64,000 nt of DNA from an uncultured Williamsia sp. GTDB lineage: Bacteria; Actinomycetota; Actinomycetes; Mycobacteriales; Mycobacteriaceae. The first letter of the stretch is position 1; the number at the start of each line of letters is the position of its first letter. Location of the stretch: assembly GCF_947494875.1 (NCBI RefSeq), contig NZ_CANLWM010000003.1:124001-188000 (forward strand), written 5' to 3'. Positions 1 through 64,000 of the stretch are shown in pieces. A model generated the notes under the pieces. That model did not search any database. It was not told the DNA's origin and saw only the letters and a program-made list of their open reading frames with translations. Made by a program: the position numbers and the translations under genes.

Positions 1-1
1 C

Positions 2-79
2 TGCGTGCTCGCCCCCCTCAGTTCCGACGGTGCGATCTCCGACGGTCTCCGCGCCGTCGCCTCGGCCGTATTCCCATGA
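2..79 (+). CDS. C-terminal end of an unidentified upstream gene
   Basis: An open frame enters from the left edge and stops at TGA 77-79, giving about 25 codons with typical high-GC third positions (ending AVASAVFP). It is followed 38 bases later by the next start codon, so it would be the preceding gene of the same run. Too short to identify; it could also be non-coding. Nothing in the residues suggests a family. Confidence 0.35.
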   Translation, partial: CVLAPLSSDGAISDGLRAVASAVFP

Positions 80-116
80 CGGCCCGCCAGCGCTCACCCC
101 GACGAAGGACGCATCG

Positions 117-236
117 ATGAACGAGAGAGACAAGCAGCGCAAGCGCGCTCTCATTGTCTTCCAGATCATGATCTATGGCTTCATGATCGGCATGTTCGCT
201 CTGCAGTTGAGCATGCTGTTCACCAGGGACTGGTGA
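117..236 (+). CDS. Small single-span membrane protein (39 aa)
   Basis: This begins MNERDKQRKRALIVF and then runs into one hydrophobic span (about residues 12-33), leaving a charged cytoplasmic N-terminus and almost no tail. The ATG at 117 is preceded by GAAGGA at 104-109 with 7-base spacing, which is why I prefer it to the in-frame ATG at 30. The next membrane gene begins 8 bases after the stop. No family recognised. It may be a small subunit or partner of the two membrane proteins that follow. Confidence 0.6.
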   Translation: MNERDKQRKRALIVFQIMIYGFMIGMFALQLSMLFTRDW

Positions 237-243
237 CGCCGCA

Positions 244-963
244 ATGGTTTTCGGATCACGTACCAAGAACACGACCGACGGTGGACTCGGACCGGCGGTG
301 GCCTTCGACGAACACCATGAGAGGTCGCGGGAGGCGCAGCGGAGGTCCGATCGATGGCTCATCGTCGGCACCCTGCTCATGGGCACCCTCGTCCTGGGAC
401 CGATCGGCCTCGTCGCCTTCGTGCGCGGCCTGCTGCTGATCAGACGGGCCGAGCGCGACGGGCTGTCGGTGCGCCCGCTGATGGTCACGCTCATCGGCTA
501 TGTCGTCATCCTCGACGCCGCCATCAACACCATCGGGTGGGGGCTCGACCTGTTCGCCAACCACGCGTTGATCACCCGGACGATCTTCACCGCCTGGGGC
601 AACTTCATGGACGGCGGCTACAACTGGCACTACAACGAGCTGTGGATCGGCGGGTCGGGCGCACCCGGTGAGAAGGCCTGGGTGATCGTCAGCGTCTTCG
701 TCATCTTCCCGATGCGCATCGCGGCCGCCATCGGCTTCCTGCAGATGAAGCGATGGGGGCACCAGTGGATCATCATGACCTGCTGGTTCGGGGTCATCGC
801 CTGGGTGGGATACGTCATCAACATGACGATCTACGCCGACGTCCGATTCGCCGGGACCACGCTCCCGGTCATCGGGTGGTGGGCCTACAACGTCTTCTAC
901 ATCACGCCGTTCCTCGCGATCCCGTATCTCCACACGGTGAACAAAGAGATATTCACGGACTGA
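244..963 (+). CDS. Polytopic membrane protein of unknown function (239 aa)
   Basis: About five predicted membrane spans (roughly residues 40-68, 83-105, 145-165, 172-195 and 210-233) follow a 38-residue polar N-terminus. A loop rich in Trp, Tyr, Asn and His ([11 protein letters not shown], about residues 122-132) sits between spans two and three and could be an aromatic binding face. I do not recognise the family. It lies 8 bases after the 39-aa membrane gene and 37 bases before the next, so the three probably form one transcript with the epimerase. Function unknown. Confidence 0.75.
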
Positions 964-1000
964 TGACGACGCGAACGACGAACGTGGAGAGTGGGATCGG

Positions 1001-1447
1001 ATGAGCGACAAGGATGCGACGACGGACACGCCGGCGAAGGAGGTGCTGCCCGAGGGCACGACCCCGGCGTTCGCCCGGATGCACCGCTACCTCAAGCGGG
1101 GTCTGTTCATCGTGCTGTTCGGTCTGGTGATCGAGGGTTCGCTCACCGTCCCGGCGCTGGCGGTCTACTACGGGTGGCCGCAACTGTCGCTGACCGACAT
1201 CTGCAGTGAGCTCTACAAGGTCCGCTACTCCGACGACTCACTGACGTGTCGCAACCCCTACCCACTCAACGGCCCGCCCTTCGGTGGTGCCCCTGAGGCC
1301 GCCCACCAGACGACGGCGCAGGACAGGTGGGGCGTCCAACCCAAGCCGGAGTACCCCAAGATCGGGTTCCGTGAACTCGTGCGCAAACACGAGGAACGGC
1401 TCGCCCGCGAGAAACAGGAGAAGGAGAAGGAGGGGGCCACACGATGA
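1001..1447 (+). CDS. Single-span membrane-anchored protein (148 aa)
   Basis: The protein has a 33-residue polar N-terminus, one strong hydrophobic segment at about residues 34-57, a region with two cysteines (DIC and LTC, possibly a disulfide if exported), and a highly charged C-terminus ([13 protein letters not shown]-type). ATG follows a GGAGAG-type ribosome site. Its stop overlaps the start of the epimerase by ATGA, a sign of translational coupling. Family not recognised; the topology suggests a periplasmic or extracellular domain anchored at the N-terminus. Confidence 0.7.
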
Positions 1448-2517
1448 CCGAGGTCGTACTCGTCACCGGCGCAACAGGACTTGTCGGAACCGCTGTCGTC
1501 GACCACCTCGCCGGTGAGGGACGGACCGTGGTCGCCACCGACCTCGACACCCCGGACAACCGCCGTAAGGCGGCCCGGTGGGAGGGAAGCGACGGCGTCA
1601 GCGTCCACTGGGCGGACCTGACCGATCACTCCGACGTCGAGGCCGTGCTCGAGAAGGTCGAGCCATCGGCGATCGTCCACCTCGCGGCGGTCATCCCACC
1701 GTTCTGCTACGGCAGGCCCGGCCTGGCGCGGACGGTGAACGTCGACGCGACGGCAGGCCTCAGCCGCGCAGCGGCCACCCGCCCCCGACCGCCGCGGATC
1801 GTCCTGGCGTCGAGTGTCGCCGTCTACGGTCCGCGAAACCCGGTCAAGCACAGCGGTGTTCTCACCAGTGACACGCCGGTCGCGCCCTACGACATGTATG
1901 GGCAGCACAAGGTGGAGGCCGAGCAGATCGTGCGCGACTCCGGCCTGGACTGGGTGATCCTGCGGCTCGGGGGTGTGTTGACCGTCGAGGCGGCGACGTC
2001 ACTCGACAAAGAACTCCTGTCCTTCGCGAGTGTCCTCCCACGCGACGGCCGCATCCAGACGGTGGACGTCCGAGACGTCGCCCGTGCATTCGCCGCCGCC
2101 ACGACGACGCCCGCGACCGGTGAGGTGTTCCTGATCGGCGGGGACGAGTCACATCGGCAGGAGCAGGCGCGGCTCAGCAGGGACACCTCCGCGGCCATGG
2201 GGTTGCCGGGCGCCGTTCCGGCAGGATTGCCGGGAGACCCTGATCAGGATCTCAGCTGGTTCGCGACCGACTGGGTCGACACCACGCGGTCGCAGGAGGT
2301 GCTGGACTTCCAGCGTCGTTCCCTGCCGCAGATGTACGACGAGATCCGTTCCGCAGCCGGGTGGAGGAGACACGTCATGCGGCCGTTGGCGCCGGCGGTC
2401 CGGTGGTATCTGGGCCGGATGTCGCTCTACGACAAGTCGGCGCGGGTCACCGACCCGTGGTCGGTCATCTCGCAGCGGTGGGGTGACGCCGTCGAGTCGA
2501 CACCGGGCGCCCGGTAG
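1444..2517 (+). CDS. NAD(P)-dependent epimerase/dehydratase family protein
   Basis: An extended short-chain dehydrogenase of 357 aa. The Rossmann nucleotide loop is [11 protein letters not shown] near the N-terminus (residues 6-16), an Asp follows strand two (TDLD), and the catalytic YxxxK is YGQHK after APYDM. A serine-rich strand (LASSVAVYG) supplies the usual active-site Ser. Members act on nucleotide sugars, steroids or aldehydes; the substrate cannot be read here. It overlaps the preceding membrane protein by ATGA, so the four genes from 117 look like one operon in which the enzyme may work at the membrane with its partners. Confidence 0.85.
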
Positions 2518-2518
2518 C

Positions 2519-3298
2519 TCAGGCGAGCAGCCGCCAGAGGCCGACGATCCCGACGACGACGATCACGGCCCGCAGGGCCGCCGGTGACAGCCGTCGGCCG
2601 TACCGTGCGCCGAGGAATCCACCCACCACGGAGCCCGCGGCGATGAGACCCGCCGCGGACCAACTGATCCGGTCGTAGGCGACGACGGTGAACGCGACAG
2701 CGGCGACCACGTTGACGATGAGCGAGAGCAGGTTCTTGGCGGCGTTCATCCGCTGCATCGACTCGGGCAGGATGACACCCATCGCGGCCATCAGCAGGAT
2801 CCCCTGTGCCGCAGTGAAGTAGCCGCCGTAGACCCCGACGGCGAACGTCGCGAGGGTGAGCACCGCCATCCGGGTCCGTGTGATCCCTGCGGCGGCCCGA
2901 CCGGCGACGTCCGACCGCGACCGCACCCAGGTCTGGATGCGGGGCTGCGCCACCAGCAGCACCAACGCCACGATCAGCAGCACCGGGACGATCGCCTCGA
3001 ACACCGACGGCGGCAGGTGGAGCAGCAACCATGCGCCGATCAGCGCCCCGAGGAACGACGCGGGCGCCTGCCGCAGCAGTCGACGCCCCTGGCCCCGTAA
3101 TTCACGGCGATAGCCCCATGTGCCCGAGGCGCTCCCGGCGACCAGCCCGATCGCGTTCGACATGGTGGCCACCTGCGGCGGATACCCGAAGGCGACCAGG
3201 GTGGGGAACGTGACGAGGGTGCCGGACCCGACGACGGCGTTGATCGCGCCGGCGCCGACGCCCGCGAGCAGGATGACGACGGCTTCGACGGCGGACAC
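2519..3298 (-). CDS. TSUP-family (TauE/SafE) permease
   Basis: A 259-aa membrane protein with about eight spans and the two-fold internal repeat of sulfite-exporter TauE/SafE proteins: the N-terminal GAGAGAINAVVGSGTLVTFP and the later GGYFTAAQGILLMAAMG correspond to the repeated re-entrant motifs. These carriers move sulfite, sulfoacetate or other small organic anions. The start is taken as GTG 3296-3298 (VSAVEAVV), 10 bases after the stop of the MFS gene; the upstream in-frame extension is a shadow of that gene. Likely co-transcribed with the MFS carrier. Confidence 0.85.
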   Translation of the reverse strand: MSAVEAVVILLAGVGAGAINAVVGSGTLVTFPTLVAFGYPPQVATMSNAIGLVAGSASGTWGYRRELRGQGRRLLRQAPASFLGALIGAWLLLHLPPSVFEAIVPVLLIVALVLLVAQPRIQTWVRSRSDVAGRAAAGITRTRMAVLTLATFAVGVYGGYFTAAQGILLMAAMGVILPESMQRMNAAKNLLSLIVNVVAAVAFTVVAYDRISWSAAGLIAAGSVVGGFLGARYGRRLSPAALRAVIVVVGIVGLWRLLA

Positions 3299-3308
3299 CC
3301 GCCCGACG

Positions 3309-4757
3309 CTACGTGCCGGCGGCGGCGTGGACGCCGGTGGCGTCGGCGTCGACGTCCTGTCCGATGGGATCCCACCGGATCGCGACGAGGGCGACGAGGG
3401 CCACGATCGGGGCGACGACGATGGCCCCGATGGTGAACCGCTGACCGTGCGCGGCCGTGAGGACGGGAAAGGCATAGGCGCCGACGATGCCGCCGACGCG
3501 GGTGACCGCCTGGGTGTACCCGCCCGCCGTGCCGCGGACGTCGGTCGGATACGACAGGGTCCCCATCGCCGTCCCCGCGTAGCCCGGGCCGAGGTTGTGG
3601 AGGAAGTAGAACGCGGCGATGAACACGGCGGCTGCGCCCGACGCCAGGATGCCGTACAGCCCGGCTATCAACGCCAGAGCGGTTGCCGTGCCGACGAAGC
3701 CCACCATCGCGATGGTCCGGATGCCGGTGCGCTGGACGACCCGGGTGCAGGCGTAGGCGCCGATCGCGCCGACGACGTTCACCGCGGCGGACACCGCGAG
3801 GACGGCCGCCAGGTGGTTCGCGCCGAACAGCTCGGTGAGGATCGTCGGTGTGTAGAGGGAGATGGCGTAGAACTCGACCGCCTGCATCACGACGAGGACG
3901 CTGACGAGCAGCGTGCGTCGACCATAGGGCGACCGGAAGAGCGCGACCACGTCGCCGGGCCGGGTGGGCCGCGGCCTCGGGGCGCGCTCGGCGTCGTCGG
4001 TGACCACGAGGTGCACGTCGTCGAGCACGTAGGTCGAGCGCAGGATCTCCACGGACTCGCTCACCGATCCGTGGCGCGCCACCCACATCGGGCTCTCCAC
4101 CGACGCGAAGTAGCGCAGCGCCAACACGATCAGCGCCGGTACGGCCCCCAACCCGATCGCCCACCGCCACAGACCCTGGTCGACCCCGAGCGCGTGGATC
4201 CCTAGCGCGACAGCGAACACGACCGCCGACGCACCGGTCGACATCACCTGCGCCAAGTTGACGTTGCGGCCCTTCGTCGCGAGTGCGCTCACCTCGGCGA
4301 TGAACGCGAGCGCGACCGGGACGTCGAGCCCCACCCCGAGCCCCATGAGGAAGCGGAACGCCACGAAGCTCTCGACGTTCGGGGCCAGACCTGCTGCGGC
4401 CGCGGCGAACACGAGGAGGACGAGGTCGAGGATCATCATCCGGTACCGGCCCACGCGGTCGGTGAGCCAGCCACCGACCAGTCCTCCGACGAGGGCACCG
4501 ACCAGCACCGAGGCGCTGACGAAGGGAAGGCTGTCGAGCCCCCAGTTGCCGCTGCCGAGGTCGAAGTCCTGCCGGATCTGTTGGGCGCCCAGGCCGAAGC
4601 TGCCGAGGTCCCAGCCGTCGACGAAGATGCTGCCCAGCGCCACGGCCAGCATGAGGCGCGGGCGCCGAGGGGTCAGACGGCTCGAGTTCACCAACCCGAT
4701 GACGTCGGCGGGGGAGGAGACGGTGATCGTCGAACGGGCGTCGGGCGACGTGGTCAT
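3309..4757 (-). CDS. MFS transporter, metabolite:H+ symporter type
   Basis: A 482-aa carrier with 12 predicted spans. The signature loop after span two contains DRVGRYRMM, and a helix-four segment FRFLMGLGVGLDVPVA matches sugar and aromatic-acid porters. The late loop SYPTDVRGTAGGYTQAVTR is also typical of this group. Substrate unknown; organic acids or sugars are likely. It is followed closely by the TSUP permease, and both are on the same strand as the genes from PadR onward, though 31 bases separate it from the zinc-finger pseudogene. Confidence 0.85.
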   Translation of the reverse strand: MTTSPDARSTITVSSPADVIGLVNSSRLTPRRPRLMLAVALGSIFVDGWDLGSFGLGAQQIRQDFDLGSGNWGLDSLPFVSASVLVGALVGGLVGGWLTDRVGRYRMMILDLVLLVFAAAAAGLAPNVESFVAFRFLMGLGVGLDVPVALAFIAEVSALATKGRNVNLAQVMSTGASAVVFAVALGIHALGVDQGLWRWAIGLGAVPALIVLALRYFASVESPMWVARHGSVSESVEILRSTYVLDDVHLVVTDDAERAPRPRPTRPGDVVALFRSPYGRRTLLVSVLVVMQAVEFYAISLYTPTILTELFGANHLAAVLAVSAAVNVVGAIGAYACTRVVQRTGIRTIAMVGFVGTATALALIAGLYGILASGAAAVFIAAFYFLHNLGPGYAGTAMGTLSYPTDVRGTAGGYTQAVTRVGGIVGAYAFPVLTAAHGQRFTIGAIVVAPIVALVALVAIRWDPIGQDVDADATGVHAAAGT

Positions 4758-4788
4758 CCGACTGACGGTACGACCGACGCGGGTGGCG

Positions 4789-5154
4789 TCAACCGTTTCC
4801 GCGGTGTCGGATCAGAATCTCCTGCCAGTCGTGCGGGACACGGTCGCGGGGCCCGGGTGCGGTCTGATCGGCCGGATGCGAGTGCGGCGGGGCCAGTTCG
4901 GGCCCGGTGACCATCCCGCCGGACCCGTAGTCGTAGAACCAGTCCTCGCCGGGTTCGAAGCTCTGCACCACCGGATGTCCCGACTGGCGCGCGTGGGCGG
5001 TGGCGTGTCCACCGAGTGAGTCGTCGCAGCACCCGATGTGTCCACACTGTGCGCAGCGCCGCAGATGGAACCATCAGCCCTGCGCCGCCTCGCAGTCCAG
5101 GCAGCCGTCACCGCTGGGCGGCCGGGACGGGTCGATACCGGTCATGTCATCCAT
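4789..5154 (-). pseudogene. UBP-type zinc-finger protein interrupted by an in-frame TGA
   Basis: Reading from ATG 5152-5154 (or the in-frame ATG 5143-5145, MTGIDPSRPPSGDGCLDCE) the frame carries a small UBP zinc-finger protein: CLDC, then RRCAQCGHIGCCDDS, then HATAHARQSGHPV, and the family tail FEPGEDWFYDY ... PPHSHP ... PHDWQE. A TGA at 5074-5076 falls between GG and WFHLRRC, exactly where relatives have a second tryptophan (GWWFHLRRC). A TGG-to-TGA change would explain it. No good restart codon exists that keeps the first zinc-ligand pair CxxC. This is either a recent nonsense mutation or a base-call error; otherwise all ligand residues are intact. Confidence 0.8.
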
Positions 5155-5201
5155 CGGATCTCCGAACACTCTCGACGGGAACGGTTCTCACCGCGCCACG
5201 C

Positions 5202-5678
5202 TCATCTCAGCCCTACGCGGTGCAGTGCCTTCATCGTCTCGACGACCTCGTCGACGGGGCCGTCGACCACGACGCCGGGCGCGACCGTCGTGATCGGCAG
5301 CGGGGCGACCGGCGACACCGGAGCGCCCCACTCGTGCATCCATGTGGTGAGCTGCGTCGCCGACACCGCGTACACGATCCGGCCCAGCCCCACCCACGCG
5401 TGCGCGGCCGCGCACATGGGGCAGTGCTCCCCGGAGGTGTAGGTCGTCGTCTCGGCCCGATCCTCGGCGGCGAGGTTCTCCACGGCCCACAGGGCGATCG
5501 CGAGTTCGGGGTGCCGAGTGGCGTCGCCGCCGCCCACGCGGTTGCGGTCCTCGAACAGACGGGTGCCGGAGGCGTCGACGAGGACCGACCCGAACGGCTC
5601 GTCCCCGGCGTCGGCGGCCTCGCGGGCCAGCTCGACGCAGCGACGCACGTGGTCGACGTCGTCCGCGGAGATGGCCAT
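5202..5678 (-). CDS. Nucleoside deaminase (cytidine/guanine deaminase superfamily)
   Basis: A 158-aa zinc-dependent deaminase. The His-x-Glu motif is HPELA and the second zinc motif is EHCPMCAAA, together supplying one His, two Cys and the proton-shuttling Glu. The C-terminal half matches guanine deaminase/tRNA adenosine deaminase-like enzymes that act on free bases or nucleosides in the cytoplasm. I chose ATG 5676-5678 (MAISADDVDHV); longer frames upstream overlap the SnoaL gene. It sits 14 bases after the SnoaL-like gene, probably in the PadR-led run. Confidence 0.85.
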   Translation of the reverse strand: MAISADDVDHVRRCVELAREAADAGDEPFGSVLVDASGTRLFEDRNRVGGGDATRHPELAIALWAVENLAAEDRAETTTYTSGEHCPMCAAAHAWVGLGRIVYAVSATQLTTWMHEWGAPVSPVAPLPITTVAPGVVVDGPVDEVVETMKALHRVGLR

Positions 5679-5692
5679 CACCGCAGCGTAGG

Positions 5693-6088
5693 TCACGCGT
5701 CGGGTGCGGACGTGCCCATCTCCGCCGCGAACTCGACGGCCATCCTCGCCGATAGCGCCTGCGCGGCTCGCAGCGGCCGCACCATCACGGTGAAGTCGTC
5801 GATGAGTCCGTCGTCGTCGAGGTGGAGGACGTCGCACCCGTGCACCGTGAGGTCGTCGATCGTGGCGGTGAAGAACAGGACGTGGTCGCGCCCACCGACG
5901 TCGTCGACGGTCCTGACGTACCGGAAGTCCTGGAACACCCGTGTCACCGCACGCAGGATCGCGGCGGTGACGGGCTTGCCACGGTAGGGCGCGAAGGCCA
6001 CCGGTGAGGTGAACACCACGTCCTCTGCGAGGAGCGCGGCGATCGCGTCGTGGTCATCGGCCTCCACTGCCTTACGGAACTGCTGCAT
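5693..6088 (-). CDS. SnoaL/NTF2-like protein
   Basis: A 131-aa cone-barrel protein starting MQQFRKAVEADDHDAIAALLAEDVVF, the standard opening of the SnoaL/NTF2-like fold, with RVFQDFRYVRTVDDV and the closing DDDGLIDDFTVMVRPL strand. Such proteins act as small hydrolase or isomerase-like enzymes or ligand-binding domains. No specific substrate is visible. It lies between PadR and the deaminase on the same strand. Confidence 0.8.
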   Translation of the reverse strand: MQQFRKAVEADDHDAIAALLAEDVVFTSPVAFAPYRGKPVTAAILRAVTRVFQDFRYVRTVDDVGGRDHVLFFTATIDDLTVHGCDVLHLDDDGLIDDFTVMVRPLRAAQALSARMAVEFAAEMGTSAPDA

Positions 6089-6131
6089 GTCTGGTCCTTC
6101 GGGTCGGGATCGGATGTGGTCAACTCCGCAC

Positions 6132-6719
6132 CTATCGGTACGCGTCGTTCTGTGACGTGCGGCCGGCGAGACCACGCGCGTCGAGCACCTCGAGGACGCG
6201 TGCCCCCCATCGCAGCGACTCCTCCTCGAACATGCGCCCTCGCATCAGGGTCAGGTACGGGCCGACGCGCTCGGCGGTGGCGAGGAAGTCGGTCTCCGTG
6301 CGTCCGTCGAGCAGGCGATGCGCCATGCGGTCGTAGCGTGCGAGCTTGTCGCGGGCCAGTTGCATCCGCGTGCGCACGGCGTCGGCCACCGCGCCGGTGT
6401 CCCCGGCCTCCAGGGCGTGGACGGCAACCAGGTGTTCGTCACGGATGGCCGGGAGCCTGGGGGTGTGGGCGGACACCGCGCGCAGGGCGTCCCGGCCGGT
6501 GTCGGTGAGGCGGAACAGTCGCTTGTCGGGTCGTCCCTCCTGCGGGACGAGCCTCGCGACGACGACGCCGTCGTCGGCCATACGGTCGAGCTCCCGGTAG
6601 ACCTGCTGCGACGTGGCGGTCCAGAAGTTCGCCACCGTGGCGTCGAAGGCCTTGGACAGCTCGTATCCGGACATCTCGCCGTCGACGAGTGACGCCAGGA
6701 TGGCGCTGCGGAGCGACAT
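6132..6719 (-). CDS. PadR-family transcriptional regulator
   Basis: A 195-aa PadR protein: an N-terminal winged helix (SLRSAILASLVDGEMSGYELSKAF ... VYRELDRMADDGVV ... GRPDKRLFRLTDTGRDAL) and a C-terminal coiled-coil dimer region with an Arg/Leu-rich helix (residues about 105-185). PadR repressors usually respond to phenolic or toxic compounds and control neighbouring genes. It is divergent from the SGNH hydrolase, with a 12-bp palindrome (TCAAC-AA-GTTGA) in the gap. The ATG at 6717-6719 fits the family start (MSLRSAIL). Confidence 0.87.
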   Translation of the reverse strand: MSLRSAILASLVDGEMSGYELSKAFDATVANFWTATSQQVYRELDRMADDGVVVARLVPQEGRPDKRLFRLTDTGRDALRAVSAHTPRLPAIRDEHLVAVHALEAGDTGAVADAVRTRMQLARDKLARYDRMAHRLLDGRTETDFLATAERVGPYLTLMRGRMFEEESLRWGARVLEVLDARGLAGRTSQNDAYR

Positions 6720-6752
6720 GCTTGCCGACGCTACGGTCCGACGAGCCAATGG

Positions 6753-6764
6753 TCAACAAGTTGA
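6753..6764. promoter_or_regulatory. Candidate PadR operator palindrome
   Basis: Perfect inverted repeat TCAAC-AA-GTTGA in the 78-base gap between the divergent PadR and SGNH hydrolase genes. The local sequence is AT-richer than its surroundings (TTGAATATGACA follows), as expected for a promoter/operator. Assignment to PadR is inferred from position only. Confidence 0.4.
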
Positions 6765-6797
6765 ATATGACAAGCCGGTCCAGCAGAGTGGTCGAGC

Positions 6798-7574
6798 ATG
6801 ACGTACGACGGCGGTCGGTGGTCGCGCTTCGTCGCCCTCGGCGACAGTCAGACCGAGGGCCTGGCCGACGGTGACGAGCGGACCGGCTACCGCGGGTGGG
6901 CAGATCGACTGGCCGAACAGATGGCCCGATCGCAGCCGGGCGCCGTGTACGCGAACCTCGCCGTGCGGGGGCGACGAGCCGCGGAGGTCCGGTCCGAGCA
7001 GCTGCCTGCGGCACTGGCACTGCGACCGACGGTCGCCGCCGTGTCGGCGGGTGTGAACGACGTCCTTCGGACCGGGTTCGACGCACGCGCCGTCGCCGAC
7101 GAGCTCGACGCGATGTTCGTGGCGCTGCGGGCGATCGACTGCGTCGTCGTGACCATGACCTTTCCCCGCCTCGCGCACCCCGTCCCCGGGGGCGCGGCCA
7201 TCGGCCGGCGGATCACCGCCCTGAACCACGAGATCCGGCGCGTCGCGGCACGATCCGACGTCGCCGTCATCGATCTCGCGCTGCACGACGTGGCCTCGGA
7301 CCCACGGCTGTGGAGCCGGGATCGGTTGCACCTGAACAGCACAGGGCACCGGCGCCTCGCCGACGCGGCGGCCGACGTGCTCGGCGTCCCGGACAGCGAC
7401 GACGCCTGGGTCGTCCCGTTGCCTCCGATGCCGCGGTCGTCGCTGCGCGAACGCGTCGCCGCCGACACGCGGTGGACGGTCACGTTCCTGCTGCCGTGGC
7501 TGCTCCGGCGGGTTCGAGGGCGCTCGTCGGGCGACCGCAGGACAGCGAAACGGCCTCAGCTCGCCTCCGTCTGA
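6798..7574 (+). CDS. SGNH/GDSL-family hydrolase (esterase)
   Basis: A 258-aa serine esterase. Block I is FVALGDSQTEG (nucleophile Ser17), the block II glycine lies in NLAVRG, block III Asn is in SAGVNDVL, and block V supplies Asp and His in DRLHLNSTGH. The fold is complete and no signal peptide is visible, so a cytoplasmic esterase or acyltransferase is likely. The C-terminal 50 residues (RERVAADTRW onward) contain a short hydrophobic stretch ending in a basic tail. Divergent from PadR, which may control it. Its 3' end overlaps the convergent permease by 19 bases. Confidence 0.88.
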   Translation: MTYDGGRWSRFVALGDSQTEGLADGDERTGYRGWADRLAEQMARSQPGAVYANLAVRGRRAAEVRSEQLPAALALRPTVAAVSAGVNDVLRTGFDARAVADELDAMFVALRAIDCVVVTMTFPRLAHPVPGGAAIGRRITALNHEIRRVAARSDVAVIDLALHDVASDPRLWSRDRLHLNSTGHRRLADAAADVLGVPDSDDAWVVPLPPMPRSSLRERVAADTRWTVTFLLPWLLRRVRGRSSGDRRTAKRPQLASV

Positions 7575-8950
7575 CCGCTTCTCGTGCGGCCGCCGATCCG
7601 TGTCGCGACGTACAGACCCACTCCGACCAGCACCAGGACTCCGGCGCGCGCCCAGGTCGATGCGCTCTGCTGGGTCATCAGTGCCACGCAGGTCCCGAGA
7701 GCGAGGACAGGCACGACAGTCGGGGCACGGAAGTGATCGCCCTGGTGCTCCCGGTCGCGCCGCAGCACCAACACCGCGAGGTTGGTGCTCACGAACCCGA
7801 CCAACAGCAGCAATACGACCGTCTCGGCGAGTGCGGCGACCGATCCTGTGGCCGAGAGGACCATCGCGACGGCTGTGGTCGCCAGGATGGCGGTCCACGG
7901 TGTCTTCCGCTGTGGGAGAACGCGGGTCAGCGCCCCGGGGAGCAGTCCCTCGCGGGCCATCCCGAAGGTCAGTCGCGACGCCATGATCATGGTGAGCAGG
8001 GCGCCGTTGGCCACAGCCACCAGAGCGATCACCGAGAACAGGCGTGCCGGCACCCCGACGTCCGCGATCGCCACCACGTCCAGCAGCGGCCCCGTCGACG
8101 CCGCGAGACGATCTGCCGGGGCGACGACGGAGATCGCGACACCGACCAGCACATAGATCACACCTGCGGCCATGAGCGCACCGAACAGCGCGCGGGGGTA
8201 CACGCGACGCACGTCGCGCAGCTCCTCGGCGACGTTCGCCGACGTCTCGAAACCGACGAAGGAGTAGTACGCCAGCAGGGCCGCACCGAGGACCGCCACC
8301 GCAGGTGTGGACGCGGAGTCGAACTCGAGCACCCGGCCGGGGTCGCCGTCACCGCGCCCGAGCACGACACCTGCGAGGACAACGACGAGGATGAGCCCGG
8401 ACACCTCGATCACGGTCATCACGACGTTGGCGCGCAACGATTCCTGGATGCCCCGAGCGTTGAGCGCTGCCACGACGGCGAGGAACACGAGGGTCGCAGC
8501 CGGCGCGGGGACGTCGACGAGCGCGGTCAGGTAGTCCCCGGCGAAGGCCACGGCGAGGCCGGCGGCGCTGGTGACCCCGGCGGCGAGCATGCAGAAGCCG
8601 ACGAGGAAGGAAACGAGCGGTGACCGGTAGGCCCGCCGCGCGAACACCGCCGCGCCGCCCGCCCGCGGATACTTGGTGACCAGCTCGGCGTCCGACGTCG
8701 CCGTCAGCAGCGCCATCACCAGGGCGAGGAGCAACGGCACCCACACGGCGCCACCGACCTTGCCGGCGATCTGGCCGACAAGCGCGTAGATCCCCGCGCC
8801 GAGGACGTCGCCGAGGATGAAGACGAAGAGCAGCTTCCCGGTGATCGCCCGCCGGAGAGGGGTGTGCTCGTCGTCGGGGTCGGTCGTGCCCTCGTCGCGG
8901 GCTCTCTCCACGGTCATCAGGTGGGGGATACCCCACCCGTGAATGTTCAA
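7556..8950 (-). CDS. APC-superfamily amino-acid permease
   Basis: A 464-aa permease with about 12 spans. The first span contains FVFILGDVLGAGIYALVGQ, the unwound glycine-rich segment typical of amino-acid/cation APC carriers, and GFETSANVAEELRDVRRVYPRA is the conserved cytoplasmic loop. The true start may be ATG 8915-8917 (MTVERARDEG) rather than the first codon. Divergence from the following genes is absent: the IclR gene ends only 35 bases upstream on the same strand, so this permease may belong to the amine-uptake set. Cytoplasmic membrane, H+-coupled import is the likely mode. Confidence 0.87.
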   Translation of the reverse strand: MNIHGWGIPHLMTVERARDEGTTDPDDEHTPLRRAITGKLLFVFILGDVLGAGIYALVGQIAGKVGGAVWVPLLLALVMALLTATSDAELVTKYPRAGGAAVFARRAYRSPLVSFLVGFCMLAAGVTSAAGLAVAFAGDYLTALVDVPAPAATLVFLAVVAALNARGIQESLRANVVMTVIEVSGLILVVVLAGVVLGRGDGDPGRVLEFDSASTPAVAVLGAALLAYYSFVGFETSANVAEELRDVRRVYPRALFGALMAAGVIYVLVGVAISVVAPADRLAASTGPLLDVVAIADVGVPARLFSVIALVAVANGALLTMIMASRLTFGMAREGLLPGALTRVLPQRKTPWTAILATTAVAMVLSATGSVAALAETVVLLLLVGFVSTNLAVLVLRRDREHQGDHFRAPTVVPVLALGTCVALMTQQSASTWARAGVLVLVGVGLYVATRIGGRTRSGQTEAS

Positions 8951-8984
8951 CCGTGTGGTGTGTCGGCGGCGTGGTCGTCGGTGC

Positions 8985-9668
8985 TCAGGCGAGTGACTCG
9001 ACGAGGCCGCCGAGCGCTGCGCGGGTGGGTTCCAGGGCGGCGAGGATCGCGCCGGGCGACCGCACGCGGTGTTCGGGTGCTGCGGCGGCGAGTGCCCCGC
9101 GGAGGGTGCCGTCGGCGGAGACGACCGGGACCGCGATGCACCCGAACCCCGGCACCAGCGAACCGACCTGTGTCGTCGAATCGATGGGCTGCGACCGGTG
9201 GGTCGAGTCGTGGGCGAGGAGCAGTCGTCCGACGGCGGAGACGCGGTGGTCGCGCAGGATCCGCGAGGCGTCGGACAGGGGGTAGTCGGGATCGATGTCG
9301 AGAGGTGTGATGCGGGCGCGGGCGGTGCCGACGCGGACGAAGCCGAACAGGTGCAGCCCGAAGCGCATACTCGACCTGGCCTCGTCGAGTACCGCTCGCA
9401 CGCGGTCCGGCACCGTCGCCGCCGCGGCGGTCCCGATCAACCGATCCACTTTCCTGCCCAGGGCGAACCCGCCGAGATCCGGTGTGCGCACCAGGTACTC
9501 CTCCTGCGCCAACAGGTTGACGAGGCGGTAGGTGGTGGAGCGGGGGAGTCCGAGGGTGCGCGCGAGCTCGTTCGCAGTGATCCCCGGACCGCTCGCCGCG
9601 ACCTCCTCGATCAGCTCGAGTGCAGAAATGACCGACCGTGATGCCCCGTCGCCGCCCAGCCCGCTCAA
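8985..9668 (-). CDS. IclR-family transcriptional regulator
   Basis: A 227-aa regulator with an N-terminal winged helix (SVISALELIEEVAASGPGITANELARTLGLPRSTTYRLVNLL) and a GAF-like effector domain ending FGCIAVPVVSADGTLRGAL. I place the start at TTG 9666-9668, because TTGA there overlaps the TGA of the permease upstream and the family N-terminus starts within a few residues; a longer frame is a shadow of that permease. The arrangement suggests translational coupling with the permease, and a role in sensing amine or aromatic breakdown products. Confidence 0.83.
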   Translation of the reverse strand: MSGLGGDGASRSVISALELIEEVAASGPGITANELARTLGLPRSTTYRLVNLLAQEEYLVRTPDLGGFALGRKVDRLIGTAAAATVPDRVRAVLDEARSSMRFGLHLFGFVRVGTARARITPLDIDPDYPLSDASRILRDHRVSAVGRLLLAHDSTHRSQPIDSTTQVGSLVPGFGCIAVPVVSADGTLRGALAAAAPEHRVRSPGAILAALEPTRAALGGLVESLA

Positions 9669-11155
9669 CGCATTGTGCGGTCGGCGTGACCGCTCCACAG
9701 ATCGGCGCGGGTCGGTGTGTCGTGCAACCCGATCCCCCTCAGGCGGTCCGGATGTCGCGTGCGCACGACGACATATGTCACCGCCGCCGCGAGGAACCAG
9801 AGGAGAGCGCCGATCGCTCCCAGCCCCCAGTCGGTGCCCATGATGGCCGCGACGAACACGATCCCCACGACGCCGAACGAGACAGCGGCGGCCGCCGCCA
9901 CCGTGACAGTCCGGACGCGCAGTTCGCCCAGCCGGTACAGGAAGACCGGTGCAGCCACGCTGACGATCACGTAGGACGCGATGAAACCGATGACGGGGGC
10001 GGCAGCGAGTGATCCGGTCATCGACCGCAGCCCGGCGCCGCAGACGGTGGCGATCGCCGGTACCGCGACGATGACGGCCATCGCGGAGGCGATCGCCACG
10101 ACCGGGGTCTTGAACCGCACGTGGGTGCTGCCGATCCCTGGTGGGAGCAGTCCCTCGCGCGAGAGTGACAGCAACAGCCGGGCGAGCGCGGTCACGCTTG
10201 CCAGAGTGCACGCCAGGAACGACGCCACGATCCCGACATCCACCACCGGTGCGAACCACGCGCCGCCGACCCGTCCGAGCAGTACGTCGATGTTCCCGTC
10301 ACCGACGGACGAGGATGCCGATGCCCGCCCCACGTCCTGGGCCACCGCGACGACGAGTACCACGACGGCACCGAAGACCAACGACCCCCGTATCGCCGAC
10401 GGAACGGACCGCAACGGAGCGCGCGCCTCCACCGACAGCGATGCGGCACTCTCGAACCCGATCAGCGCGCAGGTCGCCAGCGCCACACCGGTGGCGAAGT
10501 CGCCGAGGCCGGTCGGTGTGGCGGTGAGTTGAGTGAGGTCGACACCGCCGGGCACGGCCGCCATCACGACGATCGCCACGACCAGCAGGATCGCCACCGC
10601 TGCGAGTTCGACCACGAGACCGACCCGCGCCGAGGCGCGTATGCCGCGGAGCAGGACGACGGTGCTGCCCGCGCCGACGAGGACGATGGTCGTGACGACG
10701 ATCGCGGCGGACGGGCGGTCGACACCGACCACCCTCAGCAGGTATGCGGCCGACTCGGTGAGGGTGAACATGGCGAGAGCGCCGTAGCCGAGGATCATCG
10801 CGGCCGCGGTCGCGAACCCCGCTGTCGCACCGAGGCCCTTGGCCGCGTAGGTGTAGAGCGCGCCGGGCGCGGTCAGTCGGGAAGCGAACTCTGTCAGCAC
10901 GCGGGAGACGAGCCCGGCGAGCAGGACGGCCACGACGATGCTGCCGACGAGGGCCGCACCGGATTCCGCGATGAGAAGCGGCACCGTGGCCCCGGCGGCG
11001 CAGGGCGCCATCACCGCCACGGACTGCGCCGCGACGTCGGCACGCCCGAGAGATCGTCGATCCAGACCGGCGAGTCGACTCCGCGCACCCCGCGGCATCA
11101 CCTCGGGTTGCTGCGGGGACGGGACGATCGCCATGGCGCCGCACGCTAGAGACAC
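9665..11155 (-). CDS. APC-superfamily permease
   Basis: Up to 496 aa with 12-13 spans; the span-one region VMAPCAAGATVPLLIAESGAA and loop GFESAASLSVEARAPLRSVPSA identify an APC amino-acid/amine carrier. Candidate starts are the first codon, ATG 11132-11134 (MAIVPSPQ) or ATG 11096-11098 (MPRGARSR). The stop overlaps the IclR start by TTGA. It is divergent from the permease/amine oxidase pair across a 187-base gap, so a shared control region there is likely. Confidence 0.85.
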   Translation of the reverse strand: MSLACGAMAIVPSPQQPEVMPRGARSRLAGLDRRSLGRADVAAQSVAVMAPCAAGATVPLLIAESGAALVGSIVVAVLLAGLVSRVLTEFASRLTAPGALYTYAAKGLGATAGFATAAAMILGYGALAMFTLTESAAYLLRVVGVDRPSAAIVVTTIVLVGAGSTVVLLRGIRASARVGLVVELAAVAILLVVAIVVMAAVPGGVDLTQLTATPTGLGDFATGVALATCALIGFESAASLSVEARAPLRSVPSAIRGSLVFGAVVVLVVAVAQDVGRASASSSVGDGNIDVLLGRVGGAWFAPVVDVGIVASFLACTLASVTALARLLLSLSREGLLPPGIGSTHVRFKTPVVAIASAMAVIVAVPAIATVCGAGLRSMTGSLAAAPVIGFIASYVIVSVAAPVFLYRLGELRVRTVTVAAAAAVSFGVVGIVFVAAIMGTDWGLGAIGALLWFLAAAVTYVVVRTRHPDRLRGIGLHDTPTRADLWSGHADRTMR

Positions 11156-11342
11156 GCGGTTTCGGCGGTGTTACCCGCCCATGTGGACGTCGTGTCGCGC
11201 GGTGGGACGACCGGGCGGACGGTGTCCCGCGCCCTGCGCGAACGTGTTACCCGGGGGCAACTGCACCGCCTCCTGTCCCTCCCACAGTGGTCGGCACACG
11301 GGTCGCATCCGCCGCGACCATCGAGATCCGGGAGCACCAACC

Positions 11343-12824
11343 ATGGCCACCGAGTACGCGCCCGTCGGCGCTCCAGTCCCCGCCGGGGCGTCCACGCCCG
11401 CGGCCTCGCATTCCGGCCGGCTGCACGGTTCGCTCGGCGTGGGCTCCATCGTCTTCATGGTCGTCGCCGCGGCCGCTCCGCTCACGGTGGTCGGCGGGGC
11501 GGTCCCGATCGCGATCCTGCTCGGGAACGGCGCAGGCGTCCCGATGATGTTCCTGGTGTCGGCGATCGTGCTGCTCCTCTTCTCGGTCGGGCTGAGCACC
11601 ATGTCGCGCTTCGTCCCGAAGCCCGGCGCCTTCTTCACCTACGTCGGCTACGGCCTCGGCCGTCCGATGGGTCTGGGCACCGCACACCTCGCGCTGCTCA
11701 CCTACACGCTGATCCAGGCCGCGGTCTACGGCTACCTCGGCGGGGCACTGCAGAGTTCGATCATCGATCTCGGCGGGCCGTCGATCCCGTGGTGGGTGTG
11801 GAGCCTTGCGGTCGTCGCGGTCACCGGCTGGCTGGGGTACCGGGACATCGAGCTGAGCAGCAAGGTGCTCGGGTTCCTGCTCGCCGCGGAGGTCGGGATC
11901 GTCCTGATGCTCGACATCGCGGTGGTCGTCAAGGGCGGTGACTCGGGCCTGGGCGCGGAGTCGTTCACGCCCAACCAGTTCCTGTCCGGCTCACCGGGTA
12001 TCGGGCTGATGTTCGCGGTCGCCGGCTTCATCGGCTTCGAGGCCACCGCGATCTTCCGTAACGAGGCGCGCGACCCCGACCGCACCATCCCGCGCGCCAC
12101 CTACGCCGCGGTCGCGATCATCGGCGTCTTCTACACGCTGTCGTCGTGGTCGCTCGTCGAGGCGTGGGGTGTCGACAAGGTGGTCCCCGCGGCCGCCGCC
12201 GACCCCGCGGGGATGATCATGGCCACCGCCCGGAACTACCTCGGCGAGTGGGCCGACGTCACGGTCCACGTGCTGCTGCTGACGAGCCTGTTCGCCTGCA
12301 TCCTGAGCTTCCACAACGTGATCACCCGCTACCAGCACTCGATGGCGTCGGCGACCGCGATGCCGAAGCGCTTCGCCGCGGTCCACGCGCGACACCGCTC
12401 GCCCCATGTGTCGTCGATGGTGCAGACCGTCACCGCCGCCGTGCTGGTCGCCGTGTTCGCGGCCTGCCGACTCGACCCCGAACTGCAGGTGTTCGCCTGG
12501 TTCTCCGGGATCGCGACGCTCGGCATCGTCGTCCTGATGGCCCTGACCTGCCTCGCCGTCATCGTCTACTTCCGACGCAATCCGTCCACCGTCGGCGCGT
12601 GGCAGTCGCTGATCTCCCCTGTGCTCGGACTGATCGGACTGATCGCGATCCTCGTGATCGTGGTGACCAACTTCGCGACCCTCATCGGCGGATCCTCCAC
12701 TCTCGCCGACATGTTCATCGCCCTGGTGGTGCTCGCCGTCGTGATCGGCGTCGTCCAGGCCCGCATCATCGCCCGACGCAACCCCGCCGCCTACGACACC
12801 CTCACCGACTCGATCTCGCTCTGA
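11343..12824 (+). CDS. APC-superfamily permease paired with amine oxidase
   Basis: A 493-aa carrier (ATG 11343, MATEYAPVGAP) with a polar 25-residue N-terminus and about 12 spans. Conserved elements are LGVGSIVFMVVAAAAPLTVV in span one and GFEATAIFRNEARDPDRTIP in the central loop, typical of amine or amino-acid importers of the APC superfamily. The stop is 27 bases before the copper amine oxidase, so the pair probably imports and oxidises the same primary amine (for example phenylethylamine or tyramine). Confidence 0.88.
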   Translation: MATEYAPVGAPVPAGASTPAASHSGRLHGSLGVGSIVFMVVAAAAPLTVVGGAVPIAILLGNGAGVPMMFLVSAIVLLLFSVGLSTMSRFVPKPGAFFTYVGYGLGRPMGLGTAHLALLTYTLIQAAVYGYLGGALQSSIIDLGGPSIPWWVWSLAVVAVTGWLGYRDIELSSKVLGFLLAAEVGIVLMLDIAVVVKGGDSGLGAESFTPNQFLSGSPGIGLMFAVAGFIGFEATAIFRNEARDPDRTIPRATYAAVAIIGVFYTLSSWSLVEAWGVDKVVPAAAADPAGMIMATARNYLGEWADVTVHVLLLTSLFACILSFHNVITRYQHSMASATAMPKRFAAVHARHRSPHVSSMVQTVTAAVLVAVFAACRLDPELQVFAWFSGIATLGIVVLMALTCLAVIVYFRRNPSTVGAWQSLISPVLGLIGLIAILVIVVTNFATLIGGSSTLADMFIALVVLAVVIGVVQARIIARRNPAAYDTLTDSISL

Positions 12825-12851
12825 CCCCCGAGCCCGAACGGAAGACATCCC

Positions 12852-14777
12852 ATGACGACATTCGACACCCCGCCCACGACCGCGACCCGTGTGCTCGGCA
12901 GTCTGACCGCCCCCGAGATCAGCCGCACCCGAGAGCTTCTCGGTGAGGCGGGCGCACTGACACCGACGACCAGGTTCGTCTACCTCGGCCTCGACGAGCC
13001 CGACAAGACCGATGTGCTCGCCTTCCAGGCCGGACAGGCACCGGCCCCGGCCCGCACCGCACGGGCGTTGCTGCTCGACACAACCAGCGGCGACACCCGC
13101 GACGCCCTCGTCGACCTCGACGCCGGGACCGTCACTTCGCGGACGATCGACGCCGCGGTCGGACAGGTCCCGATCCTCGACGAGGAGTTCGAGATCGTCG
13201 GGGAGTTCCTGTCCACCGAGCCACGGTGGATCGCCGCTCTCGAGTCCCGCGGCATCGACCCGGCGACGACCGTCGCCGTCCCGCTGTCCGCAGGCACCTA
13301 CGATCTGCCCGGCGAGGAGGGCCGCCGGATGGTCCGCTCGTTCGCGTTCGTCATGGATCATCCGAAGGACCATCCGTGGGCGCACCCTGTGGACGGTCTG
13401 TGCGCCTACGTCGACATCATCGGACGCGAGTTGGTCGACCTCATCGACTACCGCGTCTACGACGTCCCACGCGAGTCCGGCAACTTCGACGACCCCGCGG
13501 TCGCCGGCCCGCCGCTGGAGGGGCTCAAGCCCATCGAGATCACCCAACCCGAGGGCCCCAGCTTCACCGTCGACGGCGAGCACATCGAATGGGCGAACTG
13601 GAAGCTCGACATCTCCTTCGACGCCCGCGAAGGCCTCGTCCTGCGGCAGCTGAGTTATCTCGACCGGCCGGTGATGTACCGCGGGTCGATCAACGAGATG
13701 GTGGTGCCCTACGGGGATCCGTCACCGAACCGGTTCTGGCAGAACTATTTCGACACCGGTGAGTACGTCTACGGTCGCTACACGAACTCCCTGACGCTCG
13801 GCTGCGACTGTCTCGGCGAGATCCACTACTTCGACGCGGTGCTGGCCGACGAGCAGGGCAGCCCGCGGGTCATCGAGAACGCGATCTGCATGCACGAGGA
13901 GGACTACGGCACGCTGTGGAAGCACACGGACATCTTCACCGGATCGAGTGAGGTGCGTCGCCAGCGTCGCCTGGTCATCAGCTTCTTCACGACCGTCGGC
14001 AACTACGACTACGGCTTCTACTGGTACCTCTACCTCGACGGCACCATCGAACTCGAGGCCAAGCTGACCGGCGTGGCCTTCACGGCCGCGTACCCGCCCG
14101 AAGGGTCGGACTACCAGAGTCACGTCGCGCCCGGGCTGGGGCTGCCCTACCACCAGCATCTGTTCAACGCCCGCCTCGACATGACCGTCGACGGGGTCGC
14201 CAACGCCGTGGACGAGATCGACGCGGTGACGGTCCCGGTCGGCGACGGCAACCCGTGGGGCAATGCGTTCACCATGAGCGCCACCAGGATCGGTTCCGAA
14301 CGTGACGGGGTACGCCGCGCCAACGCCGAGGTCGGGCGCACCTGGCACATCGCGAGCAGCGACAAGACCAATCGGATGGGTGCGCCGACGAGTTACGCGT
14401 TGCACGCCCAGCAATCGCCCACCCTGCTCGCCGACCCGTCGTCCTCGATCGCCAAGAGGGCGCCGTTCACCACGAACCAGGTGTGGGTGACGCGGTATGA
14501 CGTCCACCAACGCTATGCCGCGGGCGATTTCGTCAACCAGAGCGACGGATCTCAGGGGGTGGTGGGCTACCAGGCCGCTGACCGATCGCTCGACGGAGAG
14601 GACCTCGTCGTGTGGCACACCTTCGGACTCACGCACTTCCCGCGGGCCGAGGACTGGCCGGTGATGCCGACCGACTACGCCGGGTTCACCTTGAGGCCCT
14701 ACAACTTCTTCGACGCCAACCCTGTGATGAACGTCCCGCCGTCGACCGCTGCGCACTGTGACCACGGTTGCTCGTGA
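12852..14777 (+). CDS. Copper-containing primary-amine oxidase
   Basis: A 641-aa enzyme converting primary amines plus O2 and water to aldehyde, ammonia and H2O2. The topaquinone precursor tyrosine lies in TVGNYDYG (Tyr385); the copper ligands are His434 and His436 (YHQHLF) and His595 (LTHFPR); the catalytic base is Asp301 (YFDTGEY). All are offset by exactly +3 from the numbering I recall for Arthrobacter globiformis phenylethylamine oxidase (298, 382, 431, 433, 592), so this is very probably an ortholog acting on aromatic monoamines. No signal peptide, hence cytoplasmic. Downstream of its permease; the cofactor is self-made from Tyr with Cu and O2. Confidence 0.95.
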   Translation: MTTFDTPPTTATRVLGSLTAPEISRTRELLGEAGALTPTTRFVYLGLDEPDKTDVLAFQAGQAPAPARTARALLLDTTSGDTRDALVDLDAGTVTSRTIDAAVGQVPILDEEFEIVGEFLSTEPRWIAALESRGIDPATTVAVPLSAGTYDLPGEEGRRMVRSFAFVMDHPKDHPWAHPVDGLCAYVDIIGRELVDLIDYRVYDVPRESGNFDDPAVAGPPLEGLKPIEITQPEGPSFTVDGEHIEWANWKLDISFDAREGLVLRQLSYLDRPVMYRGSINEMVVPYGDPSPNRFWQNYFDTGEYVYGRYTNSLTLGCDCLGEIHYFDAVLADEQGSPRVIENAICMHEEDYGTLWKHTDIFTGSSEVRRQRRLVISFFTTVGNYDYGFYWYLYLDGTIELEAKLTGVAFTAAYPPEGSDYQSHVAPGLGLPYHQHLFNARLDMTVDGVANAVDEIDAVTVPVGDGNPWGNAFTMSATRIGSERDGVRRANAEVGRTWHIASSDKTNRMGAPTSYALHAQQSPTLLADPSSSIAKRAPFTTNQVWVTRYDVHQRYAAGDFVNQSDGSQGVVGYQAADRSLDGEDLVVWHTFGLTHFPRAEDWPVMPTDYAGFTLRPYNFFDANPVMNVPPSTAAHCDHGCS

Positions 14778-15324
14778 CCCCGACCCGGTGCGGGCCGTAC
14801 GCGGTCTGCACCGGATCGGTGGGGGAGTCGCAGCGGTGCTGGCGGTCGCCGCGGCGGTGATCCACGTCGCCATGGTGACGACCGCACCCGATCCGGTCCA
14901 CGTCGCTCTGCTCGTCCCCGCCGTCGGCTGCGTGTGGTGCGGGGTAGGGCTGCTGAGGTCCCCGGGCCTGGCCGGGTGGGTGACGACGGCGGTGACCGAG
15001 GCTGTGATGCTGAGCGCTCACCTCGCGACGGCGGGTTCGCCCGGAGGCCACGCCGGACACGGGATGGTGATGCCGTCGGGGTCGTCGGGTTCGGCGCTGA
15101 TGTCGGCGTCGATGGCGATCGCGTCCACCGGTCTCGTGCTGGCGGTGGCCGCGATCTGGGCGCTCACCCCGACGGTGCGAGCGCCGAGAGCAGTTGCAGC
15201 ATCTCGTGGGAGCGTGAACCCGGTGTCGCGGTGTACACCAGCAGATAGTGGGACTGGGCGGGGTCGACGAGGGTCTGACAAGACAGTTCGAGTGGTCCGA
15301 GCTGCGGATGGACGAGGTGTTTGA
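14758..15324 (+). CDS. Small membrane protein overlapping amine oxidase and a convergent regulator
   Basis: A 188-aa frame starting GTG 14758, inside the last 20 bases of the amine oxidase. Residues about 20-140 form four hydrophobic segments with a histidine/methionine-rich loop (GGHAGHGMVMP), which could bind copper. After residue 140 the sequence turns arginine-rich and runs 161 bases into the 3' end of the convergent regulator gene, whose own C-terminus is well conserved. The genuine protein may end near residue 145; the tail may be read-through after loss of a stop. Possible role in copper supply to the oxidase is inference only. Confidence 0.5.
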   Translation: MTTVARDPDPVRAVRGLHRIGGGVAAVLAVAAAVIHVAMVTTAPDPVHVALLVPAVGCVWCGVGLLRSPGLAGWVTTAVTEAVMLSAHLATAGSPGGHAGHGMVMPSGSSGSALMSASMAIASTGLVLAVAAIWALTPTVRAPRAVAASRGSVNPVSRCTPADSGTGRGRRGSDKTVRVVRAADGRGV

Positions 15325-15997
15325 CGTCCTGCGGTCGGATCCCGACCTCGTGGCGCTCCCAGACGGCGCGGAACTGCGCGCTCCGGTCCATCAGCAGGTC
15401 GGCGAGTTCGGCGCCCCGCGAGGGTCGGCCGCGCAGCGTGATGTTCTCGCGGAGCCCTGAGGCGAACATGCGCGAGAGGAAGTCGTGGTCCTCCGGGGCG
15501 TACAGCGCACGTGTCGCGGGGTCGGTGAACCAGCGGTAGCCGAGGCTGCGGGACGGCCCGGTGAAGCGCGTGAGATCGCCGGTGAGCGCGACCCCCAGCG
15601 GGCTCTGACGCAACGTCTCGCCGAGTTCGGTGACGATCTCGGCCGGGGTGTCGCCGAGCCGGTCGAGGATCCGTAGTAACCCGGGTCCGATGTGGTCGCC
15701 GGATGCGCCCGTCGACGGCGGTCGGTGACCGGCCAGTCGGAACAGGTGGTCGCGCTCGGCCACCGACAGATGCAGCCCCTGGGCGATGGAGGCCATCATC
15801 TGCTCCGACGGGTTCGGACCCGTCCCGCGCTCGAGCCGCGCGTAGTAGTCGGTCGACATGTGGGACAACGCCGCCACCTCCTCGCGACGCAGTCCGTCCG
15901 TGCGTCGCCGTGGCCCACGTAGCAGGCCGACGTCCTCGGGCTGCAGCGCGACGCGGCGGCGTCGGAGGAACTCGGCCAGTCCCGCCCGGTCGATCAC
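15164..15997 (-). CDS. Helix-turn-helix regulator with MmyB-like ligand domain
   Basis: A 278-aa protein: XRE-type helix-turn-helix at residues about 8-75 (EFLRRRRVALQPEDVGL ... LRREEVAALSHMSTDYYARLERG) and a C-terminal PAS-like MmyB domain (SLGYRWFTDPATRALY ... TLVDPAQSHYLLVYTATPGS). Start at GTG 15995-15997 (VIDRAGLAEF) matches relatives. It is divergent from an SDR at 16165, and the same regulator/SDR layout recurs at 21019-22779. Such regulators typically repress the adjacent reductase and respond to small lipophilic ligands. Confidence 0.87.
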   Translation of the reverse strand: MIDRAGLAEFLRRRRVALQPEDVGLLRGPRRRTDGLRREEVAALSHMSTDYYARLERGTGPNPSEQMMASIAQGLHLSVAERDHLFRLAGHRPPSTGASGDHIGPGLLRILDRLGDTPAEIVTELGETLRQSPLGVALTGDLTRFTGPSRSLGYRWFTDPATRALYAPEDHDFLSRMFASGLRENITLRGRPSRGAELADLLMDRSAQFRAVWERHEVGIRPQDVKHLVHPQLGPLELSCQTLVDPAQSHYLLVYTATPGSRSHEMLQLLSALAPSG

Positions 15998-16164
15998 CGG
16001 GGCACCTCGACGGTCATGCGGTCGATTCTCGTGCCGATGCGGTGTGTGAGCCACGCCTTCTCGATCCACCCCTGGGCGGCGACGCGAAGGGTGGATCGTC
16101 GGGTCCTGGTTCGTCGATGACCGGGTGGGCCACGGTGGGGGGACACATCAGCGAAGGAGTGGAC

Positions 16165-17115
16165 ATGCCACGCAACGTCGACACCACCCTGCCCGACCTC
16201 AAAGGGCGGAGGGCCGTCGTGACCGGGGGGAGCGACGGGATAGGCCTCCACATCGCGCGGAGGTTGGCCGCCGCGGGTGCCGAGGTGGTGCTGCCCGTCC
16301 GCAACACCGAGAAGGGAACCGCCGCGGCCGACCACATCCGCGCTGGGGTACCGGGTGCTCGGGTGTCGTTGCAGAAGCTGGATCTGTCGTCGCTGCGATC
16401 AGTGCAGGAGATGTCGGCGGAGCTGCGGTCGGCGGGCGACCCGATCCACATCCTGGTGAACAACGCGGGGTTGATGACGCCGCCTGCTCGGCAGGTGACC
16501 GCCGACGGGTTCGAGGTTCAGTTCGGCACCAACCATCTCGGTCACGTCGCGCTCGTGGCGGGCCTGCTCCCGCTGCTGCGATCGGGGCGGGCACGCGTGG
16601 TGTCGCAGATCAGCGTCGCGGCGAACCGCGGTGCGATCAGCTGGTCCGACCCGAACTGGGAACGCTCCTACGACGGCATGGCCGCCTACAGCCAGTCGAA
16701 GATCGCGATGGGCCTGTTCGCCGTCGAGCTCGGCCGACGCAGCGACGAGGAGGGGTGGGGGATCACGAGCGTCCTGTCGCATCCGGGGGTGGCGCCGACC
16801 AGTCTGCTGTCGGCGCGGCCCGAGGTGGGACGTGACGACGACACGCGATCGGTGCGTCTGATCCGGTGGCTCTCGGCTCGAGGACTGATCGTCGGCACGG
16901 CCGAGACGGCTGCGCTGCCGGCGTTGCTCGCGGCAACCGATCCGGACGCGACGAGCGGCACGATGTACGCCCCGAGGGGCCCGGGACATCTCGGGGGTGG
17001 CCCGGGCACCCAGAAGCTGTTCTCACGTCTGCGGTCTGTCGACGACGCCCGGCGCGTCTGGACCGAGTCGGAACGTCTCGTCGACGTGCGGTTCCCGACC
17101 GCCGCCGACGCCTGA
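16165..17115 (+). CDS. Short-chain dehydrogenase/reductase
   Basis: A 316-aa SDR of the retinol dehydrogenase-like type: TGGSDGIGLHIA glycine loop at residues 18-29, NNAG (LVNNAGLMTPP), a serine strand (SQISVAANRG), and catalytic YSQSK in DGMAAYSQSKIAM. ATG 16165 follows GAAGGAG at 16152-16158. NADPH-dependent carbonyl reduction in the cytosol is likely; substrate unknown. Divergent from the MmyB-type regulator with a 167-base gap. Confidence 0.88.
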   Translation: MPRNVDTTLPDLKGRRAVVTGGSDGIGLHIARRLAAAGAEVVLPVRNTEKGTAAADHIRAGVPGARVSLQKLDLSSLRSVQEMSAELRSAGDPIHILVNNAGLMTPPARQVTADGFEVQFGTNHLGHVALVAGLLPLLRSGRARVVSQISVAANRGAISWSDPNWERSYDGMAAYSQSKIAMGLFAVELGRRSDEEGWGITSVLSHPGVAPTSLLSARPEVGRDDDTRSVRLIRWLSARGLIVGTAETAALPALLAATDPDATSGTMYAPRGPGHLGGGPGTQKLFSRLRSVDDARRVWTESERLVDVRFPTAADA

Positions 17116-17189
17116 GACCACCGCCGGGACGAATTCTCAGGTTCCGCACATCCCTCGCGGAAATACCTGGTGACGCCGACTGTTGGACA

Positions 17190-17205
17190 TGTGGTCCAGA
17201 TCACA
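17190..17205. promoter_or_regulatory. CRP/GlxR-type site TGTG-N8-CACA
   Basis: TGTGGTCCAGATCACA is an exact match to the TGTG-N8-CACA consensus of actinobacterial cAMP-receptor-protein regulators (CRP/GlxR). It ends 19 bases before ATG 17225 and just upstream of the ribosome site AGGAGG (17211-17216), a position that would favour repression, unless the transcript starts within it. Confidence 0.55.
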
Positions 17206-17224
17206 CGTGCAGGAGGTTCGCGTC

Positions 17225-17638
17225 ATGGCGGTCACGATGAGTTTTCACAGCCCACATCTGCATCACAAGCAGCCGTTGAGCGCCGCTCGGATGCGGCGGG
17301 CGCGGCTGCGGCGTGCCGCGGTCTGGGGTCAGGTCGGTTGGGCCGCGTTCATGCTGGGCTCTGCGGCGTTGGCATTGGGTCTGGCCGGTCTCGCGACCGG
17401 ACTCACCGTGGCCGGCATCGTCGCCCTCGCGGTGTGGGTCGTGGCCTATGGAGTGGTGATCTACGCGATCCGTGCCCGCGCGATGGCCAAGGGTGACCGC
17501 ACGCTGCAGGAGCACATCGCGCGCATCAAGCGTCAGCACTACCGGCAGTACTACCCCGCGTCCGCGACGTCGTCGGCGACCAGCGCCCGCGAGCCCTACC
17601 GCAAGCCGTGCTCGCTGCTCACTCCCGGCGCCGACTAG
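17225..17638 (+). CDS. Small two-span membrane protein (137 aa)
   Basis: Starts ATG 17225 with AGGAGG 9 bases upstream. A histidine-rich N-terminus (SFHSPHLHHKQ) and an arginine-rich helix precede two hydrophobic segments at about residues 34-56 and 60-82, then a basic tail with Tyr and Ser. No family recognised. The histidines could bind a metal, but that is speculation. A CRP/GlxR-type site sits directly upstream. It converges on a methyltransferase gene 73 bases downstream. Confidence 0.65.
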   Translation: MAVTMSFHSPHLHHKQPLSAARMRRARLRRAAVWGQVGWAAFMLGSAALALGLAGLATGLTVAGIVALAVWVVAYGVVIYAIRARAMAKGDRTLQEHIARIKRQHYRQYYPASATSSATSAREPYRKPCSLLTPGAD

Positions 17639-17711
17639 GGAATCCGTCTCGACCGTTCCCTCGGACCGTGCCGAGAAGGACCGCCGACGTCTCGCGGTAA
17701 GCTCTCGTCAT

Positions 17712-18572
17712 TCAGTGGCGTACCGCGCGGAAAACATCGACCGGGTGCGGGATCCGCGATTCGCCGTCCGCATCGGACACCGCGACCGCCCGGAGGTAGT
17801 CGCGCACCGGACCCCGCAGTTCCGGGGTCAGTCGGGCTTGGACGGCGAAGTCCAGCACCTCGTCGCTCGTCGCGAGCAGGGCCACCAACGCGTCCAGCGT
17901 CACCGACTCCTCGAGGATGATCCCGGCGTCGTCGAATGCCTTCCGGACGTCAGCGCTGAACCACTGCGGGTGGTCCTCCAGTGGTGGCGCCAGCACGTCG
18001 ACCAACTCGTTGAGTGCGGCGCGGGGGGCGTTGAGCACCCACAGTTGCCCGCCGGGACGCACCAGCTGCAGGGCGGAACGCAATGTCGCGGCCACGTCGG
18101 CGACGTAGTACATCGAGTGGACGAAGACGACGACGTCGAACGTCTCGTCGAGAGCAGCCTCGGCGAACGAGGTCACGTGCACGTCGATGCTGAGTTCGTG
18201 CGCCTCCAATGCGGACATCTCCGCGGCGAACAAGGCTGCGCTCCCCGACCAGGGCTCGATGCCGACGTAGCGCACCGGTCGCCCGGGAACCGCTCGCAGG
18301 AGACCCTGAGCGAGCTGCGAGTCCAGCGAGCCGTCGCCGCAGCCGACCGAGAGCACCGACACCGGTCCGTCGTCCAATCTCGCCAGGTGTCCGGCGAGGT
18401 GATCCGCGATCAGGCCGCGTTGGTCGGAGAGTCGCTCGAACGCGGCGTGGTCGCGCGCGTAGGACTCGGGGTCGAGACAGGGCAGGGCGGGGGAGTCGCG
18501 GCGTGCGACACGCAACTCGTCGAGGATCGCGACGGCGGTGTCGGTCGATCGGGACGGCACAGAGCTGAACAC
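17712..18572 (-). CDS. Class I SAM-dependent methyltransferase (histamine N-methyltransferase-like)
   Basis: A 286-aa methyltransferase. Motif I is SVLSVGCGDGSLDSQLA, the acidic ribose-binding residue is in YVGIEPW, and post-I/IV strands are DVVVFVHSMYYVAD and PGGQLWVLNAP. The form of motif I (GCGxGxxD then GIEPW) and an N-terminal helical part are reminiscent of histamine N-methyltransferase-like enzymes, so an amine or imidazole nitrogen acceptor is possible. Divergent from a second methyltransferase with a 74-base gap holding a perfect 12-bp palindrome. The pair plus the dioxygenase downstream looks like a small biosynthetic or modification unit. Confidence 0.82.
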   Translation of the reverse strand: MFSSVPSRSTDTAVAILDELRVARRDSPALPCLDPESYARDHAAFERLSDQRGLIADHLAGHLARLDDGPVSVLSVGCGDGSLDSQLAQGLLRAVPGRPVRYVGIEPWSGSAALFAAEMSALEAHELSIDVHVTSFAEAALDETFDVVVFVHSMYYVADVAATLRSALQLVRPGGQLWVLNAPRAALNELVDVLAPPLEDHPQWFSADVRKAFDDAGIILEESVTLDALVALLATSDEVLDFAVQARLTPELRGPVRDYLRAVAVSDADGESRIPHPVDVFRAVRH

Positions 18573-18598
18573 ACTGCCGAGTGAACCACGTCACGACT

Positions 18599-18610
18599 GT
18601 ACATATGTAC
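18599..18610. promoter_or_regulatory. Perfect palindrome GTACATATGTAC between divergent methyltransferases
   Basis: A 12-bp perfect palindrome lies in the intergenic region between the two methyltransferase genes, 26 bases from the minus-strand start and 36 bases from the GTG at 18647. AT-rich centre in very GC-rich DNA. It is a candidate operator for both; no regulator gene is adjacent. Confidence 0.45.
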
Positions 18611-18646
18611 GCGCACGTATGCTGGCGACAACGACAAAGGAGTCCT

Positions 18647-19459
18647 GTGAGCAGCAAAGACACGGCCGAACGAAGTCTCGAGCACTGGAGTGAGGCGGGT
18701 CGCGCCGAGATGGAGGCCTTTTACGCCCTGGCCACCGAGGACTACCGGCAACTGGCGCTCGCCGCCGACTGGCCGACCCTCCTGGGATCCCGCGCACACG
18801 ACGGATGGTCGTTGCTGGACGTGGCCTGTGGAAGCGGCAAGTTCCCCACGGCGCTGCGCCGTCACACCGATCTCTCGACGGTGCCGGAGGTGGCCTACGA
18901 CCTGCTCGACCCGTCGGAGTTCTCCGTCGCCGAGGCGCGCAGTGCTCTGGGCGCCCCGTTCGCGGCCAGACACGACCTGGTCATGACGCTGCAGGATCTG
19001 CCCGCCGAGCACTCGGACTACGACGTCGTCTGGGCCACGCACGCGCTCTACGCACTTCCCCCGGATGAATTGGACGCCGCGGCAAAGCGTTTCGTGGCCG
19101 CGCTCGCCCCGGGCGGTCTCGGACTGGTCGCACAGGCGACGGCGACGTCGCACTACCTCGCCTTCTACGACGCGTTTCGCGCGGGCGTCCACGAGGCGAC
19201 GCCGTACACGACCGCCGAGCAGGTGCGCGACGCCCTGACCCGTGCCGGTGCCGACGTCCGCGATCAGCGGATCACCTACACCACCGGGACGTCCGATCGT
19301 GTTGTCGCCGAGGGCTTCCTCCAGCGCTGCGCCTTCGACGACACCGTGTCGCTGGAGCAGATGGAGGCAGCGCCCGTTCTGGGCGACTACCTCGCCTCCT
19401 GCCGCGACGCGTCCGGTTCCTACACCTTCTCCCACGAGGCGGCTCTGCTGTGGCTCTGA
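18647..19459 (+). CDS. Class I SAM-dependent methyltransferase
   Basis: A 270-aa enzyme from GTG 18647, chosen because AAGGAG lies at 18637-18642 and upstream codons cover the palindrome. Motif I is LLDVACGSGKFPTAL, followed by an acidic strand end (AYDLLDPS), motif IV YDVVWATHALYALPP and motif VI APGGLGLVAQA. The N-terminal helix EHWSEAGRAEMEAFYALA is a typical methyltransferase cap. Its last 10 bases overlap the dioxygenase gene, so the two are translationally coupled. Substrate unknown. Confidence 0.85.
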   Translation: MSSKDTAERSLEHWSEAGRAEMEAFYALATEDYRQLALAADWPTLLGSRAHDGWSLLDVACGSGKFPTALRRHTDLSTVPEVAYDLLDPSEFSVAEARSALGAPFAARHDLVMTLQDLPAEHSDYDVVWATHALYALPPDELDAAAKRFVAALAPGGLGLVAQATATSHYLAFYDAFRAGVHEATPYTTAEQVRDALTRAGADVRDQRITYTTGTSDRVVAEGFLQRCAFDDTVSLEQMEAAPVLGDYLASCRDASGSYTFSHEAALLWL

Positions 19460-20436
19460 GCAATCCGACGACCAACGACCGCCTGCCCGAGGAGAATCGC
19501 GACGGCGGCATCGAACAGGACTGGGCCGGCGACGATCAGGACTGGTGGGACTGGTACGTCACCCTGGCCGCCAACGATGCCGTCCCCACCGAGTTGGTCG
19601 ACGGGCCCGGACTGCCCGACGCCGCACCGGCGAGCGACGAGCAGGTCGAGCGTGAGTTGGCCGAGCCCTACGACCTCGATTCCGCTGCGGTGGACGCCTT
19701 CGCCCGTGATGCGTTCGTCCGGCTGCCCGGTGTCCTCTCGCCGGCCGTGGTTCGACGTCTCGCCGAGCGACTCGAGGAGTTGTTGCGCGCGGAGCACGGC
19801 GACGACGTCGCAGGCCGGTTCACGGCGCTGGAGCAGATGTGGCTGCACGACGATCTGATGCGCGCGGTCGCGCTGTCGCCACGCATCGGGGGACTGGCCG
19901 CGACGCTCCTCGGCGAGCCGGGCGTGCGGCTGTACCACGACAACGCCCTGTCGAAGGAGCCCGGCTGCGGCCGGACGCCCTGGCACCACGACGCCGAGCA
20001 CTTCCCACTGCAGACCACGCAGGCGGTGACCGCGTGGATCCCCATGTCCGCGATCCCCGGTCGCATGGGTCCACTGTCGTTCGCGCGTGGCCGCGACGTG
20101 CTGTCGGAGGTGTCCGACCTCGAGTTCGACAAGGTCGGGACGTCGTACGACGAGGCCGTCTCGCACCGCTTCGTCGAGCGTGACGTCGCCGTCGAGGCCG
20201 GACCGTTCGCGGTGGGCGATGTGTCGTTCCACTCCGCGCTGTGTCTCCACACCGCGGGCCCGAACCTCACCACGCAGCCCCGGCGGGCCCTGGCGACAAC
20301 GTATTTCGCCGACGGTGCTCGGGTTGTCGATTCACCGACGTTGATCAGCGGCACGTGGCGTGAGTTCCTCCCTGGCGTCGAGCCCGGCGGCCTTGCGGTG
20401 TCCGACCTGAACCCGGTGGTCGGCCGCTCCAGCTGA
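19450..20436 (+). CDS. Phytanoyl-CoA dioxygenase (PhyH) family Fe(II)/2-oxoglutarate oxygenase
   Basis: A 328-aa non-haem iron dioxygenase. The facial triad is visible as HHD in TPWHHDAEHFPL and a distal His in SALCLHTAGPN, with the 2-oxoglutarate-binding Arg a few residues on (QPRRAL). A W-rich N-terminal segment (DWWDWYVTLAAND) precedes the double-stranded beta-helix core. It hydroxylates or otherwise oxidises a small substrate using O2, 2-oxoglutarate and Fe(II). GTG start overlaps the stop of the methyltransferase. A methylation-plus-hydroxylation route for one metabolite is the simplest reading. Confidence 0.87.
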   Translation: MALSNPTTNDRLPEENRDGGIEQDWAGDDQDWWDWYVTLAANDAVPTELVDGPGLPDAAPASDEQVERELAEPYDLDSAAVDAFARDAFVRLPGVLSPAVVRRLAERLEELLRAEHGDDVAGRFTALEQMWLHDDLMRAVALSPRIGGLAATLLGEPGVRLYHDNALSKEPGCGRTPWHHDAEHFPLQTTQAVTAWIPMSAIPGRMGPLSFARGRDVLSEVSDLEFDKVGTSYDEAVSHRFVERDVAVEAGPFAVGDVSFHSALCLHTAGPNLTTQPRRALATTYFADGARVVDSPTLISGTWREFLPGVEPGGLAVSDLNPVVGRSS

Positions 20437-20454
20437 TCGGCGGTCGGTGGACGG

Positions 20455-21009
20455 TCACACCGGATCGGACAGGGTGGCGCTGAAGGCGACGGTCACCTCG
20501 TCGACCACCTTCATCGCGCCGAGCAACTGCGAGTACGGCTTGATGCCGAAATCGGACTGTCGCACAACGGATTCCATGGACAGGTGGTGACGCTCGTCCT
20601 CGGTCGTCACCGCCAGGTCGACGACGTGGTCATGAGTGACGCCGTGGATCTCGAGGGTGCCGGTCAACCGCCGGCCCGTGTCGGTGGCGTCGATCGTGTC
20701 CGAGCGGAAGGTGACGGTCGGGAACCGCTTTGCGTCGAGTGTCTTCAGCGCGTTCGACCGTGCCACCATCTTTTCGGGGGCGAGCAGGGGCGTGATGCCG
20801 CCCTCGCCGTGCACCACGTCGATCGAGTCGAGATCGGCGGTGAGCTCGACCGCCGTCGGCTGCCCACCATCCCACTCGACGACCGCGTGCCACCGGGACA
20901 CCTCGATCGTCAGGCGGTGGCCCATGGTCGCGGCCTTGCCGGTGACACCGGTGCGGATCTCGAGAGTCGCGTCGTCGGAGGGAGTGAGAGTCCAGCTCTG
21001 ATCGGCCAT
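20455..21009 (-). CDS. YceI-family lipid-binding protein
   Basis: A 184-aa lipocalin-like YceI protein without a signal peptide. Family features: SWTLTPSDDATLEIRTGV at the start, the ARSNALKTLDAKRFPTVTFRS segment, LTGTLEIHGVTHDHVVDL, and the closing FSATLSDPV strand. These eight-stranded barrels bind long isoprenoid or amphipathic molecules. The GKAATMGHRL variant suggests the actinobacterial cytoplasmic type. Convergent with the dioxygenase (18-base gap) and 9 bases downstream of the regulator at 21019 on the same strand. Confidence 0.88.
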   Translation of the reverse strand: MADQSWTLTPSDDATLEIRTGVTGKAATMGHRLTIEVSRWHAVVEWDGGQPTAVELTADLDSIDVVHGEGGITPLLAPEKMVARSNALKTLDAKRFPTVTFRSDTIDATDTGRRLTGTLEIHGVTHDHVVDLAVTTEDERHHLSMESVVRQSDFGIKPYSQLLGAMKVVDEVTVAFSATLSDPV

Positions 21010-21018
21010 GCCCCAACG

Positions 21019-21912
21019 CTACGTGCGTCGGCCAGGTCGTCTCGTCGCATCCTCGTCGGGGTGGACGGCGGGCTCGGATGTGTCGAGGGGGGCGTGCTCG
21101 AGCAGGCGCAGCTTGTCCGCCGAAGTGCTGCCCGGTTCGGCGGTGTACAGGAGCAGTATCTGGGCGCCGCCGTCCGCGGCCAGTTCCTCGCAGTCCAGGA
21201 CCAGTTCGCCGACCGAGAGATGTCGGAACGTCTTGCGTTGCGGTCGGGGCCGCCAGGAGACGTCATGCTGCTCCCAGAGTTCGACGAACTCCGGTGAGCT
21301 GCGCTGCAATGCCGCGACGAGTGCCCGCACCTGTGGGTCCTTCGGGCGTCGGGCACTGGCCAACCGCAGGATCGAGGCGTAGGCGCGCGAGTATTCGGCG
21401 CACTCGTCGGAAGGGTGGATCTGCTGTGCGACCGGCTCGGTGAACCACCGATAGAAGCGCGATCGACGGAGGTCGGTGGGTGCGAACCGGGACTCGTCGC
21501 CGAACAATGCCATCGCCGAACGATTTTGTGACAGGACACGGCCGAGGTCGTCGGTCACCATCGCCGGGGTGTCGAGGTGGTCGAGTACTCGCTGCAGAGC
21601 AGGGGAGAGGTGATGGTCGTACCCGTCGTCGGCGGGTGGTGGATGACCGGCCAGCCGATGGAGGTGATCGCGTTCTCGGCGACTCAAGCGCAGTGCGCGG
21701 GTGACGGCGGCGAGCATCTGCGCCGACGGCTGCGGTCCGCGGCCCTGCTCGAGACGCGTGTAGTAGTCGGTCGACATCCCGGCGAGCCGGGCGACCTCCT
21801 CGCGGCGCAGGCCGGGTGTGCGGCGGCGGGCGGTCCGCTCGAGTCCGACGTCCTCGGGCGTCAGGGCCTCGCGACGGTGCCGCAGGAAGTCGGCCAAGGA
21901 TTCCTTGTCCAT
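21019..21912 (-). CDS. Helix-turn-helix regulator with MmyB-like ligand domain (paralog)
   Basis: A 297-aa paralog of the regulator at 15164: LADFLRHRREALTPEDVGL ... LRREEVARLAGMSTDYYTRLEQGRGP for DNA binding, then RSRFYRWFTEPVAQQIHPSDE and ELVLDCEELAADGG..ILLLYTAEPGS in the MmyB domain. A short acidic C-terminal tail is extra. It is divergent from the SDR at 22015 over 102 bases, the same layout as the 15-17 kb pair. ATG 21910-21912 is the family start. Confidence 0.88.
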   Translation of the reverse strand: MDKESLADFLRHRREALTPEDVGLERTARRRTPGLRREEVARLAGMSTDYYTRLEQGRGPQPSAQMLAAVTRALRLSRRERDHLHRLAGHPPPADDGYDHHLSPALQRVLDHLDTPAMVTDDLGRVLSQNRSAMALFGDESRFAPTDLRRSRFYRWFTEPVAQQIHPSDECAEYSRAYASILRLASARRPKDPQVRALVAALQRSSPEFVELWEQHDVSWRPRPQRKTFRHLSVGELVLDCEELAADGGAQILLLYTAEPGSTSADKLRLLEHAPLDTSEPAVHPDEDATRRPGRRT

Positions 21913-22014
21913 GGATGTCAGGATGACCGATCGTCGACTCCGTAGGCAGAGATCGGTGGTCCCCCGATAACAGGGTCTCTGGTGACCGTTCGGGATCCCG
22001 AGCACGGTGGGGAC

Positions 22015-22779
22015 ATGACCACGACGAACACCACGAACCCCCAGACAGCACTCGTCACCGGCGGGAGCCGCGGCCTCGGCCGCGCCACCGCCCTCGCCCT
22101 CGCGGACGCGGGTGTCGACAGCGTCATCACCTTCCGCACCGGTGAGCCCGAGGCTCTCGTAGTGGTCGACGAGATCGAGGCACGCGGTCGGCGGGCGACC
22201 GCCCTGCGTCTCGACACCACCGACATCGCGTCGTTCCCCACCTTCCGGGACACCCTGCGAGACCACCTGCCCGACGGGCAGCTGGACATCCTGGTGAACA
22301 ACGCGGGCACTGCTCTGTACAGCGCCCTGGCCGACACCACCGAGGACGAGGTCGACACCGTGTTCGCGGTCCACCTCAAGGGGCCGCTGTTCCTCACGCA
22401 GGCGGTGGAGCCGCTTCTGCGCGACGGTGGTCGCATCGTCAACGTCTCGACGGCACTGACCCGGATGGCCTTTCCGCGGTCGGGTCCCTATGCCGCGGCG
22501 AAGGGCGCGTTGGAGGTCCTCACGCGCTATCAGGCGCTCGAGTACGGCGGGCGAGGGATCACCGCGAACGTGGTCGCGGCCGGCGCCGTGCCCACCGATT
22601 TCGGTGGTGGCCACCTGCGTTCGGATCCCGACCTGCAGCAGACGATGATCGACTCCGCGGCGCTGCGGCGACTGGCCGCGCCCGAGGACATCGGTTCCGC
22701 CATCGCCGGACTCGTCACCGCGTCGGGGTCGTGGATCACCGGTCAGCGCATCGAGGCGTCGGGAGGCGTTCGTCTCTGA
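22015..22779 (+). CDS. Short-chain dehydrogenase/reductase
   Basis: A 254-aa classical SDR: TGGSRGLGRATALAL nucleotide loop, LDTTDIA, NNAG (LVNNAGTALY), Ser in VSTALTRMAFP and catalytic YAAAK (SGPYAAAKGAL). The C-terminal RIEASGG motif is typical of enoyl or 3-oxoacyl reductase-like SDRs. ATG 22015 matches the family start. Divergent from its presumed MmyB-type repressor. Confidence 0.9.
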   Translation: MTTTNTTNPQTALVTGGSRGLGRATALALADAGVDSVITFRTGEPEALVVVDEIEARGRRATALRLDTTDIASFPTFRDTLRDHLPDGQLDILVNNAGTALYSALADTTEDEVDTVFAVHLKGPLFLTQAVEPLLRDGGRIVNVSTALTRMAFPRSGPYAAAKGALEVLTRYQALEYGGRGITANVVAAGAVPTDFGGGHLRSDPDLQQTMIDSAALRRLAAPEDIGSAIAGLVTASGSWITGQRIEASGGVRL

Positions 22780-22815
22780 TCGCGCGTGACCATCGGACCG
22801 GTGCGTGCCGGTCGG

Positions 22816-24210
22816 TCAGCCGGCCTCGTCGAGGAGGCGGCGCAAGTTGTCCACGGCACCGTTCATGTGGCGCACGATGGTCCGCAGTGTCCCGATCTGC
22901 GCCGGGGTGGGTGCGCCGGTGAGCCCGGTCTTGACGCTGTTCAGCCGGGACCCCTCCAACCACGAGGCGATCCGAGGCTCGGACCCCCACCGGATCGTGC
23001 TCTCGGTGTTGACGAGCGTGGTGCGCAGCCAGTCGATGTCGGCGTCCGGCGAGGGGATCACCGCACACAGCGCGTTCTTCTCCGCCTCGTCGGTGAACGT
23101 GGCCTCCACGTGTGCGATCAGTGCGGCGCTGAAGACCTGCTGACACGTGCGGACGCTCTGGAGGACGATCCGATCTCCGCTGAAGACCGGTTCCGGTGGG
23201 CGACGCTTGAATCCGTCTGCGGTGCAGTCGACGTGGATCACCCCGGCGGAGGTCTTGACGGTGCCGCCGTCCAGTCCGATCGCGTCGGCACCGATCGACC
23301 GGACCCGTCCCATGCGCACGACGCCGCTGATGCTCCGCAACTGGTCGAGTTCGGTCCTCGTCACCGTCGCGCAGCGGTACATCGTCGGCGTCACCTCGGG
23401 GTCGAGTCGCAGCAGCTGGCCAGTCTCCTCGAGGCGACGGAAGAGGTCGGGTATCGAGGTCGCCAGCGCGGACGCCTCCAGCTGCAGCGCGTAACCGCCG
23501 ACCGTGCTCTCGAAGTTGTCCTCGACCGGCTGGATGTTGCGCCGGTCGAGGAACCAGGAGTCCCGCGGCACGATCCACCGGATGGCGTCGGGGTCCACCC
23601 CCGCGTCGAGCAGCCACAAGCATGCATCGATGCCGGTCTTGCCCGCACCGATCACCACGTACCCCGAGGCATCACCGAACACCGACGGCAGCTCGTTCGG
23701 CGCGACGCACACGATCCCGTCGGCGACGTCGTACGTGGGTGGGCGCATCGAGGGCACGGTGACCTCGCTGTGGGCGGCGTCGACGATCTTCCTCGCGCGG
23801 ATGGGTCGTCGGGCACCTGTCGTGACCGACACCGCGTCCGACCCGTCGACGTCGTGCTCGGGCAGGTACTGCAGGCGCCCGGTGGGGAGGAGTCGTTCTC
23901 GCAGCACGCGATCGAAGTAGTCGACCACCTCCGCGCCGGAGGCGAGTTCCTGGAGTCCGGCGTTCCCGCCCTCGGTGTCGAGTCGACCCATGCCGAGCGC
24001 CTCGGAGTTGACGCCGTAGAACGCCGACGGCTGGTGCAGCCGAACGAACGGATAGGCGCGATTCCAGTGCCCGCCGGGGCGGCTGTACCTGTCGACGAGC
24101 GCCACGGTCGCCGTCGTCTCGGACAGGAGGACGTCGGTGAACGCCATGCCGACCGCCCCCGCACCCACGACGAGGTAGTCGACGTCGATCGGTGCGCTGT
24201 TCGGGTCCAT
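22816..24210 (-). CDS. FAD/NAD(P)-binding flavoprotein (monooxygenase-like)
   Basis: A 464-aa protein with N-terminal dinucleotide motif VVGAGAVGMAFTDVLL (residues 14-29), an acidic strand end VALVDRYSRPGGHWNRAYPF and a second nucleotide motif YVVIGAGKTGIDA. The GGHW segment after the first motif is common in flavin monooxygenase-like proteins. Start ATG 24208-24210. Substrate unknown. It lies 9 bases downstream of the epoxide hydrolase on the same strand, so epoxide formation or processing of one substrate is a possible joint role. Confidence 0.8.
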   Translation of the reverse strand: MDPNSAPIDVDYLVVGAGAVGMAFTDVLLSETTATVALVDRYSRPGGHWNRAYPFVRLHQPSAFYGVNSEALGMGRLDTEGGNAGLQELASGAEVVDYFDRVLRERLLPTGRLQYLPEHDVDGSDAVSVTTGARRPIRARKIVDAAHSEVTVPSMRPPTYDVADGIVCVAPNELPSVFGDASGYVVIGAGKTGIDACLWLLDAGVDPDAIRWIVPRDSWFLDRRNIQPVEDNFESTVGGYALQLEASALATSIPDLFRRLEETGQLLRLDPEVTPTMYRCATVTRTELDQLRSISGVVRMGRVRSIGADAIGLDGGTVKTSAGVIHVDCTADGFKRRPPEPVFSGDRIVLQSVRTCQQVFSAALIAHVEATFTDEAEKNALCAVIPSPDADIDWLRTTLVNTESTIRWGSEPRIASWLEGSRLNSVKTGLTGAPTPAQIGTLRTIVRHMNGAVDNLRRLLDEAG

Positions 24211-24218
24211 GTGACCGA

Positions 24219-25382
24219 CTATGCCATCGGGGTGAGGGGTGGCAGCGTCTGTTGCCAGGAGCGGAGTTCGTCGACGAAGAGGGCCGGTTGCTCCAGAGCG
24301 GCGAAGTGGCCGCCGCGGTCCACCTCGTTGCAGTACGACAACGTGGGATACCGCTTGCGCGCCCAGCGCTCCGACGTCCGGTTGATCTCCTTCGGGAACA
24401 TCGAGACACCCACGGGAACACCGATGTCGGACTGCCAGGACGAGCGGGGAGCCTCCCAGTACAAACGTGCCGACGATGCTCCGGTCGCGGGGAGCCAATA
24501 CATCATCACGGCGTCGAGCATCTGGTCGAACGTCAGGATGTTGGTCGGATCGCCGTCGTGATCGGTCCAGTCCCAGAACTTCTCGACGATCCACGCCGCC
24601 AGGCCGACGGGGGAGTCGACGAGTGAGTAGCCGATCGTCTGAGGGCGGGTGGACTGCTCCTTGAGGTAGCCGGTCTTGTCCCGCCGGTGCTGTTTCAGGT
24701 GGGCGATGATCGCACGCTCGGCCTCGGTCGGGTCGTCGTCGGGATCCGGTTGCGCCAGCGGCATGTTCAGGTGGATCCCCGTCAGGTGCTCGGCGTCGAC
24801 GGCACCGAGCGCACTGGTGACGATCGATCCCCAGTCACCGCCCTGTGCCGCGTACCGGTCGTAACCGAGCGTCGCCATGAGCTCGGCCCAGGCTGTGGCG
24901 ATCCGGTTGACACCCCACCCCGGCGACGTCGGCTTGTCGCTGAAGCCGAACCCCGGCAGCGTCGGCAGTACGAGATGGAAGGCCGGCTGATCGTCGGCAG
25001 GAGCCGTGAGCGGCTCGATGACGTCGAGGAACTCCAGTACCGATCCCGGCCAGCCATGCGTCATGAGCAGGGGCGTGGCGTCGGGACGTTCCGATCGGAC
25101 GTGGATGACGTGGATCGCGAGCGAGTCGTCGCCGCCCCCGCGGACATCGACGCGACACTGCGGCAGGTCGTTCAGTCGTTGCTCGACGCGGCGCCAGTCG
25201 TAGGTGTGCATCCAGTGATCGACCAGTCGGCGCAGGAAGTCCTCGGGCACGCCCTGGCTGGTGTCGTCGACGTTCTCGGGCTCCGCCCAGCGGGTACGAC
25301 GCAACCGATCGGCGAGGTCGTCGAGGTCGTCCTGGGGGACGTCGATGCGAAACGGTGTCACGGCGCTGCTGTCGGAGCTCAC
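24219..25382 (-). CDS. Epoxide hydrolase (alpha/beta hydrolase)
   Basis: A 387-aa microsomal-type epoxide hydrolase: the N-terminal EHN region (TPFRIDVPQDDLDDLADRL ... WMHTYDWRRVEQRLN), oxyanion motif HGWPGS, nucleophile Asp in GGDWGS, and catalytic His in GGHFAALE. It opens epoxides to vicinal diols through an ester intermediate. GTG 25380-25382 is the preferred start because the 11 upstream residues do not look conserved. Transcribed with the flavoprotein downstream, and itself 89 bases after the TetR gene. Confidence 0.9.
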   Translation of the reverse strand: MSSDSSAVTPFRIDVPQDDLDDLADRLRRTRWAEPENVDDTSQGVPEDFLRRLVDHWMHTYDWRRVEQRLNDLPQCRVDVRGGGDDSLAIHVIHVRSERPDATPLLMTHGWPGSVLEFLDVIEPLTAPADDQPAFHLVLPTLPGFGFSDKPTSPGWGVNRIATAWAELMATLGYDRYAAQGGDWGSIVTSALGAVDAEHLTGIHLNMPLAQPDPDDDPTEAERAIIAHLKQHRRDKTGYLKEQSTRPQTIGYSLVDSPVGLAAWIVEKFWDWTDHDGDPTNILTFDQMLDAVMMYWLPATGASSARLYWEAPRSSWQSDIGVPVGVSMFPKEINRTSERWARKRYPTLSYCNEVDRGGHFAALEQPALFVDELRSWQQTLPPLTPMA

Positions 25383-25471
25383 GACCTCAGTGTGCCGCGC
25401 GGGGCACGGCGCCACGATGAGCGACCAGCAGCACGCTGGTGCCGCCCGATGTCAGGTCGTCCTGGTTCTGG

Positions 25472-26134
25472 TCACGTGTCGAGCTCTGCGGCCACACCGT
25501 CGTGGAACACCCGGAGGGTGAAGTCGAGCTGCTGGGTGCCGTAGGTGTTGTCACCCCGCTCCGAGATACGCACGAGGTTGGGATATCTGGCGGCATCCCT
25601 CGGGGCGAGGGCTCGCACCAAGGATCGGTGCCGAGGTCGGTCGCCGCTGGCGGACGCGCGAGTGATGTCCCGTGCATGTCCGAGGCAGATGGTCGACAGC
25701 ATGGTGACCGCCCGGATGCTGAGTTCATCGTGGAACCCTGCGTCGGTCAGTCTGCTGAACAGCAATTCGGTGGGCTCGAGGAACCACGACGTCAGGGCCT
25801 CGTCGAACCAGAGGTGGTCGGCCAGGTCTCCGGCGGCCACGATCCCCCGGACGAAGGAGTGCGCGTACGCAGTACAGGCGTCCTGCCACGTGGATGTGCG
25901 GGCGATGTCGCCTGCCGCGAATTGCGCCGCGAACGCGTCGAGTGCCACCAGTGCGAGCAGCGAATCGCGATCGGAGACGTGGTTGTAGAGAGCTTTGCGA
26001 TCCACCCCGAGCACGCTCGCCACGGATTGCATCGACAGTGATTCGCGGGGGAGGGATTTGGCGGCCTCGAGGATCTGATCGAGATCGATCCCAGCGCTGT
26101 GCCCTCGACCCCGTCGTCTGACCTCGGCGGCCAC
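25472..26134 (-). CDS. TetR-family regulator
   Basis: About 220 aa from GTG 26132-26134 (VAAEVRRRGRG). The DNA-binding helices are LDQILEAAKSLPRESLSMQSVASVLGVDRKALYNHVSDRDSLL and the C-terminal half is the ligand-binding helical bundle. It precedes the epoxide hydrolase and flavoprotein on the same strand and is divergent from the MpaB gene at 26236; it could control either set. No perfect palindrome is visible in the 101-base gap. Confidence 0.82.
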   Translation of the reverse strand: MAAEVRRRGRGHSAGIDLDQILEAAKSLPRESLSMQSVASVLGVDRKALYNHVSDRDSLLALVALDAFAAQFAAGDIARTSTWQDACTAYAHSFVRGIVAAGDLADHLWFDEALTSWFLEPTELLFSRLTDAGFHDELSIRAVTMLSTICLGHARDITRASASGDRPRHRSLVRALAPRDAARYPNLVRISERGDNTYGTQQLDFTLRVFHDGVAAELDT

Positions 26135-26235
26135 GTTCCCACCTCCACACCCAGCGCAGGGTGCCTCTTGCCCACTGCCAGGTGACGAGCGTAACGTGCG
26201 GTGAAATCCCGCCCGGTATTTGCTCAGGAGTGACG

Positions 26236-27324
26236 ATGACAACGACGCATCACCACCATGTGGACCCTGTGGTCACCAGAGAACGGTTGCTGGGTACCGA
26301 GTCGCGGTGGCGACGGTTCGGTGAGCCGAATCCGGCCGGTTCGGAGTCGTCCGACGGCGAGCGGGACTACGGCGTCTTCGGTCCTGATTCCGTGGCCTGG
26401 GAGGTGCTGTTGCACCCCGCGACGATCGTGTTCCAGAGCGCGGCCCAGTTCGTCCTGCAACTCACCTACAAGCCGATCTTCGCCGGGGTGCGTGACTGGG
26501 ACCCCATCTCCCGTAAGGCCCGCGCGGGTGAGCTCACGATCTTCGATCTCTTCGATCGTGCCCAGCGGAACTCCGGGATCCACGCGCCCATGTGGCTCGG
26601 TGACACCGCGACTGCCCGACGAGTGGCGAAGCACCTGGCCAACATCCACGCGAAGGTCGCCGGCGACGTCATCGACGCGGGGGATCCGTCGCTCGGTTCG
26701 TACAGTGCGAACTCGCCGCGGGAGTCGATGTGGGCTGCGCTGACCGAGATGCACACGATGCTCTGGGTCTACGAGTCACTGGCATTTCGTGACGGGCACG
26801 GACCCCGTCGACTCCCCGACGAGAAGCGGGACCAGTTCATCGCCGAGGTCGCCGAGTACTGCAAGCTCTTCCCGGCCGCAGACGAGGATCTGCCCACGAC
26901 GATGGCGGAACTGCAGGCTCTGTACGACCGCGATGCACGCCTGTTCGGGCAGACGCCGTCGATGGCGATCATCCCGTCGACCGGACAGAACTACGCAGAG
27001 TTGGTCGAGGAGTCGATGCAGAAGAACCGGCACCCGTCGCAGTATCGGGTTCGCGTCCAACTCTGGTTCCAGAACTCACTGTTCAAGCTTCCGGTACTCG
27101 GTTCGGTCTCGGGGAAAACCCGCCGATCGATGCACCTGACGCGTCGTCAGGAGCTGCTCGCCCGGTCGTCGCTCTACTGGATGCGACCCCTCATATGGGT
27201 GCTGCAGCAGCCGCCGTGCGAGCGCTACTTCATGCGGATGATGTGGGGCCCCGACGCTGTCGACTTGATACGCCACGCCCGCGCACTCCGCCGCGCACGG
27301 TCATCACGTCAGACTCCGTTCTGA
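26236..27324 (+). CDS. Oxygenase MpaB family protein (DUF2236)
   Basis: A 362-aa member of the MpaB/latex-clearing-protein superfamily. Core features are AWEVLLHPATIVFQSAAQFV, DLFDRAQRNSGIH, RVAKHLANIHAKVAG, and MLWVYESLAFRDG, which supply the conserved Arg/His residues around a b-type haem. Related proteins oxidise polyisoprene or other hydrocarbons; mycobacterial copies are mostly uncharacterised. Poly-His near the N-terminus (THHHH) is natural here. A second member is at 62609. Divergent from the TetR gene. Confidence 0.83.
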   Translation: MTTTHHHHVDPVVTRERLLGTESRWRRFGEPNPAGSESSDGERDYGVFGPDSVAWEVLLHPATIVFQSAAQFVLQLTYKPIFAGVRDWDPISRKARAGELTIFDLFDRAQRNSGIHAPMWLGDTATARRVAKHLANIHAKVAGDVIDAGDPSLGSYSANSPRESMWAALTEMHTMLWVYESLAFRDGHGPRRLPDEKRDQFIAEVAEYCKLFPAADEDLPTTMAELQALYDRDARLFGQTPSMAIIPSTGQNYAELVEESMQKNRHPSQYRVRVQLWFQNSLFKLPVLGSVSGKTRRSMHLTRRQELLARSSLYWMRPLIWVLQQPPCERYFMRMMWGPDAVDLIRHARALRRARSSRQTPF

Positions 27325-28085
27325 GTGCGCGTCCCTGACCGTGCGCGCGACGCAGACGATGTGCCCGGGGTGTACCCGAGGGACCGTCGGAAGGTGTCGA
27401 TGAACGCGCTCGGAGTGGCCCAACCACACCGGTGAGCGACGTCGGTGACGGTGTGGTCGTCCGCGAGCAGGCGCACGGCGTGGTGGAGCCGGAGCTGTGT
27501 GCGCCACTCGCGGTAACTCATCGCCAGGTCCTCGGCGAAGAGCCGGCTGAGGGTGCGTTCGCCCACTCCGATGGCCGCTCCCACCGCACTCAGGCGTAGG
27601 GGAGTGGACAGGTTCTCCGCGACCAGCGTGCACGCCTCCACCAGTCGCGGGTCCGTGGGCGTTGGAAGCCATTGGGGCTGAGGGTCGTCGAACCGCAGAT
27701 GGTCGTGCAGGACGTCGAGCAGGCGACGGCCACCGGGGGAGTCGTCGGTGTCCGCGGAGGATCGGGCCTTGATGAGTTCGCGGGTCAGCGGGTCGATCAG
27801 CAGCACGGTCGGCCTTCGCGCCGGATCGGCATACCGTGCGGGCTCGAAAGCCACACAGTGGAATCGGGTGCGGCCGTGGAATCGGTGGTGGTGCAGGACT
27901 CCGGCCGGTATCCAGATGGCGCGATTGGGCGGGGTGATCCAGGTGCCGACGTCGGTCGTCACCGCGACTGCGCCGGTGGACGGGTAGACGACCTGATGCC
28001 ACGGGTGGAGGTGGGGCTCGATCGTCGTCCCCGCCGCACACACCTGTGACGACGTCGCCATGTGGTCGTGGCTGGTTTCCGACAT
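27309..28085 (-). CDS. AraC-family regulator
   Basis: A 258-aa regulator with an N-terminal cupin-like sensor (HLHPWHQVVYPSTGAVAV ... AGVLHHHRFHG) and two C-terminal helix-turn-helix motifs (LRLSAVGAAIGVGERTLSRLF and TVTDVAHRCGWATPSAFIDTFRRSLGYTP). ATG 28083-28085. It is divergent from the MFS gene at 28170 across 84 bases; AraC proteins of this RipA-like type usually control the adjacent exporter. Convergent overlap of 16 bases with MpaB. Confidence 0.88.
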   Translation of the reverse strand: MSETSHDHMATSSQVCAAGTTIEPHLHPWHQVVYPSTGAVAVTTDVGTWITPPNRAIWIPAGVLHHHRFHGRTRFHCVAFEPARYADPARRPTVLLIDPLTRELIKARSSADTDDSPGGRRLLDVLHDHLRFDDPQPQWLPTPTDPRLVEACTLVAENLSTPLRLSAVGAAIGVGERTLSRLFAEDLAMSYREWRTQLRLHHAVRLLADDHTVTDVAHRCGWATPSAFIDTFRRSLGYTPGTSSASRARSGTRTQNGV

Positions 28086-28169
28086 TTCCGGGCACTGTAT
28101 AGGAAGTCGTCGATGTCTGTCCGCCCTAGTTTCGGGAGGAGATGATCTCCAGCCTGGGAGGGAACCGAC

Positions 28170-29357
28170 ATGGCGAGCCCCGACATCGACGACGGTCACG
28201 TGCTGCGAGCACCGGAGAAACCGGGGAAGACCCCTCGTGCCCTGGCGCGGATGAGGTGGTGGATCGCAGGGCATGCGGTCGACGATTTCTATCAGGGCAT
28301 GGTGCCCGCCATGCTGCCGTTTCTGGCCATCGCGAGGGGATACGACTACACCGCGGTCGCGGCCTTGGCGATGGCAGCTGCGCTGGGAAGCGCGTTGCCG
28401 CAGCCGATGTTCGGGATCCTGGCCGATCGCCGACCCACCCCGTTCGTCGCGCCCGTCGGCCTCACGATCGCCGGAGTGGGGGCCTGTGCTGCGGTGACGG
28501 TGCCGCAGTATCCGGTGGTCTGGACACTGATGCTGGTGTCCGGTCTCGGGGTGGCCGCGTTCCACCCGGCCGCGGGCCGTGACGCACGGCGGTCTGCAGG
28601 CGCCAGTGCGACGGCGATGAGCTATTTCGCGACGGGGGGCAAGGTCGGGTTCTTCCTGGCACCCCTCGTGGTGACACCGGTGGCGGCGCATTTCGGAGTG
28701 GAGGCGCTCGTTGCCTTGGTCGTCCCGGCGCTGGTGATGGGAGCCGCGTTGCTGCGACACCAGCGTCACGTTCAGACGAACGGCGGGGCCGCACCGACGT
28801 CGTCGGGCCGCGATCGCTGGCGACCGTTCGTGACGCTCACCGGGGTCGAGATCGTGAGGTCCACCGTGTCGTTCGGGATCAGCACGTTCCTCGCGCTCTA
28901 CTTCATCCACCACCTCGGGACCAGTGTCACCACCGGCGGTCTCGCCCTGACCCTGTTCCTCGGTGGCGGGATCGCCGGGACGGTCATCGGAGGACGCATC
29001 GCCGACCGCTTCGGCGCAGTGCGCACCGTGCAGATCGGCGGTGCGCTGATCATCCCGGTACTCGTCGCACTGCGCGCCGCCGAACAACCCGTGCCGGCTC
29101 TGGTCCTCGCGCTCATGGCGGGCGCCGCCATCAACATCCCGTTCGCCGTCATGGTGAAGCTCGGGCAGGACTATCTGCCGAGCCGTCCGGGGACGGCGGC
29201 GGGGGTGACGTTGGGGCTGGCGGTGAGTGCCGGCGGACTGCTCATGCCGGCGCTCGGGGCGATCGCCGACCACGCGGGGATCACCGCCACCCTGTCGACC
29301 CTGTGCGTCGTGTCCGCCATCGCCGTGGCCCTGGCGCTGGCGCTTCCTCGCTCGTGA
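28170..29357 (+). CDS. MFS transporter, fosmidomycin-resistance-like
   Basis: A 395-aa carrier with about 11-12 spans. The opening WWIAGHAVDDFYQGMVPAMLPFL and LVSGLGVAAFHPAAGRDARR are signatures of the Fsr (fosmidomycin resistance) branch, whose members export drugs or metabolites. ATG 28170 follows GGGAGGGA. It faces an AraC-type regulator, the standard arrangement for an inducible efflux pump. Confidence 0.87.
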   Translation: MASPDIDDGHVLRAPEKPGKTPRALARMRWWIAGHAVDDFYQGMVPAMLPFLAIARGYDYTAVAALAMAAALGSALPQPMFGILADRRPTPFVAPVGLTIAGVGACAAVTVPQYPVVWTLMLVSGLGVAAFHPAAGRDARRSAGASATAMSYFATGGKVGFFLAPLVVTPVAAHFGVEALVALVVPALVMGAALLRHQRHVQTNGGAAPTSSGRDRWRPFVTLTGVEIVRSTVSFGISTFLALYFIHHLGTSVTTGGLALTLFLGGGIAGTVIGGRIADRFGAVRTVQIGGALIIPVLVALRAAEQPVPALVLALMAGAAINIPFAVMVKLGQDYLPSRPGTAAGVTLGLAVSAGGLLMPALGAIADHAGITATLSTLCVVSAIAVALALALPRS

Positions 29358-29382
29358 GTGTGCGTGCCCAGCCGTTATCGCA

Positions 29383-29892
29383 TCACGAGTGTTGGTCGAT
29401 GTAGGTGTCGGCATCCTCCTCCGGACGGTCGACCCCGTGTCGATGCGTGGCTTCGAATGTCGCGAAGGCCACCGCGAGGTCGTGACGCTGCTGCAAGTCG
29501 GCATGTTGCCGGATGTCGGCGATCGCGCCGCGCTCCTCCTCGCCCATGTGGTCGCTGTTCGCGACCCGCGCGTCGACCACGGACTTGCGCCACTCTGTGC
29601 TGCCCACCGGGTGCTCGTCGGCAGCGCGGATGGCGTCGCGGATCTCGTTGTGATCGCCGATGGCGTCGCGAGTCTCGGCCTCCGGGCCGTCCTCTCCACC
29701 CGCGCCGCGGCCGACGTCCAGCAGGACGGGATAGAAGATCTCCTCCTCGGCGGCGGCGTGAACTTCGAGCAGGGTGGCCAGCCGTCGCCACAGTGGTTCC
29801 AGAACGGCGGGATCGTCGCCCGCCTCGTCGAGCAAGGCGAACTGGTGTTCCAACTCGTGATGGTCGTGCAGGATCAGCTCGGCGATGTCCAT
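29383..29892 (-). CDS. Hemerythrin HHE domain protein
   Basis: A 169-aa four-helix-bundle protein. Candidate di-iron ligands are HDHHELEHQF near the N-terminus, HAAAEEEIFYPVL, GDHNEIRDAI and SDHMGEEERG, the four-helix HHE pattern. Start ATG 29890-29892 has AGGAG just upstream; longer frames lack conservation. Such proteins bind O2, NO or H2O2 and act as stress sensors or scavengers in mycobacteria. Confidence 0.88.
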   Translation of the reverse strand: MDIAELILHDHHELEHQFALLDEAGDDPAVLEPLWRRLATLLEVHAAAEEEIFYPVLLDVGRGAGGEDGPEAETRDAIGDHNEIRDAIRAADEHPVGSTEWRKSVVDARVANSDHMGEEERGAIADIRQHADLQQRHDLAVAFATFEATHRHGVDRPEEDADTYIDQHS

Positions 29893-30226
29893 TGATCTCC
29901 TCGGATAGAACTGCTTCTCCACTGCAGTCTGCACTCGACTCAACTCATCCGCGCCACTCTCAATCGCCATGTTGTCGAATTGCAGTATGGGCTCGGAGTG
30001 CACAAGGGATTCTCGTCGGCTGCTCGTGGAGGTTGTGTCGAATCGTAGAGCGCGACGGATTTAAAACGGGTGAAATCGGACGTGGGTATGCCTACTGGCG
30101 GTGCGGGTGCGGTTGTCAACTCGGAGGTTGTCGGAGTCGTCAGGTCGGAGAGCATCGTGGCGTATAGTTTCAACCCACACGCATTGGCTGAAACCCCGGG
30201 TTCTGCGTCGCCTGGGAAGGGTCGCC
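29893..30226. other. Intergenic region between hemerythrin and Stealth genes
   Basis: A 334-base gap between divergent genes with lower GC (TTTAAAACGGG near 30060). A -10-like TATAGT lies at 30163-30168 on the plus strand, with only a weak -35, and a GGGAAGGG ribosome site lies before ATG 30227. No RNA gene or clear hairpin seen. Confidence 0.4.
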
Positions 30227-31846
30227 ATGACAACATCACCGCCGTCTCGGGAGCTCTACCTCGTACCGCCGAATTCGACAGGTGTGTACAGCGATTCCGC
30301 GACCGAGCGTATGGTCACACCGCGCCTCCGCGATCGCTCCGACATCGTCGAGTTCCACGGTCGTCACGCGCTGCGCAACACGACCACCACACCGCACGAG
30401 GCGATGGTCGCGGATCTGTTGTTCATCCGGGATGCGCTCGACGCCGCGGGCATCGCGTATCTGCTGGTGCGAGGAAATGATTCGCGACCCGTCTTGGCCG
30501 TGGATTGGCACCTGCGCGCCGAACTACGCGCCGCCCTCGTCTCCGCGTGCATGCGGGAGCCGTTCTACGTCAAGACGATGGACGTCGACAACAGCCGTCC
30601 GATGCTGGTCGCCGACGACACGCTCTCCGAGGACGACGACGCACGGATCCTCAGGCTCTACCGCCCGCGCTACGAACCCACCAGTGGTCTCCACTACGGC
30701 GCATCGACCGCGGTGCAGGTCGAGCTGTGGTCGATGTCGTCGGCGGAGATGGTGCTCCCGGTGGAGAATTCGTTGACGCGCAGCATCATCCGCACGGACG
30801 AGGTGGTGTTCGGCACCGTCGAACGGTTCGGTGCGACCTGGCCGACAATCGAGAACATGTTCGCCGACCACGCGTCGGACATCTCGTTCGACATCGACAT
30901 CGTCTTCTCCTGGGTGGACGGTTCGTCCGCGGAGTTCCAGGCTCAGCGCGCCAAGCGCATGAGAAATTATGTCGTCGGATCCGGTGACGACTCCGCCGCA
31001 CGGTTCCGTCAGATCGACGAACTCAAATACGCGCTGCGATCGGTGCACATGTACGCCCCGTGGATCCGACGCATCTTCGTCGCGACCGACTCTCCGCGCC
31101 CGGCGTGGCTGGCCGACGACCCCCGCGTCACATTCGTTCCCAGTGCGGAGTTCTTCACCGACACCTCGGTGCTTCCCACCCACAACTCGCAGGCCGTCGA
31201 GTCGCAGTTGCACCGCATCCCGGGCCTGTCCGAACACTTCCTGTACTCCAACGACGACATGTTCTTCGCGCGGCCGGTCCAACCGGACATGTTCTTCTCA
31301 CCGGGCGGCATCACCATGTTCGTCGAGGGTGACGTGCGCATCGGGCTCGGCACGAACGACAACCAGCGCAGCGGTTTCGAGAACGCCGCCCGGGTCAACC
31401 GACGAGTCCTCAAGAAGCGATTCGGGTCGGTGACGACCCGACACCTCGAACACGTCGTGACGCCGTTACGGAAGAGCGTGATGTCGGAGATGGAGGCCGA
31501 GTTCCCCGAGGAGTTCACCGCCACCGCGGCCAGCGCGTTCCGGGCCAGCGACAACATCTCGGTCACCAACTCGCTCTACCACTACTACGCCCTGCGCACC
31601 GGTCGGGCCGTGGTCCAGCGAGGCGCCAAGGTGCGCTACATCGACACCACCTCCGCTGCCGGTCTGCGGTTGATGGACAAGCTGCTGCCCAAGCGGGCCG
31701 TGGACTTCTTCTGCCTCAACGACGGCAGCTTTCCCGAAGTGGACCTCGACGTCCGAACCGACCGGGTCACGCGATTCCTCGACCGGTATTTCCCCATCCC
31801 CGCCGGATGGGAGACACCGCCGCCGACGTCTTCCGCGAAGCACTAG
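30227..31846 (+). CDS. Stealth-family sugar-phosphate transferase
   Basis: A 539-aa Stealth protein, a family that transfers hexose-1-phosphate to build phosphodiester-linked capsule or surface polysaccharide. CR1 is DIDIVFSWVDGS, CR2 is RFRQIDELKYALRSVHMYAPW followed by IFVATD, CR3 contains LSEHFLYSNDDMFF, and CR4 lies in RASDNISVTNSLYHYYAL. The 220-residue N-terminal part (LLFIRDALDAAGIAYLLVRG ... ) resembles the extra domain of mycobacterial CpsY-like relatives. Start ATG 30227 fits the ribosome site. It ends with a 4-base overlap against the convergent phosphodiesterase. Confidence 0.9.
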   Translation: MTTSPPSRELYLVPPNSTGVYSDSATERMVTPRLRDRSDIVEFHGRHALRNTTTTPHEAMVADLLFIRDALDAAGIAYLLVRGNDSRPVLAVDWHLRAELRAALVSACMREPFYVKTMDVDNSRPMLVADDTLSEDDDARILRLYRPRYEPTSGLHYGASTAVQVELWSMSSAEMVLPVENSLTRSIIRTDEVVFGTVERFGATWPTIENMFADHASDISFDIDIVFSWVDGSSAEFQAQRAKRMRNYVVGSGDDSAARFRQIDELKYALRSVHMYAPWIRRIFVATDSPRPAWLADDPRVTFVPSAEFFTDTSVLPTHNSQAVESQLHRIPGLSEHFLYSNDDMFFARPVQPDMFFSPGGITMFVEGDVRIGLGTNDNQRSGFENAARVNRRVLKKRFGSVTTRHLEHVVTPLRKSVMSEMEAEFPEEFTATAASAFRASDNISVTNSLYHYYALRTGRAVVQRGAKVRYIDTTSAAGLRLMDKLLPKRAVDFFCLNDGSFPEVDLDVRTDRVTRFLDRYFPIPAGWETPPPTSSAKH

Positions 31847-32748
31847 ACCGGCGGACTCGCGGCCCGCGAGCTGTCGCGGATGGTGACCCCGTGTGCCTCT
31901 ATCCGGCGCGCTGCCTCGTCGGCGTCGACACCCTCACCCACCGTGGGGTCGCCGCGCAGGGGGACGACTGAGCAGACCACGGTCTCGTCGTAGACGTAGA
32001 CGAGGTTGTGCGCCTGGGCTCCGTCCCTGCCTCGGACCGCGCCCGCCGACACCGCCAGGTCCTGGGTGTAGCTCGTGGCCGACGCCACCGACACCGGGAT
32101 CCCCGCGAACGTCGCCGTCGTCGAGTAGTGCAGGTGGCCCGACAGGATCTGACGGACATCATTGCCGCGCAGAACATTCGCCAACTTCTGCTGGCCGACG
32201 AGCTCGACCAGCGTCGACAGGTCCAGAACCGCGGGGATCGGCGGGTGGTGCATCACCACGATGCTGCCATGGGGCGACGGTGTCGCGAGGACGTCGGTCA
32301 ACCACGCCAACTGTTCATCGGTGACCTCACCGTGGTGGTAACCGGGGACGGTGGTGTCGAGAGTGATGAGGCGCAGCCCATCGATGTCGTAGACCTCGTC
32401 GATGGGATCACTCGACGGCTCCTGGTCCAGGAGGTGGGCACGGAACTGCGCGCGGTCGTCGTGGTTGCCCATCGCCCAGATCACCGTCGCGTCGAGTTCG
32501 TCTGCGAGCGGATCGACCAGTGCCCGCAGGTCGTCGTACGCCGCGGCCTCGCCCCGGTCGGTCAGGTCGCCGCTGAACACCAGCACGTCCGGGCGGGCCT
32601 TCGACGCCTGAACGTCAGCGAGGATCCGCCGCAACCGTTCTCCGCCGTCCACGTCGCCGTAGAGGATGCCCTCGGCGACGAGGTGGGTGTCGCTGAAGTG
32701 GAGGATGCAGAAATTGGGCCGCGCGTACTCGGCCGTTCGGGCCTTCAT
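31843..32748 (-). CDS. Metallophosphoesterase, CpdA-type 3',5'-cyclic-nucleotide phosphodiesterase
   Basis: A 301-aa dinuclear metal phosphoesterase with all signature blocks: HFSDTHL, GDLTDRG, GNHDDR, HHPP and GHLHYST. Length and order match the cAMP phosphodiesterases of mycobacteria (Rv0805-like) and CpdA, including the C-terminal extension after the beta core. It hydrolyses 3',5'-cAMP or other phosphodiesters in the cytosol or at the membrane. ATG 32746-32748 (MKARTAEYARPNFCILHFSD) is chosen from conservation. Note the CRP/GlxR-type site at 17190, which would make cAMP turnover relevant. Confidence 0.87.
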   Translation of the reverse strand: MKARTAEYARPNFCILHFSDTHLVAEGILYGDVDGGERLRRILADVQASKARPDVLVFSGDLTDRGEAAAYDDLRALVDPLADELDATVIWAMGNHDDRAQFRAHLLDQEPSSDPIDEVYDIDGLRLITLDTTVPGYHHGEVTDEQLAWLTDVLATPSPHGSIVVMHHPPIPAVLDLSTLVELVGQQKLANVLRGNDVRQILSGHLHYSTTATFAGIPVSVASATSYTQDLAVSAGAVRGRDGAQAHNLVYVYDETVVCSVVPLRGDPTVGEGVDADEAARRIEAHGVTIRDSSRAASPPV

Positions 32749-33117
32749 GTGCTCTCGCTTCCGCCGGCCGTTCGTCGAGGGCCGTGCGTGGGGCGTGCGC
32801 GAAACCCGGGGCCGGGCGTCCGTCGTGTTCACCCTAGACAACCGGAGACGCGGACCGCGTCGCCACTGCGCGCCGGCTCGGCGAGCTCGTCGTGGCGACG
32901 AGTGTAGGAGTTCGAGTGCGCTCAAACGCGAGACAGGGAGTAATCCGTTTTCATGACAGGGACATATCTGACCTTCGATCTGCCGGATGCAGCGGTGGGT
33001 CGAGGGTGCGACGAAGTCGTCGATGGTTCGAGGCAGTGATGCAGGCACTTTCGGCAGGGAGCTCACAACGCGCGACGTGGTCGCAGGGAACACGACCGAT
33101 GACGTGACACCGCTGCG
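32749..33117. other. Gap upstream of the phosphodiesterase
   Basis: A 369-base stretch with no convincing gene. It marks a change from the very GC-rich left part to the lower-GC accessory stretch (TAATCCGTTTTCATGACAGG near 32940). No terminator or RNA gene recognised. Confidence 0.4.
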
Positions 33118-33594
33118 CTACTCGGTATCGGCGCGAAGGACCTCGCGTGTGATCTCGAGCTGGCCGAGGTGTTGCGCAAGCTCTCGCACCAGGTGGCTGA
33201 GGAGATACTCGGGGGTAGCCGTCGCGGCGCGGGATCCGGCTGCGCCCGGGTCGCGAACGCCGTCGGTCACGGCGACCTCAACCCAGGCCGGGAGTCGGGC
33301 AGCGACGTCGTCGAGTGCGCCGTGCAGGTCTGTGACCGTCCCGGTCGCCGTGAACTCAGCGTTGCGATCTCGGGGGATACGTTCGCCGCCGATGACGCTA
33401 CCCGCCCAGAACAGGACGACCTGCGTGCAGTGGTACACGATGCCGTACCCCGAATTCGCTTGCGGTAGCGGCGGAACGACGTTGATGCGTTCGTCGCCAA
33501 TCTGATCGGCGACGGCTGCCAGGCCGTCGAGATTCTCGACGATCAGGCCGTGCGCCGCTTCGGCCCAGGCGGGCAGGTTCAGGTTGTCGATCAC
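33118..33594 (-). CDS. DinB-like four-helix protein
   Basis: A 158-aa protein of the DinB/YfiT superfamily in the variant with SGYGIVYHCTQVVLFWAGSVIGG and a C-terminal SHLVRELAQHLGQLEITREVL. The spaced His residues (YHC, SHL, QHL) fit the metal-binding triad of these bundles. Members include bacillithiol/mycothiol S-transferases. GTG start at 33592-33594. No partner gene adjacent. Confidence 0.8.
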   Translation of the reverse strand: MIDNLNLPAWAEAAHGLIVENLDGLAAVADQIGDERINVVPPLPQANSGYGIVYHCTQVVLFWAGSVIGGERIPRDRNAEFTATGTVTDLHGALDDVAARLPAWVEVAVTDGVRDPGAAGSRAATATPEYLLSHLVRELAQHLGQLEITREVLRADTE

Positions 33595-33726
33595 CGCGGA
33601 TTCCTGCTCGGCATGTCAGTCATCGCGGAAGCCTAGACGCGCGCGATGTGAACACCGACCCGCCCACTGTGCCCCGCAGCAAACGTCTGCGAAAGCGAAG
33701 CGCCGAGCGTGGTCCGCGCACCGGAC

Positions 33727-33743
33727 ATGACCTTGTAGGTCAT
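33727..33743. promoter_or_regulatory. Perfect inverted repeat ATGACCT-TGT-AGGTCAT
   Basis: Seven-base arms around a 3-base spacer, 70 bases upstream of the start of the broken SnoaL-like gene. The symmetry is that of a TetR or MarR operator. No regulator gene is adjacent, so it may be the remains of a divergent control region. Confidence 0.45.
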
Positions 33744-33812
33744 CGACTCGCTGACGTAACCGCACGCATCCTGGGTCTGGTCACCACGCCCCCAACAGAA
33801 TCGAGGTCCTTC

Positions 33813-34166
33813 GTGGACGCAGTCAGCACCACCTACCTGGACACCTAGAATTCGACTGACCCTGCGGCCCGGCGCGCCGCGCTCGAGCAGTTCTGGTCAC
33901 CGCAGGCCACGTACAGCGATCCGCTCGTAGAGGCGACTGGTCATGACGAACTCGACTCAGCGATCGCCGGCGTGCAGCACCAGTTCCCCGGATTCGTGTT
34001 CACCGCCATCGGTGACACCGACGCCCACCACGATCACGCCCGGTTCCGCTGGGGTTTAGGCCCTGCCAACGAACCGCCCCTCGTCGAGGGGTTCGACGTT
34101 GTGTCACTGGACGGCGAGGGGCGCATCCTCACCGTGGTCGGGTTCTTGGACAAAGTTCCCAGCTGA
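33813..34166 (+). pseudogene. SnoaL-like gene with premature TAG at codon 12
   Basis: From GTG 33813 the frame reads VDAVSTTYLDT, then TAG at 33846-33848, then continues NSTDPAARRAALEQFWSP and on through a full SnoaL/NTF2-like domain ending FLDKVPS. Relatives have a Trp at the stop position (YLDTWNSTDP), so a TGG-to-TAG change broke the gene. The rest of the frame is intact for 105 codons, indicating recent loss or a base-call error. An inverted repeat lies upstream. Confidence 0.75.
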
Positions 34167-34839
34167 CCCCGCTTGTCCACCGGGAAACAAGACAACGCGC
34201 CAAACCCGCCGGGCGAATGGTATTACGTGACAAAGGCATACCGGTTGGAACGCGACAGGCTTCGAAAGGTGCGTGTCCATCGCTGTCTGGGGGTTGGTCA
34301 TCGAAGGTCGTGGGCCGACGTGTCGGTTCACTTCTTGCACGAGCGCACCGCTGATGCGACGCACGAGCGAAGCGGGTGCGCTGGCGCGGTCGTCGGTCCA
34401 CCGCGCGAACCCGCCGAGCGAGCCCGACCGACTGGATCATCGAACGATGAGGTGATGTCGGCGAGGTCCCGGTCACGTCCGACCACGGCCCACTCCTGCG
34501 GCATCGCCATCCCATCCACGTCGCGCGGCAGCCGCGGGGTGCCGGTTTCACACGACGCCGGCCGACCGGCATCAGCTGCGCGACGGAAGAGGGGGAGGCG
34601 TGCCCCTGCCGCCGGATGAGAGATCGGAAACTACTGCAGGAACACGCTTCTACTACTGCACCCCGAGCGGCACTACTGCACTTCTGTTAGCCGCGCTGCG
34701 CATCGTAGACATGCCAACGTGCGCGGCTCTAGCGTCCGTCTCATGCGTGCCCGGTCGTGGGCGCACGGAGTGTGTTCGGTTCGGATTGTTGATCGTGGGG
34801 TTGCGGGGGCGCCCTTCCACGGATAGGTGAAGGACGCTC
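34167..34839. other. Region without a confident gene; repeat-bearing leader of the PGRS gene
   Basis: A 673-base region. On the minus strand around 34440-34519 a short frame reads EWAVVGRDRDLADIT, which resembles the start of a LuxR-type AAA regulator, but it stops soon and is at best a remnant. Close to the PGRS gene are three direct copies of ACTACTGCA. GAAGGA precedes ATG 34840. No RNA gene seen. Confidence 0.4.
34630..34680 (+). repeat. Three direct copies of ACTACTGCA upstream of the PGRS gene
   Basis: Copies at 34630-34638, 34652-34660 and 34672-34680, start-to-start spacing 22 and 20 bases, about two helical turns. This phased arrangement is typical of a binding array for a transcription activator. 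They lie 160-210 bases ahead of the exported PGRS protein and are the only nearby structured element. Confidence 0.5.
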
Positions 34840-37800
34840 ATGAAGGCCAAGCGGAATTGGGTGCGCGCTGCAAAGCTCGCCGGTGGGGCTGTTGCGATCG
34901 CGGGTGCGTGTGCCGCGGGCACGGGTGCCGCCGCGGCGGACACCGCTCCGTCCACGTCGGATGCCGGGGGACAGGCTGTAAGCAGCGCCCCAGCCGACAC
35001 CGTCGGCGCGGGCACGACCACGTCGACGTCATCGTCGGCGCCCACCCCGACCTCGACCACCACCTCGACGGGCGCCGCGCCGTCATCGACGAAGCCCGTG
35101 TCGAGTTCTGGTGGTGGTGCGTCAAGTACGCCGACGGATTCCGGGGGCTCGAGCGCACCTATCCCGACCACCGCGACGAGTCCCGCGCCCTCGGGTACGT
35201 CGTCGATGTCGTCGGGTCCGCGGCATGCGGCGCCGACCACAAGCGACCCGACCTCGACCACGTCGTCCTCTGTGACCACCACTGCTGCGTCGACGACCAC
35301 CTCGCCGCCGAGGACCACCTCGACTGCGACCACGTCATCCGCGGCGGCGGGCACTACGACCATGTCGCCTGCGGCGGGCACCTCGGCACCGTCGACGACC
35401 TCGGCACCGTCGACCGCGACAGGAACCGGCACGTTCACCTCGACCCCCGGTGACCGGCACGCCGCCGCGCAGTCGTCTCTATCGCCATCTGCGCCGACCG
35501 CCCCGCCGACGCCGGCGACGGCGATCGTGGCGGCATTGCTGAGCATCTTCACCACTGCCCAGCAGCACGGCTCCACCAGCACTCCCGCGGCGGTGGATGG
35601 ACCGTCGTCGTGGGTCGCCGCCGGCGTCGCTCGCCGAGAGCTGGACACGACCCACACCAGCACCGGCGCATCGACGAATATGGTGACGCCGCAGGTGAGT
35701 CTTGTGGCAGCTCCGCCGTTCAATCCGCTGCAGGCGTTGCTCGCCCTGTTGATCAGCAACGGCACCGCTGAGCATCCTGATGCTGGTCTCCTGTTCGGCA
35801 ACGGGTTCAGCTACACCTCGGCCACCTGCCTTGTGGACATGGTGTGCAACGGCGGCCGCAGTGGCCTGTTCGGCAACGGCGGCAACGGGTTCAACGGCGG
35901 CAACGGCGGCGACGCTGGATTGTTCGGCAACGGTGGCCGCGGTGGTGCTGGCAGTGCGGGCACGGCGGGAACCAGCGCCATCGTCACCGGCGGCGCCGGC
36001 GGGAACGGTACCGCGGGCGGTGCGGGTGGCCGCGGCGGCAACGGCGGCCTGCTGTTCGGTGCCGGGGGAACGGGCGGCACCGGCGGCATCGGCGGGGTCG
36101 GTGGCAGCGGGGCGGCTGGAACCCAGGGTGCGGATGGGACCACGCCCGGCGCCAATGGTGCCGACGGCACCTCAGGTGGGGCAGGCGGCACTGGCGGTCG
36201 GGGCGGGGACGCCGGCGCCGGTGGCCGCGGCGGACTCATCGGCACCGCAGGCACGGCCGGCACCAACGGCACCGGCGGAGCCGGCGGGTCCGGCGGTATC
36301 GGCGGCGACGGCGGCAACGGTGTGCACGGGACCGCAGGTGCTCACGGCGGCAATGGAACCAACGGTAGTGCGTCAGGCGCCTCGGGAACCAACGGCGCCG
36401 ACGGAACCCCCGGCGGTGCCGGCGGCAACGGCGGTGCCGGGGGCGCGGGCGGGGCAGCGGGCGTTGGGGGTGCTGCCGGGATGGGCGGCACCGGTGGTTC
36501 TGCGGGCGCTGACGGCGCAACCGGGGTACAAGGACTCGGCGGAACCGGCGCCGACGGCGGACACGGCGGCAACGGCGGTGATGGGGGCAACGGGGTTGCA
36601 GGGAGCAACGGAGCCGCCGGTAGGGACGCGAACCATAGCACCGCTCAGTCGGGCGCGAATGGACAAGCCGGCGGCGCCGGCGGCAACGGCGGCAACGGCG
36701 GGGCGGGAGGCCGCGCAGGCACCGGGGGCGCCGGCCGCGTGGACGGCGCAGACGGTCAGACCGGATCCCAGGGCGACGGCGGCAACGGCGGTACCGGGGC
36801 CCGGGGCGGCGACGGCGGCAACGGCGGCAACGGCGAGCCAGGCTATGGCAGTGGCGGCAACGGCGGTGCGGGCGGCAATGGTGGCGCCGGCGGAACCGGC
36901 GGCACCGGCGCAATCGCCGGCTCGACCGGTGCGACAGGCGCCGGCGGCAACGGCGGTAACGGCGGAACAAGCGCGCCCAGCTCCGGCACCAGCAGCGCAT
37001 CCGGTGCCGGCGGTAACGGCGGCAGCGGGTCGGCCGGCGGGAACGGCGGCAACGGCGGGGTGGCCACTGCGACGTCCACCGCAGACGGCAACGGCGGATC
37101 AGGCGGAGCAGGCGGTACCGGCACCACGGGCGGTGGCGGCCGCGGCGGCAACGGCGGCACCGCCACCGGCCCCTTCGGGGTCATCGCCGGTGCTGGTGGC
37201 AACGGCGGGTCGAGTATTTCCGGCAACGGCGGTGACGGTGGCAACGGCGGGTCCGCCTCCAGCGACCGCCCCCGTTTCGGCGTCTACGGCGGTGACGGTG
37301 GCAACGGCGGCAACAGCGCGACAGGTACCGGCGGCAACGGCGGCAACGGCGGATTCGCCCCATCGGGGACCGCCGGCGCTGCGGGAGCAGCAGGTATCGG
37401 AGGCAAGGGCAACGGAACTGCCGGAACAGCCGGAACACCAGTCAACCACCCGCCGACGGCCCCGGATCAAAATCTCACCACGCTGGTGAACACGCCCGTG
37501 TATTTCGATCTACTCACCGGCGCGACCGATGTCGACGGTGACCCGATCTATATCGGAGATTTCCTCACATATCTTGCGCACGGGTCGCTCTATCACCCAA
37601 ACGGGAATGCGCCGACCGGCTACACCTACACTCCGAACGCTGGTTTCACTGGGCAGGACATCCTGCGGTACCGGATCGTCAACTATGACGGAGTCGGTAG
37701 CACCGTCACCGTCACGTTCGATGTCGTCCCCGGTGCAGCCGTCCAGCCGCCGGTTGCCGTCGACGACGCCGCGACCGTCGCCGAAGGTGGCAGCACCACC

Positions 37801-39189
37801 ATCGCGGTGACCGCCAACGACACCGACGCCGACGGCACGGTCGACACCACCACTGTCGTCATCACCCGACAGCCCACCGCAGGAACCGCGACGGTCAACG
37901 CCAACGGCTCGATCACCTACATCAACAACGGCAGCGAGACCAGGGCTGACAGCTTCGGTTACACGGTCAAGGACAACACCGGCGCGGTGAGCAACGAAGC
38001 GACCGTGGCCATCACGGTCACCCCGGTCAACGACGCGCCCACCGCGGCGAACGACGCCGCGACCGTCGCCGAAGGTGGCAGCACCACCATCGCGGTGACC
38101 GCCAACGACACCGACGCCGACGGCACGGTCGACACCACCACTGTCGTCATCACCCGACAGCCCACCGCAGGAACCGCCACCGTGAACGCCGATGGCTCGA
38201 TCACCTACGCCAACAACGGCAGCGAGACCAGTTCTGACAGCTTCGGTTACACGGTCAAGGACAACACCGGCGCGGTGAGCAACGAAGCGACCGTGACCAT
38301 CACGGTCACCCCGGTCAACGATGCGCCGGTGGGAGTGCCCGATTCCTACACGGTCGGGCAGGGCTCCACGCTGGTCGTCAACGCTCCAGGCGTGCTCAGC
38401 AATGACACCGACGCAGACAGCCCGACATTGGCCATCTCGGCGGGCACCGCGCCCACACACGCCAGCGCATTCAAACTCTTGTCGGACGGCTCGTTCACCT
38501 ACACGCCAGCCGCCAACTACAACGGCACCGACTCGTTCACCTACCAGGTGTCCGACGGGACGACCGCGTCGGCGCCTACGACGGTCACCATCACCGTGAC
38601 CGCCACGAGCAATGCCGCCCCGGTGGCCAATCCCGACTCCTACACCATCGCTGAGGACACCGTCCTGACCGTCGGCGTTCCCGGCGTCCTGGCCAACGAC
38701 ACCGACGTGGACAGCCCGACGTTGGTGATCTCGGCGGGTACCGCGCCCACACACGCCACCGCATTCCAACTCTTGTCGGACGGTTCGTTCACGTACACGC
38801 CAGCTGCCAACTACAACGGCACCGACTCGTTCACCTACACCGCCAGTGACGGTGTCAACACCTCGGCAGTCACCACCGTCACGATCACCATCACCCCGGT
38901 CAACGACGTGCCGGTGATCGTCAACAGCACGATTCCCGTCAAGCAAAACACCACCGGCGGCTACTTCCTGGGCAACAAGTCATCTGATGGCGATGGCGAC
39001 GCACTGACCGGAACGCTTCTCACCAACGTTCAGCACGGCACCTTGATCTTCAACGGCGTCGATCTGACCGCCGTCTACACGCCCGCAACCAACTACATCG
39101 GACTCGACTCCTTCACCTACAAGGTCAACGACGGAAAGGTCGACAGCGCCGCCGGGACGGTCACGTTCAACGTCACCGCAATTGGCTGA
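34840..39189 (+). CDS. Exported PGRS-repeat protein with tandem Ig/cadherin-like domains
   Basis: A 1449-aa protein. Residues 1-34 form a signal peptide (MKAKRNWVRAAKLAGG ... GTGAAAAD). Residues about 35-290 are Ser/Thr/Pro-rich. LLFGNGFSYTSATC then introduces a PGRS-type region (about 340-866) of GGNGG/GGAGG repeats, as in mycobacterial PE_PGRS proteins, but there is no PE domain. From 868 to the end come about six Ig/cadherin-like beta domains; two are 96-residue near-copies (DNA period 288 bp from 37771) and two more 98-residue copies (294 bp from 38404), with DTDADG-type calcium-binding turns. No LPxTG anchor. Likely a surface or secreted adhesin-like protein. Confidence 0.88.
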   Translation: MKAKRNWVRAAKLAGGAVAIAGACAAGTGAAAADTAPSTSDAGGQAVSSAPADTVGAGTTTSTSSSAPTPTSTTTSTGAAPSSTKPVSSSGGGASSTPTDSGGSSAPIPTTATSPAPSGTSSMSSGPRHAAPTTSDPTSTTSSSVTTTAASTTTSPPRTTSTATTSSAAAGTTTMSPAAGTSAPSTTSAPSTATGTGTFTSTPGDRHAAAQSSLSPSAPTAPPTPATAIVAALLSIFTTAQQHGSTSTPAAVDGPSSWVAAGVARRELDTTHTSTGASTNMVTPQVSLVAAPPFNPLQALLALLISNGTAEHPDAGLLFGNGFSYTSATCLVDMVCNGGRSGLFGNGGNGFNGGNGGDAGLFGNGGRGGAGSAGTAGTSAIVTGGAGGNGTAGGAGGRGGNGGLLFGAGGTGGTGGIGGVGGSGAAGTQGADGTTPGANGADGTSGGAGGTGGRGGDAGAGGRGGLIGTAGTAGTNGTGGAGGSGGIGGDGGNGVHGTAGAHGGNGTNGSASGASGTNGADGTPGGAGGNGGAGGAGGAAGVGGAAGMGGTGGSAGADGATGVQGLGGTGADGGHGGNGGDGGNGVAGSNGAAGRDANHSTAQSGANGQAGGAGGNGGNGGAGGRAGTGGAGRVDGADGQTGSQGDGGNGGTGARGGDGGNGGNGEPGYGSGGNGGAGGNGGAGGTGGTGAIAGSTGATGAGGNGGNGGTSAPSSGTSSASGAGGNGGSGSAGGNGGNGGVATATSTADGNGGSGGAGGTGTTGGGGRGGNGGTATGPFGVIAGAGGNGGSSISGNGGDGGNGGSASSDRPRFGVYGGDGGNGGNSATGTGGNGGNGGFAPSGTAGAAGAAGIGGKGNGTAGTAGTPVNHPPTAPDQNLTTLVNTPVYFDLLTGATDVDGDPIYIGDFLTYLAHGSLYHPNGNAPTGYTYTPNAGFTGQDILRYRIVNYDGVGSTVTVTFDVVPGAAVQPPVAVDDAATVAEGGSTTIAVTANDTDADGTVDTTTVVITRQPTAGTATVNANGSITYINNGSETRADSFGYTVKDNTGAVSNEATVAITVTPVNDAPTAANDAATVAEGGSTTIAVTANDTDADGTVDTTTVVITRQPTAGTATVNADGSITYANNGSETSSDSFGYTVKDNTGAVSNEATVTITVTPVNDAPVGVPDSYTVGQGSTLVVNAPGVLSNDTDADSPTLAISAGTAPTHASAFKLLSDGSFTYTPAANYNGTDSFTYQVSDGTTASAPTTVTITVTATSNAAPVANPDSYTIAEDTVLTVGVPGVLANDTDVDSPTLVISAGTAPTHATAFQLLSDGSFTYTPAANYNGTDSFTYTASDGVNTSAVTTVTITITPVNDVPVIVNSTIPVKQNTTGGYFLGNKSSDGDGDALTGTLLTNVQHGTLIFNGVDLTAVYTPATNYIGLDSFTYKVNDGKVDSAAGTVTFNVTAIG
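37771..38330 (+). repeat. Tandem 288-bp repeat encoding near-identical Ig-like domains
   Basis: The segment beginning GCGACCGTCG at 37771 recurs at 38059 with very few differences. Each unit encodes one Ig-like domain (ATVAEGGSTTIAVTANDTDA ...). Such high DNA identity points to recent duplication and possible copy-number change by recombination. Confidence 0.8.
38404..38860 (+). repeat. Tandem 294-bp repeat encoding a second Ig-like domain type
   Basis: GACACCGACG at 38404 recurs at 38698, with the following about 150 bases highly similar (PTLxISAGTAPTHA, SDGSFTYTPAANYNGTDSFTY). Codes for cadherin-like domains four and five of the PGRS protein. Confidence 0.75.
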
Positions 39190-39444
39190 TCAGCGGGACA
39201 CGGAAATAGTTGCACGTGGCCCCTTCACTTGCTGGTCCCAGCGATCGGCCCTGGCGCCGCGACACCTGTCGCTGTCTCCCTTCGACTACTTCGGCGATGT
39301 CGAAAGGAGTGCCAGAGCGTCGATGGGTGCTGCCCCGCCCGAGCCAAACCCACCACCAACGCCGGCCGCCGCAACCAAAATCACGGGAGCGCAACGCGTA
39401 GTGCATCGCCGCCGTAATAACGGACCCCGCCGCCCGTACGTCCT

Positions 39445-39801
39445 TTACTCCTGTGCTTCTGGGGCGAGGGTGTCGACGTAGGCGGTGTCGTAGTGCTCGG
39501 CGCCCCATTCCGCGAGAGCGGTCAATACGGGCAACAGCTGACGTCCCTTGCTCGTCAACTCGTACTCTGCGCGGCCCGCACGCTCTGTGGCAGCAATGTC
39601 GAAAATGTGTTCTTTCACAAGAAACGACAGCCGTTGGGATAGCACCGCTTTCGGAACAGCGAGGCGATCTTGGAAGTCGGTGAACCGACGTCCACCGCGA
39701 AACGCCTCCCGCAGGATAAGCAGTGTCCAGCGTTCGCCGACGACCTCTAGCGACCGGGCAATCGGACAATCCTCGGCCGGGTACTCGCGGGGTAGCGCCA
39801 T
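39445..39801 (-). CDS. HxlR-family regulator
   Basis: A 118-aa winged-helix regulator: CPIARSLEVVGERWTLLILREAFRGGRRFTDFQ, then PKAVLSQRLSFLVKEHIF and the wing AEYELTSKGRQLLPVLTAL. HxlR proteins bind near-symmetric sites as dimers and often sense electrophiles. ATG 39799-39801. Divergent from a DUF302 gene, with two identical-pattern operators GTTCG-N5-CGAAC in the 92-base gap. Confidence 0.9.
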   Translation of the reverse strand: MALPREYPAEDCPIARSLEVVGERWTLLILREAFRGGRRFTDFQDRLAVPKAVLSQRLSFLVKEHIFDIAATERAGRAEYELTSKGRQLLPVLTALAEWGAEHYDTAYVDTLAPEAQE

Positions 39802-39823
39802 GTCGCGATTGTGCCACTTGCAA

Positions 39824-39838
39824 GTTCGGTGAACGAAC
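39824..39838. promoter_or_regulatory. HxlR operator, site 1 (GTTCG-N5-CGAAC)
   Basis: GTTCGGTGAACGAAC, perfect 5-bp arms around 5 bases. Same pattern as site 2, centre-to-centre 34 bases, about three helical turns, in the HxlR/DUF302 gap. Assignment to HxlR is inferred from position and symmetry. Confidence 0.6.
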
Positions 39839-39857
39839 CATACCGTCGAATCGGTTG

Positions 39858-39872
39858 GTTCGGTCAGCGAAC
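39858..39872. promoter_or_regulatory. HxlR operator, site 2 (GTTCG-N5-CGAAC)
   Basis: GTTCGGTCAGCGAAC; the arms extend to 8 bp when the flanks are included (TTGGTTCG-N5-CGAACCAA at 39855-39875). It lies 22 bases upstream of GTG 39894 and probably overlaps the DUF302 promoter. Confidence 0.6.
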
Positions 39873-39893
39873 CAAGGAACCGGGGGGCTTGGC

Positions 39894-40436
39894 GTGACTG
39901 AAGCGAAAATGGACGTGACGTCGCACGTCATGAACCGACTCGATATCAGCACCGGGATGAAGTTCGAGGAGTTTCGCTCGCGCTTCGAAGAGGCGGCACC
40001 GTCGTTCGACGCCGACGTCGTGGAACGCTTGGTTCAGCGCGCAGCCCCCTGGGAGGATATGCAGGCCGCCGTGCGAGAGATGGCTCCGCATGCGCTTATC
40101 CGCTACGTCACCATTGACGCCGGCCCCGTGATGGCACTAGCCGGCAACCGGACCCAGGCGGTCGAATACCTGTTGGGCAATCACGTCATCGCCGAGACGA
40201 TGTTCCGCCACGACCCTCATGCGATGCTGTACGCCCCGCTGCGAGTGCTGTTGTACAGCAACGCCGTGGGCGAAGCCGTGTTCAGCATCGACCAGCCGAG
40301 CACAGTTTTCGGCAGCCTGGGCATCGACGAGGTCACTGAGATCGCTCTGGGGCTCGACGACAAAGTAGCCGCGCTGCTCGCGTTCCTCTTGGTGGTCGTT
40401 GCCTTCCCGCCGCAATCGGGAACTCGCCACGGTTGA
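39894..40436 (+). CDS. DUF302 domain protein
   Basis: About 180 aa. Residues 60-165 match the DUF302 fold: VEYLLGNHVIAETMFRHDPHAMLYAPLRVLLY ... EAVFSIDQPSTVFGSLGIDEV and ALGLDDKVAALL. DUF302 proteins are small, possibly ligand-binding barrels common in actinobacteria and archaea. GTG 39894 or ATG 39909 are both possible starts. Probably repressed by the divergent HxlR. Confidence 0.8.
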   Translation: MTEAKMDVTSHVMNRLDISTGMKFEEFRSRFEEAAPSFDADVVERLVQRAAPWEDMQAAVREMAPHALIRYVTIDAGPVMALAGNRTQAVEYLLGNHVIAETMFRHDPHAMLYAPLRVLLYSNAVGEAVFSIDQPSTVFGSLGIDEVTEIALGLDDKVAALLAFLLVVVAFPPQSGTRHG

Positions 40437-40734
40437 TTGCAATCTCAGATGACGCGGCGGCACGGCGTGACCTGGATATGCCACCGTAGTACTCGCCGAA
40501 GTCGTCACGAAGATGCCGAATAAGTCGTACGAACTCACTCGCCAGTGGCGAGGAGTTGGGGGAGGCGCTCGAGAATGTGTGGAAGTGGGTCTACGGCCGA
40601 CCCGGCCCTTTGATTCACGCCACGCGAGACGCAGATGCTGGCGCCAACGCGCGACGACGCATTGACCCGGTCTGACATACACGCTCGTCCGCTCGTGACC
40701 ACGAGCCAGTAGGTCGGCACCAGGAGGCTGACAT

Positions 40735-40751
40735 TACGTCACTGTGACGTA
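40735..40751. promoter_or_regulatory. Orphan palindrome TACGTCA-CTG-TGACGTA
   Basis: Perfect 7-bp arms around 3 bases, operator-like, with no gene assigned on either side. It may once have served a regulator/target pair now deleted. Confidence 0.35.
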
Positions 40752-41016
40752 TTGGTCGAGCGTGGCAGGTTCCGTAGGTCATGGGGTGGATCTCGGTCTG
40801 GGCGCCGGTCGGCGCACATGGTCGTTCGACGCATTCGTCAACGGCGATTGGCGCAGCTGTGGGGCTTCCTATCGATCCGACCCGGCCAAATCCGTCTGCG
40901 ACGCCGAGGCTTTCGTTGCGCGGATGCAGATTCGTTTGTGTTGGTCGGACCAAACGCGAGTCGAGCCCTAGCTCTTCATCGCGCCGCGGCCCGGTGTGCG
41001 CCGATAAGACACATTA

Positions 41017-41055
41017 TGTCAGGTACGAGTTCCCACTCGCTGCACGTACCTGACA
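41017..41055. repeat. 11-bp inverted repeat with 17-base loop
   Basis: TGTCAGGTACG at 41017-41027 and its exact complement at 41045-41055. Could form a hairpin, serve as two half-sites for a regulator, or mark the scar of a mobile element. No T-run follows, so a terminator is unlikely. Confidence 0.5.
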
Positions 41056-41308
41056 GACCGCTGGCCTAACCTGCCACCGCCGAGGATCGGAATCGCCTGG
41101 CACCTGCGTACCCAAAACGATGCCGCACACTGCTGGTTTGCGCCAGCAAGTGGCTGCCGCATTCGAATCGCCCGTGGAGCGTCAGAACGAGCCATGGTGA
41201 CTCGATCGTGCTCGCCGCATCTCGATGAGGGTTCTGTGATGGCGCCACAGCCACGACGCTCTCGGTCATCTCTTGATCCTCGTATCCACTCGGTTTGCCA
41301 AGGATTTG

Positions 41309-41326
41309 AGATAGTGCTTACTATCT
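41309..41326. promoter_or_regulatory. TetR operator AGATAGT-GCTT-ACTATCT
   Basis: Perfect 7-bp arms around 4 bases in an AT-rich stretch, 42 bases before the GTG of the TetR gene. Typical TetR autoregulatory operator; assignment by position. Confidence 0.6.
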
Positions 41327-41367
41327 GGATATGAGTTCATACTTGACTTCGACGGGTACATCCGATC

Positions 41368-42030
41368 GTGCGGAGTAGTCGGCGACTGACTCGGGCCGAA
41401 AGTAAAGAGCAGACGCGGCAGCGCTTGTTGAAGGCTGCAGCCGAAGTCTTCGCTCAAAAGGGCTACCTCGGATCCTCGGTGGAGGAGATCGCTGAAACCG
41501 CTGGCTTCTCGATCGGGGCGATGTATTCGAACTTTGCGACAAAGCAAGACCTGCTGGCGGCCTTGATGTCCACGCGGGCGGTAGGGCGAATGGACGAGGT
41601 CGCCCGTGTCATCGATACCGCGCAGGATCAGTCCGTGGACCCATTGCAGGCGCTGGGTGCCCTGCTGATGGCGATCGCCGACAAAGACATCGAGGCCGCT
41701 GTGCTCAGCACCGAGTTTTGGTTGCAAGCGGTGCGCAATCCCGCTCTGATGCAGATCGAGGCCAACGCGTCGGATCAGAAATTGCTTGCGGTGCGCAACA
41801 TCCTGGTTGAGATCCTTGATCGTCATCACGTTCACGAGAGCGTCTCGGTTGAGGAGTTTGCTGTCACAACGCTGGCATTGTTCAGCGGTCTGATCCGTCA
41901 GCGGCGCATCGATCCGCGCCGGGTGTCCGACGAGATGTTCGGCCGTGCACTGCGCTGGCAGATCGACGGTATGCCGAAAACGACAGGTAGCGAACCCCAT
42001 TCGCGCATCGGAGTTGAGGAAAGAGAATAG
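41368..42030 (+). CDS. TetR-family regulator
   Basis: A 220-aa TetR protein: RQRLLKAAAEVFAQKGYLGSSVEEIAETAGFSIGAMYSNFATKQDLL, then a helical ligand domain. GTG 41368. First gene of a three-gene run with a truncated desaturase-like gene and an MDR alcohol dehydrogenase, so it probably represses its own operon through the palindrome at 41309. Confidence 0.85.
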   Translation: MRSSRRLTRAESKEQTRQRLLKAAAEVFAQKGYLGSSVEEIAETAGFSIGAMYSNFATKQDLLAALMSTRAVGRMDEVARVIDTAQDQSVDPLQALGALLMAIADKDIEAAVLSTEFWLQAVRNPALMQIEANASDQKLLAVRNILVEILDRHHVHESVSVEEFAVTTLALFSGLIRQRRIDPRRVSDEMFGRALRWQIDGMPKTTGSEPHSRIGVEERE

Positions 42031-42038
42031 GCACGACC

Positions 42039-42353
42039 ATGGACTTTGTTTACAATATTGGCCTCTACTCCATTCCAGCCTTCTTGCTGCTGTTGGGCGC
42101 GGAGCTCATCGGCGATCGACTCGAACGTCGCCGCGAGGATTGGGCGCAGTCACACACCGATCGCCGACGCGTAGGTTTCTCGACGCGTGACACGCTGACC
42201 AGTTTGTCGGCGTCCGGTCTGCTCCGGATGGTCAAGCCGCTCAACGCGTTCATCCAATTGCCGTGGGATCCTCCAGGGTGGTCGCCAGCGCCGCCATCGA
42301 CGGCGGATAAGCGCGCAACGGTTCCGCCCACGACACCGGATCGTGTCTCATGA
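42039..42353 (+). pseudogene. Sterol desaturase/fatty-acid hydroxylase family, internally deleted
   Basis: The first 57 codons (YNIGLYSIPAFLLLLGAELIGDRLE ... VGFSTRDTLTSLS) match the N-terminus of the fatty-acid hydroxylase/sterol desaturase group. It then jumps to a tail (WDPPGWSPAPP) that resembles the C-terminal end of such proteins. Everything in between, including the histidine-box metal ligands, is missing, in frame. At 104 aa it cannot be catalytic. It overlaps the next gene by ATGA, so translation coupling is preserved. A non-homologous tail is the alternative. Confidence 0.55.
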
Positions 42354-43438
42354 GAGCCGCCGTCCTCTCCGAATTCGGTGCGCCCCTGTCTATTCAGACT
42401 CTGCCTGATCCCGAAGTCGGCACTGGAGAGGTCGTCGTCGACATCATCGCTGCCGGCGTCGGGGGCTATGCCGCGGACGTCTTCTCCGGCGCCCGCGGTT
42501 ACCTACTGGAACTACCCGTCGTCCCGGGCCCGGGCGGTATCGGACGGATACGCGCCACCAGCCCCGATTCCACCCGCTTGACACCCGGTGACTGGGTTTA
42601 CTGCGACGCCACAATCCGTGGCCGCGACAATATTGCCGAACCCGACATGATTTTGCTGGGCTGGACCGGCCGCACCCCTTCGGCGTTGCCGTTACACCGC
42701 TACTTTCATCACGGCTCCTTCGCCGAACAAGTGCTCATGCCCACCGAGAACGTCACGCCGATCGGTGAGATCAACCCGACGGACGCAGGCCGCTGGAGTG
42801 TGATGGGGCGTCTACTCGTGCCCTACGGCGGATTGCTAGCCGGCGGGCTGCACGCTGGGCAGACCTTGGTCATCAACGGTGCGACAGGGGGTTTCGGCAG
42901 CGCCGGGGTAACCGTTGCGCTGGCCATGGGTGCTGGCCGTGTCGTTGCCACCGGCCGCAACACCGAAACACTCCAAGCGCTAGCAGATTGTCATCGTTCC
43001 CGAGTAGCGCCGGTACAAATGACCGGCGACCCGACCGTCGACCACGACCGCATCATCGAAGCCGCAGGCGGACCTGTCGACTGCGTCCTAGATCTGCTAC
43101 CCCGAATGGCGACAGCGGAACAGGTCCTGACCGCGGCGATGACCGTACGGCCAGGCGGGACCATCGTGCTCATGGGAGGCGTCGGCCGAACCGGCAGCGA
43201 CGAACTCGCACTGCCCTATCGATGGCTGGTCCGAAACGACGTCACCGTGCGCGGAAAATGGATGTACCCCCGCACAGCCATACCCCAGATGGTGCAGCTG
43301 ATCCGCTCCGGCCTCATTGACCTGAGCCAATTCGACACCACCGAGTTCGCTCTCGAAAATATCAATGACGCGCTCCCCTACGCAAAGTCACACAGCCAGC
43401 CACACCAACTCACAGTCATCCGGCCAGATCGCGAATAA
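42350..43438 (+). CDS. MDR-family alcohol dehydrogenase/quinone oxidoreductase
   Basis: A 362-aa medium-chain reductase: MRAAVLSEFGAPLSIQTLPDPEVGTGEVVVD, GxGxxG-type nucleotide motif in NGATGGFGSAGVTVALAMGA, then VVATGRN. The structural zinc cysteines are absent, so it belongs to the zinc-free quinone oxidoreductase side. NADPH-dependent reduction in the cytosol. Coupled to the desaturase remnant by ATGA, under the TetR at 41368. Confidence 0.85.
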   Translation: MRAAVLSEFGAPLSIQTLPDPEVGTGEVVVDIIAAGVGGYAADVFSGARGYLLELPVVPGPGGIGRIRATSPDSTRLTPGDWVYCDATIRGRDNIAEPDMILLGWTGRTPSALPLHRYFHHGSFAEQVLMPTENVTPIGEINPTDAGRWSVMGRLLVPYGGLLAGGLHAGQTLVINGATGGFGSAGVTVALAMGAGRVVATGRNTETLQALADCHRSRVAPVQMTGDPTVDHDRIIEAAGGPVDCVLDLLPRMATAEQVLTAAMTVRPGGTIVLMGGVGRTGSDELALPYRWLVRNDVTVRGKWMYPRTAIPQMVQLIRSGLIDLSQFDTTEFALENINDALPYAKSHSQPHQLTVIRPDRE

Positions 43439-43470
43439 TCTTGGCCCTACCAACTGATGCAACACCTCCG

Positions 43471-44706
43471 ATGGCGTCAAGTTGAATCGCCCCGGGCTTT
43501 GTAGAGGGCGGGTTATCCCAGCGCGGGTTCGCGGTGGGAGGTGTTCTCACGGTAGTCCTCGTTCTCCATCTCGACCGGAGATCGATAGCCGATCGCGGAG
43601 TGCAATCGGTTCTCGTTGAACCAGTGCACCCAGGACAGGGTGGCCAGTTCGAGTTCGCCGACAATGCGGAACGGTCCGTCGATTTGCACGCACTCGGTCT
43701 TGTAGAAGCCCGACCACGGACTCGGCCAGAGCGTTGTCGTAGGAGTCGCCCACGGTGCCGATCGATGCGATCGCCCCAGCGTCGGTGAACCGCTCGCTGT
43801 AGCGCAGCGCAGTGTATTACGTTCCGGCGTAAAAATTTTGGACCACTCCGGTGACGACGTGTCCGGCGCGGTCGCGGACCCAGAACACCATCTCCCGCGC
43901 GTCCAGGGGCAGGTCGGTTGGCATCTGCGCCATCGTCCGCCAGCCGACGATGCGTCGCGAGTAGACGTCGGTGACGAACTCGGTGAATGCCATCCCCGAC
44001 CAGGTGGGGATGTAGGTGAAGTCCACCACCCACATTTCGTTCGGCCGGGAGGCCCGGAACTGGCGCTGCACATGATCCGGAGCGCGCAGCGCGGCTGAAT
44101 CGGAGCGGGTCGTGACGAACCGGCGTTCGCGCCGTATCCACGCAGCCCGTGCTGGCGCATGAGGCGCCCGACGGTGCATCGGGCCACGTCATGGCCCTCT
44201 CGGCGCAGCTGTCAGATCCTGCGGGCGCCGCTGATCCCACGCCCGAGCGCCGGGTCGCAGAAGACCCGCTCGATGTGGGCGATGAGTTCGGCATCGGCCA
44301 GGGTTCTGGCGCAGGCCGGACGGGTCTTGAACGCGTAGTAGCCCGACGGAGCGATCGGCACTCCGTGCTCGGTGAGCACTCGGCAGATCGGCTCGACCCC
44401 GAAACGGGCGCGATGGTCGTCGGTGAATTGGACTACCACGGCAGTCGCGGTGTCGAGCTCCCGCGCGAAGAACGAGGACGCCGCCAACAAGATCTCATTG
44501 GCGCGCTTGAATTCTCGTACCTCCACCTCGAGCGACTTGATGCGTTGGGCATCGCTGGTCGTGGTCCCTGGGCGTTCCCCGGCATCGATCGCGGCCTGCT
44601 TGCACCACCCCCGCAACGTGTCGGCATTGACCCCATGCGAGCGCCCGATCACCGATGCGACGGCGCGAGGCAGGGTGGCCCATCTCGGTGTGTAGTCATC
44701 GATGGC
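43471..44706 (-). mobile_element. Degenerate IS3-family insertion sequence
   Basis: Minus-strand OrfA/OrfB-like transposase remains. OrfA residue pattern VIGRSHGVNADTLRGWCKQA ... EREFKRANEILLAAS is at 44706-44460; OrfB pieces (EPICRVLTEHGVPIAPSGYYA, VVDFTYIPTWSGMAFTEFVTD, GDSYDNALAES, WVHWFNENRLHSAIGYRSP) follow in three frames. One end, TGGCGTCAAGTTGAATCGCC at 43472, looks like an IS3-type terminus. The other end and the start of OrfA are missing. It is immobile unless complemented. Confidence 0.75.
43513..44706 (-). pseudogene. IS3-family transposase, broken by stops and frameshifts
   Basis: Decoding from OrfA: a TGA at 44212-44214 sits where relatives have Trp (GARRI-stop-QLRREG). A frameshift near 44120 separates GLRGYG from RRERRFVTT, a TAA follows FYAGT near 43818, and another frameshift near 43715 separates ESVVG from FYKTECV. 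DDE catalytic-region motifs are recognisable but not in one frame. Confidence 0.75.
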
Positions 44707-44734
44707 GCCTCCCGTTTACGGGCAGCGCGCTGCT

Positions 44735-45352
44735 CTAGCGGAGTCGAAGGATGGCGAAGGCGCGCTGGACCAGTTCGGTAAGGGTCGTTTTATCCGCGAA
44801 CCCGGCGACGCGCAGCTGCCAGTGTCGAATTGCAGCGCTGCGCAGCGCTGACACCCCAGCCCGCGCCAGCACCTGATCAACAAGCACGTCCTCGGATTGC
44901 GGGTCTCCGGATGCCCGTCTGCGGTCGGCGAGCGCGTCGGCGATGACGTTCTCGAACTGCGCCAGGAGCGCCGGCGCGGTGTTGGTCAGGCGGCCGGCCG
45001 GTGGTCCGTCGTGAAACAACCACGTCAGAGTCTGTCGTATCGTGTGCCAGACGTCGTCACCAAGAGCGAGGACGGTGTTCTCAATCGCGTCGAGGGGAGT
45101 CTCGTCCGCGGGTCGGGCCCGGATGGTGTCCCCGAGCGTCGGTAGCCACGACAGAATGTCCTCGACGAGGAGGGCTTCCTTACTTGGGAAGTATCGAAAG
45201 AAGGTGCGCTCGGTTACGCCTGCGGTGTCGGCGATCTCGCGGACTGTGGTAGCCCCGAAGCCCTTATCCGCGAATAGCACGTCAGCCGCGTCTCGAATGG
45301 CGCGACGGGTTGCGATCTTGTGCGCTTCGCGCCGACCGACATCAGCCGTCAT
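44735..45352 (-). CDS. TetR-family regulator
   Basis: A 205-aa TetR protein: ATRRAIRDAADVLFADKGFGATTVREIADTAGVTERTFFRYFPSKEALL then a helical ligand domain with LGDDVWHTIRQTLTWLF. The 3' end adjoins the IS remnant. It is divergent from a small membrane protein with two overlapping palindromes in the gap. Confidence 0.87.
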   Translation of the reverse strand: MTADVGRREAHKIATRRAIRDAADVLFADKGFGATTVREIADTAGVTERTFFRYFPSKEALLVEDILSWLPTLGDTIRARPADETPLDAIENTVLALGDDVWHTIRQTLTWLFHDGPPAGRLTNTAPALLAQFENVIADALADRRRASGDPQSEDVLVDQVLARAGVSALRSAAIRHWQLRVAGFADKTTLTELVQRAFAILRLR

Positions 45353-45383
45353 GTCTCCACTATCGCAGTAAGTGACGAGCAGT

Positions 45384-45415
45384 TGTCAGTACTGACACTT
45401 CGATCTAAAGTGTCA
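45384..45415. promoter_or_regulatory. Two overlapping operator palindromes
   Basis: TGTCAGTACTGACA (45384-45397) is a perfect 14-bp palindrome. Its right arm TGACA also starts a second inverted repeat TGACACTT-N7-AAGTGTCA (45393-45415) that ends 4 bases before ATG 45419. The sharing of the half-site allows either cooperative or mutually exclusive TetR dimer binding. Confidence 0.6.
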
Positions 45416-45418
45416 TTC

Positions 45419-45817
45419 ATGACAGATTTCGTGCGTGCGCGCCAACACCAGCAGGTCACCAGGGTCCGCATCGGTTATCTCGTCGCTGGTGTGACGATTG
45501 GGGCGCTCTGGATGGCGCACGCAGGAGAGTCGCCGTGGCAACACGCGGTTCGGCTCGTCGTGCTGATGATCGGTGTGATGACGGTGGCCGCCGTGGCGCG
45601 ACGAGCGGCGGAACGCCGGGGTCAGCACCCTAGGCATCCGCGGCTGGGGAGATTCATCGCGCTCAAGGGTTCCGTCATAACCTTGGCGGTGATGGCCGGG
45701 TTCGTCCTGGACGGCAGGATTGCCAACCCGGACATGTGGATCGGGCTAGGACTGATCGCCGTCGTCGCGCTCATTGGACCACTGGTCCACCCATGGCTGT
45801 TCGCCGAGGCGGTCTGA
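45419..45817 (+). CDS. Small membrane protein under TetR control (132 aa)
   Basis: Starts ATG 45419. A basic N-terminus is followed by hydrophobic segments at about residues 17-35, 43-60, 84-99 and 105-125, i.e. up to four spans. No named family recognised. The operator lies directly over the start, so TetR very probably represses it. Confidence 0.7.
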   Translation: MTDFVRARQHQQVTRVRIGYLVAGVTIGALWMAHAGESPWQHAVRLVVLMIGVMTVAAVARRAAERRGQHPRHPRLGRFIALKGSVITLAVMAGFVLDGRIANPDMWIGLGLIAVVALIGPLVHPWLFAEAV

Positions 45818-45819
45818 GG

Positions 45820-45930
45820 TGCAATTCGAGGGCACCATCACCGACGACATCCTCACCTCCATTCCCGATTGGACGCCTTACCGCGCCGCGGTTGCGCCCC
45901 AGGGTGCCACGCCAGAATTCGTCGAGGTCT
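45820..45930 (+). pseudogene. Possible arylsulfatase 5' remnant
   Basis: From GTG 45820 the frame reads VQFEGTITDDILTSIPDWTP YR..., which resembles the first 30 residues of actinobacterial arylsulfatases. A stop (TAG 45930-45932) appears before the sulfatase metal site, and no downstream sulfatase sequence remains. I infer a truncated remnant; it could be chance similarity. Confidence 0.35.
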
Positions 45931-46096
45931 AGTTCGCCACCATCGATAAAGTACGACGCAGTCTCGACACCTCGTTCCCGACAAAGGAACTGACAACGTT
46001 CAGCAGTGTCAGGCAACGGCACGGCTGCTCCGCCTCGGCGACCTGTGGGTCAGCGTCGCAGACATGGCCGGGGTCACGCGACACCCCTGGTTCATC

Positions 46097-47233
46097 TCAG
46101 TTGTTTAGCGGAATCCTCTGCAGGTCGTGACCAATGATCACTTCGCCGTGAAACCCACTCTGCGCCTGCACTCTCCATGAGACATCGGGGATCGCCGTGG
46201 TTCCGGGGGCCAGGTGCGTGAGCACCAGCTTCTCGACGCCTGCTGGCTGTGCGACCTCGCTACCGATGAGTCGCACGTCGGAATGGCTGTTGCGGTGGTG
46301 CTGCAGCTGCGACGCCGAGAGGTTGCCGAACTTCTCCACGATGGTCAGGTCGATTGCCTCGTGAACCAACATGTGTGCGCCTCTGGCGAGGGTCACCATG
46401 TTCGGGGTAATCGTGGTGTCGCCACCGAAAACGACTGCTCCGTAGCGGGTCTCGAATCGGAACGCGAACGACGGGAACACCGGTGGGTGATCTACGAGGA
46501 TGGCCGTCACCCGCACACGATCGTCAGCGAAGACGTGGAACGGCGCCATGGGCGGTGCTAGGTGGCCGTTGGGCCCCGCGCCGACGTCAGGAACCGTGAT
46601 CTCGTCAATTCGGAACAAGCTTCGGATGTTGGGCCAGCCCTCGTCGCGCATCCGGAGGTTGACGTCGTACGCAGTAGCAGCGAGGGAATTGGCGAAGAAG
46701 TCGGCTAGTCCAGGCGTGGGGTTGTCGGCTGCGATCGTCGCGACACGGTGGCCGCTGGACGACTCAGGGAGTCCACCCGCGCGTCCCGGGCCGTGGATGT
46801 GGACGACGTGGGTCAAGGGGTTCACGCCGCCGAACCGGAGCCACAGCAGGGTGAAGAGATCTGCTAGATGATCCGAATGCAGATGGGTGACGAAGATGTG
46901 ATCGATGTCGGCGGCAGCGAGGCCGGACTTCTGAAACTGGTCGAAAGCTCCGTGGCCCATGTCGATCAGATAGATCCGGCCGTCGACGACGAGCGCGCTA
47001 GCGATTCCGGACCTGCCAGACATGGGCACCGGACCGGCCGCCGTTCCGAGCAGCAAGACATGAGCGCCGTTCCGCGGAATTGGATCGGTCCCGGCAAGTG
47101 TCGGCATTGTCGAAGCCGCGCCGGAACCGGGGCCTACGATTGCCGGCGCCGCCAGGGCGCCACCTGATGTTGCGGCGGCCGATCGCAGTATCTGACGACG
47201 TGTATAAACCACTTCTAGACCCCATCTCGACAT
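46097..47233 (-). CDS. Tat-exported metallo-beta-lactamase-fold hydrolase
   Basis: A 378-aa protein from ATG 47231-47233. An N-terminal twin-arginine signal (YTRRQILRSAAATSGGALAAPAIV) precedes an MBL core: metal motif THLHSDHLAD, later FGGDTTITPNMV and TH LAPGTT. The family includes arylsulfatase/ribonuclease Z-like hydrolases of the periplasm. Substrate unknown. Confidence 0.83.
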   Translation of the reverse strand: MSRWGLEVVYTRRQILRSAAATSGGALAAPAIVGPGSGAASTMPTLAGTDPIPRNGAHVLLLGTAAGPVPMSGRSGIASALVVDGRIYLIDMGHGAFDQFQKSGLAAADIDHIFVTHLHSDHLADLFTLLWLRFGGVNPLTHVVHIHGPGRAGGLPESSSGHRVATIAADNPTPGLADFFANSLAATAYDVNLRMRDEGWPNIRSLFRIDEITVPDVGAGPNGHLAPPMAPFHVFADDRVRVTAILVDHPPVFPSFAFRFETRYGAVVFGGDTTITPNMVTLARGAHMLVHEAIDLTIVEKFGNLSASQLQHHRNSHSDVRLIGSEVAQPAGVEKLVLTHLAPGTTAIPDVSWRVQAQSGFHGEVIIGHDLQRIPLNN

Positions 47234-47258
47234 CGGGTGTTGACCGCGCTCGTTGTCA

Positions 47259-47490
47259 TCAACGACAGGGGGCCGACGTGGTCGCGGGGTCCAGCGCGTG
47301 GAGAACGAGACCAAGCGTGTAGGGGTCGAAGGCCATCCCGCCGTGATCCACTGTGTTGGCCCGACAGCGATCTTGGACGAGAACGTTCGGGACGTCGTCG
47401 CCTGTTAGGAAGGCCGACGGAAACGGCCTCACGACCGTGTCGGTCCGTGTCTCAATGACGGTGTATTGGACGCTGGAAACCTTGTCTCCG
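47259..47490 (-). pseudogene. C-terminal fragment of a secreted lipase
   Basis: The last part reads VQYTVIETRTDTVVRPFPSA ... NVLVQDRC ... DHGGMAFDPYTLGLVLHALDPA, the C-terminal third of actinobacterial secreted triacylglycerol lipases, including the catalytic Asp and His segments. The nucleophile Ser region and signal peptide are missing upstream, so this is a truncated gene. Confidence 0.6.
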
Positions 47491-47716
47491 TGGGCCTTCA
47501 GCGCAGCGAGAGACGTGGAACCGGCCCTCTGATCCGTCCACCCAGATCCCGCAACTGCCGAGGCTGCCGCAGCCATCCTTCCCCGGGACGCCACCGCCTT
47601 GGAGATCAACGACATCAAAAGCGCCGCGGAGCGTGGCCTGGACCGCAGTCTCATCGGTTCTCCTCAGGGCGTTCGCAACGGGTGGTGGCCACGTTAGCTC
47701 CGAATTATGTTGAGCG

Positions 47717-47729
47717 TCCAATTATTGGA
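47717..47729. promoter_or_regulatory. Palindrome TCCAAT-T-ATTGGA upstream of TetR
   Basis: Perfect 6-bp arms around one base in an AT-rich promoter region, 31 bases before ATG 47760. Candidate TetR autoregulatory operator. Confidence 0.45.
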
Positions 47730-47759
47730 TGGTTAGTTCTGGTGCGCTACGGTCGCGTC

Positions 47760-48356
47760 ATGAATAGACACGCAGAAGTGAGTGCGGAGACACGAGCGCG
47801 CCTCATCGCCGCGGCGTGGGACCTTCTCGCTGAGGGCGGAACCCGCGCGGCGACGGTGCAGGCGGTCGCTCAGAGGTCGCGGATCAGTCGGGGATCGATC
47901 GGATGGCATTTCGGGTCGAAGGAAGGTCTTGTCGTCGCGGTGGTCAACGACGCCTTCGACATGCTCTGCGAGCGGGTGGACGCGGTTTTCGACGCTCCCG
48001 GACCGGCGACCTGGGAGCGTGCACTCGGCGCACAGAATGCGATGCTCGCAGATTCAAGGTTCCGAATTTTCGCGACCGTGGGCCTCGACGCGATCGGTGA
48101 GCAGGGTGCGGTTGCCGCAGCATTCACTGCGGGCCATCAACGGGTGCGTGATCTCTACGCACACTATCTAAGCGCCAATGATCTGGTCGGTGATGAAGTC
48201 GATCCCCAAGATGTCGCGACGGCGCTTCGCGCAATGACTCTCGGGCTCAACATCCAACGGCGCTTCGATCCGGACGTGATTGGCCTTACTCGCGCGGTTG
48301 GCGCCCTACGTGCAGCGAGAACCGTCGAGGGCAAGGCCTCGGAGGTCGACAATTGA
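47760..48356 (+). CDS. TetR-family regulator
   Basis: A 198-aa protein: ETRARLIAAAWDLLAEGGTRAATVQAVAQRSRISRGSIGWHFGSKEGLV is the helix-turn-helix, followed by a ligand-binding bundle. ATG 47760. Its neighbours are a lipase remnant and a partial unknown gene, so its natural target may be lost; it may still autoregulate. Confidence 0.85.
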   Translation: MNRHAEVSAETRARLIAAAWDLLAEGGTRAATVQAVAQRSRISRGSIGWHFGSKEGLVVAVVNDAFDMLCERVDAVFDAPGPATWERALGAQNAMLADSRFRIFATVGLDAIGEQGAVAAAFTAGHQRVRDLYAHYLSANDLVGDEVDPQDVATALRAMTLGLNIQRRFDPDVIGLTRAVGALRAARTVEGKASEVDN

Positions 48357-48509
48357 CCCGCGATCTTTGGCGTCCGCTTGCATCTGTTCTGTCGCTCGCG
48401 GCCTCCCTCACGGTCATGTCGCCTATCGGGTCCGCGTCGCGTGCAGTTGCCGGGACCGTCCCACTGTGTGCCTGAGAGGCGAAGTTCGCCGCAGATAGCT
48501 CGTCCCAGC

Positions 48510-48920
48510 GTGCGCCGAGTAATTTCTTATGTCAGGTCAAGGCTGGAGCAGCTCGGGCTGTTCAGTCCGACGGATCATCCGGTCCGAGGCCGCGAGTCTG
48601 TCGAGAACGACGAGACAATCGTCGGGGACAACGAACTCGGCGATGTGTGGGTTCCGCCGGACGGATCGACTGAGCCCGTCGTCGTCGACCCGGCCCTTCC
48701 CTATCTCGGCTGGAGAGGCGGGCCGAATGGTCAGGTAGGTTTCTGGCACAGGACCGGCGACGATCCGAAAGCGTGGCCGGTCATCGTCACCGATCTCGCG
48801 ACACAGTGGGATCACCACCCGCGAGGGCTGGCTGCATATCTTGTCGACCTGCTCTCTGGCCGGTTCCCGTCCGCGGCGTTCGACGGTCAGTCCTTCCAGA
48901 AGCCAGTCACATTCGGATAG
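48510..48920 (+). pseudogene. Possible SMI1/KNR4-like C-terminal fragment
   Basis: About 136 codons from GTG 48510. The last 60 residues (VIVTDLATQWDHHPRGLAAYLVDLLSGRFP) resemble the C-terminus of SMI1/KNR4-type proteins, a group common among toxin-immunity proteins; the N-terminal half is not convincing. Could be a decayed or orphan immunity gene. Codon use is that of a real coding region. Confidence 0.4.
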
Positions 48921-48928
48921 ATGCGATC

Positions 48929-49456
48929 TCACGTCTTCGTCGTATCGCTGCGGCCAGTAGTGGACGTCAGCATCGCGGCTAGTGCCGGATCGACTGCCGC
49001 CACGATGAGGCGCGCGGCAGAGCCGAGTTGTTCGAGCTGAGTGGCGTCCATGGCGTCGACGACGAGCCGCCGCACTTCCGCGACATGAGTGGGCGCGATG
49101 CGCTGCAGTTCCTGCCACCCCGTCTCGGTCATGACTACCTCGGTTCGTCTACCAGCTCCCCCGCACGACCGGCGCTCCACCCAGCCGGCGGTCTCGAGAC
49201 GTGAGACGGCATGCGACAGGCGGGACAACGACCCCTTCGCCTCGACGGCCAGATCGCTCATCACGCTGACGCGTCCGGGGGCCTCCGACAGCGACACCAT
49301 CACGCTGTACTCGTAGAAGTTGATCCCGGCAACCTGTTTCAGCTGCGCGTCGAGCTTGCCGGGAAGCGTCATCAACACGGCGACGAGGCTTGCCCAGTCG
49401 CGCTGCTGATCGTGCGAAAGCCACACGTCATCGTGCGTGTCCGGGCTGTGGGTCAC
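48929..49456 (-). CDS. MarR-family regulator
   Basis: A 175-aa MarR protein (GTG 49454-49456, VTHSPDTHDD). Winged helix: NFYEYSVMVSLSEAPGRVSVMSDLAVEAKGSLSRLSHAVSRLETAGWVERR and the wing GRRTEVVMTETGWQEL. MarR regulators bind inverted repeats and respond to phenolics or oxidants. Divergent from the FMN reductase gene; TTGAA-TG-TTCAA and AACTTG-N6-CAAGTT lie between. Confidence 0.87.
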   Translation of the reverse strand: MTHSPDTHDDVWLSHDQQRDWASLVAVLMTLPGKLDAQLKQVAGINFYEYSVMVSLSEAPGRVSVMSDLAVEAKGSLSRLSHAVSRLETAGWVERRSCGGAGRRTEVVMTETGWQELQRIAPTHVAEVRRLVVDAMDATQLEQLGSAARLIVAAVDPALAAMLTSTTGRSDTTKT

Positions 49457-49474
49457 ACGGCAATGGTAGCCGAC

Positions 49475-49522
49475 TTGAATGTTCAACTATGTTGAGTAGT
49501 CTCGAACTTGCACGTTCAAGTT
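49475..49522. promoter_or_regulatory. Candidate MarR operators
   Basis: TTGAA-TG-TTCAA at 49475-49486 and AACTTG-N6-CAAGTT at 49505-49522, both perfect in their arms, in the gap between MarR and the FMN reductase. They share the TTGAA-type half-site. Confidence 0.5.
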
Positions 49523-49552
49523 GAAGTTCGAGTTCCGTCCGAAGGAGATCTC

Positions 49553-50199
49553 ATGACACTGTTCCGTCTCGACGCCAGCATCCGCGTCGAGGGATCACAC
49601 AGCCGCGCGATGGCCGACATCGTCGAACGGGAGTGGACGGCCGGACATCCCGACGATCGGATCATCCGGCGCCACGTCGGCACCGAGCCGATCCCCGCGA
49701 CGACGTGGCCACAGCTGCGTTCGCCGGCTACACCCCCGAGGATCAGCGGACGTCCGAGCAACGCGACGCGGTGAACGTCGCGGCGGAACTCGCCGACGAG
49801 CTGATCGCCGCGGACGCCCTGCTGTTCGCGGTGCCGCTGTACAACTTCGGGGTGTCCCAACACTTCAAGACCTGGGTCGACACCGTCATCACCGATCCGC
49901 GCTTCGACCCCACCATCGCCCCGGTCCTCGCGGGCAGGCCTGCCGTTCTCGTGTCGGTCCAGGGCGGCAACTACGCGGCGGGGACGCCGCGAGAGGGCTG
50001 GGACCACGCGACCGGGTGGATGCGCCGCATCCTCGCCGATGTCTGGAAGCTGGAGCTCGAGGTCGTCGAGACCGCGTTCACCCTCGTCGGAGAGAACCCG
50101 GCGCTCGACGAGTTCACCGACCTCGCGGCGACGCTTCGCAGCGAAGCCGAGCAGCTCGCGCGGAAGCACGGCCAGGCGCTCGGGGCCGCTCACGTCTGA
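49553..50199 (+). pseudogene. NAD(P)H-dependent FMN reductase with a frameshift
   Basis: The first part, MTLFRLDASIRVEGSHSR ..., and the second part, AFAGYTPEDQ ... LFAVPLYNFGVSQHFKTW ... and PREGWDHATGWMRR, together give a complete flavodoxin-fold azoreductase-like enzyme, but they are in different frames. A single base is missing at about 49707-49709 (ACGTGG-CC where TGG-GCC is expected, a GGG run). Correcting it gives about 216 aa. Either a true inactivating deletion or a base-call error. RBS GAAGGAG precedes ATG 49553. Confidence 0.82.
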
Positions 50200-50242
50200 G
50201 ATCGGTGGTTCCGGCGCGGCGCGACTCTCCAGCGCTTCTGAG

Positions 50243-50875
50243 TCAGATCTCGTCGAGGTGATGCGATCCCGTGGCAATCGAAGTGGTTCCAGATGACACG
50301 GACGGGAGGGATTCTCGTTGCACGCCGGCGGCCTGCACATAGGTCAGATGGCCTCCGAGGGCGCCTGATATCGCGGTGACACCGAGGCCGGCGATCGTCA
50401 GGGCAATCGCTCGTCCGGTGAGGCCCCTGCTGCGGGCCGCCATGGACCCGACCAGCGCGGTCATCGCGACCGAGTTGCTCGCGGCGTGGACCAGTGCGAC
50501 TCGACGCTGCGCGGTGTCGAGGGTCGTGTACTCGGCGAGCCCTGCTGTCGCCGCAGGAATTGCCGCAGCGAGACCGACCGCCGTCAATCGTTGTGCTGCA
50601 ACAGGTTGACCGGTCAGGTCGAACACCGGAACCGAGGTCCAGGCGCCGATCGGAACGGTGACCAGCACGGGATGCAGCGGGTGACCGAGCCACGAACCCC
50701 GCAGGATGTTCCCCAGCCCTCCGCTGAGCACCGGCGCGAGCAGGCGGCCGGTGGTGGCTGCCAGTCCGTCGAGGCCAGAAAGTCGCTCGACACCAGCGAG
50801 GGCTCGCCCGATCGGTGAGTTCGTGGCGGTCGCTGGAAGGATTCGATGTCGGTGAGCACCCAGGTCATCTGCCAT
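50243..50875 (-). CDS. DUF2231-type membrane protein
   Basis: A 210-aa protein with four hydrophobic segments (about residues 62-85, 97-115, 128-150, 155-178) and the DUF2231 core motif GSWLGHPLHPVLVTVPIGAWT. Members are small membrane proteins that often accompany Rieske or heme-type enzymes, function unknown. ATG 50873-50875. Confidence 0.8.
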   Translation of the reverse strand: MADDLGAHRHRILPATATNSPIGRALAGVERLSGLDGLAATTGRLLAPVLSGGLGNILRGSWLGHPLHPVLVTVPIGAWTSVPVFDLTGQPVAAQRLTAVGLAAAIPAATAGLAEYTTLDTAQRRVALVHAASNSVAMTALVGSMAARSRGLTGRAIALTIAGLGVTAISGALGGHLTYVQAAGVQRESLPSVSSGTTSIATGSHHLDEI

Positions 50876-50955
50876 CCACAGCGTCTACCCCACCCACCGA
50901 GTCGGAAACATCGAATCGTGCGTTCCGTCCCTCGTCATCGCTCCCCCGCGCGGCG

Positions 50956-51705
50956 TCAGGATGAGGGATTCCGGTCTCGAGAACGGGTCTGGTCGAGGCG
51001 CCTCGTCGGCCACCGAGCGAGGTCGGCGTCGACAAGTGCCGGGTCTCGGGGCGGTGGGACCTCATCGAGGATCTCGAGGTCGACGATCCGCTCGAGGTGG
51101 AAGCCGCGTATCGCGTTCCGGAGTCGGCACCACGCGATCAGCAACCACGAATCCCGAGCGCGGAGCAAGCCCATCGTCTCGACATCGCGGACGGTGCGTG
51201 TGACGTCGTCCGGGCTGCCGTCATCGTTCTCTCCGAGGTAGGTCAGTCGCACAAGACGTCGAGAGGCGATGACATCGGAGAGCATTGCCGGTGGCACTGC
51301 GTCGTCGGCGCGCGCAACGGCGTCGACGACGTGCATGGTGCCGAGGATCTCTTGAACGCGCGCACGGTGGTCGTCTCTCATGACCGCGGCGATCTTGGCG
51401 CGCGCACGGCGAGCGGCCCCCTGGTAGGGCGACGACTCGAGCAGCGACAATCCCGCCAGCGTCGCCAGCGATTCCGCCGCGGACAGGTTCAGCGGTGGCA
51501 GCGAGTACTCGCGCAATATCGAGTAGCCGCCGGCCACTCCGTGGTCTGCGTAGATGGGGACGCCGGCGAGCTGCAGGGATTCGACGTCGCGCTCGATGGT
51601 GCGCGACGAGACACCGAATTCGCGCGCAAGCCGGGTGGCGGACCACGGTCGATCGGCACCTCGAAGCAGGTCGACGAGTGCGTACTGCCGCTCGGCTCGC
51701 TTCAT
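50956..51705 (-). CDS. YafY-type WYL-domain transcriptional regulator
   Basis: A 249-aa protein with an N-terminal HTH_11 winged helix (RQYALVDLLRGADRPWSATRLAREFGVSSRTIERDVESLQLAG) and a WYL domain in the C-terminal half (LRLTYLGENDDGS ... GLLRARDSWLLIAWCRLRNAIRGFHLERI). WYL domains bind nucleic acids or nucleotides. Target unknown; the SnoaL gene is downstream of a neighbouring promoter. Confidence 0.87.
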   Translation of the reverse strand: MKRAERQYALVDLLRGADRPWSATRLAREFGVSSRTIERDVESLQLAGVPIYADHGVAGGYSILREYSLPPLNLSAAESLATLAGLSLLESSPYQGAARRARAKIAAVMRDDHRARVQEILGTMHVVDAVARADDAVPPAMLSDVIASRRLVRLTYLGENDDGSPDDVTRTVRDVETMGLLRARDSWLLIAWCRLRNAIRGFHLERIVDLEILDEVPPPRDPALVDADLARWPTRRLDQTRSRDRNPSS

Positions 51706-51743
51706 GCCCTCATCGTGTCAGAGATGATGGAGCGCACAGGGGT

Positions 51744-52142
51744 TCAACTTCGCATGCTCCGCTGCCCGCCGACCGACCAGACCCGTCCGATGCGACCGTC
51801 CTCGGTGAAATCGAAGACATCGACGCCCCCCGCCTCCGCATCTCCCGCGCGGACATCCCAGAGCAGCCGGGCGTGGATCCCGTCGATCGCGTCGGCGACG
51901 GCAGTGAAGACGACACCCGGGTTCTGCTCGTGCCACCAGCGCAGATAGTTCGCGAAGTCGTCCGGCGTGCGGATGTCGTCCGCGGGAGTCGACCCGTCGG
52001 GCTCGGTCACGGCGAAGTGGATTCGAAAATCGCCGGCACAGATTCGTCGGGCGATGTCGCCGTCCGTGTTCCACATCGTCAGCCACGAATCGAGCGACTC
52101 TCGCGCGACGGACAGGGCTTTGGGGCTCAATTGCTCGCTCAT
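51744..52142 (-). CDS. SnoaL/NTF2-like protein
   Basis: A 132-aa protein from ATG 52140-52142: VARESLDSWLTMWNTDGDIARRICAGDFRIHF, then IHARLLWDVRAGD ... GVDVFDFTEDGRIGRVWSVGG. Typical SnoaL-like fold. Divergent from a small membrane protein. Substrate unknown. Confidence 0.8.
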   Translation of the reverse strand: MSEQLSPKALSVARESLDSWLTMWNTDGDIARRICAGDFRIHFAVTEPDGSTPADDIRTPDDFANYLRWWHEQNPGVVFTAVADAIDGIHARLLWDVRAGDAEAGGVDVFDFTEDGRIGRVWSVGGQRSMRS

Positions 52143-52241
52143 GCGGCAACCCTCGACGACCCGCGCGACAACTGTGTGTCGGAGTTCGACGGATCGGCCA
52201 TCGACACGCGGTGGGTGGAACAGCGGCCTGCGACACGACCG

Positions 52242-52688
52242 GTGATCCTGATCTTCACCGGCGATCTGCGGTACATCTCCGGTCCCCGGTGGTGGCCGGA
52301 GATGCTTGTGCTGCCCGCGATCGGTGCCGTGGTCGCGATGGTCCTCAGCCTGATCTGCTGGACCGTTCTGCGTACCCGCACCGGTCGTGTCGTCGAGTCG
52401 CTCCTGGTGTCGATTCCGGCCGCCGTGACGGGCGCGTCGGTCGGCGGTGTGGCAGTGCTGTTCGCGCACGTGGACAGACCTCGCGTGCTCTCACGGATCG
52501 TCGAGGAGGCACCACGCGATCCATCTGGTGCCGACGATCTGGTGGCCGGTGGACCGTGGAGTCACGAGCTGGCACCGATCGGCGTGTGGTTTCCGGTCGT
52601 CGGGATCCTCGCGGCGCTGCTCGTGTCTGCGGCGCTGTCCGCAGGGCGCTGGGCGTTGCGCCGCAGCGCGATCCAGCGACGTCACTGA
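52242..52688 (+). CDS. Small membrane protein (about 148 aa)
   Basis: From GTG 52242 (VILIFTGDLRYISG), a frame with hydrophobic segments at about residues 21-43, 55-74 and 113-134. No family recognised. An upstream GTG near 52215 is also possible. It converges on the SDR gene, overlapping its end by a few bases. Confidence 0.6.
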   Translation: MILIFTGDLRYISGPRWWPEMLVLPAIGAVVAMVLSLICWTVLRTRTGRVVESLLVSIPAAVTGASVGGVAVLFAHVDRPRVLSRIVEEAPRDPSGADDLVAGGPWSHELAPIGVWFPVVGILAALLVSAALSAGRWALRRSAIQRRH

Positions 52689-53524
52689 GCGGGGAAGTCC
52701 GTTCCTCGCGAGAGTGATTCACTCGCACGGATGTCGGACAACGCCGCCTCCAGCGTGTCGGTGACGGCGTCGAAACCGCTGTTTCCCAGAACCAGTCGTC
52801 GCGGGGGCGAATCCTGAGCCATGGCTGCGATGACGGCGCGTGCACCGCGGTGCGGGTCTCCGGGTTGCACACCGTCCATGTCCACGAACGTCTGACGGGC
52901 CTGCTCAAGCAGCTCGTGGTAATCCGGAATCGGCTCGGACACGGGCTCGTCGGCGAAGCCGGCGTAGGCATTCGTCCGGGTCGCCCCCGGTTCGACTGCC
53001 AACACCGATATGCCCTGCGGCGCGACCTCGTCGCGCAGTGTCTCGGTGACGGCCTCCACCGCGAACTTCGTTGCGCTGTAGTAGCCGAACCCCGGTGCGG
53101 CGACCAGGCCGGCCACCGAGGAGACGTTGACGATCCACCCGTCCCCGCGAGCGCGCATCCCCGGCAACACCGCACGAGTCACGGACAGTACGGCGAAGAA
53201 GTTCAACTCGAACATCGACCGCACCGCGGACTCGTCCATCCCCTCGATCGAGCCGAACCAGCCGCGGCCGGCGTTGTTGACGAGGACATCGACACCGCCG
53301 AAGTGCTCCTCGGCCGTGCGCACCGCGCGGTGCACCTGCTCGGCGTCGGTGACGTCGAGCGGTACGACGAGAACGCGGTCACCGTATTGCTCGGCCCATT
53401 CCGTGAGCTCCTGCGGTCGACGGGATGTGAGGACGACGCGATCCCCCGTCTCCAGTGCCGCCTCGGCGAACGCGACCCCGAACCCGCCGAGCGTCCCTCC
53501 CGTGATGAACCACCGCCGCGTCAT
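52682..53524 (-). CDS. Short-chain dehydrogenase/reductase
   Basis: A 280-aa SDR: TGGTLGGFGVAFAEAAL nucleotide loop, LDVTDAEQV, NNAG (VNNAGRGWFGS), serine strand VNVSSVAGLVA and catalytic YYSATK. The TGGTLGGFG variant with extra Gly is typical of the oxidoreductases acting on lipophilic ketones. ATG overlaps the stop of the SnoaL-like gene by ATGA, so they are coupled. Confidence 0.88.
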   Translation of the reverse strand: MTRRWFITGGTLGGFGVAFAEAALETGDRVVLTSRRPQELTEWAEQYGDRVLVVPLDVTDAEQVHRAVRTAEEHFGGVDVLVNNAGRGWFGSIEGMDESAVRSMFELNFFAVLSVTRAVLPGMRARGDGWIVNVSSVAGLVAAPGFGYYSATKFAVEAVTETLRDEVAPQGISVLAVEPGATRTNAYAGFADEPVSEPIPDYHELLEQARQTFVDMDGVQPGDPHRGARAVIAAMAQDSPPRRLVLGNSGFDAVTDTLEAALSDIRASESLSRGTDFPAQ

Positions 53525-53865
53525 GGCTCGATCACCAGCCGGCTGATCAACGAGCCGTCGAGCTCGAAGCGATAGCGCAGGTCGGCGACGCCGCCCGGGA
53601 AGTCGCCCTCCAGATGCTGCCCGACGTCGACACCGGTATCGGTCGTGATCGCGTCGGTGAACTCCGACGTGTAGGTGAACTCGCTGCCGCTCACGTCGGT
53701 GGCGAGCCACGCCCTGATCTCGTCACGTCCGGTGTGCACGTGGCCGTTGTCGGTCACCGCTGCGTCGGTGGTGAACATTGCGAGGGCTTGCTTGTCGTCT
53801 CGGTCGTTGATGGCGGTCATGAAGGTCTTCACGGTGTGCGGGAGTGCATCCCAATCTGTTGTCAT
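53521..53865 (-). CDS. SnoaL/NTF2-like protein
   Basis: A 114-aa protein: TVKTFMTAINDRDDKQALAMFTTDAAVTDNG then GRDEIRAWLATDVSG, GGVADLRYRFELDGSLISRLVIEP. A typical small NTF2-like barrel. It is coupled to the SDR. The ATG at 53865 is close to a predicted -10, so the transcript may be leaderless. Confidence 0.82.
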   Translation of the reverse strand: MTTDWDALPHTVKTFMTAINDRDDKQALAMFTTDAAVTDNGHVHTGRDEIRAWLATDVSGSEFTYTSEFTDAITTDTGVDVGQHLEGDFPGGVADLRYRFELDGSLISRLVIEP

Positions 53866-53871
53866 GCCACG

Positions 53872-53902
53872 ACGGTCGGACCTCCCCCACGGGGAATGTC
53901 AA
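53872..53902 (-). promoter_or_regulatory. MerR-type promoter of the SnoaL/SDR pair
   Basis: TTGACA (-35, 53897-53902) with a 19-base spacer to the -10 (53872-53877), and between them an imperfect dyad GACATTCCCC-GT-GGGGGAGGTC (8 of 10 arm pairs), the layout of MerR-regulated promoters. Confidence 0.5.
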
Positions 53903-53928
53903 CCCCAGGGGCGGCCGAATTGTCACGG

Positions 53929-53959
53929 TTGACCTTGCCGTAGGGGGAATCTGCACGAT
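53929..53959 (+). promoter_or_regulatory. MerR-type promoter of the MerR gene
   Basis: TTGACC (53929-53934) followed by 19 bases and CACGAT (53954-53959), with CCTTGCC..GGGGGAA between. The 19-base spacing is the MerR-family hallmark. Confidence 0.45.
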
Positions 53960-54001
53960 GATCGACGGCATCGCGACAGGCGGATCACGCAGGAGGACAC
54001 C

Positions 54002-54832
54002 TTGAGCGCACGAGTCCCGATCGGCGACTTCGCCGTGATGACCGGCCTGACCAGGAAGGCCCTACGGCACTACCACGACATCGGGATCCTGACGCCGGCT
54101 CACATCGACCTTCACACCGGCTACCGCTTCTACGACACGGGTCAGGTCGACCACGCGCACATCATCCGTCGATTCCGATCACTCGGTATGTCCATTCCCG
54201 ACATCAAGGCGTTGCTGAGTACGGAGGACGCCACGGCTCGGACGGAGATCATCACGACCCATCTCGAGCAGATGGAGGCGCAACTGCAACAGACCCGCGA
54301 CACCGTCGGCGCGCTACGCGAACTGCTCTCCCCCGTGCAGCCCCCGGCCTCGGTGAGCGTGCGCCGCGAGCCGGCGCTCGCGGTGTGGTCGATCAGCGCC
54401 ATCGTCGAGCTCTCCGACATCGACAGCTGGTTCGGGGTGACGATGACGACCCTGCATCGTGCGGTGTTCACGACGACCGGCGCGCAGGCGGACGTCGTAC
54501 CGGGTGGCCTCTACGACCGCGAGCTGTTTCTCGAATCGCGGGGTGGGGCGAGGCTCTTCCTGCCTGCGCCGCAGTCGGCCGAGCCCCCGGACGGAGTTCG
54601 TGCCGAGGTCCTGCCGGCGGCGGAGTTCGCGGTGCTCACCCATCAGGGTGGCCACGAGGGCATCGACCGCAGTTACGCGGCGCTGGGGACCTACGCGAAC
54701 GAGCATCTGATCAGCCACCAGGGGCCGATCCGCGAACACTACGTCGGCGGCACCTTCTCGGCTCCGATGGCGTTCACCGCCACAGAGATATGCTGGCCGA
54801 TTTTCAGCACGACTCCCCCGCCGCCGCGATAA
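54002..54832 (+). CDS. MerR-family regulator with GyrI-like effector domain
   Basis: A 276-aa regulator: MerR-type DNA-binding domain ([26 protein letters not shown] ... [32 protein letters not shown]), a coiled coil ([20 protein letters not shown]), and a GyrI-like ligand domain with the end ICWPIF. TTG start with AGGAGG upstream. It probably controls the divergent SnoaL/SDR pair through the 19-bp-spaced promoters. BmrR-like multidrug sensor is the closest type. Confidence 0.88.
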
Positions 54833-54879
54833 GCCGGAGTGCCGCCGCATCGCGCGCGATCGCATCCGAGAGGACGATC

Positions 54880-55368
54880 ATGTCCATGACGACACCCGAC
54901 GACCCCCGGCCGCCTCTTCCGCCCTTCACCGACGAGTCCGCCGCCGTGAAGGTCCGAAAGGCGGAGGACGCCTGGAACACCCGTGATCCGCAGCGGGTGT
55001 CGATGGCGTACTCGCCCGACAGCCGCTGGCGGAATCGTTCAGAGTTCTTCGAAGGGCGCGGGGCCATCGTCGAGTTCCTGACGCGCAAGTGGGACCGCGA
55101 GCACGAATACCGACTGATCAAGGAGCTGTGGGCGCACAGCGGGAACCGGATCGCGGTGCGATTCGCCTACGAGTACCACCTCGACTCCGGGGAGTGGTTC
55201 CGCGCGTACGGGAACGAGAACTGGGCGTTCGACGACGGCGGCTACATGACCCATCGGCACGCCAGCATCAACGACGTGCCGATCCGCGACGCGGACCGCA
55301 CGTTCCACTGGGACCGCAGCGGTCCCCGCCCGGAGGATCACCCCGGCCTGTCGGACCTGGGTCTCTGA
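54880..55368 (+). CDS. DUF1348/NTF2-like protein
   Basis: A 162-aa protein: [48 protein letters not shown] ... [21 protein letters not shown] ... [24 protein letters not shown]. This is the DUF1348 nuclear-transport-factor-2-like family, function unknown. ATG 54880. It follows the MerR gene by 47 bases and may be co-transcribed. Confidence 0.85.
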
Positions 55369-55375
55369 GGCGCAC

Positions 55376-56410
55376 TCAGGGCGCGATGAGCACCTTCAAC
55401 GCCTCGCGGTCGGCCATCTGCTGGTAGCCGGTGGGGACGTCGTCGAGGCCCATGGTGACGTCGAAGACTTTGCCGGGTTCGACTTTTCCCTCGAGGACGT
55501 CGGGCATGAGCTCCTCGATGTAGGCCCGCGCCGGCGCGACCCCACCGGTGAGCGTGATGTTGTTCATGAAGAACTGACTGCCTGCGGTCACCTTGTCGTA
55601 CTGGGGCACGCCGACGCGGCTGACCGTCCCGCCGGAGCGGACGGCGCCCAGCGCCATATCCATCGCGGCCTCGTGTCCGACGCACTCGAGCACCTTGCGG
55701 GTTCCGTCGCCGCCGGTGAGTTCGCGGACCTTCTCGACTCCCTCGTCACCGCGCTCCTCGACGACATCGGTCGCACCGAACTCCCGTCCGAGGTCCGTGC
55801 GGGCCGTGTGGCGGCCCATCAGGATGATCTGCTCGGCACCGAGTCGCTTCGCGGCGAGCACGGCGGACAGGCCGACAGCTCCGTCGCCGATGACGGTGAC
55901 GGTGTCGCCCTCACCGACACCGGCGGTGACGGCGCAGTGATGGCCGGTCGAGAACACATCCGAGAGCGTCAGCAGCGACGGGAGAAGGGCGGAGTCCTCG
56001 GCGACGGGGAGTTTGACCAGGGTGCCCTGCGCCTGGGGGACACGGACGGCCTCGCCCTGTCCCCCGTCCACGCCGCGCATGCCCCAACCTCCGCCGTGGC
56101 GGCAGGAGGTCTGCAGGCCCTCACGGCAGAAGTCGCAGGTGTTGTCGGCCCAGACGAACGGGGCGACGACGAGGTCGCCGCGCTTCAGATCGCTCACCTC
56201 GGAGCCGATGTCCTCGACAACGCCGAGGAACTCGTGTCCGATCCGAGCGCCCTTGTCCGACGGCTTCTTCGATCCGTACGGCCACAGGTCGCTGCCACAG
56301 ATGCACGACCGGACGACGCGGACGATGGCATCGGTGGGATCCTTCAGCTCCGGATCGGGGACGTTCTCGACCCGGATGTCGCCCTTGCCGTAGATGAGTG
56401 TGGCCTTCAT
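55376..56410 (-). CDS. Zinc-dependent alcohol dehydrogenase
   Basis: A 344-aa MDR enzyme. Catalytic zinc ligands are Cys in CICGSD and His in GHEF; structural zinc cysteines are in CDFCREGLQTSC; nucleotide loop IGDGAVGLSAVLAAKRLGA. Catalyses NAD(P)-dependent oxidation of alcohols or reduction of aldehydes. ATG 56408-56410. Upstream gap 213 bases, likely with its own promoter. Confidence 0.9.
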   Translation of the reverse strand: MKATLIYGKGDIRVENVPDPELKDPTDAIVRVVRSCICGSDLWPYGSKKPSDKGARIGHEFLGVVEDIGSEVSDLKRGDLVVAPFVWADNTCDFCREGLQTSCRHGGGWGMRGVDGGQGEAVRVPQAQGTLVKLPVAEDSALLPSLLTLSDVFSTGHHCAVTAGVGEGDTVTVIGDGAVGLSAVLAAKRLGAEQIILMGRHTARTDLGREFGATDVVEERGDEGVEKVRELTGGDGTRKVLECVGHEAAMDMALGAVRSGGTVSRVGVPQYDKVTAGSQFFMNNITLTGGVAPARAYIEELMPDVLEGKVEPGKVFDVTMGLDDVPTGYQQMADREALKVLIAP

Positions 56411-56623
56411 GCGGATGCTCCTAGCGGGTCGGGTGACGGGTGAGTGCGGACCTTCTCAGCATGCCCGAACGGTTCGCGCACACGCGTCCGGTCCCGTCGA
56501 ATCGCCGTGGTCGTGGCCTCCGACCGCACAGCGACCGACAATGTCCGTAAGTCCTCTGCCACTCTGCGCCCACGGTGTCGCCGGCGCCGTCCGTTCGGTG
56601 CGCCGGACGGATAGCGTGCCCGC

Positions 56624-57157
56624 ATGCCGATCGAGCCCGACACGAAGAACTGGACCTGGGTGCTGCAGAGACGCTGCGACGCTTGTGGTCTCGACGCCTC
56701 GTCGCTCCCGTTCCGTGCGATCCCCGATCTCGTCGACGACAACGTCGCCCGCTGGCCCGCGGCGCTCGCCGTGCCCGACCCGGCCACACGGCCCGATGAG
56801 GCGACGTGGTCGCCGCTCGAGTACGCGGCGCATGTGCGCGACGTCTTCCGCCGCTTCGCGGTGCGGCTCGACGCGATGCTGACATCGGACGTTCCCCCCT
56901 TCGCGAACTGGGACCAGGACGCGACTGCGCGGGCCGAACGCTACCGCGACCAGGACCCGACGACGGTGCTGCAGGAACTCGCCGAGGCCGGACGCTCGAT
57001 CGCCGACGCCTTCCGTGCCGTCCCCGATGCCGCCCTCGCCCGTGCCGGTCGTCGCAGCGACGGCAGCGTGTTCACCGTCGAGTCGCTGGGTCGCTACTTC
57101 GTCCACGACCCGATCCATCACCTGTTCGACGTCACGGGTGAGCGATTCGTCAGTTGA
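56624..57157 (+). CDS. DinB-like protein
   Basis: A 177-aa four-helix protein: LEYAAHVRDVFRRFAVRLDAML and a C-terminal VHDPIHHLFDV. His residues AAHVRD, VHDP and HH give the DinB metal triad. A CDACG motif near the N-terminus (QRRCDACGL) is a feature of relatives in actinobacteria. Probably a mycothiol-type transferase or similar. Confidence 0.8.
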   Translation: MPIEPDTKNWTWVLQRRCDACGLDASSLPFRAIPDLVDDNVARWPAALAVPDPATRPDEATWSPLEYAAHVRDVFRRFAVRLDAMLTSDVPPFANWDQDATARAERYRDQDPTTVLQELAEAGRSIADAFRAVPDAALARAGRRSDGSVFTVESLGRYFVHDPIHHLFDVTGERFVS

Positions 57158-57575
57158 TGATCTCGCCCTGACGGTCGCGGATCGCCCCGAGACGCTGACG
57201 CCACATCTGCAGGTCGGCGTCGCTCAGACGAGTCCAGTCACGCACTTCCCGAACGACGCGTAGTGGGTGCGTGCTGCGGAACGACCGCGTGGGGTTGCCG
57301 GGGAACTTCTTGTCGGTGACGTTGGGGTCGTTCTCGAACGGCCCGGTCGGTTCCACCTCATAGACGTGTGGCGTCGCCCCGTCCACGTCCATGGCAGCGA
57401 TCTCGGCGGCCAACCCCGCGCCGTCCCGCAACGCCGTGAAGTAGATGTGATTCATGACGACCTCGGGTCTGTAGTTCGACCGGAACCCGGCACGCAAGAG
57501 ATCACCGGGCCCCAACTCGGCGCGGGTGCCGTGGAAGAACGGGCCGTCGTCCAGTGCTGTCCACCGGTCGTCCAT
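57150..57575 (-). CDS. arr: Rifampin ADP-ribosyltransferase
   Basis: A 141-aa enzyme from ATG 57573-57575 with GGAGGT about 10 bases upstream. It transfers ADP-ribose from NAD to the 23-hydroxyl of rifamycins, inactivating them. Family features: FFHGTRAELGPGDLL with His, RSNYRPEVVMNHIYFTA with Tyr, the segment FENDPNVTDKKFPGNPTRS with the catalytic Asp, and the C-terminal LQMWRQRLGAIRDRQGEIIN. It is full-length and intact. Convergent overlap of 8 bases with the DinB-like gene. Expression signals are plausible, so rifampin tolerance can be expected. Confidence 0.93.
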   Translation of the reverse strand: MDDRWTALDDGPFFHGTRAELGPGDLLRAGFRSNYRPEVVMNHIYFTALRDGAGLAAEIAAMDVDGATPHVYEVEPTGPFENDPNVTDKKFPGNPTRSFRSTHPLRVVREVRDWTRLSDADLQMWRQRLGAIRDRQGEIIN

Positions 57576-57634
57576 GAGCGGTCCCACCTCCTGTCACACA
57601 CAACGGCAGGGGCATTCTGCATCAGAGCCCGAGC

Positions 57635-59188
57635 TCACACCACCGTGGTCGGTACGAGCGTGTAGACCGCGTCGATGTCGCCGGCCGCGGCCATCACCGT
57701 CGCGTCGGGCCGGATGAGCGCGACGCGAGCCCGGTGTCGGATCAGCCACTCCCCGAGCGGTTCCCCGGGGTGGACCGTGAGGACGCCCGCGCCGCGTCGG
57801 GTGATCTCGAAGCGCTGGTCGCGCGACGGCTCGTCGACGGTGACGAGCAGGAACCGGTCGAGGTGGTCGTCGAGGCGTGCCCCCGCGGAGTCGACGACGG
57901 CATTCGGCGCCAACGTCCCGGGCAGACTGCCCGCACCGCGCAGAGCGCCCAGCACCGTTTTCGGCAACCGGTCTGCGATCGCGCCGTGTCGCACGAAGTA
58001 CGACGAGGTCAACGGCGGTGTCGCGCTGTCGGTCACGCGCGCCGACAGACCAGGGATCCGGGCCATCCGCGGCGCGATCACCTTGCGGACCAGGTCTCCC
58101 CCGCTGCCACCGCGAGTCATGGCGACGCCCATCGCCACCGCGAGGCGGATGAGCGACAGGACGTGGGGAATCCGTTCCTGCTCGTAGCTGTCGAGTGACG
58201 ACTCCGGCACGCCGCCGGAGAGCACGGCGGCCAGCTTCCAGGTGAGGTTGGCCGCGTCCCGGATGCCCGCACCCATCCCCTGGCCGATGAAGGGCGGCGT
58301 GAGATGTGCTGCGTCGCCGAGGATGAATACGCGGCGGTCCCGCCACGTCTGCGCGCAGCGAGCGCGGAAGGTGTACTCGGCCGAACGGATCAGCGTCAGC
58401 GAGCGATCGGCCCCCGCGGGCAGCCAGGGTCCGATCAGGGGGACGACGGCGTCGATGGAGGCGTAGTCGTCGGCGGACTCGTGATCGAGGAGTTGGAACT
58501 CCCAGCGATACCGCTTGTCCCCGATACGCATGTAGGTGGCTGCACGCTCGGTGTCGCAGACCTGATGGACACCGTCCCACTGATGCAGGTCCGTGGCGGT
58601 CTCGATGTCGACGACCAACCAGCGTTGGCTGAAACCGAGATCCCTCCAGTCGCCACCAATTGTCGCGCGCGCGAGACTTCCCGCGCCGTCGCAACCGAGC
58701 AGGTGACTTCCCTCGAACGTCAGGGACGCACCGGTGTGTCGATCCGAGGCGGACACCGTCACACCCGCGGGCGACTGATCGATGGACTGCACCTCCACTC
58801 CCCCGCGCACCGTGATGAGGTCGCCGCGTCGCGCCACGGCGGTGCGGAGCAACCGCTCGAGGTCGGGTTGGTCGAACATCGACGCGGCCGGGAACCCATG
58901 AATCCCTGCGTCTGGATTGCGGCGGAACTCCGCGAGCGGCGTGAGATCACGGGTGACCAGACGTAGGCCGAGGCCCGGGCGCGAGATCGCGGCGAACTCC
59001 TCCGCGAGACCGAGGCGTGCGAGGACGCGGTAGACCTCGTCGTCGAGATGGACCGCGCGGGGCTGCGGGTAGACGTCGTCCCACCGCTCCAGGATCACCG
59101 ATGGCACACCGAGATCGGCCAGCAGCGCCGCCGCGGTGAGTCCGGAGGGACCCGCGCCGACGATGAGCACCGGGGCCTGCGCGCTCAT
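57635..59188 (-). CDS. FAD-dependent aromatic monooxygenase (MhpA-type)
   Basis: A 517-aa PHBH-type flavoprotein: GAGPSGLTAAALLADLGV N-terminal FAD motif, the middle DG motif (LGCDGAGSLARATI), and the FAD-ribityl GDAAHLTPPFIGQGMGAGIRDAANL. The size and C-terminal thioredoxin-like extension match 3-(3-hydroxyphenyl)propionate hydroxylase-like enzymes, which ortho-hydroxylate phenols to catechols. Its ATG overlaps the FAH gene (ATGA). Third gene of the VOC-FAH operon. Confidence 0.9.
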   Translation of the reverse strand: MSAQAPVLIVGAGPSGLTAAALLADLGVPSVILERWDDVYPQPRAVHLDDEVYRVLARLGLAEEFAAISRPGLGLRLVTRDLTPLAEFRRNPDAGIHGFPAASMFDQPDLERLLRTAVARRGDLITVRGGVEVQSIDQSPAGVTVSASDRHTGASLTFEGSHLLGCDGAGSLARATIGGDWRDLGFSQRWLVVDIETATDLHQWDGVHQVCDTERAATYMRIGDKRYRWEFQLLDHESADDYASIDAVVPLIGPWLPAGADRSLTLIRSAEYTFRARCAQTWRDRRVFILGDAAHLTPPFIGQGMGAGIRDAANLTWKLAAVLSGGVPESSLDSYEQERIPHVLSLIRLAVAMGVAMTRGGSGGDLVRKVIAPRMARIPGLSARVTDSATPPLTSSYFVRHGAIADRLPKTVLGALRGAGSLPGTLAPNAVVDSAGARLDDHLDRFLLVTVDEPSRDQRFEITRRGAGVLTVHPGEPLGEWLIRHRARVALIRPDATVMAAAGDIDAVYTLVPTTVV

Positions 59189-60123
59189 GCGTGCCGCACC
59201 ACCGTCTTCTGCGTACCGAGGTCGATCGATCCGTCACCGGAGCGCACCGTCGCCTCGACGATGTCGCCGTCGCGCAGGTACTTCGGGTTCGACGCCTGAC
59301 GACGGAAGAACGCCTTCCACTTCACATGCGGCGGGAGGAGGGCGCCGATGATCTCGATCGGTTTGGGCGGCGCGGTCAGTGCGGTGCCGCCGGGGGTGCC
59401 GGTGAGGAGCAGGTCACCGGCGTCGACGCGCTGGAACCGGTTCAGCTCACGCAGTGTCTGCAGCGGCTTGTAGATCATGTCCGCGACCGTGCTGTTCTGG
59501 CGGGTGACACCGTTGACACGCAACTGCAGGGTGAGGGTCGAGAACTTCTCCCACTCGCCCGCCTCGAGCAGCACCAGTGCCGGGCCGACCGGGGTGAACG
59601 TGGGATACGACTTCGCCTCGTAGAACTGGGTCTTCGGCAGCTGGACGTCGCGCGCGGACACGTCGTTGGTGACGACCAGCGCCGCGATCGAGTCGGCGAG
59701 GGTGGCCTCGTCGACGTGCGTGCCGACGGGGATGGTCTGCCCGAACACGAGTCCGATCTCCACCTCGTAGTCGAGCAGTGCGACGTGCGGCGGCTTGACG
59801 ATGTCGTCGTTCGGGCCGGAGATCGACCCGGAGGACTTGCGGAAGAAGGTCAGCGGGACCTTGTCCGGATTCATGCCCGAATCCTTCACGTGTGAGACGT
59901 AGTTCGTCATCTGGGCGATGACCCGACACGGCGCGGTCACCGGCGAGATCAGCGCGAGCGTCGACGGGTCGACGAGATCACCGAAGCCGGTCGCCGCGGA
60001 CTCCACCGCGGCCCGGTCGGCGATCAGCTCGGCGGTGGTCGACGCAGCGGTGTCGATGCGACGGGCTCCGCCGGGAAACGAGACCCACCAGGCGTCGACG
60101 GTGCGGAGGACGGAGATGCTCAT
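59185..60123 (-). CDS. Fumarylacetoacetate hydrolase family protein
   Basis: A 312-aa enzyme of the FAH superfamily: SSGSISGPNDDIVKPPHVALLDYEVEIGLVFG, then LVVTNDVSARDVQ and DLLLTGTPGG. The acidic triad (DYEVEIG, NDVSARD) binds Mg. Such proteins hydrolyse C-C bonds of ring-opened products or act as hydratases/decarboxylases. Coupled by ATGA to the VOC gene upstream and the monooxygenase downstream. Confidence 0.9.
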   Translation of the reverse strand: MSISVLRTVDAWWVSFPGGARRIDTAASTTAELIADRAAVESAATGFGDLVDPSTLALISPVTAPCRVIAQMTNYVSHVKDSGMNPDKVPLTFFRKSSGSISGPNDDIVKPPHVALLDYEVEIGLVFGQTIPVGTHVDEATLADSIAALVVTNDVSARDVQLPKTQFYEAKSYPTFTPVGPALVLLEAGEWEKFSTLTLQLRVNGVTRQNSTVADMIYKPLQTLRELNRFQRVDAGDLLLTGTPGGTALTAPPKPIEIIGALLPPHVKWKAFFRRQASNPKYLRDGDIVEATVRSGDGSIDLGTQKTVVRHA

Positions 60124-61256
60124 GAGCGCGCGACTTTCATCAGGCCGAGGAGGCGGTGGACGTCGAACTCGTTGTCGGACTCCCGCAACGAGGAGAGGAT
60201 GGCGGCGAACTCGCGCAGGGCGGCCTTGCCGGGTGCGACGCCGAGGAAGTCGGCGGTGGCCGGTGGGCCCCACTGGTTCAGGCCGGACGCGGTCATCGGG
60301 GCCCAGCCGGCGGTGACCGTGCTGTCGAACAGGTCACCGTCGGTGAAGTGCTCGACGAGGAATCCGTCCGGATCGCGCCAGTAGTCGAAGATCTGGCTGC
60401 CCTGGATGTGGCGGCCGACACCCCAGGATCGGTGATGACCACGCTCGGTGAGGAATTCGCCGCCGGCGGCGAGGGCGTCGAGATCGCAGACCTGATACGC
60501 GGAGTGCACGTAGCGGTCCGCGGGCCCCAGGGTCAGCGCCAGGGTGTGGTGGTCGGACGGCTGCGCGCCGCGATCGCAGCGGACGAAGCTCATGACCGGC
60601 CCGCGATCACGCTGACCCGGGTAGTACAGGAAGTCGCTGACGATGAGCCCGAGGTTGCGCAGATACCAGTTCAGGGATTCCAGGTAGCGCGTCGACTGCA
60701 GGACGACGTGCCCGAGCCGCTCGACGACGGCGGGGGCACGCGCCGGGCGTTGGATGTCGTTCGTGCGGCCGGTCGCGCGCGCGACGTTGAGAGTCCGTGT
60801 GTCCTGCAGGGGTAGACCTGGCCAGTCGGTGACACCCGCGACGACACGGACACGACATCCGCCCGGTTCGCGGGTGGTCACGGCCCTCCCGCCGAGCGCG
60901 TCGCCCAGCGATTCGATCGGGCGGTCCCACTCTGAGGCGAGAGTCCGGAGGTCGGCGTCGTCGGCCGCACGGAACGCGACGCCGGTGAACGCGGTGCGAT
61001 GCGCGCGACGGACGATCACACACGGCGATCCGGGCAGCGCCCCACGCAGGTGCAGTTCGTCGCGGGTCGCGAACGTGGGGACGAAGCCGAAGTCGACGGC
61101 GAATGCGGCGGTCCGCACGAGGTCGGGCTTGTCGAACTCGAGCCACGCGATGTCGTGGACCTTCACCACGGGCTGCGGATGCCTGCCAGGGTGCTCCCCG
61201 GGCAGCGCGCCCTCGTCGGCATGCAGGCCCTCGTGGACGTCGTGGGCGACGGTCAT
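60120..61256 (-). CDS. Extradiol-type VOC dioxygenase
   Basis: A 378-aa two-module VOC protein: VHDIAWLEFDKPDL in module one, then the metal-binding module with RLGHVVLQS (His), HSAYQVCDLDA (His) and DGFLVEHFTDGD (Glu), the 2-His-1-carboxylate set of extradiol catechol dioxygenases. It would cleave a catechol-type ring next to the hydroxyls. ATG 61254-61256 with AGGAGGT at 61261-61267. First gene of the operon, under the promoter at 61274-61310. Confidence 0.87.
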   Translation of the reverse strand: MTVAHDVHEGLHADEGALPGEHPGRHPQPVVKVHDIAWLEFDKPDLVRTAAFAVDFGFVPTFATRDELHLRGALPGSPCVIVRRAHRTAFTGVAFRAADDADLRTLASEWDRPIESLGDALGGRAVTTREPGGCRVRVVAGVTDWPGLPLQDTRTLNVARATGRTNDIQRPARAPAVVERLGHVVLQSTRYLESLNWYLRNLGLIVSDFLYYPGQRDRGPVMSFVRCDRGAQPSDHHTLALTLGPADRYVHSAYQVCDLDALAAGGEFLTERGHHRSWGVGRHIQGSQIFDYWRDPDGFLVEHFTDGDLFDSTVTAGWAPMTASGLNQWGPPATADFLGVAPGKAALREFAAILSSLRESDNEFDVHRLLGLMKVARS

Positions 61257-61273
61257 CGGCACCTCCTACTTTC

Positions 61274-61310
61274 TGACGATATCGTCACTCACGACGACAG
61301 TGTCAGTCAA
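61274..61310 (-). promoter_or_regulatory. Promoter and operator of the VOC-FAH-monooxygenase operon
   Basis: -35 TTGACT (61305-61310), 17-base spacer, -10 region TGACGA (61282-61287). The perfect palindrome TGACGATATCGTCA (61274-61287) covers the -10 and the downstream start region. The same arrangement occurs at the P450 promoter. Confidence 0.65.
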
Positions 61311-61325
61311 GAGGATGATCAGAGG

Positions 61326-62525
61326 TCACGCGAACGACGCGCGGAACGACTCGAGACCCTGCAGGCAGTTGTTGCGGAGGGGTACCGGATCGCTCACCGT
61401 GATCCGCTCGACCCTCTCGACCATGGCGTGCAGGAGGGTCTGCATCTCGAGCTTCGCGAGCTGCATGCCGACGCAGGTGTGGACGCCGTGGCCCCACCCG
61501 ACGTTCCCTCCACGCGGGAGGAGGGAGAACGTCTCGGGGTCGTCGAAGTGCCGCTCGTCGCTGTTCGCGGCCGCGAACAGCAGTGCCACCCGATCTCCGG
61601 GGCGCAGCCGGACGTCACCCACCGTCGTCTCCGTGGTGACCGATCGGGTGAACGCCCGTACTGGCGACGCCAGCCGCACGGCCTCGACGACTGCCGTCGG
61701 GATCAGGTCGGGCTCACGCCGGATCTGATCCCATGCCGCCGGGTCGCGACCGAGGCTCCAGAGCAGCCGGCCGGTCGACAGGATCGTCGTGTCGAGACTG
61801 GGTGCGACGAAGTCGATGATCATGTTCTTCGCCTCGACACGGCTGATCTCCCCGCGGTCGGCTGCGTCGAGCACCGTCGACGCCCAGCCGTCCGGCGTGA
61901 CGTGCCTGCGGTCGAGCTTCACCGTGTACAGGAACAGGCCCATCGAGCCCCGGATCGACCGCACCGCCCGCCCGTTCGTCGGTCCCAGGCCGTCGAATGT
62001 CGCTCTCCCCCATGTCAGCATCTGCTCGGGGGTGACCCGCACCCCGACGAGTTCGGCGACGGCCTGGACGGGGAGGCGGGTGGCGAAGTCCGCGACGCCG
62101 TCGAAGGTGTCGCGGGTCAACAGTCGGTCGACGGTCGCGGCCGCCTCGCGCTCGAGCGTCGGCAGCGACGGCCGGATCGCGCGGGAGGTCAGCGACTGCA
62201 TCAGGATCATGCGCCGCTTCATGTGGGTGTCGCCGTCGCTGGCCAGGGTCGTGAAGTGCCCCAGCGTGTTCGCGACCGGGTTGGCCGCGACGCCCTTGCC
62301 GCTGCGGTACGTCGCGTCATCGCGGAGCGCCGCCCGCACGTCGTCGAAGCGTCCCATCGCGAACACCCGATGACGTGGGAGCCACACCACCGGTCCGCTG
62401 TCGCGGATCAGGCGGTAGACCTCCTGGGAGTTGTCGACGGCGTGATCGCCGTAGAGGTCGACGTCGACGACGGGCGCGCCTCGATACACGCGACGCCCCG
62501 TGCGCGCTGCGGTGGGGATTCTCAA
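61326..62525 (-). CDS. Cytochrome P450
   Basis: A 399-aa P450 from TTG 62523-62525, chosen because GGAGGTG (62530-62536) lies just upstream and the operator at 62546-62559 would otherwise be inside the gene. Signature: I-helix SLDTT, ExxR in EAVRLASPVR, and the heme-binding GWGHGVHTCVG with Cys351 and an unusual Trp where Phe is standard. Members hydroxylate cyclic or hydrophobic compounds with a ferredoxin partner, none of which is encoded nearby. Likely acts before or beside the ring-cleavage operon. Confidence 0.9.
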   Translation of the reverse strand: MRIPTAARTGRRVYRGAPVVDVDLYGDHAVDNSQEVYRLIRDSGPVVWLPRHRVFAMGRFDDVRAALRDDATYRSGKGVAANPVANTLGHFTTLASDGDTHMKRRMILMQSLTSRAIRPSLPTLEREAAATVDRLLTRDTFDGVADFATRLPVQAVAELVGVRVTPEQMLTWGRATFDGLGPTNGRAVRSIRGSMGLFLYTVKLDRRHVTPDGWASTVLDAADRGEISRVEAKNMIIDFVAPSLDTTILSTGRLLWSLGRDPAAWDQIRREPDLIPTAVVEAVRLASPVRAFTRSVTTETTVGDVRLRPGDRVALLFAAANSDERHFDDPETFSLLPRGGNVGWGHGVHTCVGMQLAKLEMQTLLHAMVERVERITVSDPVPLRNNCLQGLESFRASFA

Positions 62526-62545
62526 CTGGACACCTCCGTCATAGA

Positions 62546-62582
62546 TGACGAAATCTTCACCTAGGGTGTCCATCGGTGTCAA
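62546..62582 (-). promoter_or_regulatory. Promoter and operator of the P450 gene
   Basis: -35 TTGACA (62577-62582), 17-base spacer, -10 TGAAGA (62554-62559). TGACGAAATCTTCA at 62546-62559 differs from the operator at 61274 in only two of 14 bases. Upstream CGTCAT-AG-ATGACG (62537-62550) overlaps it. Confidence 0.6.
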
Positions 62583-62608
62583 CGAGGCGGGTTCGTGCCG
62601 CCTGTCGG

Positions 62609-63493
62609 TCAGGTCTGGAGTGCCTGCTGCTCTGCTGCTCCGACCTCGCCGGAGCCCAGCGCCCAGCGGATGGCCGTGGTCATCGCGATGCCACCGGCAC
62701 GGACGGCGGTCGCCTCGGTCACCGGGAGGTAAGGCAGGCGCAGAGGGAACCGTGTCCACCACGGCATCATCGACACCGCGACGGACGACAGCAGGCCGTA
62801 CGCCGGCCGTAGGGCGATCGGGATCGGCGGGGTCAGCAGGATGAACCGGGCCGTGCGCCGGGCAGCCGTGGTCCCCCGCAACTCGTGACGGTAGGACAAG
62901 AGCGCGGCGTCGAGCTCGGCCACCGACTCGGGTACGTCCGTGGCGCCCAGGCCCCGTGCGACAAACGCGGTCTGGCGGACGTACTCGTCCCGGCCCGCCG
63001 CGTCGAGCGGATGCGCACCGTACCGATCGTGCGCGCGCAGGAAGCTGTCGATCTCCGCCACGTGCACCCAGCGGAGCAGGTGGGGGTCGGACGCTGCGTA
63101 CGGTCGCCCGTCCGGAGCGACCCCGGTGATCCGCTTGTGCACCGCGCGGACGATCCGGATGGCGCGGTCCGCATCCTCGATGGTCCCGAAGGTCGTCTCC
63201 GCGAGGAACGTGCTGGTCCTCTGCAGGCGACCCCACGGGTCACCGCGATACCCCGAGTGTTCGTCCACGGCGGCCATGGCCAACGGGTGCAACGACTGCA
63301 GCAGCAGAGCGCGCATGCCGCCGACGAACATCGCTGCGTCGCTGTGCACCCGGTAGATCGCGGAGCTTGGCGCAAAGCGGCGCGGACCGGGAGTCAGGTG
63401 GATCCGATCGCGACGCGCGGGTCCCTCGTCGCCGGCGACGCGGTCGAAGATCATCTCGCCGACACGCTGCTGGACCGATCCGAACGGGGTCAT
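62609..63493 (-). CDS. Oxygenase MpaB family protein (DUF2236)
   Basis: A 294-aa MpaB/DUF2236 protein: RFAPSSAIYRVHSDAAMFVGGMRALLLQSLHPLAMAAV, then GRLQRTSTFLAETTFG, VRAVHKRITG and LLRWVHVAEIDSFL, the haem-environment segments of the family. A distinct copy from that at 26236. Neighbour of the P450 on the same strand; a role in the same catabolic block is possible. Confidence 0.85.
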   Translation of the reverse strand: MTPFGSVQQRVGEMIFDRVAGDEGPARRDRIHLTPGPRRFAPSSAIYRVHSDAAMFVGGMRALLLQSLHPLAMAAVDEHSGYRGDPWGRLQRTSTFLAETTFGTIEDADRAIRIVRAVHKRITGVAPDGRPYAASDPHLLRWVHVAEIDSFLRAHDRYGAHPLDAAGRDEYVRQTAFVARGLGATDVPESVAELDAALLSYRHELRGTTAARRTARFILLTPPIPIALRPAYGLLSSVAVSMMPWWTRFPLRLPYLPVTEATAVRAGGIAMTTAIRWALGSGEVGAAEQQALQT

Positions 63494-63553
63494 CCATCCA
63501 GTCTGCGCCTCCTCCGCGTGGGCCCGACTTCCTCACGACCCCATCGCCGCGCC

Positions 63554-63595
63554 GACGACAGCGGGACGACAGCGCCTGACAGGGCGACGACAGCG
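63554..63595 (+). repeat. Three direct copies of GACGACAGCG before the MFS gene
   Basis: Copies at 63554-63563, 63565-63574 and 63586-63595; start spacing 11 and 21 bases, one and two helical turns. They lie just upstream of the MFS start region (ATG 63643), so likely a phased activator-binding array. Confidence 0.55.
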
Positions 63596-63642
63596 GCGCT
63601 TTCTAGCGTCCTGACTCGAACCCCGACCCGAGAGGAGACACC

Positions 63643-64000
63643 ATGAGTCTCGCCCCGGCCGCGTCCCCCGAGACCGCCACCCGTACCTACACGTCGCTGT
63701 CCGCGGCGTGGATCCCCCTCGCCGCGCTCTGCCTCGCGTTCTTCGTCGAGATGGTCGACAACACATTGCTGTCCATCGCCCTGCCGACCATCGGTCGCGC
63801 CTTGGGCGGCGGCACCACCGACCTGCAGTGGGTCACCGGTGCCTACTCGCTCACCTTCGGTGGGTTGTTGCTCACCGCCGGTTCCGTCGCCGATCGGTTC
63901 GGTCGGCGTCGTGTGCTGTTGGTGGGTCTCGCCGCGTTCGGTCTGATCAGCCTGATGGTGCTCGCCGTCGACTCGACGGGCGAGTTGATCGCGTTGCGAG
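63643..64000 (+). CDS. MFS transporter, DHA2 drug:H+ antiporter type (5' part)
   Basis: The first 119 codons of a carrier running off the right edge: LAFFVEMVDNTLLSIALPTIGRAL is the span-one/DHA2 signature, and GSVADRFGRRRVLLVG the conserved loop 2-3. ATG 63643 with AGAGGAGA upstream. DHA2 exporters have 14 spans and expel drugs or dyes. Preceded by a triplicated direct repeat. Confidence 0.87.
   Translation, partial: MSLAPAASPETATRTYTSLSAAWIPLAALCLAFFVEMVDNTLLSIALPTIGRALGGGTTDLQWVTGAYSLTFGGLLLTAGSVADRFGRRRVLLVGLAAFGLISLMVLAVDSTGELIALR

Follow-up and report, generated by a model that had tools for sequence, protein, structure and literature searches.

The MT1-MT2-PhyH cassette

The window, a 64,000-nucleotide stretch of the genome of an uncultured Williamsia species, carries a cassette of three genes, which we call MT1, MT2 and PhyH (Table 1). 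MT1 is divergent from MT2, and PhyH follows MT2. Frames and coordinates confirm what a sequence-only reading had described here, a compact cluster of divergent methyltransferases and a PhyH-type oxygenase in which the second methyltransferase is coupled to the oxygenase by a 10-base overlap. The start of MT2 is likely to be the GTG at 18647, judged from the AAAGGAG that precedes it; the GTG at 18581, given as the start in a mechanical ORF list, was dropped in its favour. The nearest named relative is W. serinedens, whose PhyH is 93-94% identical to that of the window.

Table 1. Features of the cassette and its intergenic region (positions in the window).
Feature	Position	Strand	Description
MT1	17712-18572	-	HNMT-family class I SAM methyltransferase (by sequence), 286 aa, GTG start
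GTGGTTCACT element, 7 nt upstream of the MT1 start	18580-18589	-	Putative promoter, leaderless MT1 transcript
MT2 ribosome-binding site AAAGGAG	18636-18642	+	Read from the sequence
MT2	18647-19459	+	Class I SAM methyltransferase, unnamed family, 270 aa, HNMT-like predicted fold
MT2/PhyH overlap, exactly 10 bases	19450-19459	+	Read from the sequence
PhyH	19450-20436	+	PhyH-type Fe(II)/2-oxoglutarate oxygenase, 328 aa, Pfam PF05721 E=1.7e-19
PhyH N-terminal aromatic motif W......WWDWY, residues 25-36	19522-19557	+	Invariant, 19 homologues
PhyH H179-x-D181 codons	19984-19992	+	Iron-binding triad; invariant, 19 homologues
PhyH H267 to R278 codons	20248-20283	+	H267 (iron), R278 (presumed 2-oxoglutarate salt bridge); invariant, 19 homologues

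The three genes form a conserved unit

MT1, MT2 and PhyH are a conserved unit, beyond chance association. Among 101 related genomes, 11 have a PhyH orthologue (E<1e-90); the identical 11, and no others, have MT1 (E<1e-75) and MT2 (E<1e-100). A scan of further PhyH loci, taking one genome per species (n=79), found the complete set of MT1, MT2 and PhyH at 69 loci from Actinobacteria, Planctomycetes and Gammaproteobacteria. A further seven loci carry PhyH and MT2 together with a third methyltransferase, MT3, and the pairs PhyH-MT2 and PhyH-MT3, and PhyH alone, were each seen once. Several gene orders occur (MT1< >MT2-PhyH, MT1< >PhyH-MT2 and PhyH-MT2> <MT1) with a constant gene set, and the protein trees of MT1, MT2 and PhyH are correlated, with r of 0.85-0.93 where permutation reached 0.31 at most. 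The sequence-only reading had taken the genes to function together and had proposed genome-context comparison as the check; it had named a lack of co-occurrence as what would refute it, and the strict co-occurrence in the 101 relatives and the 69 complete loci support it on this point.

The family is patchy, with MT2 in 3 of 396 genomes sampled evenly across the phylum and full-length PhyH (E<1e-130) in 14 of 399 sampled evenly across the order. Cassette sequences from Nocardiaceae are placed among those of Nocardioidaceae in the tree, which suggests that the cassette has been transferred between orders. No fourth gene recurs beside it across all the loci scanned, and its precursor is therefore probably a common metabolite.

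Some relatives lie outside this pattern. A search of a plasmid collection returned distant PhyH homologues only, with MT1 absent, and no common theme links the neighbourhoods of these homologues (GMC oxidoreductase, hydrolases, sugar catabolism); one, on a Streptomyces plasmid (L109, 11812-12864), lacks the methyltransferases and adjoins hydrolases and a GMC oxidoreductase. In Amycolatopsis (L093, 7965-8948) a PhyH relative, again without the methyltransferases, adjoins an EamA transporter. A contig labelled Candidatus Melainabacteria (L061) has a cassette of actinobacterial type, closest to that of Frankiaceae, and is probably a misassigned bin.

MT1, MT2 and MT3

Class I SAM-methyltransferase models match MT1 (Pfam Methyltransf_23, 12 and 11) and MT2 alike, and single-sequence searches of the PDB with either returned generic methyltransferases only. 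The closer relationship of MT1 emerged with a profile built from 14 orthologues, which matched human histamine N-methyltransferase (HNMT) with E=2.3e-21, compared with 1e-6 for the next family; on these scores MT1 is classed as a member of the HNMT family. The alignment covers most of its length (MT1 residues 27-246, HNMT residues 11-248), taking in the methyltransferase core and the N-terminal substrate helix, and the resemblance to HNMT noted in the sequence-only reading is thus borne out. The same cannot be said of histamine itself as the substrate. Residues E28 and Q143 of HNMT, known to bind the imidazole ring of histamine, are replaced in MT1 orthologues by an invariant Gln (Q51 of MT1) and an invariant His (H152); because both have changed, histamine is not supported, and the likeness of MT1 to HNMT appears to be one of fold that does not imply HNMT activity. 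MT1 also differs from HNMT in being bacterial and clustered with an oxygenase.

A profile of MT2 gave weak matches only in the PDB, with no close solved relative by sequence. Its AlphaFold2 model (pLDDT 91.1) has human HNMT as its best PDB fold match, with a TM-score of 0.69-0.74, and profile-profile comparison relates MT1 to MT2 with E=2.7e-13. The two methyltransferases are predicted to share the fold of an imidazole N-methyltransferase (HNMT), in the case of MT2 from the model.

MT3 replaces MT1 in Sphingomonas, Erythrobacter and marine betaproteobacteria, and in Sphingomonas and the marine betaproteobacteria PhyH and MT2 are retained. Among class I methyltransferases, MT3 is of a more generic kind. 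At the Erythrobacter locus (L064, 8001-9874) MT3 lies directly after PhyH with no MT2 between them, and this organism may do without MT2 or encode it at another place.

The PhyH-type oxygenase

The iron-binding triad of PhyH, reported as intact in the sequence-only reading, is indeed so: H179, D181 and H267, together with R278, are invariant in a 19-sequence alignment in which identity falls as low as 39%. The Asp of the HxD motif argues against halogenation. The closest solved relatives, by both sequence and fold, are SnoK (E=1.6e-22), SnoN and MysH, which share the iron triad and match the PhyH core with 18-28% identity; EctD is distant (E=9e-6). PhyH differs from SnoK, SnoN and MysH in an additional N-terminal region, which lies outside their solved core and is not present in them. 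This region carries the WWDWY motif, with W25, W32, W33, W35 and Y36 invariant in the 19 homologues, and in the predicted structure (pLDDT 92.0) residues 29-39 form a helix modelled with high confidence. The genomic setting also appears to differ from that of the MysH and SnoK systems, as no further gene, those for mycosporine and nogalamycin included, recurs across the cassette loci.

Linkage to EgtD and to transporters

EgtD makes hercynine (Nalpha-trimethylhistidine) from histidine, and EgtB adds sulfur to it on the way to ergothioneine. A substantial fraction of the bacteria in soil and sea make hercynine, which is usually regarded solely as the ergothioneine precursor. It is also widespread in cyanobacteria (PMC3826126).

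In two separate lineages an EgtD gene adjoins the cassette. In two Rubripirellula genomes (L100 and L106) it lies directly upstream of PhyH-MT2 and scores 404 and 393 bits against the EgtD model TIGR03438, for which the curated cut-off is 291 bits. In a Frankiaceae MAG (L063) an EgtD of 350 bits stands directly behind MT1, its start in an ATGA overlap with the MT1 stop; aligned to M. smegmatis EgtD, it keeps the STIGN and TE-x-S motifs and the histidine-specific residues. These linkages come from one genus, represented by two genomes, and from one MAG contig of 5.3 kb. Two such independent adjacencies are unlikely to arise by chance: a rough estimate, which assumes 4000 genes per genome, EgtD in 80% of genomes and independence, gives p of ~5e-4 or less, with ~0.03 or fewer expected.

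EgtD is unlinked to the cassette in most cassette genomes, including that of the window, where EgtD and EgtB sit together on another contig (C1). Of 28 cassette genomes tested 25 have EgtD, the remaining three being MAGs or SAGs. We rejected this genome-level co-occurrence as proof, since EgtD is common anyway, with base rates of 79/101 in the relatives (78%), 158/200 in Sphingomonadaceae (79%) and 55/246 in Planctomycetes (22%); its presence in all 11 cassette-bearing relatives gives p=0.06.

No EgtB gene lies beside the cassette at any locus scanned. Genomes with EgtB as well as EgtD at curated level make up 21 of 29 in one set of cassette genomes and 15 of 17 in a second. Three EgtD-bearing cassette MAGs, from Rubripirellula (G820), Nitriliruptoraceae (G844) and the genome of L063 (G1291), have no convincing EgtB, bearing in mind that MAGs may be incomplete, and in two of these three the EgtD is the linked one. 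Small-genome marine betaproteobacteria with the cassette (L174, L175 and L176) have a divergent EgtD/EgtB pair that falls below the curated egt cut-offs and stands beside two ABC permeases, phosphonate-type by eye.

Transporter genes were found at several loci. In two gammaproteobacteria MT2-PhyH is preceded, in the same operon, by a gene that joins a binding protein of the OpuAC type to a permease (5585-7111 at L080), by sequence a betaine transporter of the ProX/EgtU type; the closest solved relatives of the binding protein are ProX and the ergothioneine-binding EgtUC, about equally close. A gene for an MFS transporter adjoins the cassette at five non-actinobacterial loci (L076, L080, L092, L100 and L106), and those of L092, L100 and L106 are related to one another.

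A candidate pathway from hercynine

What was observed directly is the gene unit with its conservation and distribution, the families to which its enzymes belong, an iron triad that is intact, the linkage to EgtD and the betaine-type transporter. An N-methylated small molecule, as the sequence-only reading had proposed, is the likely class of product. The physical linkage to EgtD, the betaine transporter and the HNMT fold together point to hercynine, and the cassette is most likely a hercynine-tailoring pathway. As a full reading, to which we give a probability of roughly 55%, it would be a self-contained, horizontally moving cassette that turns hercynine into a methylated, oxygenated histidine betaine, where substrate, order of reactions, positions and product are all inferred. 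Host EgtD would first trimethylate histidine to hercynine. MT1 would then methylate hercynine, or its oxidised form, on the imidazole ring or elsewhere. PhyH would insert oxygen, hydroxylation being the default reaction for an enzyme of the HxD type, with its invariant Trp/Tyr motif perhaps holding the trimethylammonium end, and MT2 would add a second methyl group. About evenly balanced, in our judgement, is the more specific proposal that hercynine feeds a third branch in addition to those leading to ergothioneine and selenoneine, in which a horizontally transferred cassette of Actinobacteria, Planctomycetes and Proteobacteria yields a doubly methylated, hydroxylated histidine betaine serving as solute, protectant or signal.

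The substrate might instead be ergothioneine, methylated on its sulfur or a ring nitrogen and oxidised by the cassette, in a sink, a repair route or the making of a new antioxidant. The joint presence of EgtB and EgtD in most cassette genomes would fit, as would a gammaproteobacterial binding protein no more distant from EgtUC than from ProX. We nevertheless think it unlikely, as in both lineages the gene adjoining the cassette is EgtD and not EgtB, and three cassette MAGs have EgtD with no convincing EgtB. Another imidazole or amine (histidine, histamine, a polyamine or an amino acid) is a somewhat fainter prospect; the EgtD linkage would then be incidental, or EgtD would act afterwards on the tailored product. 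Membership of MT1 in the HNMT family speaks for such a substrate, and so does a copper amine oxidase of the AGAO/histamine-oxidase type ~3 kb from the cassette in the window, whereas the changes at the HNMT E28 and Q143 positions and the histidine-specific residues retained by EgtD speak against it. The oxidase itself (12852-14777; primary-amine oxidase NF008559, 840 bits), for which histamine-type substrates are plausible, was considered as a partner of the cassette and dropped, since it is not a recurrent neighbour.

The relationship of PhyH to SnoK, SnoN and MysH raises the question of an unrelated secondary metabolite, such as a sugar, a polyketide or a sunscreen-like compound, and the PhyH relatives that stand without methyltransferases in Amycolatopsis and on the Streptomyces plasmid are in keeping with this. 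Against it, no scaffold-building enzyme recurs beside the cassette, and the solved relatives combine low identity with the lack of the N-terminal aromatic region; we hold it to be improbable, marginally more so than the other imidazoles and amines. Least probable is that PhyH is an oxidative demethylase, in a cassette that would take off one methyl while adding others, or would degrade a methylated compound. Enzymes of the PhyH family (PHYHD1/FJS) can demethylate 2'-O-methyl nucleosides (PMC12709175), yet the nearest relatives found here are SnoK, SnoN and MysH and not PHYHD1, and the presence of two methyltransferases in the unit speaks for synthesis.

Relation to known systems

In the literature searched, neither the cluster nor hercynine tailoring by bacterial genes nor an HNMT-like bacterial enzyme of this kind was found described. 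The view of the sequence-only reading that no described cluster matches holds within this literature, to the extent of which the cassette is a previously undescribed biosynthetic one assembled from known enzyme families. It shares with the ergothioneine pathway (EgtA-E) the proposed use of hercynine and the association with EgtD, but is without EgtB, EgtC and EgtE and has instead a PhyH-type oxygenase and two further methyltransferases. Betaine pathways with two methyltransferases, and EctD-type hydroxylation of compatible solutes, are known, and the likeness to them lies in stepwise methylation and PhyH-type hydroxylation of a small zwitterion. The cassette appears to differ from them, with no relatives of GSMT/SDMT or of ectoine synthesis found: at E<=0.01 the profiles of MT1 and MT2 matched neither GSMT nor SDMT in the PDB, and EctD is only distantly related to PhyH.

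A chemical parallel is 6-methylhercynine, from the sponge Characella pachastrelloides, a natural hercynine with an extra ring methyl at C-2 (PMC8779493). It belongs to the product class proposed here, and differs in the C-2 position of its methyl group and in being sponge-derived with no genes known. The cassette would offer candidate producers, and genes to look for, when sponges yield methylated hercynines of this kind. If the hercynine reading is right, an overlooked class of histidine betaines branches from hercynine, made by Williamsia, strains of the Rhodococcus fascians group, Nocardioides, mycobacteria, Sphingomonas and small-genome marine bacteria. Two methyltransferase groups as yet unnamed (MT2 and MT3) and a PhyH subfamily would also gain a pointer to their function. 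The linkage to EgtD and hercynine, the betaine transporter, the substitution by MT3 and the conservation across phyla go beyond the sequence-only reading.

Intergenic region and flanking genes

The sequence GTGGTTNNCT occurs in 33 of 64 cassette intergenic regions, against 0.14 in shuffles, and stands 6-8 nt before the start of MT1 (Williamsia, Rhodococcus, Nocardioides) or of MT2 (Mycolicibacterium, Pseudonocardia). This spacing and enrichment suggest a leaderless transcript from a shared type of promoter. A perfect palindrome, GTACATATGTAC, lies between MT1 and MT2 at 18599-18610; it was rejected as an operator, as inspection by eye showed no conservation of it between these genes in other species.

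Convergent with PhyH is a gene for a YceI-family protein (20455-21009, minus strand), and some of the other Williamsia loci (L030 and L038) keep this neighbour as well. On either side of the cassette lies an XRE regulator with an MmyB-like ligand-binding domain (PF17765); the two resemble each other, stand at 15164-16069 and 21019-~21930, both on the minus strand, and each is followed by a short-chain dehydrogenase on the opposite strand.
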